Assembly: GCF_014639315.1 (NCBI RefSeq)
Contig: NZ_BMFY01000003.1
Location: forward strand, 186,001-250,000
DNA length: 64,000 bases
Direction of reading: 5' to 3'
DNA from: Sediminivirga luteola
GTDB lineage: Bacteria > Actinomycetota > Actinomycetes > Actinomycetales > Brevibacteriaceae
Translations under genes and position numbers: made by a program
Notes under the pieces: generated by a model
What the model saw: only the letters and a program-made list of their open reading frames with translations
Databases searched by the model: none
Told to the model about the DNA's origin: nothing
Shown: in pieces, positions 1-64,000 of the stretch
Layout: every line of letters begins with the position of its first letter
How positions within the stretch are numbered: position 1 is the stretch's first letter

Positions 1-430
1 CGTAGAGGGCATCGTAGAGCGAGCCGAAGCGCGCATTGGCGGCGTTGATGGCGAAGCGCGCGTTCAGCAGCGGCACCACCAGCTGGGGGCCCGCGACCTG
101 TGCGACCTCGGGGTCGATGCCCTCAGGATCGATCTGGACGGGACCGGGATCGGGTGCCAGGTAGCCGACCTCCTCCAGCAGTGCGCGGTAGCCGTCCGGA
201 TCGGCGATGGGTCCCGGGTGTGCGCGGTGGTAGGTGTCCAGCCGCTCCTGCAGCTCCTGGCGGATGCGCAGCAGCTCGGCGTTCCGGGGGGTCAGATCCG
301 CGATGATCCCGGCCAGCGATCCGAAGAACGCATCGGCGTCCACGCCCGTGCCCGGCAGCGCCTCCCGGACGGTGAAATCGTGCAGTGCCGCGGCCACCTG
401 CAGTCCGTGAACCGTGATGCGTTCGGTCAT
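1..430 (-). CDS. glcB: Malate synthase G, N-terminal part (partial)
   Basis: Condenses glyoxylate with acetyl-CoA to malate in the cytoplasmic glyoxylate bypass. Only the first ~143 codons are in the window; the gene continues off the left edge. The translation begins MTERITVHGLQVAAALHDF and reaches LLNARFAINAANARFGSLYD, a block typical of malate synthase G rather than the shorter isoform A. The ATG is at 428-430 (complement), preceded by a GAGGGGG ribosome site. It is divergent from an IclR-type regulator, a classical partner of glyoxylate-shunt genes, and a 15-bp palindrome lies just upstream of its start. The identity is confident; catalytic residues lie outside the window. Confidence 0.9.
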   Translation of the reverse strand, partial: MTERITVHGLQVAAALHDFTVREALPGTGVDADAFFGSLAGIIADLTPRNAELLRIRQELQERLDTYHRAHPGPIADPDGYRALLEEVGYLAPDPGPVQIDPEGIDPEVAQVAGPQLVVPLLNARFAINAANARFGSLYDALY

Positions 431-456
431 GACGCCCCCTCGCGATGCCTCATTTA

Positions 457-471
457 TTCCGTATTGCGGAA
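457..471. promoter_or_regulatory. 15-bp palindrome, candidate IclR-family operator
   Basis: TTCCG-TATTG-CGGAA is a perfect 5-5-5 inverted repeat 27 bp upstream of the glcB start, in the glcB/iclR divergent region. IclR-family proteins commonly bind dyads of this length with TTCC/GGAA ends. Assignment to the neighbouring regulator is inference from position. Confidence 0.5.
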
Positions 472-525
472 AAACTAATTTGCATGATGGAATGAAGTGA
501 ATCTAACCGGCCGGGTTCGGGGGTG

Positions 526-629
526 TCAACGAACGGCGGCGGTCTCAACGAACGCGGTCTCAACGAACAGGGTCTGAGGTGAACAGTCTCTCAGTGAACG
601 GTGACCCAGTGAACAGTGACCCAGTGGAC
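526..629. repeat. ~15-bp imperfect tandem repeat array
   Basis: GAAC (last copy GGAC) recurs at 531, 550, 565, 581, 596, 611 and 626. The last four intervals are exactly 15 bp apart from 581 onward. The first three units read TCAACGAAC; the later units read GTGAAC or GTGGAC within GTGACCCA. The array covers the upstream region of the IclR gene and any N-terminal extension from the ATG at 579, where it would encode VNGDP/VNSDP/VDSSA. It could be a multi-site operator or recent slippage. Confidence 0.6.
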
Positions 630-665
630 AGCAGCGCCGGCCAGAAGCGGCGCGGGGAGGCGGGC

Positions 666-1430
666 ATGGCCGAACGCGGCGGAGTCCAGTCGGTGCAGCG
701 GGTCCTGGATGTGCTGGAAGCCCTGGCCGCGCATGGCGGGGCCATGAGCCTGAGCCGCCTGGCTCAGGAGACGCGGCTCCCGGTGGCCACGCTGCACCGG
801 CTGGCCGGCACGCTGGTGGAACGGGGGTATCTGCGCCGGCTGCCGGACCGCGGGTACGCCCTGGGCTTCCGCCTGGCGCCGCTGGGCGCCACCGCCCACA
901 GCCTCATCGGCGGCCAGGCCGAGGCGATCCTCGCCGGACTGGTGGACGCGCTGGGGGAGACGGCGAACCTGGCGGTGCGGGCGGGAGACAGCGTGGAGTA
1001 CGTCGCCCAGGCGCCCTCGCCGCACCGGATGCGCATGTTCACGGAGGTGGGCCGCCGCGCGCCACTGCACAGCACCGGCGTGGGCAAGGCGCTGCTGGCC
1101 GCACAGCAGGACGCGGAGATCCGCGCCGTGCTCGAGCGCACCGGCATGTCCGCCGACACCGTGCACACCCGCACCGGCGTCCGGGAATTCCTGGCTGATA
1201 TCGCCCTGGTCCGGGACCGTGGCTGGGCGCTGGACGATCAGGAGCAGGAGATCGGCGTGCGCTGCGTTGCGGTCGCGGTGTTCTCCGCCGATCAGGTCGA
1301 TCCGGGGGCCAATGTGGCGCTTTCGGTTTCCGGGCCGGTCCCTCGGATGGACGACGCGCTGGTGGAACGCGCGGCCGGGGAGCTGGCCGCGGCCGCTGGG
1401 CGCCTCGGCGCGGTGCTGATGGAGGGCTGA
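666..1430 (+). CDS. IclR-family transcriptional regulator
   Basis: A 254-residue DNA-binding regulator. The N-terminal winged helix-turn-helix (about residues 1-65, GGVQSVQRVLDVLEALA then LSRLAQETRLPVATLHRL) is followed by the IclR effector-binding domain, which contains the family signature PLHSTGVGKALLAA. I chose the ATG at 666 because GGGGAGG sits a good distance upstream. An in-frame ATG at 579 would add 29 residues made largely of a five-residue repeat and has a weaker ribosome site. It is divergent from glcB, so control of malate synthase by glyoxylate, allantoin-type or aromatic effectors is likely but not shown. Confidence 0.88.
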   Translation: MAERGGVQSVQRVLDVLEALAAHGGAMSLSRLAQETRLPVATLHRLAGTLVERGYLRRLPDRGYALGFRLAPLGATAHSLIGGQAEAILAGLVDALGETANLAVRAGDSVEYVAQAPSPHRMRMFTEVGRRAPLHSTGVGKALLAAQQDAEIRAVLERTGMSADTVHTRTGVREFLADIALVRDRGWALDDQEQEIGVRCVAVAVFSADQVDPGANVALSVSGPVPRMDDALVERAAGELAAAAGRLGAVLMEG

Positions 1431-1557
1431 GGATCCCGCGTCGGCGCCGCGAGGTCCGGGAAGCGCGCCGCGGCGCGTGCCCATGCACGCGGTCTTCCGG
1501 CGCGTCGCGGGCCACGGCTGAGGGACGGGGCGGACATCGGCTTAGGATGAGCGCATC

Positions 1558-2991
1558 ATGACTCAGCCGTCCCCCGGATCCCCCCGCCCCGTGAACGAGC
1601 CGGGGAGCGTCCCCGCGCCTGGCGCGGCGCCGTTCCTGGTGTCTCTGGCGGTGCTGCTGGGCTGCCCGGCAGTGCCGTTCGCGGTCGGGGCAACGGCACC
1701 CTGGGGTTCCCCGGCGCCGTTCTTCGCGGCGCTGATCGTTCACCTCTTCGCCTGCGTCCTCTTGCTATGGCTGGCATGGCGCATCCGCCGCGCCGGCGGA
1801 ACGGGCCGACCTGCACTGGCGTTCGTCACTGCCGGCATGGCCGTGCTGGTCAGCATCGTCTCGTTCCTGCTGATGGCATACATCGCCTCGGCCTACGGTG
1901 CCAGCGGCGCATGGATGCGGCTGCGCTATGGCGTCGCCGGGCCGTCCGATTCCGGGTACCTCGGTGCGCTCGCCGCTGCCGGCCTGACGGTCATGTCCGC
2001 GCTCTGGCTGGTGGTCGTGATGCGGCGGCCACGCCTGGAGGCGGCCGGCCAGGAGGCCGCCGGTGCGTTCCGCAGGCGGGTGGCGGCGGCCGTCGCGCCG
2101 GCCCCCAGGCCGGTTGCTCTTGCCGTTACCGGGCCGCAAGACGGTTTCCTGAGGCGGCTTCTCTCCCCGTCCGCTCTTGCCGTGTGGGCCGCTGCCGCAC
2201 TCGTGACGGTTGCGGGGGTCTGCGCTGCCGGCTTCGGTCCGGACGCATACGCCTTGCCGGCGGCTGCCGCCGTCGTGCTGGCACCCGTCCCCGTGACCGC
2301 CTGGGCCGTGACGCAGTCCCTGTGGCGCCCCGATGAGGAGCTCGGCGTGGTGATGGCTGCGCTGTGGCGGACCATGACGGTGCCCTTCGTCACGGTGCCG
2401 GGGCTGGCGGCGTTGTCCTTCCTGACCGGCCTGCTGTCGCCGGTACGCAGCGGATTCGCCGCGAGGCCCTGGCCGGCGACCAGCTGGGAGGGTCCGCTGC
2501 CGGCGGCCGGGGACTCCGTGTTCGGGTGGCTGGGACTGAGCGTGTTCATCGGGCTGCTGGGAGCCCTGCTCGCCGGCCTGATCCTCAGCGTGGCCGTGGT
2601 GCTGCCGGTTGCGGCGTTCTTCATGCCCGAGCGGGTCATCCAGGACAATATGCTGAACACCGACCGGGCGCACTATGCTGCAAATGTCACCTCCGTGCGC
2701 GCCTTGAGCCTGCTCGTCCCCCTGCTGTTCCTCATCCCCGGCCTGCTGGTCGCGGCCCGTCAGGGCAGCCCGTGGTGGTGGCTCGGCATCGTGCTCATCC
2801 CAGTCGGCTTGTTCCTGATGTACGTCGTGTGGAGCCAGCAGCGCGTGGACCACGGGAAGCGGGCGCGATGGGGCGTGCCGGGCATATCCCATCCGAACGA
2901 CCCGCCGCCGGAGCCGCTTCCACGGCGTCGCCCGGCTGACGACCCTGCCGCGCCCGGCGATGTTCCGGACGGTTCAGGCCGAGACCAATGA
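1558..2991 (+). CDS. Polytopic membrane protein, function unknown
   Basis: A 477-residue protein with a proline-rich cytoplasmic start and about nine or ten hydrophobic segments (roughly residues 24-45, 52-74, 85-108, 133-153, 205-228, 231-252, 270-292, 323-356, 384-400 and 406-423). It ends in a charged, proline-rich tail of about 50 residues. I recognise no catalytic or transport motif. A TAGGAT hexamer at 1543-1548, nine bases before the ATG, suggests a leaderless transcript. The next gene starts 29 bp downstream on the same strand and also encodes a membrane protein, so the two probably form a unit. Confidence 0.65.
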   Translation: MTQPSPGSPRPVNEPGSVPAPGAAPFLVSLAVLLGCPAVPFAVGATAPWGSPAPFFAALIVHLFACVLLLWLAWRIRRAGGTGRPALAFVTAGMAVLVSIVSFLLMAYIASAYGASGAWMRLRYGVAGPSDSGYLGALAAAGLTVMSALWLVVVMRRPRLEAAGQEAAGAFRRRVAAAVAPAPRPVALAVTGPQDGFLRRLLSPSALAVWAAAALVTVAGVCAAGFGPDAYALPAAAAVVLAPVPVTAWAVTQSLWRPDEELGVVMAALWRTMTVPFVTVPGLAALSFLTGLLSPVRSGFAARPWPATSWEGPLPAAGDSVFGWLGLSVFIGLLGALLAGLILSVAVVLPVAAFFMPERVIQDNMLNTDRAHYAANVTSVRALSLLVPLLFLIPGLLVAARQGSPWWWLGIVLIPVGLFLMYVVWSQQRVDHGKRARWGVPGISHPNDPPPEPLPRRRPADDPAAPGDVPDGSGRDQ

Positions 2992-3020
2992 CCCGTTCCT
3001 ATTAAGTGAAAGAAGTCCTC

Positions 3021-3569
3021 ATGGCTCTCAAAGGTGACCCGGCCCTTTCCGGGCGACCCGAGCAGTTCGAACTCGTCGCCTCGCCTCAGCGGGCCAGGTT
3101 CTTCCGGACGATGGCGGCGGCCGCGCCCGTCGCACCGCTGGTCATCGCGGTGATCGGCTTCGCCGGCGGTAATATCAGCCTCGGCGTGATCGGCGCGGTG
3201 ATCGCGGTGGCTGCGCCCGGCGTGATGCTGTGGCTGGCGGGCCAGGTGCGGGAGTGGCGGCTGCGCGACGGCAGGCCGCTGCGTTCGCTGACCCTCGCCT
3301 TGAACGAGGACCCCGAGCAGGCGTGGCGGCGGCTGGCCTCCGGCGACCCGGCACAGTACACGCCGATGAAGGTGCAGGCGCCCACCGAGAACGCCGCAGC
3401 CAGGCTGCAGGCGTTCTGGCCCGAGGACGAGCGGGTCACGTTCGTCGTCATCGTGAGCGGCAGCGGGCAGCACGCAACCCCCTCGGAGATCATCGAACTG
3501 CGAGACGCCCAGCACGAGACCTTCCAGGCGGCCCGCGCACAGGGACTGCAGAAGGCCTACGCCGGCTGA
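3021..3569 (+). CDS. Small two-helix membrane protein, function unknown
   Basis: A 182-residue protein with two closely spaced transmembrane segments (about residues 31-54 and 57-75). A soluble C-terminal domain of about 105 residues follows and includes a beta-rich stretch ERVTFVVIVSGSGQ. The ATG at 3021 follows AAAGAAG; a GTG at 3006 in the same frame is possible but lies inside that ribosome site. It probably shares a transcript with the polytopic membrane protein upstream. I recognise no family. A shared role in envelope physiology is the most that position supports. Confidence 0.6.
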   Translation: MALKGDPALSGRPEQFELVASPQRARFFRTMAAAAPVAPLVIAVIGFAGGNISLGVIGAVIAVAAPGVMLWLAGQVREWRLRDGRPLRSLTLALNEDPEQAWRRLASGDPAQYTPMKVQAPTENAAARLQAFWPEDERVTFVVIVSGSGQHATPSEIIELRDAQHETFQAARAQGLQKAYAG

Positions 3570-3647
3570 GCCCGCTGCCCTTGGCCTGCGCTACCGTTTA
3601 TGGGCGTTCTGCGCTACCTTCTGCCGACTGTCTGCACTACCGTCTGC

Positions 3648-4538
3648 TCACCCCTCGCCGGCGGCCACGGTCGCCTCGGCCCATTCCGTCAGGCCGCCGA
3701 CGATCGTCAGGGCCAGGATCTCCTGGCCCTCCTCGCTGCGGAGGAACGCGGCCTCCTCGGCATTGCGCATCTCGCCGAGTTCCAGGATCACCGCGGGCAC
3801 CTCGGCGTGGTTGAGGCCGGCCAGATCCGGGCGGCGGGAGATGCCGTCGGCGCCGTAGGCGGTGTTGATCGGCCGGCCGGCGTCCTCCAGAGCGAGGGCC
3901 AGTGCCCGGGCCAGCGCCTCGGAGGGCTCTCCCTGTGCCTCGTTCAGCGGCGGATCGGAGACGATGACGTGGAAACCCTGGGCGGAAGCGGATTCGGAGC
4001 CGTTCGCGTGCAGGCTCAGCAGGGCATCGGCGTCCGCGTCCCCGGCGAACCGGCCGCGTTCGTCGACGCAGGGGCCGACGCCCTCATCGTCCTCCCGGCT
4101 GAGCACCACCTCGGCACCGCGCTGCTGGAGCTCTTCGCGTAGGAGCTGGGCCATCTCCCAGGTGAACACGTGCTCGGGCCAGCCGTCGTTCGTCGCGGTG
4201 CCGGTGGTGTTGCAGGCTTTCTGGCCGCCCCTGCCATCGGGCACCGGCGTGTTGATCTGCCCGGGATTGGCGGCGTTGCCGCCGTTGTGCCCGGGATCGA
4301 TCGCGATGGTCATGCCCTCTAGTGCAGTCGCTGGATGCTCCTCCGGCGCCGCTGGGCTCTCCTCGCCCGCGGGATCACCGTAGCGGTCCCGGTCGTTTCC
4401 GTCGTCCTGCCCGGCCGCTGTGGTGGCCGCGCCAGGAGAGGCCTCGGCGCGGGTCTGCGGGCTGGCGGTCGCCGCGCAGCCTGAGGTGAGAATGACGATG
4501 GCGGCCGCACAGAGTGCGACCGCCATCCTCGGGCTCAT
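3648..4538 (-). CDS. N-acetylmuramoyl-L-alanine amidase, lipoprotein (Amidase_3)
   Basis: A zinc amidase that cleaves the lactyl-amide bond between MurNAc and the stem peptide of peptidoglycan. The first 21 residues form a lipoprotein signal ending TSGC (lipidated Cys21). A low-complexity Ala/Asp/Glu linker to about residue 73 precedes the Amidase_3 fold. Zinc-ligand and catalytic blocks are visible: IAIDPGHNGG (His84), PEHVFTWEMA, LSLHANGS and ILELGEMRN. The ATG at 4538 is chosen because it gives the lipobox; 88 further upstream codons in frame overlap the next gene and have no signal. No cell-wall-binding domain is present, so membrane anchoring probably supplies localisation. Confidence 0.85.
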   Translation of the reverse strand: MSPRMAVALCAAAIVILTSGCAATASPQTRAEASPGAATTAAGQDDGNDRDRYGDPAGEESPAAPEEHPATALEGMTIAIDPGHNGGNAANPGQINTPVPDGRGGQKACNTTGTATNDGWPEHVFTWEMAQLLREELQQRGAEVVLSREDDEGVGPCVDERGRFAGDADADALLSLHANGSESASAQGFHVIVSDPPLNEAQGEPSEALARALALALEDAGRPINTAYGADGISRRPDLAGLNHAEVPAVILELGEMRNAEEAAFLRSEEGQEILALTIVGGLTEWAEATVAAGEG

Positions 4539-4564
4539 CGGTTGTCCGGGCCGGTTCGGCGATC

Positions 4565-4768
4565 TCAGGCGTCTTGGGCCTGCAGGCGCCCGGACTCGTC
4601 GTGGATCTTCGCGTCCCGCGCTTCCAGGGCCTCGGCGTGCCGGCGGCCGTGGTGGGCGCAGAACAGCAGTTCGCCGCTGCTCAGCTGGACGCGGACATAC
4701 GCCTGTGCCCCGCACTGATCGCAGCGATCGGCGGCCGTCAGCGAGGCATCGGCGGCGAGGGTCGGCAT
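4565..4768 (-). CDS. DUF7455 zinc-ribbon-like small protein
   Basis: A 67-residue protein with CDQCGAQAYV near the N-terminus and LLFCAHHGRRHAEAL in the middle. This is a Cys-x2-Cys plus Cys-x-His-His pattern that could bind zinc. I recognise it as the actinobacterial DUF7455 family, usually found beside the type II topoisomerase gene, as here. GGAGG lies immediately before the ATG. It sits upstream of the amidase on the same strand, 26 bp away. The molecular function is not known to me. Confidence 0.8.
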   Translation of the reverse strand: MPTLAADASLTAADRCDQCGAQAYVRVQLSSGELLFCAHHGRRHAEALEARDAKIHDESGRLQAQDA

Positions 4769-5024
4769 GGCATCCTCCAGAATCGGGTATCCCTTGTCTC
4801 ACCGTTCTAGCACGAATAGGGCGGCAGCTATTCCTCCGCGGAGGCCTGGAAGCCCTGCGTTCGCCCCCCGCTGAATCCTGTCATGAGCCCGCGCGCCCGG
4901 CATGCCCGTTCAGGGCGCGCCTTCCCGGGCTCTGTCCGTCCCGCGCAGTAGAGTGATGAGGGCCCTAGGACAGGGCGATGAACACGTCGAAGACGCAGCG
5001 CGAGACGATACGAGGAGTTGATCA

Positions 5025-7139
5025 GTGGCGGCGGCCGAATCCTACAGCGCACGGCACCTCTCCGTCCTGGAGGGACTCGAGGCGGTGCGCAAGCGCCCGG
5101 GCATGTACATCGGCTCCACCGACTCCCGCGGCCTCATGCACTGCCTGTGGGAGATCATCGACAACTCGGTGGACGAGGCCCTGGCGGGGTTCGGCTCCCG
5201 GATCGAGATCACCCTGCACCCGGACGGCTCGGTCGAGGTGGTCGACGACGGGCGCGGCATCCCGGTGGACGTCGAGCCCAAGACGGGCCTGACCGGCGTC
5301 GAGGTCGTCATGACGAAACTCCACGCCGGCGGCAAGTTCGGTGGCGGCTCCTACGCCGCCGCCGGCGGCCTGCACGGCGTGGGCGCCTCGGTCGTGAACG
5401 CGCTTTCGGCGCGGATGGACGTCCAGGTCACGCGCGGCGGCAAGGTCCACCAGATGTCCTTCCGCCGCGGCGAGCCGGGGGAGTTCCGCGACGGCAAGGA
5501 CGGTCCCTCGCCGGACGCGCCGTTCAGCCCTTTCGAGCAATCCAGCGAACTGAAGATCGTCGGCAAGGCCAAACGCGGCGTGAGCGGAACCCGGATCCGG
5601 TACTGGTCCGATGCGCAGATCTTCCTCAAGACCGCGCAGTTCTCCTATGCCGAGCTGGCCGACCGCGCCCGCCAGACCGCCTTCCTGGTGCCCGGGCTGC
5701 AGATCGTCGTCCGCGACCGGCGGGGAGTCCAGCGGGACGAGGAGGGCCAGCCGCTGCCGGAGGTGGAAGAGGTCTTCCACTACGAGGGCGGCATCTCCGA
5801 GTTCGCCGACTACCTGGCGATCGATCCGCCGCTCACGGACACCTGGCGGTTGCAGGGCGCCGGCACCTTCACCGAGACCGTGCCGGTGCTCAACGACAAG
5901 GGGCACATGGTCTCCACGGACGTGGAGCGCGAGGTCGTGGTGGACATCGCGCTGCGCTGGGGGACCGGGTACGAGACCCGGGTGAAGACCTTCGTCAACA
6001 TCATCGCCACGCCCAAGGGCGGTACGCACCTGAACGGGTTCGAGCAGGGGCTGCTCAAGACCGTGCGGAAACAGGCCGAGGCCCAGGCCCGGCGGCTGAA
6101 GATGGGCAAGGACAAGCTGGAGAAGGACGATGTGCTGGCCGGTCTGACCGCGGTCGTCACCGTCCGGCTGGCCGAGCCTCAGTTCGAGGGCCAGACCAAG
6201 GAGGTGCTGGGCACCTCGGCGGTGCGGCAGATCGTCTCCCGCACCGTGGAGCAGGAACTCACCGCCCTGCTGACCAGCTCCAAGCGGCAGCTGAAGCAGC
6301 AGTCCTCGGTGCTGCTGGAGAAGGTCGTCGCGGAGATGAAATCCCGCATCGCGGCCCGCACCCACAAGGAGAACCAGCGGCGCAAAACGGCACTGGAGTC
6401 CTCCTCGCTGCCGGCCAAGCTGCGGGACTGCCGCAGCACGGACGTCGAGTCCAGCGAGCTGTTCATCGTGGAGGGCGACTCCGCGATGGGCACGGCGATC
6501 CCGGCCCGCAACTCCGACTTCCAGGCGCTGTTCCCCATCCGGGGCAAGATCCTCAACGTCCAGAAGGCAAGCGTCGGCGATATGCTCGCCAACGCCGAGT
6601 GCGCAGCCATCATCCAGGTGATGGGAGCCGGTTCCGGCCGCAGCTTCGATCTGTCGGCCGCCCGCTACGGCAAGGTCGTCATCATGACGGACGCCGACGT
6701 CGACGGCGCGCACATCCGCACGCTGCTGCTGACCCTGTTCTTCCGGTACATGCGCCCCCTCATCGGCGCCGGGCGCGTCTTCGCGGCGGTGCCGCCGCTG
6801 CACCGGGTGGAGGTGATCCGCGGCCGGGGCAAGCCCAATGAGTACGTCTACACCTACTCCGACGCGGAGCTGACCGCGCTGCTGAAGAAACTCGAACGCT
6901 CGGGCACCCGGTACAAGGAGCCGATCCAGCGGTACAAAGGACTGGGCGAGATGGACGCCGACCAGCTGGCCGAAACGACGATGGATCCGAGCCTGCGCAC
7001 GCTGCGCCGTGTCACCATGACCGACGCGGAGGACGCCGAACGGGTCTTCGAACTGCTCATGGGTTCCGAGGTCGCTCCGCGGAAGGACTTCATCGTGACC
7101 GGCGCGGCCGGCCTGGACGCGGACCGCATCGACGCCTGA
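5025..7139 (+). CDS. parE: DNA topoisomerase IV subunit B (GyrB/ParE family)
   Basis: ATPase subunit of a type IIA topoisomerase that decatenates or relaxes DNA. The 704 residues include the GHKL ATP-binding motifs (EIIDNSVDEALAG, DDGRGIPV, GGLHGVGASVVNALS), the transducer domain and a TOPRIM domain with FIVEGDSAMG and IMTDADVDGAHIRTL. The C-terminal EPIQRYKGLGEMD block is typical of the family. EGDSAMG rather than EGDSAGG, the DUF7455 neighbour and the absence of a nearby gyrA/dnaN favour ParE over GyrB. The start is GTG with AGGAG ten bases upstream. A TAGAGT hexamer at 4949-4954 is a likely -10. Intergenic 4803-5024 shows nothing else. Confidence 0.88.
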   Translation: MAAAESYSARHLSVLEGLEAVRKRPGMYIGSTDSRGLMHCLWEIIDNSVDEALAGFGSRIEITLHPDGSVEVVDDGRGIPVDVEPKTGLTGVEVVMTKLHAGGKFGGGSYAAAGGLHGVGASVVNALSARMDVQVTRGGKVHQMSFRRGEPGEFRDGKDGPSPDAPFSPFEQSSELKIVGKAKRGVSGTRIRYWSDAQIFLKTAQFSYAELADRARQTAFLVPGLQIVVRDRRGVQRDEEGQPLPEVEEVFHYEGGISEFADYLAIDPPLTDTWRLQGAGTFTETVPVLNDKGHMVSTDVEREVVVDIALRWGTGYETRVKTFVNIIATPKGGTHLNGFEQGLLKTVRKQAEAQARRLKMGKDKLEKDDVLAGLTAVVTVRLAEPQFEGQTKEVLGTSAVRQIVSRTVEQELTALLTSSKRQLKQQSSVLLEKVVAEMKSRIAARTHKENQRRKTALESSSLPAKLRDCRSTDVESSELFIVEGDSAMGTAIPARNSDFQALFPIRGKILNVQKASVGDMLANAECAAIIQVMGAGSGRSFDLSAARYGKVVIMTDADVDGAHIRTLLLTLFFRYMRPLIGAGRVFAAVPPLHRVEVIRGRGKPNEYVYTYSDAELTALLKKLERSGTRYKEPIQRYKGLGEMDADQLAETTMDPSLRTLRRVTMTDAEDAERVFELLMGSEVAPRKDFIVTGAAGLDADRIDA

Positions 7140-7209
7140 GACCGCATCCGGCACGACCGGCGCTCGGGCCGCCGGGGCGGCGGCTTCCGCCTTGCGGTCC
7201 CTTCCCGCG

Positions 7210-8115
7210 CTACAGGTAGAGACCGCTGCCGAGGACCATCACGGTGGGCACCAGGAACAGCCCAACCGCGGCGGCGATGAGCGTCGTCCGGGTGCGCAGG
7301 CTCACCTGGGGGAGCGGCGCTGACAGCCGTTGCAGCCGGTAGCGCACATCGGGTCGCAGGCCGCCGTCCTCGCCCGCGGCGGTCTTCTCGATGGCGCTGC
7401 GCAGATCCTCGCACGGCACGCGCCGGCGGGCGGCGTCATCGGCCATGATCTCGATCAGCTCGCGCACGCTCGCCAGCGCCGCCTTGGGGGCGAAGAAGCC
7501 CGGGCTCGCCTTGCGCCAGGCCAGGAACGGCAGCATGAGCACATCGTGGCGCAGTCGCAGATGCGCCGTCTCATGCTCCACGACCGCGCGCCGCTCCGCC
7601 TCGTTCAGCAGGCTGACCAGGCCGGTGGAGAGCACCGTCGTGGGTGTGCCACCCGAGGGCAGGCAGTAGGCGACGGGGGCGCTGGTGGGCAGGATACGGG
7701 TGTGCGGGTCATCGGCGTCGGGAGTGGTCAGGACGGTCAGGAGGGCCCGGTGCCGGCGGCGCTGCTGCTGGGCGCGGAACGCGGAGTAGGCGAGCATGAG
7801 GCACAGGTGCGCCAGATACAGCAGGCCCAGGACGAGGAGGATCAGGCGCAGCGCGGGCATCGTGCCGCCGTCGATCAGGGCGCGGTGATCGCGCAGGGCC
7901 AGGACCGCCGCCGGAAGATTCCCGCCCAGCGGGGCCAGCGCGTAGACGATGACGGCGCCGATCAGCGCCAGGCCGCCGGAGAGGCCGATGGACTGCCACA
8001 GCACCAGATAGGCGAGCGGGTCCGAGGTGGTGCGGCGTCGGCGATGCAGCGCCAGGGGGACGGGCCAGGCCAGCAGCAGCGCGAGCACGGCCAGCAGCCC
8101 TCCGATGACCAACAT
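7210..8115 (-). CDS. M56-family (BlaR1/MecR1-like) membrane metalloprotease
   Basis: A 301-residue integral membrane protease of the antirepressor type. Hydrophobic helices occur at about residues 2-22, 35-60 and 88-112. The cytoplasmic zinc site is VVEHETAHLRLRHD (HEXXH at 181-185) with a downstream glutamate in ELIEIMADDAA, and a last helix lies near residues 278-300. It lacks the penicillin-sensing domain of true BlaR1, so the signal it reads is unknown and is probably sensed in the membrane. It lies 90 bp after the blaI-type gene. TAGGAT six bases before the ATG may give it a separate leaderless promoter. M56 partners usually inactivate the BlaI-type repressor encoded beside them. Confidence 0.85.
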   Translation of the reverse strand: MLVIGGLLAVLALLLAWPVPLALHRRRRTTSDPLAYLVLWQSIGLSGGLALIGAVIVYALAPLGGNLPAAVLALRDHRALIDGGTMPALRLILLVLGLLYLAHLCLMLAYSAFRAQQQRRRHRALLTVLTTPDADDPHTRILPTSAPVAYCLPSGGTPTTVLSTGLVSLLNEAERRAVVEHETAHLRLRHDVLMLPFLAWRKASPGFFAPKAALASVRELIEIMADDAARRRVPCEDLRSAIEKTAAGEDGGLRPDVRYRLQRLSAPLPQVSLRTRTTLIAAAVGLFLVPTVMVLGSGLYL

Positions 8116-8205
8116 GGTCCAATCCTAGGGAGAGAGGGGCCTTCGAGCGAAAGCGACCGGGCCATCCGCCGGCCCCGAGGTGCGCAGGGCGTGCGTCGGG
8201 ATCGG

Positions 8206-8553
8206 TCAGCTGGAACCGAGAAGCCGGCGCAGGAGGGCAGTGTCTTCCTTGTCCACGGTGCCCAGGAACCGGGCCAGCACGGCCTCGCGGTCCGGGGCCT
8301 GGCCGAGAGCATCACTCATCAGCTCGGCCACGTGCTCCTCGCGGGAGGAGGCGGCGCGGTAACGATGCGGGCGCTCGCCACGGCGGCGGGTGACGAACTT
8401 CTTCTTCTCCAGCCGCGAGAGCACCGTATGCACGGTGGTGAGGGCGAGGTCGCGGTCGGCGAACGACTCCCGGATCTCCGCCGCGGTCAGGCCGTCCTCG
8501 GCCGCCCACAGCTGATCCATGACGCTGCGTTCCAGCTCTCCAAGCGTTTCCAC
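8206..8553 (-). CDS. BlaI/MecI/CopY-family transcriptional repressor
   Basis: A 115-residue winged-helix repressor: GELERSVMDQLWAAEDGLTAAEIRESF, then TTVHTVLSRLEKKKFVTRRR (recognition helix and wing), then a C-terminal dimerisation region. I chose the GTG at 8553; AGGAGG lies 13 nt upstream. The in-frame ATG at 8595 would add residues with no family match. It is divergent from cydA, with three TTCTA-type inverted repeats in the 160 bp between them, matching the habit of BlaI proteins to bind dyads in their own divergent promoters. Its partner protease is the next gene. I infer that it represses the cyd operon and itself. Confidence 0.88.
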   Translation of the reverse strand: METLGELERSVMDQLWAAEDGLTAAEIRESFADRDLALTTVHTVLSRLEKKKFVTRRRGERPHRYRAASSREEHVAELMSDALGQAPDREAVLARFLGTVDKEDTALLRRLLGSS

Positions 8554-8595
8554 GGTGTGTCCGCATCCTCCTGGTCTCGGGTCCCGTCGACACAA

Positions 8596-8669
8596 TTCTA
8601 CGACGGATAGAACTTCCGCGCCAGAAGTTCTACACTTCGTAGAAGAAGAACTTCTACACGATGTAGAAG
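8596..8669. promoter_or_regulatory. Three BlaI-type operator dyads in the blaI-cydA divergent region
   Basis: Site 1 (8596-8612) is TTCTA-N7-TAGAA. Site 2 (8628-8644) is TTCTAC-ACTTC-GTAGAA. Site 3 (8651-8669) is CTTCTAC-ACGAT-GTAGAAG. All share a 17-bp TTCTA...TAGAA frame, with centres 32 and 24 bp apart. A further dyad GAACTTC-N7-GAAGTTC (8610-8630) bridges sites 1 and 2. The dimensions fit BlaI-family operators. Binding by the neighbouring repressor is inferred. Confidence 0.7.
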
Positions 8670-8711
8670 TCGGGCGGTTCCCGCCCTCCTGCGATACGAA
8701 GTGGGGTACGC

Positions 8712-10274
8712 ATGGATCCGGTCATGATCGGCCGCTGGCAGTTCGGCATCACCACCGTCTACCACTTCTGGATGGTGCCGCTGACGATCGGGCTCGGGCT
8801 CCTGGTGCTGGTGTTCCAGACGCTCTGGATGCGCACCGGCAAGGAACGCTACTTAAGGGGCACCAAGTTCTGGGGCAAGCTCTATCTGATCAACTTCATC
8901 ATGGGCGTGGCCACGGGCATCGTCCAGGAATTCCAGTTCGGCATGGCCTGGAGCGAGTACTCCCGGTTCGTCGGCGACGTCTTCGGCGCCCCGCTGGCGA
9001 TGGAGGCACTGCTGGCCTTCTTCCTGGAGTCCACCTTCCTGGGCCTGTGGATCTTCGGCTGGGACCGGCTGAGCAAACGCCTGCACCTTGCGGTGCTCTA
9101 CGGCGCGGTCATCGGCTCCTGGGTCTCGGCGTACTTCATCATCGTGGCCAACTCCTGGATGCAGCACCCGGTCGGCGTCGAGCTTATCGACGGCCGCCCC
9201 CGGATGGTCGACGCCTGGGCGGTGTTCACCAACGAGACCGCGCTGGCCGCCTTCAGCCACGCCATCTTCGGCTCGGTGGCCGTCGGTGCGGCGTTCCTGC
9301 TGGGCATCGCCTGGTACCACCTGTGGCGGCGCCGCGTGGACGGCATCGACACCGTCGACGCCACCGGCCGCGTGGTGGTCGGTGAGGCCCCCGACGTCCC
9401 CGGCCGGGACAAGGAGGACTACCACGTCTGGTGGCGTTCGCTGCGGCTGGGCGCCTGGGTGGGGCTGGTCGCGTTCGCGGGGGTGGCCGTCACCGGCGAC
9501 ATCCAGGCGAAGATCATGTTCGAGCAGCAGCCGATGAAGATGGCCTCGGCGGAGGCCGCCTGTGAGGACACCACGGACTTCTCGGTGCTGTCCATCGGCG
9601 ACATCTCCTCCAACGACTGCGATGACGTCTTCCACCTGCTGGAGGTCCCGGGCCTGCTGTCCTACCTCGCCAACGGCGATCTTCACACCGAGGTGGAAGG
9701 CGTCTCGACGCTCATCCCGCAGTACCAGGAGGCCTACGGCACTCACCTGCCAGGCGCCGAGTACCTGGGCGACCGCGCCGGCGCGGAGATCGACTACCAG
9801 CCGCTCATGATCGTCACCTACTGGGGCTTCCGGATCATGATCACCTTCGGCATCCTCGCCGCACTCGGCGCCGCCTACGCCCTGTGGGCGACGCGGAAGG
9901 GCACGGTGCCGGCCAGCAAACGCCTGACCAGGCTCGCCCTGTGGGGCATCGCGGCACCGTTCATCGCCAACTCCGCGGGCTGGATCTTCACCGAGATGGG
10001 CCGCCAGCCCTTCGTGGTGGCGCCCAATCCGACCGGCGTCGACGGCGTGTTCCTGTTCACCCAGGCGGCCATCTCGCCGGGCGTGAGCGCGGGGGAGATG
10101 CTGTTCTCCCTCATCGCCCTCACCAGCGTCTACGGCGCGCTCATGGTGGTGGAGCTCAAGCTGCTCATGAAGTACAGCCGCGGCGGGGTCGCGGCGGCCA
10201 TGCCGGAGCTGGCCGAGACCCGGAAGAAACCCGAGGTCCACAGCGACGACGACGTCCTCTCCTTCGCCTACTGA
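8712..10274 (+). CDS. cydA: Cytochrome bd ubiquinol/menaquinol oxidase subunit I
   Basis: Heme-carrying subunit of the membrane quinol oxidase that reduces O2 to water without pumping protons. The 520 residues show the expected order: the N-terminal heme-ligand block TTVYHFWMVPLTIGLG (His18), FLESTFLGLWIFGWDRLS, FSHAIFGSVAVGAAFLLGIAWYHLWRRR, the periplasmic quinol loop with GDIQAKIMFEQQPMKMASAEA, and GWIFTEMGRQPFVV. The quinol loop is of the short type usual in Gram-positives. The ATG at 8712 follows GTGGGG. It is first in the cydA-cydB-cydDC operon and downstream of the BlaI-type operators. Confidence 0.96.
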   Translation: MDPVMIGRWQFGITTVYHFWMVPLTIGLGLLVLVFQTLWMRTGKERYLRGTKFWGKLYLINFIMGVATGIVQEFQFGMAWSEYSRFVGDVFGAPLAMEALLAFFLESTFLGLWIFGWDRLSKRLHLAVLYGAVIGSWVSAYFIIVANSWMQHPVGVELIDGRPRMVDAWAVFTNETALAAFSHAIFGSVAVGAAFLLGIAWYHLWRRRVDGIDTVDATGRVVVGEAPDVPGRDKEDYHVWWRSLRLGAWVGLVAFAGVAVTGDIQAKIMFEQQPMKMASAEAACEDTTDFSVLSIGDISSNDCDDVFHLLEVPGLLSYLANGDLHTEVEGVSTLIPQYQEAYGTHLPGAEYLGDRAGAEIDYQPLMIVTYWGFRIMITFGILAALGAAYALWATRKGTVPASKRLTRLALWGIAAPFIANSAGWIFTEMGRQPFVVAPNPTGVDGVFLFTQAAISPGVSAGEMLFSLIALTSVYGALMVVELKLLMKYSRGGVAAAMPELAETRKKPEVHSDDDVLSFAY

Positions 10275-10305
10275 CTCACCGCCCACCGAATACGAAAGGA
10301 CCACG

Positions 10306-11343
10306 ATGGAAGCGCTCCCGGTCATCTGGTTCGTCCTCATCGCCGTGCTCTGGCTCGGCTACCTCTTCCTGGAAGGCTTCGACCTGGGCGTCGGCGTGCT
10401 GATGAAGCTCTTCACCCGCGACGAGAAGGAGCGACGCGTGCTGCTCAACTCCATCGGGCCGGTCTGGGACGGCAACGAGGTGTGGCTGCTCACGGCCGGC
10501 GGCGCGACCTTCGCGGCCTTCCCGCTCTGGTACGCCTCGCTGTTCTCCGCCCTCTACCTCCCCCTGACCCTCGCCCTGCTGGCACTGATCTTCCGCGCCG
10601 TGGCGATCGAGTACCGGGGGAAGGGCTACTCCGATGCATGGCGGTCCTTCTGGACCAATGCGATGGCCATCGGATCAGGGGTCGCCGCGTTCTGCGTCGG
10701 CGCGATGCTCGCGGTCACCACGACCGGCTACCCGCTGGACGCGAACGGCGACAACACCGGCGGACCCTTCGCCTGGCTGCACCCCTACGCCATCCTGGGC
10801 GGCCTGGGCGTGCTGGGCTTCAGCGTCCTGCACGGCCTGTACTTCCTCACCCTCAAGACCGACGGCGACGTCCGGCACCGTGCCCGCGCGGCCGCCGTGC
10901 GATTCGGCCCGGTGCTGCTGCTCCCGCTGGTGGGCTGGGCGCTGCTGGTGCAGTCGCAGAACGGCAAGACGGTCGGCTGGCTGCTGATCGGCGCGGCCGC
11001 CGCCCTGGCCGCGGCGGCCTGGGTCAACCTGGCGCGCGGGGCGGAGAAGCGGGCCTTCGTCTGCCAGGGCCTGTTCCTGCTGGCGGGCGTGGCGAGCATC
11101 TTCACGAATGTGTTCCCCGTCGTGATGCCCTCCACGCTCGATCCGGCCTTCGATCTGACCGTGTACAACGCCTCGTCCTCCACCTACACCCTGACCATCA
11201 TGGCGGTAGTCGCCGCGATCGGCCTGCCCGTGGTGCTGGCCTACCAGATCTGGAGCTATCGCGTCTTCCGCCGCCGGATCAGCACCGCGCACATCCCCGA
11301 GCCGCACGTCATCCCGGTCGCCATCCGGGGTGCGCAGCCATGA
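10306..11343 (+). CDS. cydB: Cytochrome bd oxidase subunit II
   Basis: Membrane partner of CydA. The 345 residues have about eight or nine helices and the family blocks GYLFLEGFDLGVGVLMKLF, GPVWDGNEVWLLTAGGATFAAFPLWYA and TNVFPVVMPSTLDPAFDLTVYNASSS. It starts 31 bp after cydA. Its TGA overlaps the ATG of cydDC (ATGA at 11340-11343), which implies translational coupling. Length and motifs are normal. Confidence 0.95.
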   Translation: MEALPVIWFVLIAVLWLGYLFLEGFDLGVGVLMKLFTRDEKERRVLLNSIGPVWDGNEVWLLTAGGATFAAFPLWYASLFSALYLPLTLALLALIFRAVAIEYRGKGYSDAWRSFWTNAMAIGSGVAAFCVGAMLAVTTTGYPLDANGDNTGGPFAWLHPYAILGGLGVLGFSVLHGLYFLTLKTDGDVRHRARAAAVRFGPVLLLPLVGWALLVQSQNGKTVGWLLIGAAAALAAAAWVNLARGAEKRAFVCQGLFLLAGVASIFTNVFPVVMPSTLDPAFDLTVYNASSSTYTLTIMAVVAAIGLPVVLAYQIWSYRVFRRRISTAHIPEPHVIPVAIRGAQP

Positions 11344-14300
11344 GCGGCGCCCGGGGCCGGGAGCGGCCGGAGAGCCCGCTGGCCCTCGCCGGCGCTTCGC
11401 CCGCGGGACTGCGCTCGCTCTGGATTCTCGGAGTCCTGGCCGCGGCGCAGGCGCTGGCCCTGATCCTGGTCGCGGAGGGACTCGCCCGGGGCCTGACCGG
11501 GCTGCTGGCCGGCGGCGGGACCCCGGAGCAGCGCGCCGCCGGAATCACCGGCGCCCTGTTCCTGGCGGTCGGCGGCGCGGCGCTCCGGGCCGCGGCCACC
11601 TGGCTGACCGGCCTGGTCGCCGCCCGCGCCGCCACCGGGGTCAAGGAGTCGCTCCGGGCCCGGCTGGCCCGTCGTGTGGTGGACGGCGGCGGCAGGGATA
11701 TCCCGCTGGGGGAGGGCCGGCTCGCCATCGCCGCGACCCGCAGCCTCGACGATGTGGACGAGTACTTCACCGCTGTCCTGCCGGCCATGCTCGCCTCGGC
11801 GGCGGTCCCGGCGATCCTGGTGGCGCGGTTCGTCCTAGCCGACTGGGTCTCAGCGCTCATCGTCGTGCTGTGCCTTCCGCTGGTGCCGGTGTTCATGATC
11901 CTCATCGGGCGCTACACCCAGGATCGCGTGCAGGACGCCCAGGACGCGCTCGACCGGCTCTCGCGCAGCCTGGTCGAGCTCGTGCGAGGCCTGCCGGTGC
12001 TGATCGGCCTCGGGCGGGCCGGCGCCCAGCGGGAGACGCTCGTACGGCTGGCCGGTGACTACCGGGCGACCACCATGACAACGCTGCGGGTGGCGTTCAT
12101 CTCCGCGCTGGCACTGGAGTTCATCGCCACCATCTCGGTGGCGGTGGTGGCGGTGTTCATCGGCGTCCGGCTGGTGTACGGGCACCTCGACCTGCAGACC
12201 GGCCTGATGGTGCTGATCCTCGCGCCGGAGTGCTTCACCCCGCTGCGGCGGCTCGGCGCGGCGTTCCACGCCTCCGAGAACGGGATGGCGGCGTACCGGC
12301 GGTTACGCGATGTGCTCGCCTCCCGCCCGTCCGCCGCGGGGGGACGTCCGCGTCAGCATGCCGGCGAACCGCTCGCCGTGCGCGACCTGGAGCTGCGCTT
12401 CGCGGACCGCCGCGACCCGGTGGTCGGCGGACTGGATTTCACGGTGGCACCGGGGGAGCACCTGGTGCTGCGAGGCGCCTCCGGCAGCGGGAAGTCCAGC
12501 GTGCTGACCATCCTGGCCGGTTCGCTGCGGCCGGGACCGGGCATCACGGTCTCCGGGGAGCTCACCGGGATGCCGGCGCCGGGCGAGACCGTGCTGCTCC
12601 CGCAGCAACCCCGCTTCCTCGCCGACGACGCGGCCGAGGAAGTCCTCGCCTACGCGCCCGCCGGCTGGGACCGTACGCGGGCCCGCGCCGTCATCCGCAA
12701 TCTGGGCGTGGACCCGGACCGGCCGGTCCCGGCGCTCAGCCCCGGCGAGCAGCGACGCCTGGGCCTGGCCCGCGTCCTGGCGCGCGTCGACGGCGGGGCA
12801 CGTCTGGTGCTGCTGGACGAGCCCACAGCGCACCTCGACCGGGACGCCGCCGCGCTGGTACTGCGCGCCCTGGCGGATCTGCGCGGGCGAGTCACGATGA
12901 TCAGCGCCACGCACGATCCCGCGGTCACGGCGGTGGCCGACCGGGCCATCAGCGTGGACGCCGCCGGAGCACAGGATGGGCGGGAGGCCACAGAGACCCC
13001 GGAGCTGCCGGACGGGTCATCGGCGGCGGAACCCGTGCCGCAGCGCCCGCTCGCCCCGGACGAGGACCTGCGCGGGCCCGCCCGGTACGAGCCCCCGGCT
13101 GCGGGCCGCCCCGGTGACCTGCTCGCCGAACTGGTCGCGGTGCTGCAGCCCTGGCGCCCCCGGTTCCTCCTGGCGGTGCTCACCGGCATCGGCGCCGCGG
13201 CGGCGGCGATCGCGCTCACCGCGGTCTCCGGCTGGCTGATCGTCCGTGCCTCATATCAGCCCCCGATCATGATGCTGCTGGTGGCGATCGTGGGGGTCCG
13301 GTTCTTCGGGCTGGCCCGCGCCGTGCTGAGGTACTGCGAACGGCTCCTGCTGCACGATGCCGTCCTGCAGTCGATGACGGCGCTCAGGCTGCGGGTCTGG
13401 GACGCCCTGGTGCGCCGCGGCCCCGCGCACCGCGAGCTGCTGCGGGGACCGGTCGCGCTGCGGCGCCTGATCGCCGATGTCGACGAAGTCCGCGACCTGG
13501 CCCCGCGCGCCGTCACGCCCCTGCTCAGCGGCGTGCTCCTCACGCTCGGTGCGGCCGGCGGGCTGTCCTTCATCGCCCCCGCGGCAGGGACCGTCCTATT
13601 GCTCGCCGCTGGCGGCGCGGTGCTCGGCGGCTGCCTCATCACGATGGCCGCCGATGGCCGGGCCGGGGTGCGGACGCAGGCCTCGCGGCTGGCGCTGCTG
13701 CGAGACTGGGCGGCGTTCCTCGGCGCACGCGAGGACCTCGTCGCCGGAGGCGCGGCTGAGCGGGTGCTCGCCCGGCTCGCATGCCGGGACCGGGAGGCGG
13801 GCCGGCAGGCCGTGCGGGTGGCGGCGGCCGCCGGCCTGGGTCAGGCCTGGGCGGTGCTGCTGTGCCTGCTGGGTGCAGCCGCCATGCTCTGGCAGCTGGC
13901 TCCGGAGACCGCGGCCGGCGCGCTGCCGCTGGAACTTCTGGCCGTATGCGTGCTGGTGCCGCTGGCTTTCGTCGACGTGTGCATCGACGGCATCGCCGCG
14001 GTGCACCACTGGCCGCGGCTGCGTCGCGCGCTGCTGAGCGTCCGCGCACTGCGCGACGAGTCCGCCGGGCACGAGTCCGCCCAGCCCGCCGATGGTGATG
14101 GTCCCGGGGTGCCACCGGTGCGCTCACTCGTTCTGGAGGACGTCGCCGCCCGCTGGCCCGGTGCCCCGGACGAGGCGTTCTCCGGGGTGACGGCGCGGAT
14201 GGCGCCCGGCGACTGGCTGACCGTGACCGGTCCCTCGGGCTCGGGCAAGACCACGCTGCTCAGCGTGATCCTGGCCTTCCTGCCACCCAGCCGCGGCCGG

Positions 14301-14798
14301 TACGAACTCAACGGCGCGGATGCCCGCGGCCTCGCGCCGGCGCAGCTGGCCGGACGGATCGCCTGGTGCCCGCAGGAGGCACATGTCTTCGACTCCACCG
14401 TGCGGGCGAATCTGCTCCTGGCCCGCGATCCCGCGCAGGCGCCCGATGAGGCCAGGATGCTCCGCGTCCTGGCGGAGGCCGGGCTCGGGGAGTTCGCCGC
14501 GGCGCTGCCGCAGGGCCTGGACACCCCCGTGGGCCCGGGCGGCTCGCTGCTCTCCGGTGGCCAGCGCCAGCGCCTCGCAGTCGCCCGGACCCTGCTGACC
14601 GGCGCCGAGGTGATCGTGCTGGACGAACCGACCGCGCATCTGGACGATCAGACCGCGATGCCGATGATGTCCCGCCTCCGGGACGGCATGGCCGGTGGCG
14701 AGCGCACCCGGATGACGGTGCTCGTGACGCACGACGAGCGCCTGGCCGACCCCGCCGATGCACGGGTCAGGCTGGGCCGGGCGCCGGTCCGGGCCTAG
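11340..14798 (+). CDS. cydDC: Fused CydDC thiol/heme-type ABC exporter
   Basis: A single 1152-residue polypeptide combining CydD and CydC, the exporter needed for cytochrome bd assembly. The order is: transmembrane domain 1 (about residues 20-320); nucleotide-binding domain 1 with GASGSGKSS near 378, LSPGEQRRLGLAR and LVLLDEPTAHLD near 489; a linker; transmembrane domain 2 (about 590-890); nucleotide-binding domain 2 with GPSGSGKTT near 963, LLSGGQRQRLAVAR near 1070 and VIVLDEPTAHLD near 1091. Both ATPase halves look intact. The reading frame is open far upstream, but the ATG overlapping the cydB stop is the sensible start. Its TAG overlaps the convergent sepH stop (CTAG, 14795-14798). Confidence 0.93.
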   Translation: MSGARGRERPESPLALAGASPAGLRSLWILGVLAAAQALALILVAEGLARGLTGLLAGGGTPEQRAAGITGALFLAVGGAALRAAATWLTGLVAARAATGVKESLRARLARRVVDGGGRDIPLGEGRLAIAATRSLDDVDEYFTAVLPAMLASAAVPAILVARFVLADWVSALIVVLCLPLVPVFMILIGRYTQDRVQDAQDALDRLSRSLVELVRGLPVLIGLGRAGAQRETLVRLAGDYRATTMTTLRVAFISALALEFIATISVAVVAVFIGVRLVYGHLDLQTGLMVLILAPECFTPLRRLGAAFHASENGMAAYRRLRDVLASRPSAAGGRPRQHAGEPLAVRDLELRFADRRDPVVGGLDFTVAPGEHLVLRGASGSGKSSVLTILAGSLRPGPGITVSGELTGMPAPGETVLLPQQPRFLADDAAEEVLAYAPAGWDRTRARAVIRNLGVDPDRPVPALSPGEQRRLGLARVLARVDGGARLVLLDEPTAHLDRDAAALVLRALADLRGRVTMISATHDPAVTAVADRAISVDAAGAQDGREATETPELPDGSSAAEPVPQRPLAPDEDLRGPARYEPPAAGRPGDLLAELVAVLQPWRPRFLLAVLTGIGAAAAAIALTAVSGWLIVRASYQPPIMMLLVAIVGVRFFGLARAVLRYCERLLLHDAVLQSMTALRLRVWDALVRRGPAHRELLRGPVALRRLIADVDEVRDLAPRAVTPLLSGVLLTLGAAGGLSFIAPAAGTVLLLAAGGAVLGGCLITMAADGRAGVRTQASRLALLRDWAAFLGAREDLVAGGAAERVLARLACRDREAGRQAVRVAAAAGLGQAWAVLLCLLGAAAMLWQLAPETAAGALPLELLAVCVLVPLAFVDVCIDGIAAVHHWPRLRRALLSVRALRDESAGHESAQPADGDGPGVPPVRSLVLEDVAARWPGAPDEAFSGVTARMAPGDWLTVTGPSGSGKTTLLSVILAFLPPSRGRYELNGADARGLAPAQLAGRIAWCPQEAHVFDSTVRANLLLARDPAQAPDEARMLRVLAEAGLGEFAAALPQGLDTPVGPGGSLLSGGQRQRLAVARTLLTGAEVIVLDEPTAHLDDQTAMPMMSRLRDGMAGGERTRMTVLVTHDERLADPADARVRLGRAPVRA

Positions 14799-16114
14799 TC
14801 CTTCTTGCCGCCGAACATGATCTCGTCCCAGCTGGGAACGCTCGCGCGGCGCCCGCGGGGGCGTTCCTCGGTCTCCTCGGCGGGTGAGCGCCGGGGCACG
14901 GTGTCGCGAGCCGGCTCCGGCGTCTGCTCCTCGCCGGTGCCGCGCAGGGCGTCCAGTTGCCCGGTCTCGTCCCGCATGGGGACGGTGTCGTATTTGGCGG
15001 ACTCGTACCCGCCGCCCGCCTCATCCGGGGCCGCGTTGCCCTCGTCGGCGGCCACGTCCTCGGAGGCCATGCCCGGCTCATCGAGCAGGGAGAGCTGGTC
15101 CTGCAGCGTCCCGGCGCCCGGCCGGCCCTTCTCCTGCCCGGGGCGCGGAAGCGCGAAGATCTCCGCCTCGCCGGTTTCCTCCGGCGTGGCGGCGTGCGCA
15201 CCGGGCATGCGGTCCGGATCGTCGGTGAAACCCGTCGTGTCCTCCTGCACGGCGTGCAGGATCCCGTGCCGTGAGACGCGTCCGGAGCGGAAGTCCTGTC
15301 CCGGGGCGCCCTCGGGTGTATCGGCCGGATCGGCGCCCCGCTCAGAGACCGGGCGGCCTCGGCGCTGGCGCAGCTGCTCCAGGATGCGACCGGTCTCGGC
15401 GGCGTGGGTGTCGCCGCCGGCAGTCCGGTCCTCCGCGGCGCGCACGCCCGAGGCGGATGCCTCATCGGCCTGGATGTTGAACACCCGCTCGCCGGCCGGG
15501 CCGTAGCTCGGGATCGGCCCGGTGTCGGAGGGGCCGCCGTCGGAGAGCCACAGGGCCTCCTCGTTCTGCGGGGTCAGCGCACCGGAATGGAACAGCCACT
15601 CCGCGGCGCGCCGGCGTCCGGCCGCCTCGAAGGACAGTTCGACCGTCCACTTGCCGTCCTGCCTGCGCCAGGCGTCCCAGGACATCGTCTCCAGGTCGAC
15701 CTCGCGCATGCTCAGGCGCTCGGTGCACAGGTCGAGCAGCGGGCGGGGGTTCCCCTCCGGACGGTTCTCCGGATAGACCCGGGTACGGCGAGCCCGCTCG
15801 GCGATGTGGGCGCGCTCGGCCAAGACGGGGCCCTCGTACCGCGCGACGAACGACCGGTCGGCGCCGGTCTCGGCGATCACGTCCTCGACGCTCAGGCCGG
15901 CGCGGATGAGTGCCTGGATGTCCTTGGGCCGGACCGCGTCGCCGGTTGCCGCCGACTCGCCGTCGCCGGGCGCACCGGGACGGCCGGCGCGGGCGCGCCG
16001 GACCAGGGCGAAGAGGTCCTCGTCGAGCGGCAGCCGGTACTCGGTGCCGTCCCCGTCGTGCAGCAGCAGGTGCGTGCCGTCCTGATCCGCTTCGTGAAGC
16101 GTGAGTACGGACAT
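14795..16114 (-). CDS. sepH: Septation protein SepH (DUF3071)
   Basis: Actinobacterial cell-division protein that stimulates FtsZ assembly. The 439 residues begin with the conserved domain MSVLTLHEADQDGTHLLLHD, through RPKDIQALIRAGLSVEDVIAETG (helix-turn-helix-like) and VARYEGPVLAERAHIAERAR. A long acidic, low-complexity tail with scattered Pro/Glu follows. The C-terminal end RRASVPSWDEIMFGGKKD matches the conserved tail of the family. The ATG at 16114 was chosen for the family N-terminus; GGGAAAGG lies seven bases upstream. It converges on cydDC and shares four bases of stop codons with it. Confidence 0.92.
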   Translation of the reverse strand: MSVLTLHEADQDGTHLLLHDGDGTEYRLPLDEDLFALVRRARAGRPGAPGDGESAATGDAVRPKDIQALIRAGLSVEDVIAETGADRSFVARYEGPVLAERAHIAERARRTRVYPENRPEGNPRPLLDLCTERLSMREVDLETMSWDAWRRQDGKWTVELSFEAAGRRRAAEWLFHSGALTPQNEEALWLSDGGPSDTGPIPSYGPAGERVFNIQADEASASGVRAAEDRTAGGDTHAAETGRILEQLRQRRGRPVSERGADPADTPEGAPGQDFRSGRVSRHGILHAVQEDTTGFTDDPDRMPGAHAATPEETGEAEIFALPRPGQEKGRPGAGTLQDQLSLLDEPGMASEDVAADEGNAAPDEAGGGYESAKYDTVPMRDETGQLDALRGTGEEQTPEPARDTVPRRSPAEETEERPRGRRASVPSWDEIMFGGKKD

Positions 16115-16265
16115 GGAGGTGCCTTTCCCATCGGTGCTTTCTTTACGATGGTGCCAGAACAAGGAGCCTTCGCCTGGGAGGCAGCCCGGGCGAGTCGCCG
16201 ATCCGCCGGCCGCAGCCGGCGGGCGCATTCGGCCCAGCGCTCTACAGCGCGTAAAATAGTGCCAC

Positions 16266-17348
16266 ATGACGACCGACTTCCACTCGGCATCCGCGCAGAC
16301 GGACGGAGCCGCTCAGACCACGTCCAGGGACAGTTCCGACGCCCTCGCCCCCTATGACGCGCTGGTACTGATGTCGTTCGGAGGGCCCAATGCGCCCGAG
16401 GACGTCGTGCCGTTCCTGCGGAATGTCACCGCCGGGCGGGGCATCCCGGAGGAGCGGCTGGTCGAGGTCGGCGAGCACTACTACGGCTTCGGCGGCAAGA
16501 GTCCCATCAACGAGCAGAACATCGCGCTACGGGCGGCCCTGGAGTCCGAGCTGCGGCGCCGAGGCGTGACCCTGCCCGTGCTGTGGGGGAACCGCAACTG
16601 GGAGCCCTACCTCACCGATGAGCTCAGAGCCGCCGCGAAGGGCGGTGCCCGCCGGTTCCTCGCGGTCACCACCAGCGCGTACTACTCGTACTCGTCCTAT
16701 GAGCAGTACCAGGAGGACTTCGCGCGGGCCACCGCGGCGCTGGCCGAGGAGGGCCTGGACGTCCGCATCGACGCCGTCCCGCAGTACTTCGACCATCCCG
16801 GCTTCGTCCGGACCCAGCGCAGGATCGTCCGTGAGGCGGCGGAGGAGCTGGCCGCGGCCATGGGCGCCGGCAGCGCGGCGAACCTGAGTGAGAATGTTCA
16901 CATCCTCTACGTGACCCATTCGATCCCGTTGCCGATGCAGGAGGACTCGCGCAAGTACGGCCTGGGATACCGCGAGCAGCACCTGAAGGTGATCGAGGAA
17001 CTCGCCGCGGAGCTGTCCTCCGCCGGCATCGAATGGCCGCACGAACTGGTGTACTGCTCGCGCTCGGGACCGCCGCAGAACCCGTGGCTCGAACCGGACG
17101 TCAACGACCGCCTGGAGGAACTCGCCACGGCCGGGGCCGCTGGCGTGCTGGTGGTGCCGATCGGCTTCGTCTCCGACCACATGGAGGTGAAGTTCGACCT
17201 GGACACCGAAGCCCGCCAGACCGCTGCGGCACAGGGCTTGGCCTATGTACGTGCCGCCACAGTGGGCACCGACCCGGAATTCGTGTCGGGTCTGGTGGAC
17301 CTGGCGTTCGAGCGCGCCCGGCAGATGCGCGGTGAAACGGCACCCTGA
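16266..17348 (+). CDS. hemH: Ferrochelatase (coproporphyrin III ferrochelatase type)
   Basis: Inserts Fe2+ into the porphyrin. In actinobacteria with ChdC (present here at 30487) the substrate is coproporphyrin III, so cpfC is the modern name. The 360 residues contain ALVLMSFGGPNAPEDV, EHYYGFGGKSPIN, WGNRNWEPYL, YVTHSIPLPM and VVPIGFVSDHMEVKFDLDTEA (the metal-site histidine/glutamate region). TAAAAT at 16252-16257, eight bases before the ATG, suggests a leaderless message. It lies away from the other heme genes and is followed by a strong hairpin. Confidence 0.95.
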   Translation: MTTDFHSASAQTDGAAQTTSRDSSDALAPYDALVLMSFGGPNAPEDVVPFLRNVTAGRGIPEERLVEVGEHYYGFGGKSPINEQNIALRAALESELRRRGVTLPVLWGNRNWEPYLTDELRAAAKGGARRFLAVTTSAYYSYSSYEQYQEDFARATAALAEEGLDVRIDAVPQYFDHPGFVRTQRRIVREAAEELAAAMGAGSAANLSENVHILYVTHSIPLPMQEDSRKYGLGYREQHLKVIEELAAELSSAGIEWPHELVYCSRSGPPQNPWLEPDVNDRLEELATAGAAGVLVVPIGFVSDHMEVKFDLDTEARQTAAAQGLAYVRAATVGTDPEFVSGLVDLAFERARQMRGETAP

Positions 17349-17384
17349 CCGGGCCTGACCGGTTGGCTGAGACCGGTACGCGCG

Positions 17385-17420
17385 AAGCGCCGTGCACGGA
17401 TCCGTCCGTGCACGGCGCTT
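17385..17420. terminator. Bidirectional terminator hairpin
   Basis: A perfect 16-bp stem (AAGCGCCGTGCACGGA, 17385-17400, against 17405-17420) closes a TCCG loop. It lies between convergent hemH and the small gene at 17449. The AA/TT ends give short U-tracts in both directions. Confidence 0.85.
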
Positions 17421-17448
17421 TCTCGTCGTACGGTTGCGAGAGGCCTTC

Positions 17449-17697
17449 TCAGCCCGCTTGGGGTTCGCGTCCAGGCTCTCCGGGCTCCTCGATGATGGGG
17501 ATCGCCCCCGTCTCGGCGGTGAGCACCTGCTTCATCTGACCGGTGTCCAGGTCATTGCGCTCGGCGAGCTCGATGAGTGATTCGAGTTCGCTGATCAGCA
17601 GCTCCTCCAGGTAGTCGTTCTCATCGGCGCGTGCTTTGGCAAGCTCTGCGCGCACGAGTTCGATGCGCTGGTCGATGCCGGCTTCGAACTCACTCAT
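17449..17697 (-). CDS. Small acidic helical protein, function unknown
   Basis: 82 residues with no membrane segment. Residues 5-55 are highly charged and helix-forming (IELVRAELAKARADEND, ELLISELESLIELAERND), probably a coiled coil. The tail is Pro/Glu-rich. GAGG lies about ten bases before the ATG. It stands alone, convergent to hemH across a terminator and divergent from the DUF4193 gene. I recognise no family. Codon use and a sensible ribosome site support a real gene. Confidence 0.6.
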   Translation of the reverse strand: MSEFEAGIDQRIELVRAELAKARADENDYLEELLISELESLIELAERNDLDTGQMKQVLTAETGAIPIIEEPGEPGREPQAG

Positions 17698-18111
17698 GTC
17701 ACGTCACCTCTTCTCGATGGGGCATTCGGCGTGGGTGGCGCCAAGCCGCTGCGTTCACGTCGCCTGTCCAGGCACGGGAGCGACTCTGCCGAAGTGCCAT
17801 CGCAGCGCTGCTTCACGATACGTTGCCAGCATAGACCCCCGATGACAATCCCGGGTGCTGGGACAAGCCTGGCAGGACCCTGAGCCCGTGTTGCACTTTC
17901 CCCTGATCACGGGCACAATTTGTGAAGCGTTCGCAAGGGTGCCGCGTATGATCACGGGCTTCGCCGGCCACGTTCCATGCAACAAAGGACCGGGATCTTC
18001 GCGGAATATCGTGCGGCAGTGCGGTGTTCACCGTGCGATCTCCAGAGGGTTCACCGGTACCCGCAGGCGGGGTTGGAACGACGAGACTATGTGCGGAGTG
18101 TGATCAGTTTC
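17698..18111. other. Intergenic region between divergent genes
   Basis: 414 bp with no convincing coding sequence. TATGAT at 17947-17952 could be a -10 for the DUF4193 gene, which would give a leader of about 150 nt. A GGAG at 18095-18098 is the nearest ribosome site. No tRNA, repeat or known riboswitch was seen. Confidence 0.5.
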
Positions 18112-18408
18112 ATGGCAACCGACTACGATGCGCCTCGCAAGAACGACGAGGACATCCGCAGCGACTCGATCGAGGAGCTGAAGGCGCAGCGTAATCAGCG
18201 GCAGGCGAGCCAGGTCGATGAGGATGAGGCGGTCGCGGCGGACAGCTTCGAGCTGCCGGGTGCGGATCTGTCCAATGAAGAGCTTTCCGTCCGCGTGCTC
18301 CCCAAGCAAAGCGATGAGTTCACCTGCAGCGAGTGCTTCCTGGTGCGGCACCGTTCGCAGCTCGTGATGAACGAGGACGGCAACCCGGTCTGCCGGGATT
18401 GCGCCTGA
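18112..18408 (+). CDS. DUF4193 domain protein
   Basis: 98 residues, highly acidic, with two C-terminal CxxC pairs (FTCSECFLVRH and PVCRDCA) that would form a four-cysteine zinc site. The start MATDYDAPRKNDED is the family N-terminus, so the ATG at 18112 is preferred over the longer open frame. DUF4193 proteins are near-universal in actinobacteria and lie beside DUF3093 and dut, as here. No activity is known to me; a small nucleic-acid- or protein-binding zinc protein is plausible. Confidence 0.88.
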   Translation: MATDYDAPRKNDEDIRSDSIEELKAQRNQRQASQVDEDEAVAADSFELPGADLSNEELSVRVLPKQSDEFTCSECFLVRHRSQLVMNEDGNPVCRDCA

Positions 18409-18487
18409 CCCGCGCGGCGAAGAGGCAGACGCACGAGGAACGCAAAGACACACCTGAAGACTCGGCCGCGGCGGAACGCCGCGGCTG

Positions 18488-18521
18488 AAAGGGGGACGGC
18501 CATCGCGGCCCGTCCCCCTTT
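18488..18521. terminator. Bidirectional terminator hairpin
   Basis: AAAGGGGGACGG (18488-18499) pairs with CCGTCCCCCTTT (18510-18521), a 12-bp stem with a 10-nt loop and T-rich flank. It lies between convergent DUF4193 and DUF3093 genes. Confidence 0.85.
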
Positions 18522-18633
18522 CGTCGTCTTGGCTCGCATTCACGCGCCGCCTGCGAGGCGCGCTATCAGGCGGTGCGGCCGGACCTGGAGCAGGCGCCAC
18601 CGGATCGCCGATGGGTCAGTGGGTCCCGATGGG

Positions 18634-19095
18634 TCAGCGGGCCGGCCGACCCAGCGCGGCGGCGAGCTCCTGCGGCCGGCGCGAGCTGAGCAGCCAGTAA
18701 GGCGTGGGATCGGCCGGATCATCGAGATAGACCCGGACCAGGCTGCGCACCCAGGGGCGGGTGAGCAGGAAGGCGCGGGCGTCCAGCCCCGGGCCGAGCG
18801 CTTCCCGGGCCTGGTCGCCGGAGAGCGGTTCGGCGGCGGAGATGTGCCGGAGTTCGATGTGCGCGGCACCGGCGCGCAGTTCTGCGTCGGTCACGCTCAC
18901 CGTTGCCGCTGACCGGAGCAGGACCAGTGCGGTCACGATCGCCGCGGCGCCCCCGGCGGCGATGGCGGGACCGGCGCCGATCGGCACGGCCATCAGCGCG
19001 GACAGGGCGGCGATGGCAGCGCCCAGCAGTGCGATCCAGGCGGACGGCCAGAGACGTTCCCGGTACACGGGCGTGCGAGTGGTTTCCTTGGGCAC
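18634..19095 (-). CDS. DUF3093 membrane protein
   Basis: 153 residues starting VPKETTRTPVYRERLWPS, then two hydrophobic helices (about residues 19-40 and 43-63) and a soluble PH-like C-terminal part with the family's RPWVRSLVRVYLDDPADPTPYWLLSSRRP ending. The GTG at 19095 is chosen. TAGAAT eight bases upstream (complement 19104-19109) suggests leaderless transcription, and the longer open frame overlaps dut on the opposite strand. It is divergent from dut, as in many actinobacteria. Function unknown. Confidence 0.85.
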   Translation of the reverse strand: MPKETTRTPVYRERLWPSAWIALLGAAIAALSALMAVPIGAGPAIAAGGAAAIVTALVLLRSAATVSVTDAELRAGAAHIELRHISAAEPLSGDQAREALGPGLDARAFLLTRPWVRSLVRVYLDDPADPTPYWLLSSRRPQELAAALGRPAR

Positions 19096-19225
19096 GGAAC
19101 ACGATTCTATCCGGCGGTCCTGACTGCCCGCTGATGCCGGGTGATCCGGCATGACGGCCCGCGCGGCCCGCGCCCGCTCCGCCGGCCTCCCGGGGCCGGG
19201 CGGGCATCCGCTAGAGTCGGAGTCT

Positions 19226-19741
19226 GTGACAGCAGAACAACAGCCGACCGTCAGCTTCACGCGACTGCACCCTGGGGCGACCCCGCCGGCCTTCGGCCAC
19301 CCGGGCGATGCGGGCGCGGATCTGAGCACCGTGGAGGCGTTCAGCCTGGCACCGGGGGAGAGGCACACCGCCGCCACCGGCATCGCCATCGCCTTGCCGG
19401 CCGGATGGGCGGCATTCGTCCATCCCCGTTCGGGGCTGGCCGCGCGCCACGGCATCACGGTACTCAACGGACCCGGCACCATCGACGAGGGGTACCGGGG
19501 TGAGATCAAGGTGCCGCTGGTCAACCTTGACCCGCGCGAGACGATGGAGTTCCACCCTGGCGACCGCATCGCGCAGCTGGTCTTCCAGCGGGTCGAGTCG
19601 CCCGAGCTGATCGAGGTGGACGAGCTGCCGGGCGCCACCAGCAGGGGCACCGGTGGCTTCGGTTCCACGGGAGGCTTCACGAGTAACGGCACGCAGTCTG
19701 GCCGGACGCAGACCGGTCAGGCACAGACCGCTCAGATGTAG
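19226..19741 (+). CDS. dut: dUTP diphosphatase
   Basis: Hydrolyses dUTP to dUMP and pyrophosphate, keeping uracil out of DNA and feeding thymidylate synthesis; a cytoplasmic trimer. All five motifs are visible in 171 residues: GDAGADL, HPRSGLAARHGI, NGPGTIDEGYRGEIKVPLVN, RIAQLVFQRV and the C-terminal arm SRGTGGFGSTGG. A Gln/Thr/Gly-rich tail of about 25 residues follows the last motif. The GTG at 19226 is preferred; TAGAGT at 19212-19217, eight bases before it, fits a leaderless start. It is divergent from DUF3093. Confidence 0.95.
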   Translation: MTAEQQPTVSFTRLHPGATPPAFGHPGDAGADLSTVEAFSLAPGERHTAATGIAIALPAGWAAFVHPRSGLAARHGITVLNGPGTIDEGYRGEIKVPLVNLDPRETMEFHPGDRIAQLVFQRVESPELIEVDELPGATSRGTGGFGSTGGFTSNGTQSGRTQTGQAQTAQM

Positions 19742-19812
19742 CGGGACCGGGCCTGACAGCGGGCCGCGCGCACGGGAAGCACGAGAAGACGATGAGAGGG
19801 AGGGCCTTGACG

Positions 19813-20646
19813 ATGGGCCTGTTCGACGCATTCCGCCGGCCGAAGAGCACACCGCCGGAACAGGAGAGCAAGACCGCTGACGTAGCGGACACAGTGGATG
19901 CAGAGGAACTCCACGAGGAGAGCGACGCCGAGGACACGGCGGACGCCGACGAGGAGGACGCCGATGAGGAACTGCACGCCAAATCGGCACCGCTCGACCG
20001 CCGTGAGAAGGGCCCCTTCGACAGTGCGGAGGCGCCCGAGACGACGGGCGAGGACGGCAAGAAGCAGCCCCGCCTGGACCTCGGCGCGCTCAAGCTGCCC
20101 GTCCGGCACGGCATGCAGGTCCGCCTCGACGTGGACGACAAGACAAAGCGGATCATGTCCGTGACCGTCGTGAGCGAGAAGTCCACCCTCCAGCTGCAGG
20201 CGTTCGCCGCTCCCCGTTCCGAAGGCCTCTGGAACGTGGTGCGCGGTCAGCTGCAGGAGTCGATCGCGGCCCAGGGCGGCGAGGCCCGTGAGCTGCACAC
20301 CGAGATCGGCAGGGAGCTGCTGGCGAAGATCCCGGCCACCGCCAAGGACGGCCGCAAGGGATTCCGGCTGGCGCGCTTCGCCGGAGTCGACGGCCCCCGC
20401 TGGTTCCTGCGCGCGGTGATCGGCGGCAAGGCACTGACCGACGAGGAGGCACGCGCTCACATCGTCTCGCTGCTGCGCGGGGTGGTGGTGGACCGGGGCG
20501 AGGAGCCGCTGCCCCCGCGTGAGCTCCTGCCGCTCACGCCGCCCAAGCAGCAGACCGAGGGCGCGGACGGCGCCCAGGACGCCGCGGAGAAGGGCGAGGA
20601 CATCGACCCGTTCGAACGCGGGCCCGAGATCACCGAAGTCCGCTGA
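19813..20646 (+). CDS. DUF3710 domain protein
   Basis: 277 residues starting MGLFDAFRRPKS. A very acidic low-complexity stretch (about residues 15-60) precedes the conserved domain PRLDLGALKLPVRHGMQVRLDVDD...GLWNVVRGQLQESIAAQGG...GPRWFLRAVIGGKAL. I start it at the ATG at 19813, preceded by AGGGAGGG; an in-frame ATG at 19792 would add seven residues. It lies between dut and DUF3159, two bases from the latter. This trio is a conserved actinobacterial arrangement of unknown role. Confidence 0.85.
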   Translation: MGLFDAFRRPKSTPPEQESKTADVADTVDAEELHEESDAEDTADADEEDADEELHAKSAPLDRREKGPFDSAEAPETTGEDGKKQPRLDLGALKLPVRHGMQVRLDVDDKTKRIMSVTVVSEKSTLQLQAFAAPRSEGLWNVVRGQLQESIAAQGGEARELHTEIGRELLAKIPATAKDGRKGFRLARFAGVDGPRWFLRAVIGGKALTDEEARAHIVSLLRGVVVDRGEEPLPPRELLPLTPPKQQTEGADGAQDAAEKGEDIDPFERGPEITEVR

Positions 20647-20648
20647 CC

Positions 20649-21356
20649 ATGACGGACACGGGGGACCCGGCGCGCCCGGCCGCGGCCGGTGACGAGGGCA
20701 CCGGCGGCAGGGATTCCGTCGACCGGCTGGAGGAGGCGGCCCGGAACTCCTCACTCGCCCGGGCCGCGGAGGGATCGGTCTACGAGGCGATCGGCGGCGG
20801 CTGGGGCATCGTCTCCGCGGTGCTGCCCGGCGCGCTCTTCGTGGTGATCTACAGCGTGCTGCATGAGCTGGCTCCGGCCCTCATCGCCGCCATCGGCGCG
20901 GGAGTGCTGCTGATGGCCGTCTCCCTGATCCGCCGGCGGCCGTTCTCGCAGGCCATCGGCGGCCTGCTCGGAGTCGCCGCCTGCGCCTTCATCGCCTACC
21001 GCAGCGGAGAGGCCAGCGATTACTTCGTCCTGGGCTTCTGGACGAACGCCGGCAGCATCCTGCTCCTGCTCACCTCGCTGGCGCTGCGGCACCCGCTCAT
21101 CGGCGTCCTGGCCGGCATGATCTCGCCGGACTTCGCCGGCTGGCGCGAGGACCCTTCGCTGCGCCGGATCATGACGATCCTGACCTGGGCCTGGGCAGGC
21201 GTCTTCGCGCTGCGGATCGCCGTCCAGCTGCCGTTCTACTTCGCCGACGACGTCGCGGTCCTCGGCACGCTCCGCCTGGCCATGGGACTGCCGCTGTTCG
21301 CCCTGATGCTGTGGGTCACCTGGCTGGCTCTGCGTCGCCGGAACGCACGGTCATGA
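20649..21356 (+). CDS. DUF3159 integral membrane protein
   Basis: 235 residues. A hydrophilic N-terminus of about 50 residues is followed by five or six helices. The family features GGGWGIVSAVLPGALFVVIY, SLIRRRPFSQAIGGLLGVA and TWAWAGVFALRIAVQLPFYF are present. It starts two bases after the DUF3710 stop, so it is almost certainly cotranscribed and coupled. Some relatives are annotated as intracellular-septation-A-like, but I see nothing that decides function. Confidence 0.85.
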   Translation: MTDTGDPARPAAAGDEGTGGRDSVDRLEEAARNSSLARAAEGSVYEAIGGGWGIVSAVLPGALFVVIYSVLHELAPALIAAIGAGVLLMAVSLIRRRPFSQAIGGLLGVAACAFIAYRSGEASDYFVLGFWTNAGSILLLLTSLALRHPLIGVLAGMISPDFAGWREDPSLRRIMTILTWAWAGVFALRIAVQLPFYFADDVAVLGTLRLAMGLPLFALMLWVTWLALRRRNARS

Positions 21357-21363
21357 GGCGCCG

Positions 21364-22806
21364 GTGACCGGCCGTTCCGAGGCGGTGCTCGAACTCACCC
21401 TCGGCAAGCCCGCCGATGCCGGCCGCTGCGTCGCCCGGCACGAGGGCAGGGTCGTGTTCGTCACCGGGGGTCTGCCGGGCGAGCGGGTGCGGGCGCGGGT
21501 TCAGGACGCAAGCCGTTCCCGCGCGGAGCGGTTCCTGCGGGCCGAGGTGGTCGAGGTGCTCGACGCCTCCCCGCACCGGGTGCCGGATCGCCGCGGCGAG
21601 TTCGCCGCCGGCCCCGAGACGGAGTTCGGCGGCATGGAATACGCGCACGTTTCGCTGGACGAGTCCCGGCGCCTGAAGGCCGCCGTGGTGACCGAGCAGT
21701 TCCGGCGTCTGGCCGGGATCGACGTGGCCGGCGTGCTGACCGGGAAGGCGGCGAGCGAGCCGCTCCCGCCGGGGACGACGCCGGCGGCGTTCCCGGAGAC
21801 CGCATGGCGGACCCGCGTGCAGCTGGCCGTCGCCGGGGAAGGCGACATCGGCGCCCGTCGTTCCCGTTCCCATGAGGTGGTCCCGCTGCGTCGTCCGCCC
21901 CTGGCGAGCCACGCCATTCAGGCACTGGATCTGGCTGCAGTCGATCTGCGCGGGCTGACCGGCATCGAGATCGCTGCACCTGCCGCGGCAAGCCCGGGGG
22001 CCGCGGTGCTGCATGCCGCAGCGGGCACACCGGAAGCCCGGATCGCGCAGATCGCCGACGAGCTGGCCGGCAGGGCCCTGTCGGTGCTGCGCGCCGGAAC
22101 CGAGCGTCCCCGCTTCCGGCACCGCGCCGGCGGCCGCGGCACCCGGCGCGGTGCGCACCGTACCGGAGCCGCCTCGGCGGCCGGAGGCTCCAGGCTGCTT
22201 CACGGCGAGCCCGTGCTGCGGGAACGCCCGTGGCGCGGTCTGACCGTCCCGGAGTTGCCGGACATCGAGCTCGGCGTCCCCGCCGACGGCTTCTGGCAGG
22301 TGCACGGGCATGCGCCGGCCGTGCTCACCGACCGGGTGCTGAGTCTGGCCGGCCCGGTGCGGGGGCAGCGAGTGGCCGATCTCTACTGCGGCGCGGGTCT
22401 CCTCGGTCTGGCCCTGGCATCCCAGGGGGCCGAGGTGCTGGGCATCGAGGCCTCCGCCGCAGCCGTCGGCGCCGCCCGGCGGAACGCGGCCGCGATGGGC
22501 GCGGATGCCAGGTTCGAGAACGCGCGCATCGAGGACGTCCTGGGCACATCGGAGACGCTGCGCGGACTGGATACGGTGGTACTCGACCCGCCCCGCGCCG
22601 GCGCCGGACGCGCCGTGGTGGAGGCGATCGCGGCGGCCGAGCCGGACCGCGTGGTATACATCTCCTGCGATGCGGCCACACTCGCCCGCGACGTTGCGTA
22701 TTTCGCGCCCCGCGGCTACGCACTTTCCCACCTCGAAGTGCTCGATCTGTTCCCGCTCACGGGACACGTCGAATGCGCGGCGCTGCTGGAGAGAACCGGG
22801 TCCTGA
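21364..22806 (+). CDS. TRAM-domain class I RNA methyltransferase (RlmD/TrmA-like)
   Basis: SAM-dependent uracil-5 methyltransferase family, 480 residues. A TRAM RNA-binding domain occupies about residues 4-65 (VTGGLPGERVRARVQ). The catalytic Rossmann domain has VADLYCGAGLLGLALA, VVLDPPRAGAG and the catalytic-cysteine block VVYISCDAATLARDV. The C-terminus LDLFPLTGHVECAALLER is diagnostic. The 4Fe-4S cysteines of RlmC/RlmD are absent (TEFGGMEYAHV where CGGC would be). Whether it modifies 23S rRNA or tRNA cannot be told. The start is GTG, eight bases after DUF3159, so it belongs to the same operon. Confidence 0.88.
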   Translation: MTGRSEAVLELTLGKPADAGRCVARHEGRVVFVTGGLPGERVRARVQDASRSRAERFLRAEVVEVLDASPHRVPDRRGEFAAGPETEFGGMEYAHVSLDESRRLKAAVVTEQFRRLAGIDVAGVLTGKAASEPLPPGTTPAAFPETAWRTRVQLAVAGEGDIGARRSRSHEVVPLRRPPLASHAIQALDLAAVDLRGLTGIEIAAPAAASPGAAVLHAAAGTPEARIAQIADELAGRALSVLRAGTERPRFRHRAGGRGTRRGAHRTGAASAAGGSRLLHGEPVLRERPWRGLTVPELPDIELGVPADGFWQVHGHAPAVLTDRVLSLAGPVRGQRVADLYCGAGLLGLALASQGAEVLGIEASAAAVGAARRNAAAMGADARFENARIEDVLGTSETLRGLDTVVLDPPRAGAGRAVVEAIAAAEPDRVVYISCDAATLARDVAYFAPRGYALSHLEVLDLFPLTGHVECAALLERTGS

Positions 22807-22830
22807 CCCGCCGAGCAGGCTCGCCTTGCT

Positions 22831-22878
22831 TTGTGCCGGCGGCCGCGAAGCGGTAGTATTTATCTCGACATCAAGATA
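22831..22878 (+). promoter_or_regulatory. acnA promoter with an overlapping operator-like palindrome
   Basis: TTGTGC (22831-22836), a 17-bp spacer and TAGTAT (22854-22859) make a plausible promoter. The 18-bp near-palindrome TATCTCGACATCAAGATA (22861-22878; 7 of 9 pairs match) sits across the expected transcription start, the position of a repressor site. This gives a leader of about 120 nt before acnA. The regulator is not identified. Confidence 0.5.
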
Positions 22879-22989
22879 CTTTTGCGCATATTTTCCTTGC
22901 GTAATCCACCAGCACTGGATGCTGCACCTGGCGCTGTGTAGGTTTCGAGATAGACGTGCATGTTCCGCATCGCATGAGGGAGAGTGACG

Positions 22990-25692
<2,703 letters not shown>

Positions 25693-25720
25693 GCAGCTAG
25701 CCGGCAGGCAGCCTGCAGGC

Positions 25721-25764
25721 GAGGCGCCGTCGCCCTTCCTTCCGAGGACGGGCGGCGGCGCCTC
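25721..25764 (+). terminator. acnA terminator hairpin
   Basis: GAGGCGCCG (25721-25729) pairs with CGGCGCCTC (25756-25764), extended after one mismatch by CGCCC/GGGCG, around a 14-nt loop, 28 bp after the acnA stop. Confidence 0.8.
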
Positions 25765-26028
25765 CTGCATGGTGCGGCAGCCGCGCATACGGCATGCAGC
25801 AGAAGTACGCGTACGCTCCCGTGTCTCACCGGTTAGCGACCGCATCGCTCCGGGAAACGGGAGCTGGGAGCGCCGGCGTCCGGCCGTAGACGGCGGGACT
25901 GTGACGGCACGGTCGCGCCCGGAAGCCGCTCCGGCAATGCTCCGGCAACGTGGTGGTGTTGAACGTGCGCGGCGGGACACCGGCGTGGCCCGTAGGAGCG
26001 GGCGGGGTGGGTTTCGTACCCTGGAGAC
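25765..26028. other. Intergenic region before the DUF3000 gene
   Basis: About 264 bp with no supported gene. The only signal seen is TACCCT at 26017-26022, six bases before the GTG at 26029, which fits a leaderless promoter for the following operon. Confidence 0.5.
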
Positions 26029-26640
26029 GTGAACATGCCGTTGGAACTGGGAGATCCGTCCGGGGAGTTCGCCCGGGTGTGCGAGGTGCTGCGCAGCGCC
26101 GGTGAGTGGGCCCATGTGCGGGTCGAGGAGATCTCACCGCCGAGCCGCCTGGCTCCCTACGCCTTCGCCGTCTCCGCGGATGTCCTCGCCTCCGAGCAGA
26201 ACATCCGCCAGGACGAGGACATCGAGGAACTCGCCACCGGCCGGCTGGTCCTGCTGTTCGACCCGGCCGCGCCGCCGGAATGGGACGGCTGCTACCGCAT
26301 GGTCTCCTACATCCGTGCCGAACTGGAGACCGAACTGGGCAACGATCCGATGATCGGCTCGGTCACCTGGTCCTGGCTCACCGAATCCCTTGACGACGGC
26401 GAGTGCCAGTACCGGCACGCCGGCGGCACCGCCACCCGCGTGCTGTCAGAGAGCTTCGGCAGCCTGGCCGGCCGCCCGCAGAGCATCGACGTGGAGCTGC
26501 GGGCCTCGTGGACGCCCATCATCCCGGCACCCGAGGCCGCCGCAGCTCATCTGCACGCCTGGGTGCGGACCCTGCGCACCGTCGCCGGAGTGCCTCCGCT
26601 CCCGGAGGGCGTCACGGCGATGCCGGGGCTGCGCCGGTGA
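26029..26640 (+). CDS. DUF3000 domain protein
   Basis: 203 residues with the conserved actinobacterial DUF3000 features: [60 protein letters not shown] and the C-terminal [21 protein letters not shown]. Start GTG at 26029, with GGAG close by and TACCCT six bases upstream (probably leaderless). Its TGA overlaps the GTG of the RNase D gene, giving tight coupling. Function unknown; it is conserved beside RNase D and hemE. Confidence 0.88.
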
Positions 26641-27914
26641 CCGCATCGCATCAGCCGCCCGGCGCCCCGCCCGCCGGAGATCCGCCGCAGGAAGAGGCGC
26701 CGGAGCTGCCGCTGCTGGGCGAGCCCGCCGACGGCATCCCCGAGGTCATCGGCACGGCAGAGGGGCTCGCCGCGGTGGCCGCGGAGCTCGCCGCAGGCAC
26801 CGGGCCAGTCGCGGTCGATGCCGAGCGCGCCTCCGGGTTCCGCTACGGTCAGCGCGCCTTCCTGGTGCAGCTGCGCCGGGAGGGCACCGGCACGCTGCTG
26901 CTGGACGCCGAGGCGCTCGGCGACCTGGATCTCCTGCAGCCGCACCTGGCCGGCGCCGAATGGGTGCTGCACTCGGCGACGCAGGACCTGCCGTGCCTGG
27001 CCGAGCGCGGCCTCGTCCCCGGCCGTCTGTTCGACACGGAGTACGCGGCCCGGCTGCTCGGCTGGGAACGCTTCGGCCTGGGCGCCGTGGTGGAACGCAC
27101 CCTGGGCGTCCGCCTCGCCAAGGAGCACTCCGCCGTGGACTGGTCCACCAGGCCGCTGCCGGAGGACTGGCTGCGTTACGCGGCCCTCGACGTGGAGGTC
27201 CTGCTGGCCGTCCGGGACGTCCTGGCCGCCGAACTCGAGGCGGCGGGCAAAACCGGATGGGCGGAGCAGGAGTTCGCGCATCTGGCCCGCTTCGCCCCGG
27301 CCGTTCACGACGAACCGTGGCGGCGGGTCAAAGGCGTCGGGCGCCTGCCCGCCCGCCGCCATCTGGCCGTCGCCAGGGCACTGTGGGAGCTGCGCGACGA
27401 CCGGGCGCGCGAAGCCGATCTCGCCCCCGGCCGGCTGCTGAGCGACCGGGCGCTGCTGGCCCTGGCCACGCGTCCGCCGGGCAGTGCCCGCGAGCTGAGG
27501 GACATCATCGCCAGGACCGACCGCCGGCGCGTGCCCGGTGCCGAAGACGCCCAGCGCTGGTACGCCGCGGTGCAGGAGGCCAGTGCCCTGCCCGAGGAGG
27601 CGCTGCCGAGCCGCCATCCCGAGGCAGCCCCGCGCTCCCGCCGCAGCCAGGCGGAGCGCAATCAGATCAAGGAGCGCCTGGCCGCCCTGAAGGAGGCGCT
27701 GCGCGCGCGTGCCGCGGCCCTGCACATGGGCGCGGAGATCCTGCTCTCGCCCGCCGTGGTCCGGGAACTGGCCGGGGAACGCCGCTTCGCCTCGGCCGCC
27801 CACGTGCAGGAGGAGGCCGTCGCCGCGTACCTGCGTGATCACGACGCCCGCCCCTGGCAGATCGAGCAGGCCCTCGCGCCTGTCACCGAGGTCCTGCGCC
27901 GGCACGCGGTCTGA
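26637..27914 (+). CDS. rnd: Ribonuclease D (HRDC domain)
   Basis: 3'-5' exoribonuclease of tRNA/structured-RNA processing, 425 residues. The DEDD exonuclease domain shows VAVDAERASGFRYGQRAFLVQL (motif I), LHSATQDLPCLAERG (motif II) and LRYAALDVEVLLAVRDVL (motif III). An HRDC domain follows (PWRRVKGVGRLPARRHLAVARALWELRDDRAREADLAPGRLLSDRALL, about residues 225-300). Motif I reads DAE, as expected. The GTG at 26637 overlaps the DUF3000 stop (GTGA); longer open frames upstream run through DUF3000. Confidence 0.92.
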   Translation: MTASHQPPGAPPAGDPPQEEAPELPLLGEPADGIPEVIGTAEGLAAVAAELAAGTGPVAVDAERASGFRYGQRAFLVQLRREGTGTLLLDAEALGDLDLLQPHLAGAEWVLHSATQDLPCLAERGLVPGRLFDTEYAARLLGWERFGLGAVVERTLGVRLAKEHSAVDWSTRPLPEDWLRYAALDVEVLLAVRDVLAAELEAAGKTGWAEQEFAHLARFAPAVHDEPWRRVKGVGRLPARRHLAVARALWELRDDRAREADLAPGRLLSDRALLALATRPPGSARELRDIIARTDRRRVPGAEDAQRWYAAVQEASALPEEALPSRHPEAAPRSRRSQAERNQIKERLAALKEALRARAAALHMGAEILLSPAVVRELAGERRFASAAHVQEEAVAAYLRDHDARPWQIEQALAPVTEVLRRHAV

Positions 27915-27926
27915 GAGAATGGAGCC

Positions 27927-28985
27927 ATGACCGTCTCCGCCGACACCAGCCCCCTCCTGGCCGCCGCGCGCGGCCGTAACCGCGCTCACACGCCCGTGTG
28001 GTTCATGCGCCAGGCAGGCCGCTCCCTGCCGGAGTACCGGCGGGTCCGCGAAGGCACCACGATGCTGGAGTCCTGCCGCCGGCCGGAGCTGGTCACCGAG
28101 ATCACCCTGCAGCCGGTCCGCCGGCACGGCGTGGACGCCGCCATCTTCTTCTCCGATATCGTCGTGCCGCTGCAGGCCGCCGGGGTGGATGTGGAGATCG
28201 TGGCCGGGACCGGACCGGTGATCGCCGAGCCGATCCGCACCGAGGCAGACGTCGAGGCGCTGCCGGAGCTCGATGAGGAACAGATCGCCGATATCGCCGA
28301 ATCCGTGCGGCTGCTGACCGCCGAACTCGGGCAGACCCCGCTGATCGGCTTCGCCGGAGCCCCCTTCACCCTGGCCAGCTATCTGATCGAAGGCGGCCCG
28401 AGCCGCAATCACGAGCGCACCAAATCGCTCATGATCGCCCGCCCCGAGCTGTTCTCGGCGCTGCTGGGCAAGCTCTCGCGGATCTCGGAGACCTTCCTGC
28501 GCGTGCAGCTGCAGGCCGGCGCGAGCGCCTTCCAGCTGTTCGACTCCTGGGCCGGATACTTGGGCGAGGCGGATTACCGCGCCCATGTGCTGCCGCACAG
28601 CTCCCGGATCTTCCAGGCCCTGGGCGGCGGCCCGCAGCCGGGCATCCATTTCGGCGTGCAGACCGGCGAGCTCCTGGGCGCGATGTCCGAGGCGGGCCCC
28701 GAGGTCGTGGGGGTCGACTTCCGGGTGGACCTGGCGGCTGCCTCGTCCCGTGTGCGCCCCGGCCAGGCGCTCCAGGGCAATCTGGATCCGGCACTGCTCT
28801 TCGCCCCCTGGGAGGCGCTGCGGCCCCGGATCGACACCATCCTGGAGGCCGGGCGCGCGCACGGCGAGCGCACCGGCGCGGAAGCCGGCGCCCATATCTT
28901 CAATCTGGGCCACGGTGTCCTGCCGGCCACGGATCCCGACGCCCTGCGCCGGGTGGTCGACTACGTCCACGAGCGCACCGCCTGA
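27927..28985 (+). CDS. hemE: Uroporphyrinogen III decarboxylase
   Basis: Converts uroporphyrinogen III to coproporphyrinogen III, the entry to the coproporphyrin branch of heme synthesis. The 352 residues carry the signatures [69 protein letters not shown] and [19 protein letters not shown] ribosome site lies directly before the ATG. It is 12 bp from the RNase D gene and two bases from cgoX. Intact. Confidence 0.97.
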
Positions 28986-28987
28986 GC

Positions 28988-30418
28988 ATGCCGGACCGGC
29001 GGATGGCCGTCATCGGCGGCGGGATCTCCGGGCTCACCGCGGCCCGGGATCTGCTCGGCCAGGGTGCCGGGGTGCACCTCTTCGAGGCGGGCCCGCGGTT
29101 CGGCGGGCTGATCCGCGGGACCACCCTTGGCGGCGTCCTGCCGGTGAGCGCCGACACCGGTGCCGAAGCCTCCCTGTTCCGGCGCCCGGAGACCGCGGCG
29201 CTGTGCCGGGAGCTGGGACTGGACCTTCAGCACCCTGATCCCTCGCAGCAGGCGCGCATCCTCAGCCGAGGCGGCTTCCATCCCGTTCCCGGCGGCGTGA
29301 TGGGGATCCCCGGCGATCCGGATCAGCTGGCCGGGTTGCTGGACGAGTCCGAGGTCGAGCGCGTCCGGGACGAACGCATCGTGCCGGTGCACGAGGACCT
29401 GACGGTGGGGGAGTTCCTCGCCGGCCGGTTCGGCGTCGCGCTGGTCGACCGCGTGGTGGATCCGCTGCTGGGCGGGGTGTACGCCGGCAGCGCCTGGGAC
29501 CTCTCCCTGCAGCAGACGGTCCCGGCGTTCTGGGAAGCCGCCCGGACCGGACGCAGCCTGATCGCGCTGGCAGCCGCGGCCAGCTCGCCCGGTGAGGGCA
29601 CTGCGGGCACCGACGGCGGCAGTTCTGCTCATCGCCGCACACCGGTCTTCATGGGCCTGCGCGGCGGCATGAGCCGGCTGGTCGCGGCCCTGGAGGAGGA
29701 TCTGCGCCACCGCGGAGCGCAGCTGCACCCGGATGCACCCGTCACGGCGCTGGAGCGCGCCGGGGAGGGGTGGACGCTGCGCACGCCTGCCGGCCCGGTC
29801 CCCGGATCGTTCGACGGCGTGATCCTGGCGCTGCCGGCCTGGGCGGCAGCGCCTCTGCTGCGCCCGCACGCCCGGGACGCCGCCGCTGCGCTGGACCGGC
29901 TCGAATGGTCGTCCCAGGCCGTGGTGACGGTGCTGCTTGAAGTCAGCACCCCGGCGGGCCTCCCGGAAGGCTCGGGCTTCCTGATCCCGGCGCTCGAGAC
30001 CCGTGTGATCAAGGCCGCCACCCACTCGTGCAGGAAATGGCCCTGGCTGGCGCAGGCGCTGCCGCCGTCGACGGCGCTGGTGCGGATGAGCATCGGCCGG
30101 CACCGGGACGAGCGGCTGCTGGGCCTGGACGACGACGAGCTGATGCGACGCGCCCTGGAGGACTACCGCCGCCTGACCGGCACGACCGCCGGCGTCCTCG
30201 CCTCGGAGGTCACGCGCTGGCAGCGCAGCCTGCCGCAGTACGCTCCCGGCCATGCCGGTCTCGTCGCCCGCGCGGAACGGGCGCTGCGCGCTGCCCCGGG
30301 ACTGGCGCTCGCCGGGTCGTCGTACGACGGTGTCGGCATCCCCGCCTGCATCGGCCGGGCACATCGTGCCGCCTCCGCGCTGGCGGGAGAACCAGCGGAC
30401 CGCCCGGCGGGACCATGA
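28988..30418 (+). CDS. hemY: Coproporphyrinogen III oxidase / protoporphyrinogen oxidase (HemY type)
   Basis: FAD-dependent, oxygen-using oxidase. With ChdC downstream its substrate is probably coproporphyrinogen III (cgoX). The 476 residues open with the dinucleotide-binding motif MAVIGGGISGLTAARDLLGQG...FEAGPRFGG. Later blocks are VDRVVDPLLGGVYAGSAWDLS, PVFMGLRGGMSRLV and the C-terminal FAD clamp LALAGSSYDGVGIPACI. It starts two bases after hemE. A 68-bp gap separates it from chdC. Confidence 0.93.
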   Translation: MPDRRMAVIGGGISGLTAARDLLGQGAGVHLFEAGPRFGGLIRGTTLGGVLPVSADTGAEASLFRRPETAALCRELGLDLQHPDPSQQARILSRGGFHPVPGGVMGIPGDPDQLAGLLDESEVERVRDERIVPVHEDLTVGEFLAGRFGVALVDRVVDPLLGGVYAGSAWDLSLQQTVPAFWEAARTGRSLIALAAAASSPGEGTAGTDGGSSAHRRTPVFMGLRGGMSRLVAALEEDLRHRGAQLHPDAPVTALERAGEGWTLRTPAGPVPGSFDGVILALPAWAAAPLLRPHARDAAAALDRLEWSSQAVVTVLLEVSTPAGLPEGSGFLIPALETRVIKAATHSCRKWPWLAQALPPSTALVRMSIGRHRDERLLGLDDDELMRRALEDYRRLTGTTAGVLASEVTRWQRSLPQYAPGHAGLVARAERALRAAPGLALAGSSYDGVGIPACIGRAHRAASALAGEPADRPAGP

Positions 30419-30486
30419 GGACAGCCGCCGCGTGCGCGGCGGAGCAGTGAGAAGACAGCAGCAGTGAAAGAAGGGAAGAGAAAGCC

Positions 30487-31206
30487 ATGACGACGTCCGG
30501 CTACACCAAGCCCAGTGACGACGAGATCGAGCGGATCAACGCCTCGGTCCACTACCTCGCCTACAGCGTGTTCAAGGTCAGCGCCCCGCTGACGGCAGGT
30601 CCCAAGAAGCTGGCACGGGAGGTGGAGTCCGCCCTGGGCGGCCTGGCGAAGGACGGCCTGGTGGTGCGCGGTGTCTACGACGTGGCGGGCCTGCGCGCCG
30701 ACGCCGACATCCTCGTCTGGTGGCACGCCCCCCAGGCGGAGACGGTTCAGGCGGCCTATCACGCCCTACTCGCCTCGGGCCTGGGCATCTCGCTGACTCC
30801 GGTGTGGTCCGCGATGGGCGTTCACCGGCCCGCCGAGTTCAACCGGTCCCATGTGCCGGCCTTCCTCACCGACGCCGAGCCGGGACGCTACCTGTGCGTG
30901 TACCCCTTCGTGCGGTCCTACGAGTGGTACCTGCTCCCCGATGACGAGCGCCGCACCCTGTTGCGCAACCACGGGCAGGCCGCTGCCGGATACGAGGACG
31001 TCAAGGCCAACACCGTGGCCGCCTTCGCTCTGGGCGACTACGAGTGGCTGCTGGCGTTCGAGGCCGAGGAGCTGCACCGGATCGTGGATCTGATGAGGGA
31101 TTTCCGGGCCACCGAGGCCCGCCGCCACGTGCGCGAGGAGATCCCGTTCTACACCGGCCGGCGCCGCGGCTGGGCAGAGCTCCTGGAGGCGTTCCCGCGG
31201 GCCTGA
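30487..31206 (+). CDS. hemQ: Coproheme decarboxylase (HemQ/ChdC, chlorite-dismutase fold)
   Basis: Last step of the coproporphyrin pathway: H2O2-dependent decarboxylation of coproheme to heme b. The 239 residues include the region YLCVYPFVRSYEWYLLPDDERRTLLRNHG, with the tyrosine of the YP...YEWY block, and FALGDYEWLLAFEAEELHRIVDLMRDFRATEARRHV near the C-terminus. A GGGAAGAGAAAG purine tract precedes the ATG. Together with hemE, hemY and the distant hemH it completes uroporphyrinogen-to-heme. A strong hairpin follows. Confidence 0.95.
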   Translation: MTTSGYTKPSDDEIERINASVHYLAYSVFKVSAPLTAGPKKLAREVESALGGLAKDGLVVRGVYDVAGLRADADILVWWHAPQAETVQAAYHALLASGLGISLTPVWSAMGVHRPAEFNRSHVPAFLTDAEPGRYLCVYPFVRSYEWYLLPDDERRTLLRNHGQAAAGYEDVKANTVAAFALGDYEWLLAFEAEELHRIVDLMRDFRATEARRHVREEIPFYTGRRRGWAELLEAFPRA

Positions 31207-31220
31207 AGCCTGACCGGACC

Positions 31221-31266
31221 ACGACGAAGGCGCCGATGCGTACCCGCGCACCGGCGCCTTCGTCGT
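31221..31266 (+). terminator. Terminator hairpin after the heme operon
   Basis: A 20-bp stem (31221-31240 against 31247-31266, one mismatch) around the loop TACCCG. It starts 15 bp after the hemQ stop. Confidence 0.85.
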
Positions 31267-31375
31267 GCGCAGCCCGGACGCTCCGCGATCATGCCAGTGC
31301 GAACTCACTCGCAATATTGTGTGTAAACATCTCATGACGTTGCTGTCTGACTGTTGCCCTCGGCGCGTTCTCGTG

Positions 31376-31425
31376 TTCGTATAGACGAAAGCGAATTCAG
31401 AATGTTAGCTGCGTCACACTGACGC
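31376..31425. promoter_or_regulatory. Inverted repeats upstream of the XRE-cupin regulator
   Basis: TTCGT-ATAG-ACGAA (31376-31389) overlaps a TATAGA hexamer (31380-31385). GCGTCA-CAC-TGACGC (31411-31425) lies 24 bp before the regulator start. Either could be an autoregulatory operator; assignment is by position only. The rest of 31267-31449 shows nothing else. Confidence 0.4.
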
Positions 31426-31449
31426 GGATCGTGCGGAGGGGCAGGGAAC

Positions 31450-32067
31450 GTGGCGGCAGGCGCATCCGGGCATCACCCCTCGGAGGGCGCCATCGGCGCG
31501 GCGGAGGCAGACGTCCTGACCGCAGCCGGGACGCAGGCAGTGCTCGGTGAGGCGATCCGGCAGCGACGCCGGGCCCGCGGGATGCGCCAGGGCGATCTGG
31601 CCGAGGCGGCCGGCCTGAGCGTCTCCTTCATCAGCCAGTTCGAACGGGGCCGCACCGACGCCAGCATCAATTCGCTCACCCGGATCTGCGCGGCGCTCGG
31701 GATCACCCTGGGCGCGCTGTTCCAGGACGGGCCCCGCGCCGTCGAGGTGCTCAAGGCCGAGGACGTCAAGGTCATCGATCTGGAGGGCGCCACCAAGCGC
31801 GTCTACACCTCCGCCGAGCTTCCCGGGGTGGACGTCTACACCGTCGACCTGCCGCCGGGCGGGTCCTCGGGGGCGAAGGCGTACACCCACGACGGGCAAC
31901 GAGAGCTGATCATCTGCCGCAGCGGATTCGTCGCGGTGGAGATCGATGAAAGGCAGTACCTGCTGCGGGCCCGCGACAGCATCGTCTTCCCGTCGGAGAC
32001 GATGCACCGGGTGGAGAACATCGGCACCGCCGATGCGGAGATCACCTGGGTCGTGAGGGACCTCTAG
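31450..32067 (+). CDS. XRE-family regulator with C-terminal cupin domain
   Basis: 205 residues. A Cro/C1-type helix-turn-helix (about residues 33-90: LGEAIRQRRRARGMRQGDLAEAAGLSVSFISQFERGRTDASINSLTRICAALG) is joined to a cupin sensor (about 130-203: YTVDLPPGGSSGAKAYTHDGQRELIICRSG...DSIVFPSETMHRVENIG). This is the layout of PuuR-type regulators of polyamine catabolism, in keeping with the transporter genes that follow 49 bp downstream. The ligand is inferred, not shown. The start is GTG, preceded by GGAGGGGCAGGGA. Confidence 0.87.
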   Translation: MAAGASGHHPSEGAIGAAEADVLTAAGTQAVLGEAIRQRRRARGMRQGDLAEAAGLSVSFISQFERGRTDASINSLTRICAALGITLGALFQDGPRAVEVLKAEDVKVIDLEGATKRVYTSAELPGVDVYTVDLPPGGSSGAKAYTHDGQRELIICRSGFVAVEIDERQYLLRARDSIVFPSETMHRVENIGTADAEITWVVRDL

Positions 32068-32116
32068 CGGGACGGTCACGAGGACCGGGGCTGCACACAC
32101 ACTGGGAGGACTGGAC

Positions 32117-33241
32117 ATGACGAACAGAACACACGGCTACTGGCGGCCGGCGGCGGTCGTCGCGGCAGGCGCGCTCCTGCTCAGCGGCTGCATGCAGGGC
32201 GGTGCCAGCGACGCGGAGGTCGACGAGTCGGTATTCGCCGACCCGGTCGTGGGAGAGGCGCCGGCCGACTCGCTCGACGGCGTCACCCTCACCTACGTCT
32301 CCTGGGGCGGCGAGTTCCAGAACGGGCAGATGGAAGCCTTCGGCAACCCGTTCGGCGAGGTCACCGGCGCGGAGATCCTCGACGACGGCCCCACCGACGC
32401 CGCCCAGCTGCGCGCCCAGGTGGAGTCGGGCAATGTGGCCTGGGACGTCGTGAACGCCAGCCCGATGCAGAACGCCGCCTACTGCGGCGAGCTGTACGAG
32501 GAGATCGACTGGGACCTCATCGACACCTCGCAGTTCCCCGAGGGCATGCCGCAGGGCGACTGCTACATCGCCTCGCTCGGCTATGTCTACGGGATGTTCT
32601 ACAACGCCGACACCTACGGCGATGACGCTCCGCAGAGCTGGGAGGACTTCTTCGACACCGAGCGCTTCCCCGGCACCCGCGCGATCGACGGCCGGCCCAC
32701 TCCCACCGCGGGCACCTACGAGGCAGCGCTGATCGCCGACGGCGTTCCCGAGGACGAGCTCTATCCGCTGGACCTGGAGCGCGCGGTCGCCAAGTGGGAC
32801 TCTATCTCCGACTCGCTGACCTACTGGAGCTCCGGTGCGGAGCAGACGCAGATGATCCAGGGCGGTCAGGCCGACATCGTCTTCGGCTGGAGCGGCCGGA
32901 TCTACGAGGCGAACCAGAGCGGCGCGAACTTCGTGCCGGTGTGGAACGAGGCGTTCCTGCAGGCGGACAGCTTCTCCATCGCCAAGGGCACCCAGAACCT
33001 CGCCGCGGCGCACGCCTTCATCAACTACGCCCTCGGCGCCGAGCAGCAGCAGACCATGGCCGAGCTGACCTCCTACTCGCCGGTGAACGTCAACTCCGAG
33101 CCCGACTTCAGCCCCGAGGCCCAGGAGTTCGACGTCTCCCGGCCCGAGGTGATCGAGCAGACCGCCGCTGCGGACGAGCAGTACTGGGGCGAGAACATGG
33201 AGGAGCTCAGCACGCGCTGGGACGAGTTCCTCAACAGCTGA
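32117..33241 (+). CDS. potD: Polyamine-type ABC transporter substrate-binding lipoprotein
   Basis: 374 residues with a lipoprotein signal (VVAAGALLLSGC, lipidated Cys near residue 25), then a type II periplasmic-binding fold with PotD/PotF-like features: LTYVSWGGEFQNGQMEAF, GYVYGMFYNADTYGDDAPQSWEDFFD, FGWSGRIYEANQSGANF and SFSIAKGTQNLAAAHAFINY. Tethered outside the membrane, it would deliver putrescine, spermidine or a related cation to the permeases encoded next. Substrate specificity cannot be read from the sequence; the XRE-cupin regulator and PuuB-like oxidase support a polyamine. Confidence 0.85.
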   Translation: MTNRTHGYWRPAAVVAAGALLLSGCMQGGASDAEVDESVFADPVVGEAPADSLDGVTLTYVSWGGEFQNGQMEAFGNPFGEVTGAEILDDGPTDAAQLRAQVESGNVAWDVVNASPMQNAAYCGELYEEIDWDLIDTSQFPEGMPQGDCYIASLGYVYGMFYNADTYGDDAPQSWEDFFDTERFPGTRAIDGRPTPTAGTYEAALIADGVPEDELYPLDLERAVAKWDSISDSLTYWSSGAEQTQMIQGGQADIVFGWSGRIYEANQSGANFVPVWNEAFLQADSFSIAKGTQNLAAAHAFINYALGAEQQQTMAELTSYSPVNVNSEPDFSPEAQEFDVSRPEVIEQTAAADEQYWGENMEELSTRWDEFLNS

Positions 33242-33277
33242 GCCCGTGCCGTCCATCCGAAGTGAGGAGGCTGGTCC

Positions 33278-34168
33278 ATGACCACCGCCACCCGCCCGGC
33301 CGGTTCCGGCGCGCCCCCGCGGGCGCGCCGGGGCCTGGGCCCCTACGGCATCCTGGTGCTGCCGGTGATCCTCATCGTCGTGCTGTGCTTCGTGGTGCCC
33401 ATGCTCACGGTGCTCGTGCGAGCGGTGACCGAGCCGGAGCCGGGCCTGCAGAACTTCGCCTGGCTGTTCGCCAGCGATCACACGCTCGCGCTGATCGGCC
33501 GCACCCTGCGGCTGGCCGGCGCGGCCACCCTCATCACGGCGCTCATCGGCTACCCCTACGCCTATGCCATGGCGACGGCCGGGCCCCGGGTGCAGGCCAT
33601 CATGCTGCTGGTCGTGCTGCTGCCGTTCTGGACGTCGATGATGGTGCGCACCTTCGCGTGGATCATCATCCTGCAGAACAACGGCGTGCTCAATGCGATG
33701 CTCACCGGCGTGGGACTGCCGCCGCAGTCGCTGCTCTACACCCAGACCGCGGTGCTGATCGGCATGTGCCAGGTGCTCATGCCGTTCATGGTGCTGCCGA
33801 TGGTGGCGGTGATGAGGTCGATCGACATGCGGATCCCGCTCGCGGCGCAGACCTTCGGCGCACCGCCGGTGAAGGCGTTCTTCACCGTGTACCTGCCGAT
33901 GTCCCTGCCAGGGGTGCTCTCCGGGGCGCTCATCGTGTTCATCCTGTCGCTGGGCTTCTACGTCACGCCGGCGCTGCTGGGCTCCCCGCGGGAGCAGATC
34001 CTGCCCAATGCGCTGTTCAACCAGATCGTCGACCTGCTCAACTGGGGCCAGGGCGGTGCGCTGGCGGTGGCGCTGCTGGTGACGGTCGGGCTCGCCTTCG
34101 TGCTGGTCTACCTCGTGACCCGGGCGCTCGGGCTGAAGGTCAACGTGGCGGGGGGAGCGCAGCTATGA
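33278..34168 (+). CDS. potB: Polyamine ABC transporter permease, PotB type
   Basis: 296 residues with six predicted helices and a binding-protein-dependent permease (EAA-like) loop near residues 185-205 (IDMRIPLAAQTFGAPPVKAFFTVYLPMSLPGV). The helix at residues 25-50 follows an Arg/Pro-rich cytoplasmic start. It is third in the operon; its stop overlaps the potC ATG (ATGA, 34165-34168). Confidence 0.88.
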   Translation: MTTATRPAGSGAPPRARRGLGPYGILVLPVILIVVLCFVVPMLTVLVRAVTEPEPGLQNFAWLFASDHTLALIGRTLRLAGAATLITALIGYPYAYAMATAGPRVQAIMLLVVLLPFWTSMMVRTFAWIIILQNNGVLNAMLTGVGLPPQSLLYTQTAVLIGMCQVLMPFMVLPMVAVMRSIDMRIPLAAQTFGAPPVKAFFTVYLPMSLPGVLSGALIVFILSLGFYVTPALLGSPREQILPNALFNQIVDLLNWGQGGALAVALLVTVGLAFVLVYLVTRALGLKVNVAGGAQL

Positions 34169-34950
34169 GGAAGTCCCGTATCGCGCTCTACGCGTTCTGC
34201 GTCCCGGTGGCGCTGTGGCTGGTGGCGCCCACCCTGGTGGTGATCCCGCTGAGCTTCACCGCGGACCGCTCACTGGCGTTCCCGCCCCGGGAGTTCTCCT
34301 GGCGCTGGTACGAGAGCTTCTTCTCCAGCTCGCAGTGGCTGGGAGGCCTGCTGAACTCGCTGCAGATCGGCCTGCTCGTCGCGATCATCGCGACGGTGCT
34401 GGGCACGCTCGCCGCCTATGGCCTCAGCCGGGTCTCCGGCTTCCGGAAGACTTTCTCCAACAGCCTGCTGGTGCTGCCGATGCTGGTGCCCTCGGTGATC
34501 TTCGGCGTCGGCCTTTACGCCCTGTTCCTGCGGATGGGCCTGGTCGGCACGCTGCCCGGCTTCTTGATCGCCCACACCATGCTGGCGCTGCCCTATGTGG
34601 TGGTGAACGTCGGCGCGGTGCTGGTCTCCTACGACCGGCAGCTGGAGCGCGCCGCGTGGATCTCCGGGGCCAGCAAGCCCAAGGCGTTCCTCACCGTGAC
34701 CGTCCCGGCGATCATGCCGGGTGTCGCCTCCGGGTTCCTCTTCGCGTTCATCACCTCGTTCGACGAGGTGATCGTGTCGATGTTCATCTCGAACCCCTAT
34801 CTGCAGACCCTTCCCGTGCGGATGTACTCCTCGCTGCAGCGCGAGGTCGATCCGACCATCGCCGCGGCGGCCTCGGTCATCATGACCATCACGACCGCCG
34901 CCGCCCTGATCGCGATCTTCGCCCGCACCCGACGAAAGGCCGATACATGA
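34165..34950 (+). CDS. potC: Polyamine ABC transporter permease, PotC type
   Basis: 261 residues and six helices, with the EAA loop around LERAAWISGASKPKAFLTVTVPAIMPGVASGFLFAFITSFDEVIVSMFIS. The FDEVIVS block is characteristic of PotC-type permeases. The ATG at 34165 overlaps the potB stop, and its own stop overlaps the potA start (ATGA at 34947-34950). The much longer open frame upstream is a shadow of potD and potB. Confidence 0.9.
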   Translation: MRKSRIALYAFCVPVALWLVAPTLVVIPLSFTADRSLAFPPREFSWRWYESFFSSSQWLGGLLNSLQIGLLVAIIATVLGTLAAYGLSRVSGFRKTFSNSLLVLPMLVPSVIFGVGLYALFLRMGLVGTLPGFLIAHTMLALPYVVVNVGAVLVSYDRQLERAAWISGASKPKAFLTVTVPAIMPGVASGFLFAFITSFDEVIVSMFISNPYLQTLPVRMYSSLQREVDPTIAAAASVIMTITTAAALIAIFARTRRKADT

Positions 34951-36068
34951 GCCCCGAGCACTCCGGCGATGTCACCGGTGCCGCGCTTCAGCTGCGCGGC
35001 GTGACTAAGCGCTTCGGGTCCTTCACCGCGATCGAGGACATCTCGCTGACGATCGAGCCCGGGGAGTTCGTCACCTTCCTGGGGCCTTCCGGCTCAGGCA
35101 AGACGACCACGCTGAACTGCATCGCCGGCTTCGAGGAGGTCACCGCGGGGGAGATCCTGCTGGGCGGGAACTCCCTGACCAGCCTGCCGATTCACAAGCG
35201 GAACCTGGGCATGGTGTTCCAGGGGTACGCCCTGTTCCCGCATATGACGGTGGAGAAGAACATCGCCTATCCGCTCAAGCAGCGCAAGCTGCCGCGGGCC
35301 GCCATCGCCCGGGACGTCGCGTTCGCGCTTGAGACCGTGGGACTGACGGAGTTCAAGGACCGCATGCCCACGCAGCTCTCCGGCGGCCAGCGGCAGCGCG
35401 TGGCGCTGGCCCGGGCGATCTGCTTCGGCCCGCCGCTGCTGCTGATGGACGAACCGCTGAGCGCGCTGGACAAGGCGCTGCGGGAACAGCTGCAGCTGGA
35501 GATCCGCCGCATCCACCGCGAGCTCGGCACCACGGTGGTGTTCGTGACCCATGACCAGGACGAGGCGCTCGCGCTGTCCGACCGGATCGTGGTGTTCGAC
35601 AAGGGCCGGATCGTGCAGATCGGCACGCCGCGCGAGCTCTACCAGAACCCGGAGAACGTCTTCGTCTCCGAGTTCGTGGGTGAATCGGTCATGATCGCCG
35701 GCAGCTACGCCGACGGCGAGTTCAGCACCGAGGCGGGGCGCTTCAGCACGGCTGCCGCCTCGAGTTCCCCGCAGTGGAGCGGCCCGGCGCAGATGATGAT
35801 CCGTCCCGAGCGGATCGGCATCGCCGGCGCGGAGGCCTCCGCGCCGGCGAGCGGGGACGGCTCCGGCGATGCCGTCCATTCGGTGCGGGGCGTCATCGAG
35901 GACATCACCTATGTCGGCAATGCGGTCAAGTACCGGGTCGGACTGCCCGGGGGCGGCGGGATCGTCCGCTCGCAGGACATCGGCGGCACGGTGGGGGACA
36001 TCGGCGCTCCCGTGCGGCTGAGCTGGAACCCCGCCGACGCCAGGATCCTGGCACGAGAGGACGCCTGA
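34947..36068 (+). CDS. potA: Polyamine ABC transporter ATP-binding protein
   Basis: 373 residues: Walker A GPSGSGKTTT, Q-loop MVFQGYALFPHMTV, signature LSGGQRQRVALARAI, Walker B LLLMDEPLSALD and switch VTHDQDEAL. A TOBE regulatory domain occupies the last ~110 residues (MMIRPERIGIAG... RGVIEDITYVGNAVKYRV). It powers import by the PotBC permease. Coupled to potC by an ATGA overlap; the next gene starts two bases after its stop. Confidence 0.92.
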   Translation: MSPEHSGDVTGAALQLRGVTKRFGSFTAIEDISLTIEPGEFVTFLGPSGSGKTTTLNCIAGFEEVTAGEILLGGNSLTSLPIHKRNLGMVFQGYALFPHMTVEKNIAYPLKQRKLPRAAIARDVAFALETVGLTEFKDRMPTQLSGGQRQRVALARAICFGPPLLLMDEPLSALDKALREQLQLEIRRIHRELGTTVVFVTHDQDEALALSDRIVVFDKGRIVQIGTPRELYQNPENVFVSEFVGESVMIAGSYADGEFSTEAGRFSTAAASSSPQWSGPAQMMIRPERIGIAGAEASAPASGDGSGDAVHSVRGVIEDITYVGNAVKYRVGLPGGGGIVRSQDIGGTVGDIGAPVRLSWNPADARILAREDA

Positions 36069-36070
36069 AC

Positions 36071-37471
36071 ATGACTGGAATGCCCAATGGCCACGGATCC
36101 TTCTGGCTCCACTCGGTGCCGGACCCGCGTGGGCCCCGCCCCGCCCTCGGGGAGGACCTGGACGCCGATGTCGTCATCGTCGGCGCCGGTCTCTCAGGGC
36201 TGTGGACCGCTTACTGGCACGCCCGCCGTGCACCCGGTTCCCGCATCGTCGTGCTGGAGCAGGAACGCGTCGGCTACGGCGCCTCGGGGCGCAACGGCGG
36301 CTGGCTCAGCGGCAAGACCGTGGGGCAGCGCCGCCGTCTGCTGGCCGCGGGGCACAGCGCGGCGGAGGCGCTGGCGATGGAACGCCGGGTGTTCGACGCG
36401 GTCCGGGAAGTGCCGGAGATCTTCGAGCGCGCCGGCAAGGACGTCGACGCCGTGCGTGGCGGGTGGATGCAGATCGCCCGTTCGGAGAGCGAACTGGCCA
36501 GGATGCGGGAGTACGTGCGCGCAGAACGCGCCTGGGGACTCGGCGAGGAGGACATCACCCTGCTCTCGGCGCAGGAGGCCGCGGGCCGGGTGAACGTGCC
36601 CGGGATCCGCGGGGCGGCTTACAGCCCGCACGCGGTCAGGCTGCACCCGGCGAAGCTGATGTACGCTCTGGCCGAGCTCTGCGAGGAGGCCGGCGTGCGG
36701 ATCTTCGAGCAGTCCAGGGCCGAGGAGATCGCCCCAGGCATGTGCCGCACGGCCGGCGGCAGCGTGCGGGCACCCGTGACGGTACTGGCCACGGAGGGGT
36801 ACACGGCGGCGCTGCCGGGCCGCAGACGTGAGCTGCTGCCGATGCTGTCCTCGATGGTGGTGACGGATCCCCTGAGCCCGGACCAGTGGGAGCGGATCGG
36901 CTGGGAGGCCGCGGAGTGCATGAGCGGCGCCCAGCACATGTACTTCTATGCCCAGCGCACCGCCGACGGGCGGATCGCCATGGGCGGCCGCGGCAAGCCC
37001 TACCGCTGGGGTTCGGCCCTGGACGAGGACGGCGCCCTCGACCCGCGCACGGTGGAACAGCTCTGCCGCACTCTGCAGGACCTCTTCCCGCAGGTGCGGC
37101 TGTCCTTCGCCCATTCCTGGTGCGGTGTGCTGGGCGTGACGCGAGACTGGTCGCCGTTCATCGACGTCCAGGCGCAGCACGGCGGAACACGCCTGGTCCG
37201 GCTGGGCGGCTATGCCGGGCAGGGCGTCACGGCGGCTTACCTGGCGGCGCGCACGGCCGCCGATCTCATCGCCGGGGAGGACACGGAACTGACCCGCTCC
37301 ACCTGGGTGCGGCCGCTGCCGCGCAGATGGGAACCGGAACCGCTGCGCTGGGCCGGCGCGAACGCCATCTACAAGCTGTACCGGATGGCCGATCACGCCG
37401 AACGCGGCCGCGGCGGCACGGCGACCTCGTCGTTCGCGCTCCTGGGCCACAAGCTCGCCGGCCGCTCCTAG
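36071..37471 (+). CDS. FAD-dependent amine oxidoreductase (PuuB/DAO family)
   Basis: 466 residues. The ADP-binding motif DADVVIVGAGLSGLWTAYWHARR (about residues 35-57) and GYGASGRNGGWLSGK match gamma-glutamylputrescine oxidase-like DAO-fold enzymes. The C-terminal WCGVLGVTRDWSPFI...GGYAGQGVTAAYLAARTAADL closes the FAD site. It sits two bases after potA, so imported polyamine or an amine derived from it is the likely substrate. PuuB proper needs gamma-glutamylated substrate and no glutamyl ligase (PuuA) is in the window, so a direct amine oxidase is also possible. ATG at 36071 preferred; a second in-frame ATG lies at 36080. Confidence 0.85.
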   Translation: MTGMPNGHGSFWLHSVPDPRGPRPALGEDLDADVVIVGAGLSGLWTAYWHARRAPGSRIVVLEQERVGYGASGRNGGWLSGKTVGQRRRLLAAGHSAAEALAMERRVFDAVREVPEIFERAGKDVDAVRGGWMQIARSESELARMREYVRAERAWGLGEEDITLLSAQEAAGRVNVPGIRGAAYSPHAVRLHPAKLMYALAELCEEAGVRIFEQSRAEEIAPGMCRTAGGSVRAPVTVLATEGYTAALPGRRRELLPMLSSMVVTDPLSPDQWERIGWEAAECMSGAQHMYFYAQRTADGRIAMGGRGKPYRWGSALDEDGALDPRTVEQLCRTLQDLFPQVRLSFAHSWCGVLGVTRDWSPFIDVQAQHGGTRLVRLGGYAGQGVTAAYLAARTAADLIAGEDTELTRSTWVRPLPRRWEPEPLRWAGANAIYKLYRMADHAERGRGGTATSSFALLGHKLAGRS

Positions 37472-37484
37472 CGGAAGCGTACGG

Positions 37485-37979
37485 TCAGTCCCCGGCAGGC
37501 TCCAGGTCCAGGCTGATGGAGTTGATGCAGTACCGCTGATCCGTCGGCGTGTCGTATCCCTCGCCGGCGAACACGTGGCCCAGATGGGAATCGCAGGTGG
37601 CGCAGCGCACCTCCACCCGCTCCATTCCCAGCGAGTCGTCACGCAGATAGCGGACCCGGTCCTCCGCGAGGGGCGCGTAGAAGGCGGGCCAGCCGCAGTG
37701 CGCCGGGAACTTCGTGGTGGAGCTGAACAGGGCGGCGCCGCAGGCCCGGCAGCGGTAGGTGCCGGCGGTGGTCGTCTCGGTGTATTCGCCCGTGTAGGGC
37801 CGCTCGGTGCCGGCTTCGCGCAGCACGTGGTATTCCTCGGGGCTCAGGCGCCGCCGCCAGTCGTCCTCGCTCAGGGCACGCGGATCGGGCAGCTCCGCTG
37901 AGCCGGCGGCACCGGTCGGCCCGGCGGGCTCGCCGGGGCGAGCGGGAACAGCACCGGGAACATCATGTGACGAGGTCAT
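37485..37979 (-). CDS. msrB: Peptide-methionine (R)-S-oxide reductase
   Basis: Repairs methionine-R-sulfoxide in oxidised proteins; cytoplasmic. The 164 residues have a Pro/Ala-rich start of ~30 residues. The SelR domain follows: [28 protein letters not shown], two zinc CxxC pairs (YRCRACG and [12 protein letters not shown]), [11 protein letters not shown] and the catalytic cysteine in [18 protein letters not shown] precedes the ATG at 37979. It converges on the FAD oxidase (13 bp between stops) and is divergent from the hydrolase at 38069. Confidence 0.95.
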
Positions 37980-38068
37980 GGGCTTCCTTCGCTGGCGGAC
38001 TTCACGCGGGTGTGGCTCGCGCTGGGGTGGGCGTACGGTGTTTGTACTGGGCTCTGCTGTGGTGAACA

Positions 38069-39310
38069 ATGATAGGCGTGACCACGCCATTTCTGAACCG
38101 GAACTCGGACCAGTCCCAGCGCAGTGCCCTGCGGTGGCTGGCCCTGGGCCTGGGAGCGGGCGCCGCGGCGGGAACGCTCCTGTCGGTGGCGAGCTCGGGA
38201 CTGGCGGTGTATTTCGCCCGCCGGATCGTGGTGCCCCAGAACGCGCCGGAGGAGACCGAGATCCTGCACGTGCAGGGCTTCGACGACGAGATGGTCATCC
38301 ATCTGCCGGCCACCACCGACACGATCGTCCCAGGCCGGTACAGCCTGTTCTTCCACTCCGGCCGCGGGCACGCGCGCATCGGCGACATCATCGAGTACGA
38401 TCCGCGCTCCAGGACGGTCGCCAGGGCCGTGCTGGCCGTCGACTCAGGGGATCTGCGCCGCGCCCGCTGGGGCCACTGGTCCGGCGTCTACTACACCGGT
38501 CCCGAGCACGCCGGGGTCCTGGCCGAGGACATCACCCTGACCTCCGACATCGGCGACCTCCCCGCCTGGTTCCTGCCGACCGACGCCGCGCAGCCGGAAG
38601 ACACCTGGGCCATCCTCATCCACGGCCGCGGTGGCACCCGTGCCGAGGGCCTCCGCGCGGCGGCCACGCTCAATGCGCTCGGCGTTCCCGCCATCCTGCC
38701 GGCCTACCGCAACGACGCCGAAGTGCGCCGCGGCAAGGCCAGCCGGTACGGGCTCGGTGACACGGAGTGGCTGGACATCGACGCGGCCATCGAGCACGCG
38801 CTGCGCTCCGGGGCCTCCCGCGTCGTGCTGTTCGGCTGGTCGATGGGCGGGGCGATCGCGCTGCAGGCGGCGTCGCGGGGCCGGTTCACCGACCGGATCG
38901 CCGGCCTGGTGCTGGACGCGCCGGTGCTGGACTGGTTCAACGTGCTGGACCGCCAGGCCCGGGTGAACAAGCTGCCCACGCCGATCGCACGCCTGGTCCT
39001 GGAGATGATCACCCAGCCCTGGGCCAGGCCGTTCACCGGCCTGGACACGCCGCTGGACCTGAAGCGGATGGACTGGGTCACGCGCGCCGCGGAACTCGAT
39101 GTGCCGGTCCTGCTGATCCACAGCAAGGACGACGAGTTCGTCCCGATCGAGCCCTCGCTCAGCCTGGCGAAGGTCCGCGCGGACCTCGTCACGATGCCCG
39201 AGTACGACCGGGCGATGCACACCAAGGAGTGGAACGTCGACCCCGAGCGGTGGTCCGATGACGTGGCCAACTTCCTGGAGAGCAAGATCCTCCGCCGGCA
39301 GGACGGCTAG
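38069..39310 (+). CDS. Membrane-anchored alpha/beta hydrolase
   Basis: 413 residues. A single N-terminal helix (about residues 24-46) is followed by an extracytoplasmic or membrane-adjacent region and an alpha/beta-hydrolase domain: [15 protein letters not shown] (oxyanion loop), the nucleophile elbow [31 protein letters not shown] (acid) and the histidine in RAMHTKEWN. The catalytic triad looks complete. A GTG at 38078 is an alternative start. Substrate unknown; related proteins are annotated as acyl-peptidase-like hydrolases. Confidence 0.8.
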
Positions 39311-39321
39311 GCCGGTACCTC

Positions 39322-39936
39322 ATGGTCCTCGTGCTGTTCGGTGCCTCCGGGCACGTCGGGCGGGCGCTCACCGAGCTGCTGTCGGACCGGTACGAGGTGG
39401 TCGGCGTCTCCCGGGCCGAGTATGGCGACTGGACCGCTGAGCCCGGGCCGCTGCTGGACGCGCTGGCGGGCCGGGAGGTGCATGGCGCCGTCGCGGCACT
39501 GGGCGGCTGGTTCGTCGGCGCGCCGCTGCTGGACGCCGGGCCGCGCAGCCTGGATCACGAGTACGGCAGCCACCTGGCCTCGCACGCCGCCGCCTGCTGG
39601 GTGAGCCGAGAGCTGGCGCGCAGACAGGACCGCGGGACGCCGCTCGTGCACATCGCCCTCGGGGGGATCGCCGGGATCGAACCGTGCGTGGGATCCGGCG
39701 CCATCTCGGTGTTCGGCGCCGCGCAGGAGATGCTCATCCGGGTGACGGAGGCCGAGGCCCGCGCCGCGGGGGAGCCGGTGGCGTTCCGCGAGCTGAAGAT
39801 CCTCGCCCCGGTGCGGGGAGACGAGCGCAATGATGTCGCCGCAGGCCAGCGCGTGGTCGAGCCGGAGGAGATCGCAGGCCGGGTGCGGGCGCTGCTGCAG
39901 GAGCCGGGCGGCGACTGGTCGAGCGTCCTGGAGTGA
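39322..39936 (+). CDS. Atypical short-chain dehydrogenase-like protein
   Basis: 204 residues starting MVLVLFGASGHVGRALTELL, a Rossmann nucleotide-binding motif (GASGHVG). The rest keeps the SDR layout (VHGAVAALGGWFVGAPLLD; LVHIALGGIAGIEP) but the YxxxK catalytic pair is not evident. It may be a non-catalytic or atypical SDR. It starts 11 bp after the hydrolase stop, so is probably cotranscribed. Confidence 0.72.
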   Translation: MVLVLFGASGHVGRALTELLSDRYEVVGVSRAEYGDWTAEPGPLLDALAGREVHGAVAALGGWFVGAPLLDAGPRSLDHEYGSHLASHAAACWVSRELARRQDRGTPLVHIALGGIAGIEPCVGSGAISVFGAAQEMLIRVTEAEARAAGEPVAFRELKILAPVRGDERNDVAAGQRVVEPEEIAGRVRALLQEPGGDWSSVLE

Positions 39937-39958
39937 GGCGAACGCCGGCAGGCAGGGC

Positions 39959-40582
39959 TCAGCGGTGCCGGTAGCGCAGGATCATCTGGTTGCCCCGGCG
40001 TTCCGTTCCGGTCAGCCGCAGCGGGATGCGCGCCTGGAGGCTGCTGGCCTGGGTGCCGGGTCCGTGCAGGTACAGCGGGCTGATGCTCAGATGGAGTTCG
40101 GCACCGGGGTAGGCGGCGAGCAGGCGGTACGCCAGGTGGGGCCCGGCCTCGCACAGGAGCGGTGCCGCCGGGTCCTTCCGGGCGAGGGCGGGGACGACCG
40201 CCCGGATCCGTTCGGGTTCGCGTCCCTGTGCGCCGCCGATGCCGTGGGCGCGGTAGCCGAGCCCGGTACGGTCGAGTTCGGCCTGCAACCGGGCGGGGTC
40301 GGTCCGGCTCAGGACGTGCACGGGGGTGCGCTCAAGCGCTTTCCCCGGCGCGTTGATGCGTGGCAGCTGGGGGTTCAGGGCGGTCCGGCGATCGATGATG
40401 ACGGCGCCGGCCGCGCGGCGGAGTTCGCGGAAGTAGCCGAAGTCGTCGTCATTGGAGATGGCGGTGGTCCACCCGTCGGCGGCATAGCTGCCGTTGAGGG
40501 ACTGGACGAGCGAGATCAGCAGCGGTGGCTGGTCCGCGGCGCCGCTGCTGGCCGGCCCGGGCTGCTCAGCGGGCGAGGTCAT
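39959..40582 (-). CDS. RibD C-terminal / dihydrofolate-reductase-like reductase
   Basis: 207 residues resembling the stand-alone pyrimidine reductase domain of RibD: PLLISLVQSLNGSYAADGWTTAISNDDDFGYFRELRRAAGAVIIDRRTALNPQLP, then LCEAGPHLAYRLLAAYPGAELHLSISPLYL. It would use NAD(P)H, but the substrate may be a pteridine, flavin precursor or other small molecule. It overlaps the 3' end of the L,D-transpeptidase gene upstream by 17 bases on the same strand. Confidence 0.78.
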   Translation of the reverse strand: MTSPAEQPGPASSGAADQPPLLISLVQSLNGSYAADGWTTAISNDDDFGYFRELRRAAGAVIIDRRTALNPQLPRINAPGKALERTPVHVLSRTDPARLQAELDRTGLGYRAHGIGGAQGREPERIRAVVPALARKDPAAPLLCEAGPHLAYRLLAAYPGAELHLSISPLYLHGPGTQASSLQARIPLRLTGTERRGNQMILRYRHR

Positions 40583-41384
40583 CGAAGGACCCCATGACCA
40601 TGAGGGGGTGCTGCTCGGGATCGAGTTCCCGCAGCAGGAACTCCATGCCCTCCTGCGGGATGGTCACGCAGCCGCGGGTGCCCTTGCCGTGGTCCACATG
40701 CAGCCAGATGCCGCCGCCGCGCTCCCAGCCTTCGGGCCGTTCGCTGTCGGTGGGCGGGGTGCCCTCGACACGGTTGTAGTTGATGGCGATGACGTAGTTG
40801 AAGACGTTCTCCATGTCGTCGCCGTACACGGTCGTGGCCGCCTCACGGTAGCCGCTCTCCTGGGTGTAGGGCAGCTTGGCGCCGGGGTCCTCCAGGTATC
40901 CGCCGGCGTCGGTCAGGGCGAACACGCCCACGGGCGTCGTCCGGTCTCCCTCGCGCCGGTCCTCCAGCCACCCGGCGGAACCGTTGTGGCCGCGCCAGTG
41001 CGCGCGCTGGACCCAGCCGTCCTCATGACGCTCGTAATAGGTGGTGGAGGCGTTGTCGCTGTGCTGCTCGGCGGAGGAGGAGACCAGGACCTGGCGGGTC
41101 TCCTCGCCGATCTGCCCCAGGGTCTCCGGACCCAGGCCCGGGATCGTGCTCAGGACCTGACCGTCGGCGCCCAGCTGGGCGGGGGCGCTCAGCGAAGCGC
41201 CCGCCTGGGCGGGCGCGCCGGTGCCATCCTGTCCCGCGGAACCCTGCGGTGCCGTCGTGGGCACCGGCGCCGGGGTCAGCGGCGTGGCCTCCGCCTCCGC
41301 GGTGCCGCAGCCGGCCAGCCCAGCCAGCGTGGCGAGGAGGAGGGCGGCCAGGGTACCTCCGCTGTTCCGTGTGAAGCCAGTCAT
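40566..41384 (-). CDS. L,D-transpeptidase-like lipoprotein (YkuD family)
   Basis: 272 residues with a lipoprotein signal (LLLATLAGLAGC). An Ala/Pro/Thr/Gln-rich linker to about residue 90 precedes a YkuD-type catalytic domain with TTPVGVFALTD and the active-site block IWLHVDHGKGTRGCVTIP (conserved His and Cys). Such enzymes make 3-3 cross-links or attach proteins to peptidoglycan outside the membrane. ATG at 41384 chosen; a GTG four codons upstream is in frame. Confidence 0.82.
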   Translation of the reverse strand: MTGFTRNSGGTLAALLLATLAGLAGCGTAEAEATPLTPAPVPTTAPQGSAGQDGTGAPAQAGASLSAPAQLGADGQVLSTIPGLGPETLGQIGEETRQVLVSSSAEQHSDNASTTYYERHEDGWVQRAHWRGHNGSAGWLEDRREGDRTTPVGVFALTDAGGYLEDPGAKLPYTQESGYREAATTVYGDDMENVFNYVIAINYNRVEGTPPTDSERPEGWERGGGIWLHVDHGKGTRGCVTIPQEGMEFLLRELDPEQHPLMVMGSFDDLAR

Positions 41385-41483
41385 GGTCTTTCCCACTTTT
41401 CCAGTTCACCCGGGCTTTGTCATGCCGACAGGCGCGTGCACCGCCGGCTGATCTGAGCTGCCGCCTTCAGCCGTCACCATCGT

Positions 41484-41531
41484 CACAGCTGCACAGCCGC
41501 ACAGCCGCACAGCCGCACAGCCGCACAGCTG
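41484..41531. repeat. Six-copy octamer tandem repeat (CACAGCYG)n
   Basis: Six head-to-tail 8-bp units. The outer two are CACAGCTG (41484-41491, 41524-41531) and the inner four CACAGCCG. The array ends three bases before the stop codon of the Rid gene and lies ~100 bp upstream of the L,D-transpeptidase start. Confidence 0.9.
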
Positions 41532-41534
41532 TCG

Positions 41535-41957
41535 TTATTCGCGGAGTGCGGCGACCGCCTCGATCTCGACGAGCTGATCGTCGTACCCGAGTGCGGCGAC
41601 TCCCAGCAGGGTGCTCGGCGGGCGGTGCGGAGCGAGGGCATCGCGGATGACCTCCCACGCCGCCACCAGATCGGCCTGATCCGAGGAGGCGACGTACACC
41701 GTGGTCTTGACCAGGTCCGCCAGCGTGGCGCCGGCGGCGAGCAGGGATTGCTCGAGATTCTGAACGCACAGAGCGGCCTGGCCGCAGACGTCTCCGATGG
41801 GAGTCGTGGCCCCGTCCGGGTCGAGCGGGCATGCGCCGGCGGCGTGGATGAGCGTCGTGCCTGGCGGGGTGATGGCGGCGTAGGCGTATTCGGCGGCATC
41901 GGACAGCGGGGGACGGGAGCCGATGGCGGTCTCGGCGGCTTCGAGGAAACGGGTCAT
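41535..41957 (-). CDS. RidA/YjgF-family protein lacking the archetypal arginine
   Basis: 140 residues of the Rid fold (TLIHAAGACPLDPDG, QNLEQSLLAAGATLADLVKTTVYVASSDQADLVAAWEVI, LLGVAALGYDDQLVEIEAVAALR). Where RidA has Ala-Arg-Ser before the last strand, this protein has Pro-Ser-Thr, so the arginine needed for enamine/imine deaminase activity is missing. It is more likely a Rid4-7-type protein of unknown role. Its ATG overlaps the MerR stop (ATGA), making it the last gene of the copper operon. Confidence 0.85.
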   Translation of the reverse strand: MTRFLEAAETAIGSRPPLSDAAEYAYAAITPPGTTLIHAAGACPLDPDGATTPIGDVCGQAALCVQNLEQSLLAAGATLADLVKTTVYVASSDQADLVAAWEVIRDALAPHRPPSTLLGVAALGYDDQLVEIEAVAALRE

Positions 41958-42379
41958 GCCTCCACGGTAGGCGACTGCCTGTACGCGCCGATGACCTGGT
42001 CGAGGATGCGGACCGTCTCCTGCTGCCGGCGGATCTCGCGTTCGAGCCGGTCCCGGTGCGCACGCAGATCCTCGATCAGCAGCGGCGTGCGGAGGGAGGC
42101 GTCCACCATGCACGGCAGCATCGGCGCGATGGTGCGGCTGCTGAGCCCGGCGGCGAAGAGGTGCTGGATGAGGATGACGCGCTCGGCGGATCCGGGTGCG
42201 AAGCGCCGGTGCCCGGCCGCGCTCCGCTCGGATTCCAGCAGGCCCTGCTGCTCGTAGTAGCGGAGCGAGCGCACGCTCACCCCGGTGGCGGCGGCCAGAG
42301 CGCCGATGCTCATCGCCGCCGGGCGATCCTCCGGCGCGTTCGTACCGGGCCCTCCGGTTGCCTCAGCGGCGCCCGTCAT
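41954..42379 (-). CDS. MerR-family transcriptional regulator
   Basis: 141 residues: an N-terminal MerR helix-turn-helix (AMSIGALAAATGVSVRSLRYYEQQGLLESERSAAGHRRF, about residues 22-60), a dimerisation helix (HRDRLEREIRRQQETVRILDQVI) and a short effector region. A cysteine sits at LPCMVD, but the CueR C-terminal Cys-x7-Cys metal loop is absent, so copper sensing is doubtful. It overlaps copB upstream and the Rid gene downstream by ATGA, so it is translated with the copper operon. Confidence 0.85.
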   Translation of the reverse strand: MTGAAEATGGPGTNAPEDRPAAMSIGALAAATGVSVRSLRYYEQQGLLESERSAAGHRRFAPGSAERVILIQHLFAAGLSSRTIAPMLPCMVDASLRTPLLIEDLRAHRDRLEREIRRQQETVRILDQVIGAYRQSPTVEA

Positions 42380-44511
42380 CGCCGGCCCCGGAGGAACGTG
42401 CCGGTGCTGGTCTCAGGCCGCAGGTCGAGGCGGCGTAGCAGCTGGGCGTTGAGCGCGACGACGACGGTGGAGGCCGACATCAGGATCGCGCCGACGCTCA
42501 TCGGCAGCACGAATCCGACCGGCGCGAGGATGCCCGCGGCCAGGGGTACGGACACCAGGTTGTACCCGGCGGCCCACCACAGGTTCTGCTTCATCTTGCG
42601 ATAGCTGGCGCGGGAGAGGTCGATGACCGAGAGCACCGAACGCGGATCGGAGGAGGCGAGGATGACCCCGGCCGAGCCGATGGCGACATCGGTGCCGGCG
42701 CCGATGGCGATGCCGACATCTGCCTGCGCGAGGGCGGGAGCGTCGTTGACGCCGTCACCGACCATGGCGACCTTCTTCCCTTCGTGCTGGAGTTCGGCAA
42801 CCTTCGCGGCCTTGTCCTCGGGGCGGACTCCGGCGAACACGCGGTCGATGCCGAGCTCGGCAGCGACGGTGTCGGCGACGGCCCGGGCGTCGCCGGTGAT
42901 CATCACGACCTGCGCGCCGGCGGCGTGGAGCGCATCGACGGCGTCCCTGGACTCCGGGCGGATCTCATCGGCCAGCCGCAGGGCGCCGATGACCTCGCCG
43001 TCGGCGAGGACATGCAGGATGATCGCTCCCTCGGATCGCCACTGCTCGGCAACCGGCAGCTCGCCGAGCTGGTGCTGCTCCAGCAGGTAGGGGCCGCCGA
43101 CCTCAACCGCGGTGTCTCCGTGTTCATCGGTGACGGTTGCCTTGACTCCCACGGCGGGAGACGAGGAGAAGTCGCGGGCATGGGGGACGGCGAGGCCGCG
43201 TTCCTTCGCGGCCCCGGTGATGGCGCGAGCCAGGGGGTGCTCGCTGCCGGCCTCGGCGGCCGCGGCCAGCGCCAGCACCTCGTCGTCGGTCCGGCCAGCG
43301 ACCGGGTCGGTGCTGGTGACGGTGGGCTCGCCCTTGGTGAGAGTGCCGGTCTTGTCGAACAGCACCGCGTCGACGGTGCGCATCGACTCCAGGGCGAGGC
43401 GGTCCTTGATGAGTACGCCGCCGCGGGCGGCGCGCTCGGTCGCGATGGAGACCACCAGCGGGATCGCCAGCCCCAGCGCGTGGGGGCAGGCGATGACCAG
43501 CACCGTGATGGTGCGCACCACCGCGGTGTCCGGCAGGCCGAGGATGGACCAGACCACGGCGGTGATCGCGGCGGCGCCGAGCGCGAACCAGAACAGCCAC
43601 GCCGCGGCGACGTCGGCGATCCGCTGCGCGCGGGAGGAGGATGCCTGGGCATCGGCGACCAGCTTCTGAATGCCCGCCAGAGCGGTGTCGTCACCGGTCG
43701 CGGTGACCTCGACCCGTAGTCCCGAGTCGGTGGCGACAGTGCCGGCGACCACCGAGTCACCCACCTCACGGCGCACGGTCTTGGATTCGCCGGTGACCAT
43801 CGACTCGTCCATCGAGGCTGACCCGTCGACGATCCGTCCATCGGCGGGCACCGCCGATCCGGGACGCACGATGATGAGATCGCCGACGGCGAGGTGGGCG
43901 GGAGCGATTTTCACGACGTCGTCGCCGGTGATTTTCTCGGCCTCATCGGGCAGCAGGGCAGCCAGGGAGTCCAGGGCTGAGGTCGTCTGGGCCAGCGATC
44001 GCATCTCGACCCAGTGACCGAGCAGCATGATCACCACCAGCAGGGCCAGTTCCCACCAGAAGTTCAGCTCATGGTCCAGCAGGCGCAGGCTCGCACCCCA
44101 GGAGGCGAGGAACGCCACCGTGATGGCCAGCCCGATGAGCAGCATCATGCCGGGCTTGCCGGAGCGGATCTCGCCGAGCGCGCCGGTCAGGAACGGCCAG
44201 CCTCCCCAGGCGTAGATCACGGTCCCCAGGACGGGCGAGATCCACCAGATCCATCCCGCCTCGGGCAGGTGGTAGCCGATGAGGTGGGCGAACATGTCGT
44301 TGAAGCCGACCACCGGCACCGCCAAGGCGAGCATGATCCAGAACAGCCGCCGGAACTGCCCGACGTGATCGCCATGACCCGCATGGCCGTCATGGCCGCC
44401 GTGGTGGTCGTGACCGTGAGGTGTGCCCTCGGCTCCGCGGTGATCCGCGTGATCCGCGTGATGGGCGTGGCCGGTGTGGTCCCCGCCGTGGCGGGTGGCG
44501 TGTTCGTTCAT
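42376..44511 (-). CDS. copB: Copper-translocating P-type ATPase, CopB type (P1B-3)
   Basis: 711 residues exporting copper from the cytoplasm. A very His-rich N-terminus (about residues 1-55, HAHHADHADH and GHDHHGGHDGHAGHGDH) replaces a heavy-metal-associated domain. The membrane metal site is CPH (VIACPHALGLAIP), diagnostic of CopB. Other motifs: TGES, DKTGTLTKGEP, SEHPLARAI (HP locus) and [18 protein letters not shown]. The ATG at 44511 is chosen for the His-rich start. It overlaps the merR start by four bases. Confidence 0.93.
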   Translation of the reverse strand: MNEHATRHGGDHTGHAHHADHADHRGAEGTPHGHDHHGGHDGHAGHGDHVGQFRRLFWIMLALAVPVVGFNDMFAHLIGYHLPEAGWIWWISPVLGTVIYAWGGWPFLTGALGEIRSGKPGMMLLIGLAITVAFLASWGASLRLLDHELNFWWELALLVVIMLLGHWVEMRSLAQTTSALDSLAALLPDEAEKITGDDVVKIAPAHLAVGDLIIVRPGSAVPADGRIVDGSASMDESMVTGESKTVRREVGDSVVAGTVATDSGLRVEVTATGDDTALAGIQKLVADAQASSSRAQRIADVAAAWLFWFALGAAAITAVVWSILGLPDTAVVRTITVLVIACPHALGLAIPLVVSIATERAARGGVLIKDRLALESMRTVDAVLFDKTGTLTKGEPTVTSTDPVAGRTDDEVLALAAAAEAGSEHPLARAITGAAKERGLAVPHARDFSSSPAVGVKATVTDEHGDTAVEVGGPYLLEQHQLGELPVAEQWRSEGAIILHVLADGEVIGALRLADEIRPESRDAVDALHAAGAQVVMITGDARAVADTVAAELGIDRVFAGVRPEDKAAKVAELQHEGKKVAMVGDGVNDAPALAQADVGIAIGAGTDVAIGSAGVILASSDPRSVLSVIDLSRASYRKMKQNLWWAAGYNLVSVPLAAGILAPVGFVLPMSVGAILMSASTVVVALNAQLLRRLDLRPETSTGTFLRGRR

Positions 44512-44570
44512 GTTCGTCTCTCCGATGTGCCGGCGCTTGGCGGCGGCGCTGGTGGCGTGGCTGCCGCGTC

Positions 44571-45166
44571 TCAGGGCGCGGGCTGTATCTCGCTCTCGAC
44601 GACCCACTTGTGGTTGGTCATGGTCATGCCGCCGGCTTCGACGTCGACGACGTAGACGGTCTCCTCGGTCGAGGAGACGATCGTGGCCCTCGCCCCGTCC
44701 ATGCCCTCCATGTGCGCGGCGGCAAGGGTGACCTCGGTGCCATCGGGCAGGCGGCCGTCGCCAGCATCGGCGAGTTCTTCCTGGACGACCCAGCGATGAT
44801 CGGTAATGGGGTCGCCACCGGTGGTGGGGGTGTAGTCAACCGCGTACGTGTAGGTGTCGTAAGCGCCCGCGATCGTCGCCGCCGCCCCGTCCATGCCCGC
44901 CATGTGGTCCGCGGTCAGGGTGACCTCGGTGCCGATGGGGTAGGTGGGGTCTGTGGCCTCGGTCATGCCCTCGGGCACCGGGCCGCCGTCGGCCGGGTGA
45001 TCCATCCCGCCATGCTCGCCGTGATCCTGGGAGGTGCCTGGGGCGAGTCCTCGTCGGCGTCGTCAGCAACACAGCCGGTGAGCAGAACGGTGATGCTGAG
45101 CAGTCCTGCGCCCACGACGGCACCCAGACGCCTGGGCGAGCGCTGGTCAGTTCGTCGTGTCATCAT
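44571..45166 (-). pseudogene. YdhK-like (DUF1541) copper-locus lipoprotein gene with a frameshift
   Basis: The 5' part (from the ATG at 45166) encodes a lipoprotein signal ending VLLTGC and an acidic stretch. The mature domain is in another frame, running to the stop at 44571. It carries two DUF1541 repeats, each with EVTL..(D/A)HM.GMDGA.ATI and H(R/K)WVV. The frames join perfectly if one base is added to the four-G run at 45040-45043 (C run on the coding strand). This gives DSPPGTSQDHGEHGG. So the gene carries a one-base deletion, a sequencing error, or possibly a slippery site. It lies between the YHS gene and copB. Confidence 0.8.
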
Positions 45167-45194
45167 GTGTGTCCTTCCACCCTGCGACCCGGTC

Positions 45195-45470
45195 TCAGGC
45201 CGCGTTCGCATAGCGGTCGGGATCGGCGTCGAACAGGGGCCCGCAGGAGGCGCAGCAGAGCCAGTAGCGCTGTCCGTTGTGGTCGCGGACCAGGCCGGCG
45301 GCTTCCGCCTCGGCTTTGACGACCGGGCTGCCGGCCATGACGGGGCACTCGGCCATCTCGGCCGCGGGCGTCTGGGCGAGTGCCTCGGCGCTTGGACCGT
45401 GGCCGCTGCATCCGCCTCCGGACGCGGAAGTGCTCCCGGTGCCGGTGTGGTGGTGGTCGTGTGCGGTCAT
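45195..45470 (-). CDS. YHS-domain metal-binding protein
   Basis: 91 residues. A His/Gly/Ser-rich start (MTAHDHHHTG) precedes a YHS domain, ECPVMAGSPVVKAEAEAAGLVRDHNGQRYWLCCASCGPLFDADPDRYA, with four cysteines (ECPVM, LCCASC). YHS proteins accompany copper ATPases and probably act as cytoplasmic copper carriers. It lies 45 bp downstream of copA and 28 bp upstream of the lipoprotein start, in one operon. Confidence 0.88.
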   Translation of the reverse strand: MTAHDHHHTGTGSTSASGGGCSGHGPSAEALAQTPAAEMAECPVMAGSPVVKAEAEAAGLVRDHNGQRYWLCCASCGPLFDADPDRYANAA

Positions 45471-45515
45471 CGGAGGTGTCCTCTCGGTAGCGGTGATGAC
45501 GATGAGGTGGCCGGG

Positions 45516-47909
45516 TCAGGCGTTCACCGGTTCGCGTGCCGGTGCAGGAGCGTCACCGGCGGGCGCGGCCTCGTCGTCGGCTTTGGCCTTGAAGGTCCGC
45601 AGCCTGAGGCTGTTGGTGACGACGAATACGCTGGACAGGGCCATCGCGGCCCCGGCGAGCATCGGGTTCAGCAGCCCGAACGCCGCCAGCGGGATGGCCG
45701 CGGTGTTGTAGGCGAAGGCCCAGAACAGATTCGTCTTGATCGTGCCCAGGGTGCGTCTCGACAGCCTGATGGCGTCCGCGGCCGCGCGCAGGTCCCCGCG
45801 CACGAGGGTGATGTCGGCAGCTTCGATGGCGACGTCGGTGCCAGTGCCCATCGCCAGGCCGAGGTCGGCCTGGGCCAGGGCGGGGGCGTCGTTGACGCCG
45901 TCACCGACCATCGCGACCGCCTTGCCCTCGGCTTGCAGCCGGGTGATCACGTCCACCTTGTCCTTGGGCAGGACCTCTGCGATCACCTGCTCGATGCCGG
46001 CCTCGGCGGCGACCTGCTCGGCCACCGCCTGGTTGTCACCGGTCAGCAGCACCGGCGTCAGGCCGAGCTCCCTGAACTGGCGAATCGCTTCGGCGGACGT
46101 GAGCTTGATCTGGTCGGAGACCACAAGCACGCCACACGCGGCGCCGTCCCAGCCGACAGCGATCGCGGTCTTGCCCTGTGACTCGGCAGCCTGCTTGGCA
46201 GTCTTGAGGTCGTCATCGAGGCACTGGGACCACTCGGCCAGCAGCGACTCACGCCCGGCGAGCACGGTGTGACCGTCGACGACCCCTGTGACGCCCTTGC
46301 CCTCGATGTTCTCGAACGACTCCGGGGTGGGCAGTTCGCCGACCTCGGCGGTGGCGCCAGTGGCGATGGCCTGGGCGATCGGGTGCTCGGAGTAGTCCTC
46401 CAGGCCCCCGGCGAGGCGCAGCAGCTCAGCCCGGTCCACCCCAGCAGCGGGGATCACGTCGGTGAGGGTCATCTTGCCGGTGGTGACGGTGCCGGTCTTG
46501 TCCAGCACGATCGTGTCCACGCGCCTGGTGGATTCCAGGACCTCCGGCCCCTTGATGAGCACGCCCATCTGCGCGCCGCGGCCGGTGCCGACCAACAGCG
46601 CCGTCGGGGTGGCGAGCCCCAGGGCGCAGGGGCAGGCGATGATCAGCACCGCCACGGCGGCGGTGAACCCGGCGGAGAGCGGGAATCCGGCGCCGATCCA
46701 CGCCCCGAGCGCCGCGACGGCGATGGCGATCGCGATCGGTACGAACACTCCGGACACGCGGTCCGCCAGACGCTGGATCTCCGCTTTCCCGGACTGCGCG
46801 TCCTCGACCATCCTGGCCATCTGCGCCAGCTGCGTGTCCGCGCCGATCCGGGTGGCCCGGACCACCAGACGCCCGCCGGCATTGACGGTCGCACCGGTGA
46901 CGGCGTCACCCTCGCCGACGTCGGCCGGCATCGATTCACCGGTCAGCATGGAAGCGTCGACGGCGCTGCTGCCGGCGACGACGACGCCGTCGGCCGCGAT
47001 CTTCTCCCCGGGGCGGACGACGAACTTATCACCGACCTGAAGATCCTCCACGGGGACGCGTTCTTCCAGCTGTTCCCTGCCGGGTCCCCTCCGCAGCAGT
47101 GAGACCTCCTTGGCGCCGAGCTCCAGGAGCGCGCGCAGCGCAGCGCCGGCCCGGCGCTTGGAGCGCTTCTCGATGTAGCGGCCGAGCAGGATGAAGGTGA
47201 TCACGCCCGCCGCGACTTCGAGGTAGATGTGCCCGAGCCCGTCGGACCGGGAAATGGTCAGCTCGAAGGGATGGACTACGCCGGGCTGGCCGGCGGTTCC
47301 GAAGAACAACGCGACGATGGACCAGAGCAGCGCGGAGACGGTGCCCACGGAGATCAGGGTGTCCATGCTGGCGGCGCCGTGCCGGAGATTCGTCCAGGCG
47401 GCCCGGTGGAACGGCCAGCCGGCCCACACCACGACCGGGGCGGCCAGGACGAGGGAGGCGAAGCCCCAGTAGTCGAACTGCAGGGCGGGAACCATCGCCA
47501 TCGCGATCACCGGCACCGACAGCAGCGCTGAGACCAGCAGCCGCTGCCGCAGCGCCTCCAGCTCGGGATCGCTGTCTCGGTCGGCCTCCTGTCCGCGATT
47601 CTCGGCGATGGCTGGGGGAGCGGGCAGCTGCGCGGTGTATCCGGCCTTCTGGACTTCGGTGATGAGCGTCTGCGGATCGATGTCCGGGGGAGCCAGGACT
47701 CGCGCCTTCTCGGTCGCGTAGTTCACGCTGGCGCTGACGCCGAGGAGTTTGTTCAGTTTCTTCTCCACGCGCATCGCGCAGGAGGCGCAGGTCATCCCGC
47801 CGATGAGGAGCTCGATGGCGGTGTTCTCCTGCGCGGCCGTGTTCTCCTGCGCGGCGGCGTTGCCGGCCGGGCGGGCTGGACTGCCGTGCTGGGGCTCAGT
47901 GCTGGTCAT
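45516..47909 (-). CDS. copA: Copper-exporting P-type ATPase, CopA type (P1B-1)
   Basis: 797 residues. An N-terminal HMA domain with [16 protein letters not shown] (about residues 33-95) precedes eight helices. Further motifs are the CPC metal site ([13 protein letters not shown]), [24 protein letters not shown] and [18 protein letters not shown]. It pumps Cu(I) out of the cytoplasm. Residues 16-29 contain a direct duplication [12 protein letters not shown] (18-bp repeat in DNA), harmless low-complexity sequence before the HMA domain. GAGAGGAC precedes the ATG at 47909, which overlaps the upstream gene by 14 bases. Confidence 0.95.
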
Positions 47910-48198
47910 GATCGTCCTCTCCGGCCGGGTGGGGCCGTGCCGGGGAGTGGTCGTCGCCGCCGTCCGGTTCCGCACTGGGATCTGCGGGTCCGCTCGGGTG
48001 GGCCGGCACGTCCTCGTCCATCCAGTCACGCACGGCCTCCGGCGGCACGACGGCCCCGGCGACGGCGTAGCTGCAGACGAAGACGACGACCAGGCCGGCG
48101 AAGTACAGCGCGAGCTTCACGGGTGCGCGCATCGCCGGCGGAGTTCCGCCTGTCCGGTCACCCTGACGCCGCCCCTGCGGGCGCCGGCCGTTGGCCAT
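47896..48198 (-). CDS. Small single-helix membrane protein of the copper operon
   Basis: 100 residues: a basic cytoplasmic start ([18 protein letters not shown]), one helix (about residues 27-49, [20 protein letters not shown]) and an outside tail rich in Asp, His and Pro ending EDDHDQH that could bind metal. It is the first gene after the CsoR-like operators and overlaps copA by 14 bases. The ATG at 48198 has GAGAGGGG upstream; the longer open frame runs through the promoter. Similar small proteins precede copA in other actinobacteria, but I know no function. Confidence 0.75.
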
Positions 48199-48235
48199 CG
48201 CTGTGCCCCTCTCCCGTGTCCGGAATGTCGATGTG

Positions 48236-48281
48236 TACCCCCTGGGGGTATCAATGCAGTCGACGATACCCCCGGTGGGTA
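48236..48281 (-). promoter_or_regulatory. Two CsoR-like operators upstream of the copper operon
   Basis: TACCCCCTGGGGGTA (48236-48250) is a perfect dyad. TACCCCCGGTGGGTA (48267-48281) is a close copy. Their centres are 31 bp apart, about three helical turns. TACCCC...GGGGTA is the established CsoR recognition pattern in actinobacteria. No csoR gene is in the window. Confidence 0.82.
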
Positions 48282-48345
48282 GGCATGTCAACGATGCCCG
48301 GAAAGGGCGGGGTGGGGCCGAGCCCTGCTGGCAAGGCGTCGGCGG

Positions 48346-48649
48346 TGGAGCCAAGGGTGCAGATGTCAGCGTCAGGCGCGCCACCGCGATGTCACGGCTG
48401 TGCCTGGATCGGCTCCGGGCCAGGGGACGCCGTGAGGAGATCGCCCTGCAGGACGAGGAGGTTCCGGATGCCCGGCTGATGCCGGGGGAGGAGCTGCTCA
48501 GGCGTGAGGAGCTTTCACGCGCTCTGCTCGTGGTCCTGTCGCAGCTGACGCCTCCGCAACGGGTGGCATTCGTGCTCCATGACGTCTTCGCTGTGCCGTC
48601 CGACGATATCGGGCGAGTTCTGGGCGTCTCCGCCGCCGCGGCGAAGTAG
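48346..48649 (+). pseudogene. Remnant of an ECF sigma factor gene (SigJ/ECF41-like)
   Basis: The translation retains the end of region 2 (ATAMSRLCLDRLRARGRREE), an acidic linker and region 4 (LLVVLSQLTPPQRVAFVLHDVFAVPSDDIGRVLGVSAAAAK). A TAG at 48647-48649 cuts in before the continuing QASRARRW recognition-helix remnant. No region 2 promoter-binding part or SnoaL-like C-terminal domain is found upstream or downstream. The 5' end abuts the copper-operon promoter. A decayed, non-functional copy is the best reading. Confidence 0.75.
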
Positions 48650-48695
48650 CAGGCCAGCCGTGCACGCCGGTGGACCCACGGGCTTCCGGTACGTC

Positions 48696-49331
48696 TCACG
48701 CCGGGGCGGTGCGCTCCAGGAGCGTGCGGACCGCATCGGCGACGTCATCGGGTGCGTCCGCGGCGAGATCGTGTCCGCCCCCGGGCACGATCCGCAGGGC
48801 GGCATCGGGCAAGGTCGCGGCAAGCGCACGCGCGGCGGGGAGATTCGCGCGGTCCTTGCTGCCGCACAGCACGAGCGCCGGCGCATGGATGCGGGGCACA
48901 TCGGCACGCAGATCGACTCCGGCGGCCGCGTCGAGGAGGGACAGGAACGTCGTCTTGTCCAGGCCCGCCGGCAGCGGCAGCGCCCGTCCGGGAATCGCCC
49001 GGAGCACGGCGCGCTGGACGCGCATCAGCGCCGCGTTCGGGCGGATCTGGCTGCCGCTGAGCAGCAGCCCGGTGACGCGGTCCGGATTCGCGGCGGCGTA
49101 GCGGGTGGCGATCATCCCGCCGATCGACAGTCCGATCAGGGTGACTGAACTCGCTCCGGCTGCGCGGATCCGCTCGTCCAGGCCGCCGAGCGCCGCCTCG
49201 AAGGAGAACGGGGTGGCCAGATCGCTGGGCGCCACCGCCAGCACCGGACGCCCGTGCAGGCGGGCCACCTGCTCGTCCCATGCACGGGAATCCTGCCCGG
49301 CACCGGCGATGAAGACCACGAGATGCGTCAT
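48696..49331 (-). CDS. Alpha/beta hydrolase
   Basis: 211 residues: LVVFIAGAGQDSRAWDEQVARL (oxyanion region), nucleophile elbow LIGLSIGGMIATRYAAANP, acid VLCGSKDRANLP and histidine VPGGGHDLAADAP. This is a complete triad of a small esterase or lyase-like hydrolase. ATG at 49331 chosen by alignment with the family; an ATG at 49343 is also in frame, and no clear ribosome site separates them. The neighbouring gene on the same strand starts far upstream, so it probably has its own promoter. Substrate unknown. Confidence 0.78.
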   Translation of the reverse strand: MTHLVVFIAGAGQDSRAWDEQVARLHGRPVLAVAPSDLATPFSFEAALGGLDERIRAAGASSVTLIGLSIGGMIATRYAAANPDRVTGLLLSGSQIRPNAALMRVQRAVLRAIPGRALPLPAGLDKTTFLSLLDAAAGVDLRADVPRIHAPALVLCGSKDRANLPAARALAATLPDAALRIVPGGGHDLAADAPDDVADAVRTLLERTAPA

Positions 49332-49448
49332 AGGCATCATCATCACACGGCTACGGGCGCGCCTCGCCCCGCACGCGCCTGCGCACGGTACCGCCGACCC
49401 CGCGTTGCTGGCGAGGACGTCGACCATGCGAAAGGGGAGCCGTCGTGT

Positions 49449-50450
49449 TCATGCCCCGGCCTCCCGTGCAACGTCTGGCGCGGAGGCGTGCGCCGGATTG
49501 GCGTTCAGCCACTCCAGTACCACGCGGGCGTGCCCGTCGGGAGGGAAGACAGGGTAGAACACATGACTGATCACGCCCTCGTCAACCACGAGCGCCAGTC
49601 TGCGGTAGACCGTCAGGGTGCCGGCCGTGAAGACCGGGAGGCCGGGATCGGCAGCCAGGACGAGGGATTCGTCGGTGAGCAGGGGATAGGGGAGCCGCAG
49701 TGCCCGGACCAGGGCCTGCTGGTACTCCGCGCGCTGGCTGGAGAGGCCGAATACGTGCCGGACGCCGCTGCGCACCAGATCCGCATAATGGTTGCGCATA
49801 TCGCAGTTGTGCGGACTGCAGCCGCGCGCCCCAGGAATCGAGTCCCATCCCTCCGGCATATCGTGCTCGGGCGAGCCGGTCGTCGGGAAGACGTAGATCA
49901 GGACCCGTCCGTTCCCCAGCTCATTCAGGCTGATGCTGCCCCCGTCGGTGGACGGCAGGGCCACGGCTGGTAGCGGCATGCCCACCAGATGTGCTGCTGC
50001 GCCGTCGTCCACCGGAGCCTCGAGGTCGTCCGGGAGCGGAGCGAGATTCGGATTCGCGGCATCGAGCTCCCTCAGCTCGTTCATCATCCGGCGGCTGGCC
50101 ACCGTCAGGTTTTCCACCAGCGCCTCCCGCTGCCGGCTGAGCGTCGTGACCGCCGCGTCGATCCTCTCGATGGCGCGCCGGTATTCGGTCAGGGTGGAGG
50201 GGCACGCATCGGCGTGCGGGCTGCCCGCGTTAAGGCAGTCCACGAATGGCGCCATGTCCTTCAGCGGAATGCCCAGCGAGTTCAGGCGATGGACCTGCGA
50301 GATCACCCGGAGCTGACGCTCGTCGTAGAGCCGATACCCGTTCTCTGCGCGATGAGGTACGACGAGGCCGAGAGCCTCGTAACCGCGGAGTGCCTTGAGG
50401 GACACCCCGGTCTCTGCGGAGGCCTCGCCGGACCGACGTAGTGTTGTCAT
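49449..50450 (-). CDS. MerR regulator fused to a peroxiredoxin domain
   Basis: 333 residues. Residues 1-75 are a MerR DNA-binding domain (SGEASAETGVSLKALRGYEALGLV, ENGYRLYDERQLRVI). About residues 85-130 form the dimer helix, preceded by Cys72 and Cys83. From about 155 a thioredoxin-fold peroxiredoxin/AhpC-TSA domain follows (MPLPAVALPSTDGGSISLNEL, LIYVFPTTGSP, IPGARGCSPHNCDMR with Cys211 and Cys216, VFGLSSQ, YPLLTDESL). It could sense peroxide with the fused domain and act directly on DNA. It is divergent from a glycosyltransferase and carries its own MerR-type promoter. No frameshift is needed, so the fusion is real. Confidence 0.85.
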   Translation of the reverse strand: MTTLRRSGEASAETGVSLKALRGYEALGLVVPHRAENGYRLYDERQLRVISQVHRLNSLGIPLKDMAPFVDCLNAGSPHADACPSTLTEYRRAIERIDAAVTTLSRQREALVENLTVASRRMMNELRELDAANPNLAPLPDDLEAPVDDGAAAHLVGMPLPAVALPSTDGGSISLNELGNGRVLIYVFPTTGSPEHDMPEGWDSIPGARGCSPHNCDMRNHYADLVRSGVRHVFGLSSQRAEYQQALVRALRLPYPLLTDESLVLAADPGLPVFTAGTLTVYRRLALVVDEGVISHVFYPVFPPDGHARVVLEWLNANPAHASAPDVAREAGA

Positions 50451-50456
50451 GCCACG

Positions 50457-50488
50457 ACCGTAAACCCGTGCCCTGAGGGCAGGGTCAA
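50457..50488 (-). promoter_or_regulatory. MerR-type promoter with over-long spacer and central dyad
   Basis: On the minus strand TTGACC (50483-50488), a 20-bp spacer and TACGGT (50457-50462), six bases before the ATG at 50450. The spacer holds the palindrome GCCCT-C-AGGGC (50470-50480). Long spacers with a central dyad are the hallmark of MerR-controlled promoters. Autoregulation is inferred. Confidence 0.6.
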
Positions 50489-50520
50489 GACGGCGATGCC
50501 GGGCATGGGAAGGAGGACCG

Positions 50521-51768
50521 GTGACCCGTACCGTGCTGTTCGCCCCGGAGACGTTCAATCTGGCCGAGGTGACGCGGGGCGTGGAGATCGCCCGCAGCTT
50601 GTCCAGGCTGGCCGGGGACGTCGTTTGCGTCTTCGCCGGGTATTCGCGCCGCTACGCTCACATCGTCAAGGAGGCGGGGTTCGCCTTCCGTCCCCTGGAA
50701 CCGGAGCTCACCGACCGGCAGGCGGACCAGCTGATCGCCGTGGATCAGGGACGCGGGCTCAGGCATCCGTTCACCACCCGGATGCTGGCCGAGCGGGTAT
50801 CGAACGAGCGCGCCCTGATCCGTGAGCTGGCTGCTGATGCGGTGGTGATCGGCACCACCCTGAGCCAGTTCGTCTCCGCCCGGGCCGAGGGCGTGCCGCT
50901 GGTCTACGCCAAGCCGTTCGCCTACTCGCTGCCGCATGTGCGCCATATGCGCTCCACCGGCGTCCTCGGCCGGCGCACCGTGGCAGCGCGCATCCTCGAC
51001 GGTGCCGCGGCGACGGCAGTCCGGACGGTGCTTCCGCGGATCCCGGTACTGCCCCGGGCATTCCCGCGGGTGGCGCGCGCCCACGGCGTATCGCTGCCGC
51101 CGACGGCGCTCGAAGCGCTGGACGCCGATCTGAACCTGATCACCACCGCCCCGCATCTTCTCCCGGCGGGAGTGCCCTTGCCGGAGAGCTATCGCGTGGT
51201 CGGCCCGGTGTTCGCCTCCCTGCCCGGTCCGGTTCCGCCGCTGGTGGCAGAACTCGCTTCACGCCCGGAGCCGCTGATCTACGTCGCCACCGGTTCATCC
51301 GGGAACAGGGAGCTCGTCCGCGCGCTGCTGATGAGGCTCGGGGCGGCCCGCTGCCAGGTGCTCGCCCCGGTCCGCCAGTACCTCAGCTCCGACGATGTGC
51401 ACGCCTTGCCCGGCAACGTCCACGTGACCGGCTGGCTGCCGGCCGACCGGCTGGGCGGTGCGATCGACCTGGCCATCACCCACGGCGGCGAGGGCACCGT
51501 GCAGACCAGCAGCGTGCGGGGCTGGCCGTTCATCGGGATCCCGCTGCAGGCGGAACAGCGGTTCAACATCCAGCGTTGCGTCGAATTCGGTTCCGCGCGG
51601 ATGGTGATGCCGCGCGAGCTGCGCAGGACCGACTGGCCGGCGCTGGTGGAGGACGCCCTCGCCGACGGGTACCTCCGGCGGCAGGCAGGCCGGATGGCGC
51701 ATCGGCTCCACGGCGTCGACGGCGCAGCCGCCGCGGCCCGTCATATCGCGGCGCTCATCGGCGCCTGA
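50521..51768 (+). CDS. Glycosyltransferase, MGT/UGT-like (GT1 family)
   Basis: 415 residues with two Rossmann domains of the GT-B fold. N-terminal TRTVLFAPETFNLAEVTRGVEIARSL; C-terminal donor-binding domain LIYVATGSSGN, VHVTGWLPADRLGGAIDLAITHGGEGTVQTSSVRGWPFIGIPLQAEQRFNIQRC. The last block corresponds to the HGG...P...Q nucleotide-sugar motif. It probably glycosylates a small molecule or lipid; the acceptor is unknown. The start is GTG with AGGAGG upstream. It shares a 70-bp divergent region with the MerR-peroxiredoxin gene, which could regulate it. Confidence 0.82.
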   Translation: MTRTVLFAPETFNLAEVTRGVEIARSLSRLAGDVVCVFAGYSRRYAHIVKEAGFAFRPLEPELTDRQADQLIAVDQGRGLRHPFTTRMLAERVSNERALIRELAADAVVIGTTLSQFVSARAEGVPLVYAKPFAYSLPHVRHMRSTGVLGRRTVAARILDGAAATAVRTVLPRIPVLPRAFPRVARAHGVSLPPTALEALDADLNLITTAPHLLPAGVPLPESYRVVGPVFASLPGPVPPLVAELASRPEPLIYVATGSSGNRELVRALLMRLGAARCQVLAPVRQYLSSDDVHALPGNVHVTGWLPADRLGGAIDLAITHGGEGTVQTSSVRGWPFIGIPLQAEQRFNIQRCVEFGSARMVMPRELRRTDWPALVEDALADGYLRRQAGRMAHRLHGVDGAAAAARHIAALIGA

Positions 51769-51839
51769 CCGGCGGGCCGGCCGTTCCGCCGGGGAGCACA
51801 TCCGCCGGGACGCCGGGGACCGGAGTCTCGCCCGGGCTC

Positions 51840-52649
51840 TCAGAACCGGCGGAAGCCGCCCTCGGTGTGGAGGACCTGACCGGTCATCCAGCGTCCCTCG
51901 TCCGAGACCAGCCAGGCGATCAGCCGGGCGGGATCGTCCGGCTCGCCGAAGCGGCCCGCGGGGAACCGGGCGCGCAGGTCCTCCAGGACGTCGTCGGGGA
52001 TGCCCATACCGGGGGAGAGGTACCCGGTGTTCACCGGGCCCGGGTTGACGGTGTTGAGCAGGATTCCCTGGTCGGCGAGCTCATCGGCGACCGTGGCCGT
52101 CACTCCCGCCAGCGCGGCCTTGGCCGCCGCGTAGGCGACCTCGCCGCGCATGGGGCCGTGCTGCTGGCCGGAGGTCATCCAGATCACCCGGCCGCCGTCC
52201 CTGCCGTCATGCTGCGCGGCGAAGGCTTTCGTCAGCAGCAGGGTCGAGCGGGCATCCACCGCCCAGTGCCCGTCCAGGGCCTCGGCGCCGATGTCGGCCA
52301 GTGTGCCGTCCCCGCCGGAGCGGGCGTGATTGCACACCAGGATGTCCAGATGCCCGGCAAGGCCGCCGGCGCGTTCGATCACCCCCGCCGGCGCCTGAGG
52401 GTCAGCCAGGTCGGCGCCGATGTCGAACAGCCGTGCGCCCGGCGCGAGCCGCTCCTGGATGCCGGCCCGGACGTCCTCGAGAGGATCCTCGCCCCAGGGC
52501 TGGTCCGCGTCGTGCGCCCGATGGTGGTGCAGCACGAGCGAGGCCCCCATCGAGGCGAGGCGGGCCGCGACGGCGTAGCCGATCCCGGCGCGCCTGCTGG
52601 TGCCGGTGACCAGCGCCGTGCGTCCATGCAGAGAGCGTTCGTCCTTCAC
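51840..52649 (-). CDS. Short-chain dehydrogenase/reductase
   Basis: About 269 residues: the cofactor motif ALVTGTSRRAGIGYAVA, LDILVCNHARSGGDG, the catalytic serine in VIWMTSGQQHG, YAAAKAAL (Tyr/Lys) and NTVNPGPVNTGYL. FabG-like, with SGQQHG before the tyrosine. Two starts are possible: ATG at 52658, or GTG at 52649. TACTAT on the minus strand (52657-52662) lies seven bases before the GTG, a leaderless arrangement that favours 52649. It converges on the glycosyltransferase. Confidence 0.83.
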   Translation of the reverse strand: MKDERSLHGRTALVTGTSRRAGIGYAVAARLASMGASLVLHHHRAHDADQPWGEDPLEDVRAGIQERLAPGARLFDIGADLADPQAPAGVIERAGGLAGHLDILVCNHARSGGDGTLADIGAEALDGHWAVDARSTLLLTKAFAAQHDGRDGGRVIWMTSGQQHGPMRGEVAYAAAKAALAGVTATVADELADQGILLNTVNPGPVNTGYLSPGMGIPDDVLEDLRARFPAGRFGEPDDPARLIAWLVSDEGRWMTGQVLHTEGGFRRF

Positions 52650-52871
52650 CCGCCCCATAGTAGTGCTGTAGTGCTGCGGCGCACGGGACCGCGGCCGGGC
52701 GCCCGATCGCTGGTGGTCGATGCGGTGGACGGCGGGCTCGGCTAGACGCCAACCCCGCAGCGACTCTCCAAGCGGCCCCGGCCCGTGCGATGTGCTCTAC
52801 CAGACGGAGCTCGTTCAGCACGTCCCGCGTCGGACCTGCGCCGCGCCCGCCGGCTGCGGTAGCATCTCCGC

Positions 52872-53015
52872 ATGGACAGTGACAGTTCCGGCCGGCTAGA
52901 TGCCGGCGCCTCCGTCTTACCGTTCCTCTCCCATCCCTATCAGGTCCTTTTCCTCTCCACCCGCCCGATCGCGGCCCAGGCGGCGCTTTCGCGGCCCGGC
53001 GGTGAGGCCAGGTGA
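52872..53015 (+). CDS. Putative 47-codon leader ORF upstream of the CNNM gene
   Basis: An ATG at 52872 opens a 47-codon frame (MDSDSSGRLDAGASVLPFLS onward, ending SRPGGEAR) whose TGA overlaps the GTG of the CNNM gene (GTGA, 53012-53015). TAGCAT at 52860-52865, six bases before the ATG, fits a leaderless promoter. The peptide has no recognisable domain and contains four prolines and several arginines. Its position suggests translational coupling or a regulatory leader for a divalent-metal transporter. It could equally be non-functional. Confidence 0.45.
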   Translation: MDSDSSGRLDAGASVLPFLSHPYQVLFLSTRPIAAQAALSRPGGEAR

Positions 53016-54379
53016 CCGCTGTTCTCCTGTTTCTCCTTGGCTGCCTCCTCATCCTGCTGATCATCGCCGCGAACGGTTACTTCGTCGCGCAGGAGTTCGC
53101 CTACATGTCGGTGGACCGCAACCGGCTGCGTGCGCTGGCAGCGGGCGGCGACCGGCAGGCCCAGCACGCCCTCGACGTGACCCGGCGGACGTCGTTCATG
53201 CTCTCCGGCGCGCAGCTGGGCATCACGGTCACCGGCCTGCTGGTCGGTTATGTCGCCGAGCCACTCGTCGGCGAGGCCCTCGGCACCTTTCTCGGTGGTG
53301 CCGGGGTGCCCGCCGCAGTCAGCATCACCGTCGGGACCGTCCTGGCACTGGCGGTCTCCACCGTGGTCCAGATGATCTTCGGCGAGCTGTTCCCCAAGAA
53401 CTACGCCATCGCCAATCCCGTCCCGCTCGCGCGTGGTCTCGCTCGCTCCACGAAGGCCTACCTGACGGTGTTCGGCTGGCTGATCTCCGTCTTCGACCAC
53501 GCCGCCAACGCCCTGCTGCGGCTGCTGCGCATCGAACCGGTGCACGATGTCGAGTCCAGCGCCACGGCCAAGGACCTGGAGCGGATCGTCTCCACCTCGA
53601 GGGACAGCGGGGACTTGCCAGACGAGTTCTTCCTCGCCTTCGACCGGGTGCTGGACTTCCCCGATCACGATGTCGAGCACGCCATGGTGCCCCGCTCGCG
53701 CACCGGTTTCGTCCAGCCCCAGACCACCATCGGCGAATTGCGCTGCCTGATGGCGGAAGAGCACACCCGCTACCCGGTCGTCGGTCACGAGGACGAACCC
53801 GTCGGGGTGGTGCATCTCATCGATGTGCTGGGCACCGCCGCCGGCGACGACGAGCCGGTGACGACGATCATGCGTGACCCCGTGATCGTCCCCACCTTGA
53901 TGCCCCTTCCCGAAGCGGTCCGCAGGCTCCGGCAGGAGCAGGCGCAGCTGGCCTGCGTCATCGACGAGTATGGCGGGTTCGCCGGCATCGTCACGATGGA
54001 GGATCTGGCGGAGGAAGTGCTCGGGGAGATCACCGATGAGCACGACGATGAGGAACCCGCCGGGATCGAGCCGGCGGGCGAACGCCAGTGGCGGGTGGAC
54101 GGTGACCTTCATCTGGACGAGGTCGAGCGGGTCATCGGGCTCAGCATCCCGACCGGTGACTACGAGACCCTCTCCGGTCTGCTCATCGCGCAGCAGGGCG
54201 GCCTCCTGGAGGAGGGGCAGACGGTGCGCATCGAGCTCCCGGCCGATCCCGCCGATTATGTGCAGGACTCGCCCTCCCGGCGCTGGCTGGACCTGACGGT
54301 GCTGAGCATCGACAAGCACGTTCCCCATTCCGTCCTCCTCACCGTCACGGAAGAACCCGCCGAGGGGGAGGACCGATGA
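53012..54379 (+). CDS. CNNM/CorC-family transporter (DUF21-CBS-CorC_HlyC)
   Basis: 455 residues of the hemolysin-C/CNNM type, implicated in Mg2+/Co2+ efflux or transport. A DUF21 membrane domain (about residues 1-180, LIIAANGYFVAQEFAYMSVDRNRL; GAQLGITVTGLLVGYVAEPLV) precedes a CBS pair (about 215-330, MVPRSRTGFVQPQTTIGELR; CVIDEYGGFAGIVTMEDLAEEVLGEI) and a CorC_HlyC domain (about 345-440, WRVDGDLHLDEVERVIGLSIP). GTG start overlapping the leader ORF stop. It overlaps the second CNNM gene by ATGA. Confidence 0.9.
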   Translation: MTAVLLFLLGCLLILLIIAANGYFVAQEFAYMSVDRNRLRALAAGGDRQAQHALDVTRRTSFMLSGAQLGITVTGLLVGYVAEPLVGEALGTFLGGAGVPAAVSITVGTVLALAVSTVVQMIFGELFPKNYAIANPVPLARGLARSTKAYLTVFGWLISVFDHAANALLRLLRIEPVHDVESSATAKDLERIVSTSRDSGDLPDEFFLAFDRVLDFPDHDVEHAMVPRSRTGFVQPQTTIGELRCLMAEEHTRYPVVGHEDEPVGVVHLIDVLGTAAGDDEPVTTIMRDPVIVPTLMPLPEAVRRLRQEQAQLACVIDEYGGFAGIVTMEDLAEEVLGEITDEHDDEEPAGIEPAGERQWRVDGDLHLDEVERVIGLSIPTGDYETLSGLLIAQQGGLLEEGQTVRIELPADPADYVQDSPSRRWLDLTVLSIDKHVPHSVLLTVTEEPAEGEDR

Positions 54380-55404
54380 CCGGCTGGATGATCCCCGTGA
54401 CCGCGACGGTGGCGATCATCGCCCTGTCGGCGTTCTTCGTCATCCTGGAGTTCTCCCTGCTGGCCGCGCGTCAGCACCGGCTAGAGGAGTCGGCGGAACA
54501 CAGCCGGAGTTCGCGTGCGGCGCTGCGCAGCCTCAACGAGCTCACCGTCATGCTGGCGGGTGCCCAGCTCGGCATCACCGCGTGCACGTTCGCGCTCGGC
54601 GCGGTCAGCAAGCCCGCCGTCCACTACGCGCTGACGCCGGTGTTCCTCTCCTGGTCCATGCCCGCCTGGCTCGCGGACGCGGTCGCCTTCACCCTGGCGC
54701 TCCTCGTGATGACGTTCCTCCACCTGGTGGTGGGTGAGATGGCACCGAAGTCCTGGGCCATCGCCCATCCGGAGCGCGCGGCGCGGGCAGTGGCGATCGC
54801 CGCGCGGGCGTTCCTGTGGTGCTTCCGTCCGCTGCTCCTGTGGATCAACTCCCTCGCCAATCGCCTGGTCGCCGCAACCGGCGTGGAGCCGGTGGACCGG
54901 GCCGCGGCGGGAGGTTACGACACCGAGACCATCGGGCAGCTGGTCGAGCATTCCACCCGCGCCGGCGTCCTGGACGAGGCGTCCGGATCCCAGATCTCCC
55001 GCATCATCGAACTGGAATCCCTCACGGTGCAGGACGTGATCGGGGCCAAGCAGGAACAGGGGATGACCGCGGTTCCGCCGGAGGCCACGGTCGCCGACGT
55101 CCAGCAGCTCGCCCTGCGGACGGGACATCTTCGGGTCCTCATTCACCCGCCCTCGGGGTCGCCGCCGAGCATCGTCCATGTCCGCGACACCTTGCAGGCA
55201 CCGGGTGATCGCCGTGCCGTGACCCTCAGCCGGCCGGCACTGGTCGTCCCGGCGGAGGACTCGGTGTACCAGACGTTCCAGCGGATGCGGGAGGCCGGCG
55301 AGCAGCTCGCCGTGGTGCGCACCGGGCGCGAGTTCACCGGGGTGATCACCTGGTCCGACATCCTGGGCCGCATCTGGCCGAACGTCGAGGAGCAGTGGCG
55401 GTAG
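54376..55404 (+). CDS. Second CNNM-family protein, without a CorC domain
   Basis: 342 residues: a DUF21 membrane domain (VAIIALSAFFVILEFSLLAARQHRLEES; GAQLGITACTFALGAVSKPAV; VVGEMAPKSWAIAHPERAARA) and a CBS pair reaching the C-terminus (GVITWSDILGRIW). The CorC_HlyC domain of its neighbour is missing, as is usual for the second member of actinobacterial CNNM pairs. Coupled to the first gene by ATGA (54376-54379), suggesting a heteromer. The CBS acidic and nucleotide-binding residues are less conserved. Confidence 0.88.
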   Translation: MTGWMIPVTATVAIIALSAFFVILEFSLLAARQHRLEESAEHSRSSRAALRSLNELTVMLAGAQLGITACTFALGAVSKPAVHYALTPVFLSWSMPAWLADAVAFTLALLVMTFLHLVVGEMAPKSWAIAHPERAARAVAIAARAFLWCFRPLLLWINSLANRLVAATGVEPVDRAAAGGYDTETIGQLVEHSTRAGVLDEASGSQISRIIELESLTVQDVIGAKQEQGMTAVPPEATVADVQQLALRTGHLRVLIHPPSGSPPSIVHVRDTLQAPGDRRAVTLSRPALVVPAEDSVYQTFQRMREAGEQLAVVRTGREFTGVITWSDILGRIWPNVEEQWR

Positions 55405-55447
55405 CCTGTGCCGCTACGGCTGCCCGCCGGCGTCGCCGCCGAGGAAG

Positions 55448-56047
55448 TCACGACCTCCTGGCGGTGATGCTGGCGTGCGGCCGGTGCCCCGGGTCGGTAC
55501 GGGTGAGCATCTGCTCCACCGCGAATCCGGCGTCCAGAAGCGCCCGGCGCATCGAGGGCAGTGACCAGAAGTACGCCGGGGCGACGGCATGGTCGAAGGC
55601 TTCCCCGGCGCGTCCGGCGAAGAACCCGAGGAGAAGACGCCCGCCGGGGCGCAGGCAGCGGGCGAACTCCGCCAGCGCCGCCGGCAGCCTCTCCGGCGGG
55701 AGGTGTATGAGCGAGTACCACGCCAGGATCCCGCCCAGTGCGGCATCGGGCACACCGAGGTCTCCGAGCGAGGCGCACCGGAACGGGACGTGCGGGAAGC
55801 GCGCGGCGGCGCTGGTGAGGAACTCCGGGACCAGATCGACCCCGGTGACGTCCACACCGCGATCCCGCAGGTACGCGGTCCAGTGGCCGGGCCCGCAGCC
55901 GGCGTCGACGACGGGCCCGCTCAGGTCCGCGCCCCAGGCGGCGATCTTCCGGGCATCGGCGGGGTGCATGGACGCGACCGACCCCAGCGCCGCGATGTAC
56001 TCCCCGGCGCGTGCCGCGTAGGCCTCCCGGACCTGGTCGTTGCGCAT
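55448..56047 (-). CDS. Class I SAM-dependent methyltransferase
   Basis: 199 residues with motif I VVDAGCGPGHWTAYLRDRG, VTGVDLVPEFL, ILAWYSLIHLPPERLPAALAEFARCLRPGGRLLLGFFAG and a C-terminal substrate region. Small UbiE/methyltransf-11 type; acceptor unknown. ATG at 56047 is chosen: GGGAGG is adjacent, and TACCGT six bases upstream suggests a leaderless promoter. It converges on the CNNM pair (43-bp gap) and is divergent from the membrane protein at 56102. Confidence 0.85.
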   Translation of the reverse strand: MRNDQVREAYAARAGEYIAALGSVASMHPADARKIAAWGADLSGPVVDAGCGPGHWTAYLRDRGVDVTGVDLVPEFLTSAAARFPHVPFRCASLGDLGVPDAALGGILAWYSLIHLPPERLPAALAEFARCLRPGGRLLLGFFAGRAGEAFDHAVAPAYFWSLPSMRRALLDAGFAVEQMLTRTDPGHRPHASITARRS

Positions 56048-56101
56048 CCTCCCACGGTAGGCCACGGGCGGCACTCAGTCTGCTCGATTAGAATCGCCGG
56101 C

Positions 56102-57151
56102 ATGACCACACCACCCTCCGGCCCGCAGGACCCGGCGGAGAGCGGCCCGCAGCGCGGCGAGGAGCCCCAGCCGCACGGGCAGGTCGACCCCTCGTTGACG
56201 ACCGAGCTGTTCGTGGACGGCGTCCGGAAGGGCGGCTCCGGCGACCCGGCCGGGCAGTCCGAGGAATCCGCCGAAGGGACGGCGCTGCTGAGCCTGGAGG
56301 AACTGCGCCAGATCGCCAAGGAGACGCACATCCCTCAGCTGGACGAGACCCGGCAGACCTCCCATGCGCGCCCCGAGGTGCCGGTGGCATCGCAACCGGC
56401 GCGGCCGGTCACCTGGCCCATGAATCAGGGCGCCGGCATCCCGCCGCGTCCGCCGCAGCCTCCGCACGTGGCCCCGCAGCACAGCAGCCGCCCGGTACTG
56501 GCACCCGGGATGCCCGCCGCGGTTCCGCCGGCCTGGAACGCGCCCGCTCCCGCCGGCCCGCCGCCGGCGCAGCCGCCCACGCCCGCTGCGCCCGGACGCC
56601 GGCGCCGCGGCGCCTGGTGGATCGTCCTGGCCATTCTGGCGGTGCTGCTGCTGGTGGCCGCCGTGGTCTTCGGCGCCATGTACCTGGGATCGCGCGAGGC
56701 GCAGTCGCAGCCTGCGCCCCCGGTCCCGGCCGAACAGCAGGAGGACCCGACCGCAGGCAGCGAAGGCACCGGGGAGGGCGACAGCCAGGACGCCGGCGGG
56801 ACATCGCTGGAAGGAGAATGGTTCACCTCCCCGAGCGGCAACATCACCTGCGTGCTGAACGAGGACGCCGCGAGCTGCCAGATCGGCGAGTTCAGCTACC
56901 AGCCGCCCAGCCAGCCGGACGACTGCGACTGGAACGGCTACGGCTCCGTGGTCACCGTCGGCGGGGAACGGGCGGAGTACGGCTGTTTCCCCGTCGTCGG
57001 CGGTACCACCGGAGCCCCGGCGCTGGACTACGGCGAAGAGGTCACGGCCGGCGATCTCACCTGCACCAGCACGGAGCAGGGCATGCGCTGTGAGCACGCC
57101 GGCGGCCACGGCTTCCAGATCGCCCGTGCCGCGGCGAGCTTCTTTCCCTGA
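56102..57151 (+). CDS. Single-pass membrane protein with a cysteine-rich outer domain (DUF6636-like)
   Basis: 349 residues. A cytoplasmic N-terminal half is Pro/Gln/Glu-rich (to about residue 175), then one helix (about 178-202, GAWWIVLAILAVLLLVAAVVFGAMYL) and an acidic linker. The C-terminal extracytoplasmic domain of ~110 residues has six cysteines (FTSPSGNITCVLNEDAASC, DDCDWNGYG, YGCFP, LTCTSTEQGMRC), probably three disulfides. FxSPSGNIxC is typical of DUF6636 proteins. TAGAAT at 56089-56094, seven bases before the ATG, marks a leaderless start. Function unknown. Confidence 0.75.
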   Translation: MTTPPSGPQDPAESGPQRGEEPQPHGQVDPSLTTELFVDGVRKGGSGDPAGQSEESAEGTALLSLEELRQIAKETHIPQLDETRQTSHARPEVPVASQPARPVTWPMNQGAGIPPRPPQPPHVAPQHSSRPVLAPGMPAAVPPAWNAPAPAGPPPAQPPTPAAPGRRRRGAWWIVLAILAVLLLVAAVVFGAMYLGSREAQSQPAPPVPAEQQEDPTAGSEGTGEGDSQDAGGTSLEGEWFTSPSGNITCVLNEDAASCQIGEFSYQPPSQPDDCDWNGYGSVVTVGGERAEYGCFPVVGGTTGAPALDYGEEVTAGDLTCTSTEQGMRCEHAGGHGFQIARAAASFFP

Positions 57152-57176
57152 GCGGAATGTGCGTTAGCATGGGCAC

Positions 57177-57221
57177 GTGACCACGGAGCTCCTCCTCCTT
57201 ATCCGCCGCGGCGAGGCCTAG
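57177..57221 (+). CDS. leuL: leuA leader peptide
   Basis: A 14-residue ORF, MTTELLLLIRRGEA (GTG start), with four consecutive leucine codons and one isoleucine codon: a leucine-sensing leader peptide. TAGCAT at 57165-57170 is six bases upstream, so it is probably leaderless. It lies 80 bp before leuA. Ribosome stalling on the Leu codons would alter the downstream hairpin. Confidence 0.88.
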   Translation: MTTELLLLIRRGEA

Positions 57222-57248
57222 TTCATCTTCAGGCCGCCCTCGCCGCGG
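57206..57248 (+). terminator. Attenuator-like hairpin in the leuA leader
   Basis: CCGCGGCGAGG (57206-57216) pairs perfectly with CCTCGCCGCGG (57238-57248). The left arm is inside the last leader-peptide codons (Arg-Arg-Gly-Glu-Ala), so ribosome position decides folding. No long U-run follows; control of leuA initiation or Rho-type termination is possible. Confidence 0.72.
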
Positions 57249-57300
57249 AGTGAAGCCTGCTCAAAGGCCGCGCAAGCATCACACGAGGACGAGGACAGAC

Positions 57301-59073
57301 ATGACGAACGGTCGCCCCAATCTGCAACAGCCCAGCCCGATGCCCTTCGGGAAGTACAAGTCGTTCTACGACCGCATCCCCCTGCAGCTGCCGGACCGCA
57401 CCTGGCCGGACAAGCGCCTCACCAAGGCGCCGCGCTGGCTCAGTACGGATCTGCGTGACGGCAACCAGGCCCTGATCGACCCGATGTCCCCCGAGCGCAA
57501 GCGCAGGATGTTCGATCTGCTGGTCAAGCTCGGGTTCAAGGAGATCGAGGTCGGCTTCCCGGCGGCCAGCCAGGTGGACTACGACTTCGTGCGGCAGATC
57601 ATCGAAGAGGACGCGATCCCCGACGATGTGCGCATCTCGGTGCTGACCCAGGCCCGTGAGGACCTGATCGAGCGCACCGTCGAGTCGCTGCGCGGCGCCG
57701 CCAAACCCACCGTGCACATGTACAACGCGACCGCGCCGGTGTTCCGGAAGGTCGTCTTCGGCTTCGACGGCGACGGCCGGGCCCAGACGCAGGACATCGC
57801 GGTCCGCGGTACCCAGGCGGTGATGAAGCACGCCGAGTCGATGCTCTCCGGCGCCGACTTCGGCTATCAGTACTCCCCGGAGATCTTCGTGGACACCGAG
57901 CCCGACTTCGCCCTGGAGATCGTCGGCGCCGTGATGGACCAGTGGGGGCCGGAAGCCGGCCGGGAGACCGTGGTGAACCTGCCGGCCACCGTCGAACGGG
58001 GCACGCCCAACGCCTATGCGGATCAGATCGAGTGGTTCATCCGCCATCTGCCGGACCGGGAGCACATCGCCGTGTCCCTGCATCCGCACAACGACCGGGG
58101 GACCGGCGTCGCCGCGGCCGAGCTGGGCCTGCTGGCCGGCGCGGACCGCGTGGAGGGCTGCCTGTTCGGCAACGGCGAGCGGACCGGCAACCTCGATCTG
58201 GTGACCGTGGCGCTGAACCTGTACACCCAGGGCGTCGATCCCGAGCTGGATCTCTCGGACATCGACGAGGTGATCCGCACGGTCGAGCACTGCAACCAGA
58301 TCGGGGTGCACGAGCGCCATCCCTACGGCGGCGATCTGGTGTTCACCTCGTTCTCCGGTTCGCACCAGGACGCCATCAATAAGGCCTTCGCCGATCGCGA
58401 GAAGCGTGCCGAGGAGGCCGGCATCCCGGTCAGCCGGATGGAATGGGACATGCCCTATCTGCCGGTCGACCCGCAGGACGTGGGCCGCAGCTACGAGGCG
58501 GTCATCCGGGTGAACTCCCAGTCCGGCAAGGGCGGGGTGGCCTATCTGCTCAAGACCGAGTACCAGCTGGATCTGCCCCGGCGGATGCAGGTGGAGTTCT
58601 CCCAGGTGGTCCAGCGGCGCACCGAGGCCTCCGGCGGCGAGGTCTCCGCGCCGGTGCTGTGGGAGATCTTCGCCGATGAGTACCTGCCGGCCGAGACGAC
58701 GGATGCCGCCTGGGGCCGGTTCCGGGTGGAGGGACTGCGCACCGAGTCCGCCGCGGACGAGGAAGGGCTGGTGAAGTCCGAGCGGATCGAGGTGGACATG
58801 GTCGTGGACGGCCAGGAGCGTACCTATGAGGGCCGCGGCACCGGGCCGCTCGACGCGCTGGTGAACATCCTCTCCGAGCATTTCGACCTGGACCTGCGCG
58901 TGCAGGACTATGTGGAGCACGCGATCGGCGCCGGGGCGGAGGTCAATGCGGCCGCCTATGTCGAGTGCGCCATCGGCGATCGCGTGCTGTGGGGAGCCGG
59001 CCTGCACCCGAACATCACCCGCGCCACGCTGAAAGCGGTCGTGTCGGCGGTGAATCGCGCGCATCGCAGCTGA
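57301..59073 (+). CDS. leuA: 2-isopropylmalate synthase
   Basis: First committed step of leucine synthesis: acetyl-CoA plus 2-oxoisovalerate. The 590 residues are of the long LeuA type: the catalytic barrel starts [45 protein letters not shown], metal-site [37 protein letters not shown], then a C-terminal LeuA dimer/allosteric domain (about 460-585) for leucine feedback. ATG at 57301 with GAGGAC upstream preferred over the ATG at 57250, which lies next to the attenuator hairpin. Controlled by the leader peptide. Confidence 0.95.
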
Positions 59074-59095
59074 AGGCCGTGCCAGAATAGTCCCT

Positions 59096-59851
59096 GTGGC
59101 ACAGGCATGGCGCACCCAGCAGGCGAGGCAGTTCAGGGACGAGGGCATCGTCCTGGGCACGCACAAGCTGGGCGAGGCCGACCGCATCGTCACCCTGCTG
59201 ACCCGTGAGCACGGCCAGGTCCGTGCCGTCGCCAAGGGCGTGCGCCGCACCAAGTCGCGGTTCGGCTCGCGGCTGGAGCCGTTCATGGTGGTGGACGTCC
59301 AGCTGCACCGGGGCCGCAGCCTCGACGTGGTCACCCAGGTGGAGCTGCTCGAGCCCTTCGGCGGGCAGCTGGCCGCCGACTATCTCGGCTACACCGCCGC
59401 CTCCGCGATGGCGGAGGCGGCGCAGCGCCTGACGGAGGAGGACACCTCCACCCGGCAGCACTATCTGCTGCTGCTCTCCGCGCTGCGCTCGCTCGCCGGG
59501 CGGCAGCACCATCCGCGCCTGGCGCTGGACGCCTATCTGCTGCGCGCCCTGTCCCTGGCCGGCTGGGCGCCCTCGCTGTACGACTGCGCGCAGTGCGGGG
59601 CGCCCGGCCCGCAGCGCTCCTTCCAGCCGCCGCTGGGCGGGGCGGTGTGCGCCAGCTGCCGGACGCCCGGCGCGCTGGCACCGGCACCGGAGACGATGCG
59701 GGTGCTCACGGCGCTGCTCACCGGCGACTGGCCGGTCGCCGACACCGCCGATGAGCGGACCCGGCGTGAGGTCGCGGCCATGGTGGACGCCTACCTGCAG
59801 TGGCATCTGGAGCGCGGCCTGCGGTCGATGCGGCTGGTGGACTCGGCATGA
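59096..59851 (+). CDS. recO: DNA repair protein RecO
   Basis: Mediates RecA loading with RecR in recombinational repair. The 251 residues have an OB-fold start ([51 protein letters not shown]) and a zinc finger (CAQCGAPGP...CASCR). The start is GTG; CAGAAT seven bases upstream hints at a leaderless mRNA. Its stop overlaps the uppS start (ATGA, 59848-59851), a standard actinobacterial arrangement. Confidence 0.93.
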
Positions 59852-60636
59852 GCTATCCGGCTCCGCCGCCGCATCCCTCCGGCGCGCGGCCGCCGGAGCT
59901 CCCGGCGAAGTTCAAGCCCAGCCACATCGCCGTGGTGATGGACGGCAACGGCCGCTGGGCCAACCAGCGCGGACTGCCGCGGACGGAAGGCCACAAGGCC
60001 GGCGAGGCGGCGCTCCTGGATGTGGTGTACGGCGCCATCGAAGCCGGCATCCCGTACCTGTCGGCCTACGCCTTCTCCACCGAGAACTGGAAGCGCAGCC
60101 CCGAGGAGGTGCGCTTCCTGATGGGGTTCAACCGCGATGTGATCCGCCGCCGCAGGGACGAACTCGATGCGCTCGGCGTGCGGATCGTCTGGTCGGGCCG
60201 GCGCGGCAGGCTCTGGCGCAGCGTCATCGCCGAGCTGGAGGACGCCCAGGAACGTACCCGGCACAACACCGGCCTGACGCTGCAGTTCTGCGTCAACTAC
60301 GGCGGCCGGGCCGAGCTCGTCGACGCCGTCAACGAGATCGCCGAGGCCGCCGCGCGCGGGGAGATCCGGCCCGGGAAGCTCACCGAGCGGTCCATCCGGG
60401 CCCGCCTCTACGCCCCCGAGATCCCCGATGTCGATCTGTTCCTGCGTTCCTCGGGGGAGCAGCGGACCTCGAACTTCCTGCTCTGGCAGTCCGCCTACGC
60501 CGAACTCGTCTTCCAGGACGTGCTGTGGCCGGATGTGGACCGGCGGACGCTGTGGCGCGCCATCGAGGAATACGCCTCCCGGGACCGCCGCTACGGCGGC
60601 GCGGTCGACAAACCCGGCACCCCGGGCACGCAGTAA
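59848..60636 (+). CDS. uppS: Isoprenyl (polyprenyl diphosphate) transferase
   Basis: Z-type prenyl chain elongation for the lipid carrier of cell-wall synthesis. The 262 residues contain [27 protein letters not shown] (catalytic Asp), [23 protein letters not shown] and the C-terminal [32 protein letters not shown] at 59848 overlaps recO; the open frame extends 16 codons further upstream inside recO. A Pro-rich N-terminal tail of ~20 residues precedes the domain. Confidence 0.95.
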
Positions 60637-60666
60637 GGTCGCAGGCCCTGGGCGGTGGTGATCACC

Positions 60667-60703
60667 GCCCGTCCCTGACCGCTCACAGCGGCCAGGGACG
60701 GGC
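60667..60703. terminator. Bidirectional terminator hairpin
   Basis: GCCCGTCCCTG (60667-60677) pairs with CAGGGACGGGC (60693-60703). Inside, CCGCT/AGCGG extends the stem past one mismatch around a CAC loop. Between convergent uppS and the helicase gene. Confidence 0.85.
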
Positions 60704-60709
60704 GAGCGG

Positions 60710-62503
60710 TCAGAACTTGCCGGGCTTGAAGTCCTTGCGCTTCCGGTCGCCCGCCGGGCGCGTGGCGTGGCGGTGCGCGCCGCGCTTGAACGGACGGCCC
60801 GGCCTGCCGGTGTCCGGCCGCAGCTCGATCCGGCGGCCGCCGATGCGGGTGCCGGACAGCCGGTCCAGCGTCTCCCGGGACAGGTTCTCCGGTAGATCCA
60901 CCAGGGTGTGGTCGGCGCGGATGTCGATATTGCCGATCTGCGCGCTGGGGATTCCGCCCTCATTGGCCAGGGCGCCGACGACGGATCCCGGCTGCAGGCG
61001 CTGCTGGCGGCCCACCGCGATGCGGTAGGTGGCCATGCCCTCCTCCCGGCGGCGTTCCCGGCCGCCGGGGTGGCCGTCCCGCTTGTCCCGTCCCTCGCGG
61101 TCCTTGCGGACCACGGGCTCGGGCAGCGGCTGCGCGGTGAGGGACTCGCCGTCGAGCAGCAACGCGGCCAGGGCAGCGGCGATCTCCGTAGCGGGGACGT
61201 CGTGCGCAGACTCGTACAGTTCGACCACCTGGACGAACTCCGTGAGGTCCGTCGTCGTGCGGGCCTTCGTGATCCGGTCCATGAACCGTTCGATGCGCGA
61301 GTTCGTGAGCTCCTCCACGGTCGGCAGCTCCAGCTGCGCGACCCGCTGGCGGGTGGCCCGTTCGATGGCGCGGAGCAGATGCCGCTCGCGCGGGGTGACG
61401 AACAGGATCGCCTCACCGGAGCGGCCCGCCCGGCCGGTGCGGCCGATTCGGTGCACATAGGACTCGGTGTCGTGCGGGATGTCGTAGTTGACCACCAGCT
61501 CGATGCGTTCCACATCGAGGCCGCGGGCAGCGACATCGGTGGCCACCAGGATGTCGATGCTGCCGCTCTTGAGCTGCTCCACCGTGCGTTCCCGGGCCTG
61601 CTGCGGGATGTCGCCGTTGATGGCGGCCGCGGACAGCCCGCGGGCGCGCAGCTTGTCGGCGAGCTCTTCGGTCGCCTGCTTGGTGCGCACGAAGATGATG
61701 ATCCCGTCGTACTGCTCCACCTCGAGGATGCGGGTGAGCGCGTCGAGCTTGTGCGCATGGTTCACGTGCAGGAACCGCTGCCGGATGTTCGCTCCGGTGG
61801 TGGTCTTGGACTTCACCGTCACCGAGAGCGGGTCGTTGAGGTACTTCCCCGCGATCTTCGAGATCGAGGCGGGCATCGTCGCGGAGAACAGCGCCACCTG
61901 GCGGTCCGCCGGGGTGGTGGAGAAGATCTCCTCGATGTCCTCCGCGAAACCCATCTTGAGCATCTCATCGGCTTCGTCCAGCACCAGGTGCTGAAGCGAG
62001 TCGAGCTTCAGGGACCCCTTCTTCAGATGGTCGATCACACGGCCGGGAGTGCCCACGACGACGGGCGCGCCGCGGCGCAGGCCGGCCAGCTGGGGCCCGT
62101 AGGACTGGCCGCCGTAGATCGGCAGGATGGAGAAGCCGGGCAGCTGCGCGGCGTAGCTGGAGAAAGCCTCCGCCACCTGCAGGGCCAGTTCGCGGGTCGG
62201 AGTGAGCACCAGGACCGCGGGACCCTCCGGTCTGGGGCCCACCTGGCCGGCGTCGGCGAGGCGGCTGAGCACCGGGAGGGCGAACGCCGCCGTCTTACCG
62301 GTGCCGGTCTGGGCCAGGCCGACGACGTCGCGGCCCTCCAGCAGCGGCGGGATGGTCTGCGCCTGGATGGGGGAGGGACGCTCGTAGCCGACGGCGGTCA
62401 GGGCGTCGAGGATGCGGGGATTCAGGGAGAAGGAGCTGAACGGGGGCAGCTCGTCGGGACCGGCTCCGCTGGCGGGGGCCGTGGTGGGGTGGGTGTCGTT
62501 CAT
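60710..62503 (-). CDS. deaD: DEAD-box ATP-dependent RNA helicase (DeaD/CsdA-like)
   Basis: 597 residues. A Q motif ([28 protein letters not shown]), Walker [40 protein letters not shown], then helicase domain 2 with [36 protein letters not shown] DbpA-type RNA-binding domain follows (about 490-565, [26 protein letters not shown]...ADHTLVDLP) and a basic Arg/Lys-rich tail. Unwinds structured RNA in ribosome assembly, decay or cold response. ATG at 62503; a leader of up to ~280 nt to the divergent glyS promoter may carry regulation. Confidence 0.94.
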
Positions 62504-62698
62504 GGATTCGCTTCCGGTTTCGCACACGCGGCCATACGCCCAGAGTGGAGACGCAGGGAGAGGTCGGCGTGAGCGTACTGCGGGATCGGGATCGAGAAGA
62601 TCACTCCGGCGCGCGGCCAGGGGCACAGCGCGCGGGCACGACAAAGCCGATTGAATGTGTGGTGTACCCCCATCCTACCGCATCGCGCGGGCTCACAG

Positions 62699-62759
62699 CC
62701 ACCGGTCGCGCACCGGTGGATCGGTTAGGCTGGACTGCGGCTGTACATCGCACGTACAG
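62699..62759 (+). promoter_or_regulatory. glyS promoter region with two inverted repeats
   Basis: CCACCGGT-CGCGC-ACCGGTGG (62699-62719) is a perfect 21-bp dyad at the -35 position of a TAGGCT -10 (62726-62731). CTGTAC-ATCGCAC-GTACAG (62741-62759) lies just inside the expected transcript. One may be an operator, the other an RNA hairpin. The rest of 62504-62799 shows no gene and no clear T-box. Confidence 0.45.
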
Positions 62760-62799
62760 GTCGTTATCCGTCCTTCGCACCCGAGGAGTCTCACGCACT

Positions 62800-64000
62800 G
62801 TGGCACCTTCCACGCTCGATTCCGTCATCGCCCTGGCAAAGCGGCGCGGCTTCGTCTATCAGGCCGGTGAGATCTACGGCGGCTCGCGTTCCGCCTGGGA
62901 CTACGGGCCCCTGGGTGTGGAGCTGAAAGAGAACATCAAGCAGCAGTGGTGGCGCACCTTCGTGCGCTCGCGCGGCGACATGGTCGGCCTGGACTCCTCC
63001 ATCATCCTGCCCAAACGGGTCTGGGAGGCCTCCGGCCACGTGGCGACGTTCGTGGACCCGCTGGTGGAATGCACCAGCTGCCACAAGCGGCACCGCCAGG
63101 ACCACCTTCAGGAGGGCTTCGCGGACAAGCACGGCCGGCCCGCGCAGGATATGACGGAGATCGTGTGCCCGGACTGCGGCACGCGTGGCCAGTGGACCGA
63201 GCCGCAGAACTTCTCCGGTCTGGTCAAGACCTATCTGGGCCCGGTGGACAACGAAGAGGGCCTGCACTACCTGCGTCCGGAGACCGCGCAGGGCATCTTC
63301 GTGAACTTCACCAATGTGCTCACCACCGCCCGGAAGAAGCCGCCGTTCGGCATCGGCCAGATCGGTAAGGCGTTCCGGAACGAGATCACGCCCGGCAACT
63401 TCATCTTCCGGACCCGCGAGTTCGAGCAGATGGAGATCGAGTTCTTCACCCATCCGGACGACGCCGCCGCCTGGTTCGACCGCTGGGTGGAGGACTGCTG
63501 GAACTGGTTCACGGATCTGGGTATCGACGAGAGCCACATGCGGCGCCTGGACGTGCCCGAGGAGGAGCGCGCCCACTACTCGGCCGGCACCATCGACATC
63601 GAGTACGAGTTCGGCTTCCAGGGCAAGCCCTGGGGGGAGCTGATGGGCGTGGCGAACCGCACCGACTACGACTTGAGCCAGCACTCGGAGGCCTCCGGCG
63701 CCAAGCTGCAGTACTTCGACCAGGCCTCGGGCGAGCGCTACACGCCCTACGTGATCGAGCCCTCCTTCGGCCTGACCCGCTCCATGATGGCGTTCCTGAT
63801 CGACGCCTACACCGAGGACGAGGCGCCCAACGCCAAGGGCGGCGTCGACACCCGCACCGTGCTGAAACTGGACCCGCGCCTGGCCCCGGTCAAGGCAGCG
63901 GTCCTGCCGCTGAGCCGCAACGAGAGGCTCACGCCCAAGGCCAAGGCTCTCGCCGAGGAGCTGCGCGGCAGCTGGAACGTGGACTTCGACGACGCCGGCG
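62800..64000 (+). CDS. glyS: Glycyl-tRNA synthetase, N-terminal part (partial)
   Basis: Charges tRNA-Gly; class II homodimeric type. About 400 codons are present and the frame runs off the right edge. Features: [40 protein letters not shown], a zinc site with CTSC and [20 protein letters not shown] (motif 2 region), [33 protein letters not shown] and [16 protein letters not shown] (motif 3 start). GTG at 62800, with GAGGAG about 11 bases upstream. Confidence 0.96.

Follow-up and report, generated by a model that had tools for sequence, protein, structure and literature searches.

Regulators of the MerR family are known to use promoters in which a spacer of 19–20 bp holds the operator. Within the family, SoxR carries a four-cysteine [2Fe-2S] site after the dimerisation helix, and the metal sensors CueR, ZntR, CadR and MerR carry cysteine ligands after the same helix. 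BmrR, Mta, TipA and EcmrR, each having a C-terminal effector domain, are the family members closest in plan to the protein described here. On the enzyme side, the active-site motif of peroxiredoxins (Prx) is PxxxTxxC. Relays from a peroxidase to a transcription factor have so far been studied in two-protein systems, such as Orp1-Yap1 of yeast and Prx2-STAT3 of human, and in engineered sensor fusions. In both of these natural relays, a thiol peroxidase is proposed to act with the transcription factor (PMC7481202). No report of a MerR-peroxiredoxin fusion, or of the related MerR-thioredoxin pair, was found in the literature covered, a scope outside which bioRxiv preprints and many subscription papers lie.

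The gene analysed here lies in a stretch of 64,000 nucleotides of Sediminivirga luteola DNA (contig NZ_BMFY01000003.1, positions 186,001 to 250,000), which we call the window and whose numbering is used throughout. The original prediction was of a continuous 333-residue ORF, on no named strand, joining a MerR head to a thioredoxin-fold peroxiredoxin tail, and our analysis bore this out. One open frame runs along the minus strand (49449..50450), as do all features of the gene given below, with its ATG at 50450, its stop at 49449-49451 and no internal stops; the plus strand of the same region is not open. A promoter-like element that stops 6 nt short of the ATG supports this start, and a longer ORF with a TTG start would begin upstream of that element. 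Pfam placed MerR_1 at residues 6–65 (E 2.2e-11; PF13411 44.1 bits against a cut-off of 21.6, PF00376 39.5 against 28.2), and this winged helix-turn-helix (50256..50435) also agrees with the model pLDDT. Redoxin was placed at residues 156–304 (E 1.6e-14; PF08534 54.4 bits against 26.6) and overlaps AhpC-TSA (7.3e-10; PF00578 39.3 against 26), so that head and tail all score above the gathering scores. Together with PDB profile matches, which are BCP/PrxQ-type proteins (2a4v, 5enu, 3drn and 5epf first), these hits delimit a redoxin/peroxiredoxin domain at residues 148–320 (49491..50009), preceded by a linker at residues 119–147 (50010..50096). The cysteines of the protein are 72, 83, 211 and 216, with no others; the motif GCSPHNC occupies residues 210–216, and Cys72 and Cys83 were located where they had been predicted.

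A sequencing frameshift as the source of the fusion is ruled out, since one-ORF fusions recur in 30 further sequences whose frames were checked. As to its distribution, on which the original prediction passed no judgement, the fusion was found in 7 of 396 genomes of an order sample, 8 of 394 of a class sample and 2 of 396 of a phylum sample (all three counts include the window's genome) and in 19 of 249 genomes of one family with large genomes, streptomycete-like by size; these samples overlap. Besides the window, three full-length one-ORF fusions (G009, G003 and G028) were present in a 59-genome sample. In a plasmid collection, six of the 49 matching records covered at least 80% of the query, all six being Streptomyces plasmids with the genes annotated as either 'redoxin family protein' or 'MerR family transcriptional regulator'. 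Two of these six were analysed, and both halves of each pass the Pfam cut-offs. No relatives were found in the viral contigs searched, and a one-protein scan of genome contigs returned 36 loci, all matching MerR residues only. The fusion is single copy in its own genome (3.86 Mb, 45 contigs), where one of eight matches is full length.

Our comparison set consists of 31 fusions, 29 from genomes of the window's class and two from Streptomyces plasmids; it joins a first set of 17 (15 genomes and the two plasmids) with 14 fetched later, when two of 16 loci (L220 and L221) were set aside for lack of a MerR. These are related sequences and not independent ones. One member (L142, in G1022) is a 349-aa fusion whose linker holds a repeated QDRTAPP stretch. 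Cysteines equivalent to 72, 83, 211 and 216 were present in 31 of 31 fusions, and 18 of the 31 have exactly these four. Pro189, Thr191, Ala208 and Arg284 were likewise kept in all 31. In 27 of 27 closely related pairs, dN was less than half of dS in the MerR part and also in the Prx part, so both halves are under selection in the relatives; in the linker of the same pairs dN was often close to or above dS. The window itself, being too diverged, is in none of these pairs.

Within the redoxin half, alignment with BCP-type chains makes the invariant Cys211 (49818..49820) the presumed peroxidatic and the invariant Cys216 (49803..49805) the presumed resolving cysteine. The two are five residues apart (GCxxxxC, a BCP/PrxQ trait) in 31 of 31 fusions, and the invariant Arg284 (49599..49601), aligned with an Arg of 5enu, is presumed to be catalytic. 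The PxxxTxxC motif was not found in contiguous form. In this Prx family the peroxidatic cysteine is preceded by an insertion of about 15 residues, which separates Pro189 and the invariant Thr191 (49878..49880) from Cys211. The alignment puts the Thr position of the motif before this insertion, two residues from Thr191, and residue 208, at −3 of the peroxidatic cysteine, is Ala in 31 of 31 rather than the canonical Thr. Both BCP/PrxQ equivalog models scored below their cut-offs (NF006960 42.2 bits against 140; NF053650 26.7 against 260). Because the insertion breaks the motif and the canonical Thr is replaced by Ala, peroxidase activity of this domain, as judged from its residues, is plausible but not assured. 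The redoxin half had pLDDT mostly below 50 in both AlphaFold models, one built with 20 MerR-only relatives and the other from the single sequence. A standalone Prx in G564 (L148) has lost the resolving-Cys position (GCLQETR) and has Ala for the Arg before GC; it is probably a decayed or repurposed copy.

The MerR half was modelled with more confidence. With the 20 MerR-only relatives, block pLDDT was at least 90 up to residue 60. A helix at residues 63–73 ends beside Cys72 (50235..50237), and a long helix, of the MerR dimerisation type by position, begins at Cys83 (50202..50204) and spans residues 83–132 (50055..50204) with a block pLDDT of about 67–93; in the single-sequence model it spans 85–132. 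In the model with relatives, then, the two invariant cysteines flank the loop that links the DNA-binding part to the dimerisation helix. The pLDDT of this loop is about 67, and a disulfide between them could shift these two parts relative to each other. On alignment with CueR, Cys83 falls three residues after CueR Ser77, near the position of the inter-subunit ligand in ZntR and MerR.

Analysis of the upstream region revealed a predicted promoter/operator of the gene itself at 50457..50488, with a −35 box TTGACC (50488-50483) and a −10 box TACGGT (50462-50457). Only 6 nt separate the −10 box from the ATG, and the mRNA of the window's fusion is therefore probably leaderless. The spacer is 20 bp long and holds the inverted repeat TGCCCTCAGGGCA; the over-long spacer (19–20 bp) with an inverted repeat, a trait of the MerR family, is thus found here upstream of the fusion gene itself. 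A TTGACC box (at least five of six positions), exactly 20 bp and TANNNT stand directly upstream of 31 of 31 fusions, one of which has the 5-of-6 box TGGACC. The layout was first seen in nine fusions and then in 22 of 22 examined later (8 and 14), and it occurred in 0.2% of mononucleotide-shuffled upstream regions of 17 fusions. The arms of the repeat co-vary: 239 of 279 cells are complementary, whereas 2000 shuffles averaged 212 and never exceeded 229. Examples are CCCGGACC/GGTCCGGG in G978 and CCTTGCCC/GGGCAAGG in L214. A search of the window with the promoter pattern returned its own site only, with zero expected by chance. A standard sigma-70 scan of 49200-50700, which allows spacers of 16–18 only, found no promoter. 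The fusion protein is predicted to bind this site at its own promoter.

The window's operator is among the least regular ones, with a repeat shorter than in most fusions (eight paired positions, as in three others of the 17) and a shifted centre. This irregularity, the long end branches of the window's fusion in the Prx and MerR trees (1.36 and 1.27) and its absence from the close pairs used for dN/dS would fit a degenerate relic, that is, a diverged and non-functional fusion in this genome. We consider such a relic very improbable, since the ORF is intact, the promoter box pair is intact, and every residue invariant in the other fusions checked is present.

Our preferred reading, which we regard as fairly probable, is that the gene is an autoactivated, self-contained thiol-stress unit, whose MerR half is the switch and whose redoxin half is the output. 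The MerR half would bind as a dimer to the inverted repeat that lies between the −35 and −10 boxes of its own promoter. Cys72 and Cys83 at the hinge would be oxidised, or react otherwise, and the resulting change of conformation would untwist the promoter, as in MerR proteins, so that more of the same protein is made. The BCP/PrxQ-like domain would act as a thiol peroxidase through Cys211/Cys216 and cellular thioredoxin, and it may also pass oxidation on to Cys72/Cys83 of the same chain or of the partner chain. We infer activation rather than repression, thiol oxidation as the chemical signal and a peroxidase role for the redoxin domain; the in-chain relay is speculative. The original prediction had held that a regulator carrying its own peroxidase-like sensor could couple thiol oxidation directly to promoter twisting. 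Of this, the regulator with its peroxiredoxin-type domain stands; its cysteines are kept in 31 of 31 fusions, and it has a MerR-type promoter with a long spacer to act on. The modification is that its likely target is its own promoter.

We then looked at the operator pattern elsewhere. In the window's own genome, it matched its own site at two mismatches and six other sites, all at three, against six for the reversed pattern. In 15 fusion genomes, with up to three mismatches allowed, the fusion's own site was recovered in 13; in the other two, G249 and G903, it is too different and falls outside the pattern. The same 15 genomes gave five single matches elsewhere, at three mismatches, against one for the reversed-pattern control. 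Four of these five lie inside other, unrelated genes, and the fifth (L222, 2513-2557, in G249) neighbours a gene for another MerR protein. This protein has 113 aa and a Cys-x11-12-Cys pair at about the place of Cys72/Cys83, and between its gene and a divergent alpha/beta hydrolase gene a good inverted repeat stands in a TTGACC-like/20 bp/TANNNT promoter. It is presumably the operator of that MerR itself, and the locus is likely a related MerR circuit. No second regulon target was found in the own genome or in the 15 fusion genomes at up to three mismatches, a threshold beyond which weaker sites are possible, and the gene therefore most likely autoregulates.

The gap between the fusion and a divergent EryCIII-like glycosyltransferase gene (50521-51768, plus strand) is only 70 bp (50451-50520), which puts the MerR operator in a shared regulatory region, and the glycosyltransferase gene may also be a target in the window's genome. 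Directly downstream on the same strand is an alpha/beta hydrolase gene (48696-49427, minus strand), possibly cotranscribed with the fusion; a terminator scan of 49200-50700 gave no terminator-like site. Further away, the minus strand encodes two P-type metal ATPases, one at 42376-44607 and one, which has an HMA domain, at 45516-48029; small ORFs lie between, and a further MerR gene is located near 42038-42304. Judged by position and family match, 42376-48029 looks like a copper/heavy-metal cluster.

These copper-type ATPases nearby, and the fact that the MerR half finds its best match in CueR among both MerR models and PDB chains, raise the question of whether Cys72/Cys83 binds a metal or an electrophile, as in most MerR relatives, rather than sensing peroxide. 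We hold this to be unlikely. There is no Cys between residues 84 and 210, so the protein is without Cys ligands, and without any Cys pair, after the dimerisation helix; the CueR, ZntR, CadR and MerR equivalog models all scored below cut-off by wide margins. No copy of the operator was found at the ATPases of the window at up to three mismatches, and no DKTGT, the P-type ATPase motif, was found in the 4–11 kb around each of 10 other fusions. Nor does the protein fit SoxR or NmlR. It has no cysteines for a SoxR cluster, only the four named above, and it scored 28.5 bits against 116.9 with TIGR01950; the NmlR equivalog NF041849 gave 30.4 bits against 175.

In the MerR tree, which kept 15 of 53 other MerRs, the 17 fusions of the first set form one clade (100/99), joined to 11 MerR-only relatives (98/96) and apart from the 15 others; the 14 later fusions are in no tree. 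The 11 relatives are the MerR-only matches from the phylum sample. In 10 of them a thioredoxin-like gene (WCxPC) starts −43 to +70 nt from the MerR stop, and nine of these ten genes overlap the MerR gene; two of them were checked with Pfam. The same 10 relatives have a palindromic TTGCC[TC]-19 bp-TANNNT promoter of their own. These MerR-thioredoxin pairs (L108-L117) carry an operator like CCTTGACGTC-N-GCGTCAAGG within a promoter with a 19-bp spacer. For the eleventh relative (L118), neither a thioredoxin gene nor a palindromic promoter was found. From the MerR kinship and the layout of the pairs, we conclude that the fusion belongs to a MerR-redoxin module with two branches, one using a thioredoxin and the other a peroxiredoxin. 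The Cys pair is present in 11 of 11 of these relatives, which have no fused domain. This suggests that the MerR part could sense alone, with the peroxiredoxin as its output. Seven further MerRs (L002, L006, L016, L017, L018, L019 and L022), of which L002 and L006 belong to the window's genome, have Cys-x11-12-Cys at about the position of Cys72/Cys83 with slightly wider spacing, hinting at a wider thiol-sensing MerR class.

The overlapping gene pairs of the sister MerRs also suggest how the fusion may have arisen. A stop codon could have been lost between a MerR gene and its redoxin gene, and the two halves would then act independently, the attachment doing nothing but equalise dosage. We find this mere compaction quite possible, though short of probable. 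Standalone Prx such as L012 begin at M-[ST]-D-Y-..LP, exactly at the junction place, and an in-frame ATG or GTG occurs there in 20 of 31 fusions (13 of 17 and 7 of 14), 17 of the 20 having predicted Shine-Dalgarno pairing at or beyond the 10% point of a background pooled over all codon positions. Some free peroxiredoxin may therefore be made beside the fusion in these. However, the other 11 fusions, including the window, have no such start and yet are fused. The linker of the window has only Met122-Met123, without a good Shine-Dalgarno, and in the window's genome the fused form is therefore probably the sole product. Three fusions (the window, G1081 and G903) have a −10 box ending 6 nt before the ATG, and all three are without a junction start; as it is also absent from 8 of the 28 other fusions, these cases are too few and too related to build on. 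In two of these eight (L213 and L219), an in-frame ATG is present at a more upstream position.

The single MerR clade also speaks against mere compaction, because the joined state looks as if it had been kept since one origin with the linker changing. The Prx tree, which kept 48 of 49 standalone genes (L072 was dropped, having no PGARGC in frame), gave another picture. Five standalone Prx genes fall among the fusions, and a single clade for the Prx halves of the 17 fusions was rejected (AU p 5e-5; the bootstrap had not settled). As the MerR halves are one clade, we read the five nested standalone genes as later separations, which fits separation at the junction start. Alternatively, one MerR lineage may have captured Prx genes several times.

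The same evidence bears on the in-chain redox relay, in which peroxide would oxidise Cys211 and thiol-disulfide exchange would carry the oxidation to Cys72/Cys83, making the peroxidase the sensor. Here the redoxin domain would detect peroxide and oxidise its own MerR hinge, and so turn on the gene that encodes it, perhaps as the sole target; this would be a natural counterpart, in one chain, of Orp1-Yap1 or Prx2-STAT3. The covalent attachment of the two halves is in its favour, as are the four cysteines kept throughout the set and sole in 18 of its members, the lack of a second target among the matches found, the persistence of the joined form in 11 fusions that have no junction start and, for the window, the expectation of the fused form only. 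On the other hand, the Cys pair stands at about the same place in the thioredoxin-linked MerRs and in several other unfused ones, the Prx tree places standalone Prx genes within the fusions, a junction start could yield free Prx in 20 of 31, and the linker often has dN near dS. We can advance the relay only tentatively, and rate it as somewhat doubtful. The likelihoods given here overlap, since the relay and the compaction readings are both sub-cases of autoregulation.

If autoactivation is right, the gene would be a minimal redox circuit with sensor, enzyme and promoter in about 1.04 kb, and if the relay is also true, it would be a complete sense-relay-respond loop made of one protein and one promoter. 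The fusion makes it possible to test whether a peroxide-specific relay needs no more than a transcription factor with a thiol peroxidase tethered to it. Scattered and differently annotated genes can further be grouped into one MerR-redoxin module with a predicted operator, of which the fusion, on its sequence features, is a variant.

Compared with the described systems, the fusion resembles BmrR, Mta, TipA and EcmrR in its N-terminal winged helix-turn-helix, long dimerisation helix, C-terminal domain and long-spacer promoter. It differs from them in that its C-terminal domain is a redoxin and not a ligand-binding domain, and in that its predicted target is its own gene. By the role proposed for it, it is like SoxR a redox regulator of the MerR family, but it lacks the iron-sulfur cysteine cluster, its four cysteines being a hinge pair and a redoxin pair. 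With the BCP/PrxQ proteins it shares a redoxin domain by profile, the GCxxxxC pair and the conserved Arg and Pro, whereas the insertion of about 15 residues before the peroxidatic cysteine, the Ala in place of Thr and the attached regulator set it apart. Orp1-Yap1 and Prx2-STAT3 each consist of two proteins, while the fusion is one chain, in which a relay is hypothetical. The nearest likeness in kinship is to the MerR-thioredoxin gene pairs of 10 of the 11 MerR-only relatives, which share the MerR subfamily, the Cys pair, a palindromic promoter of their own and a redoxin output, but which consist of separate, mostly overlapping genes, encode a thioredoxin and have a 19-bp spacer with a different repeat.
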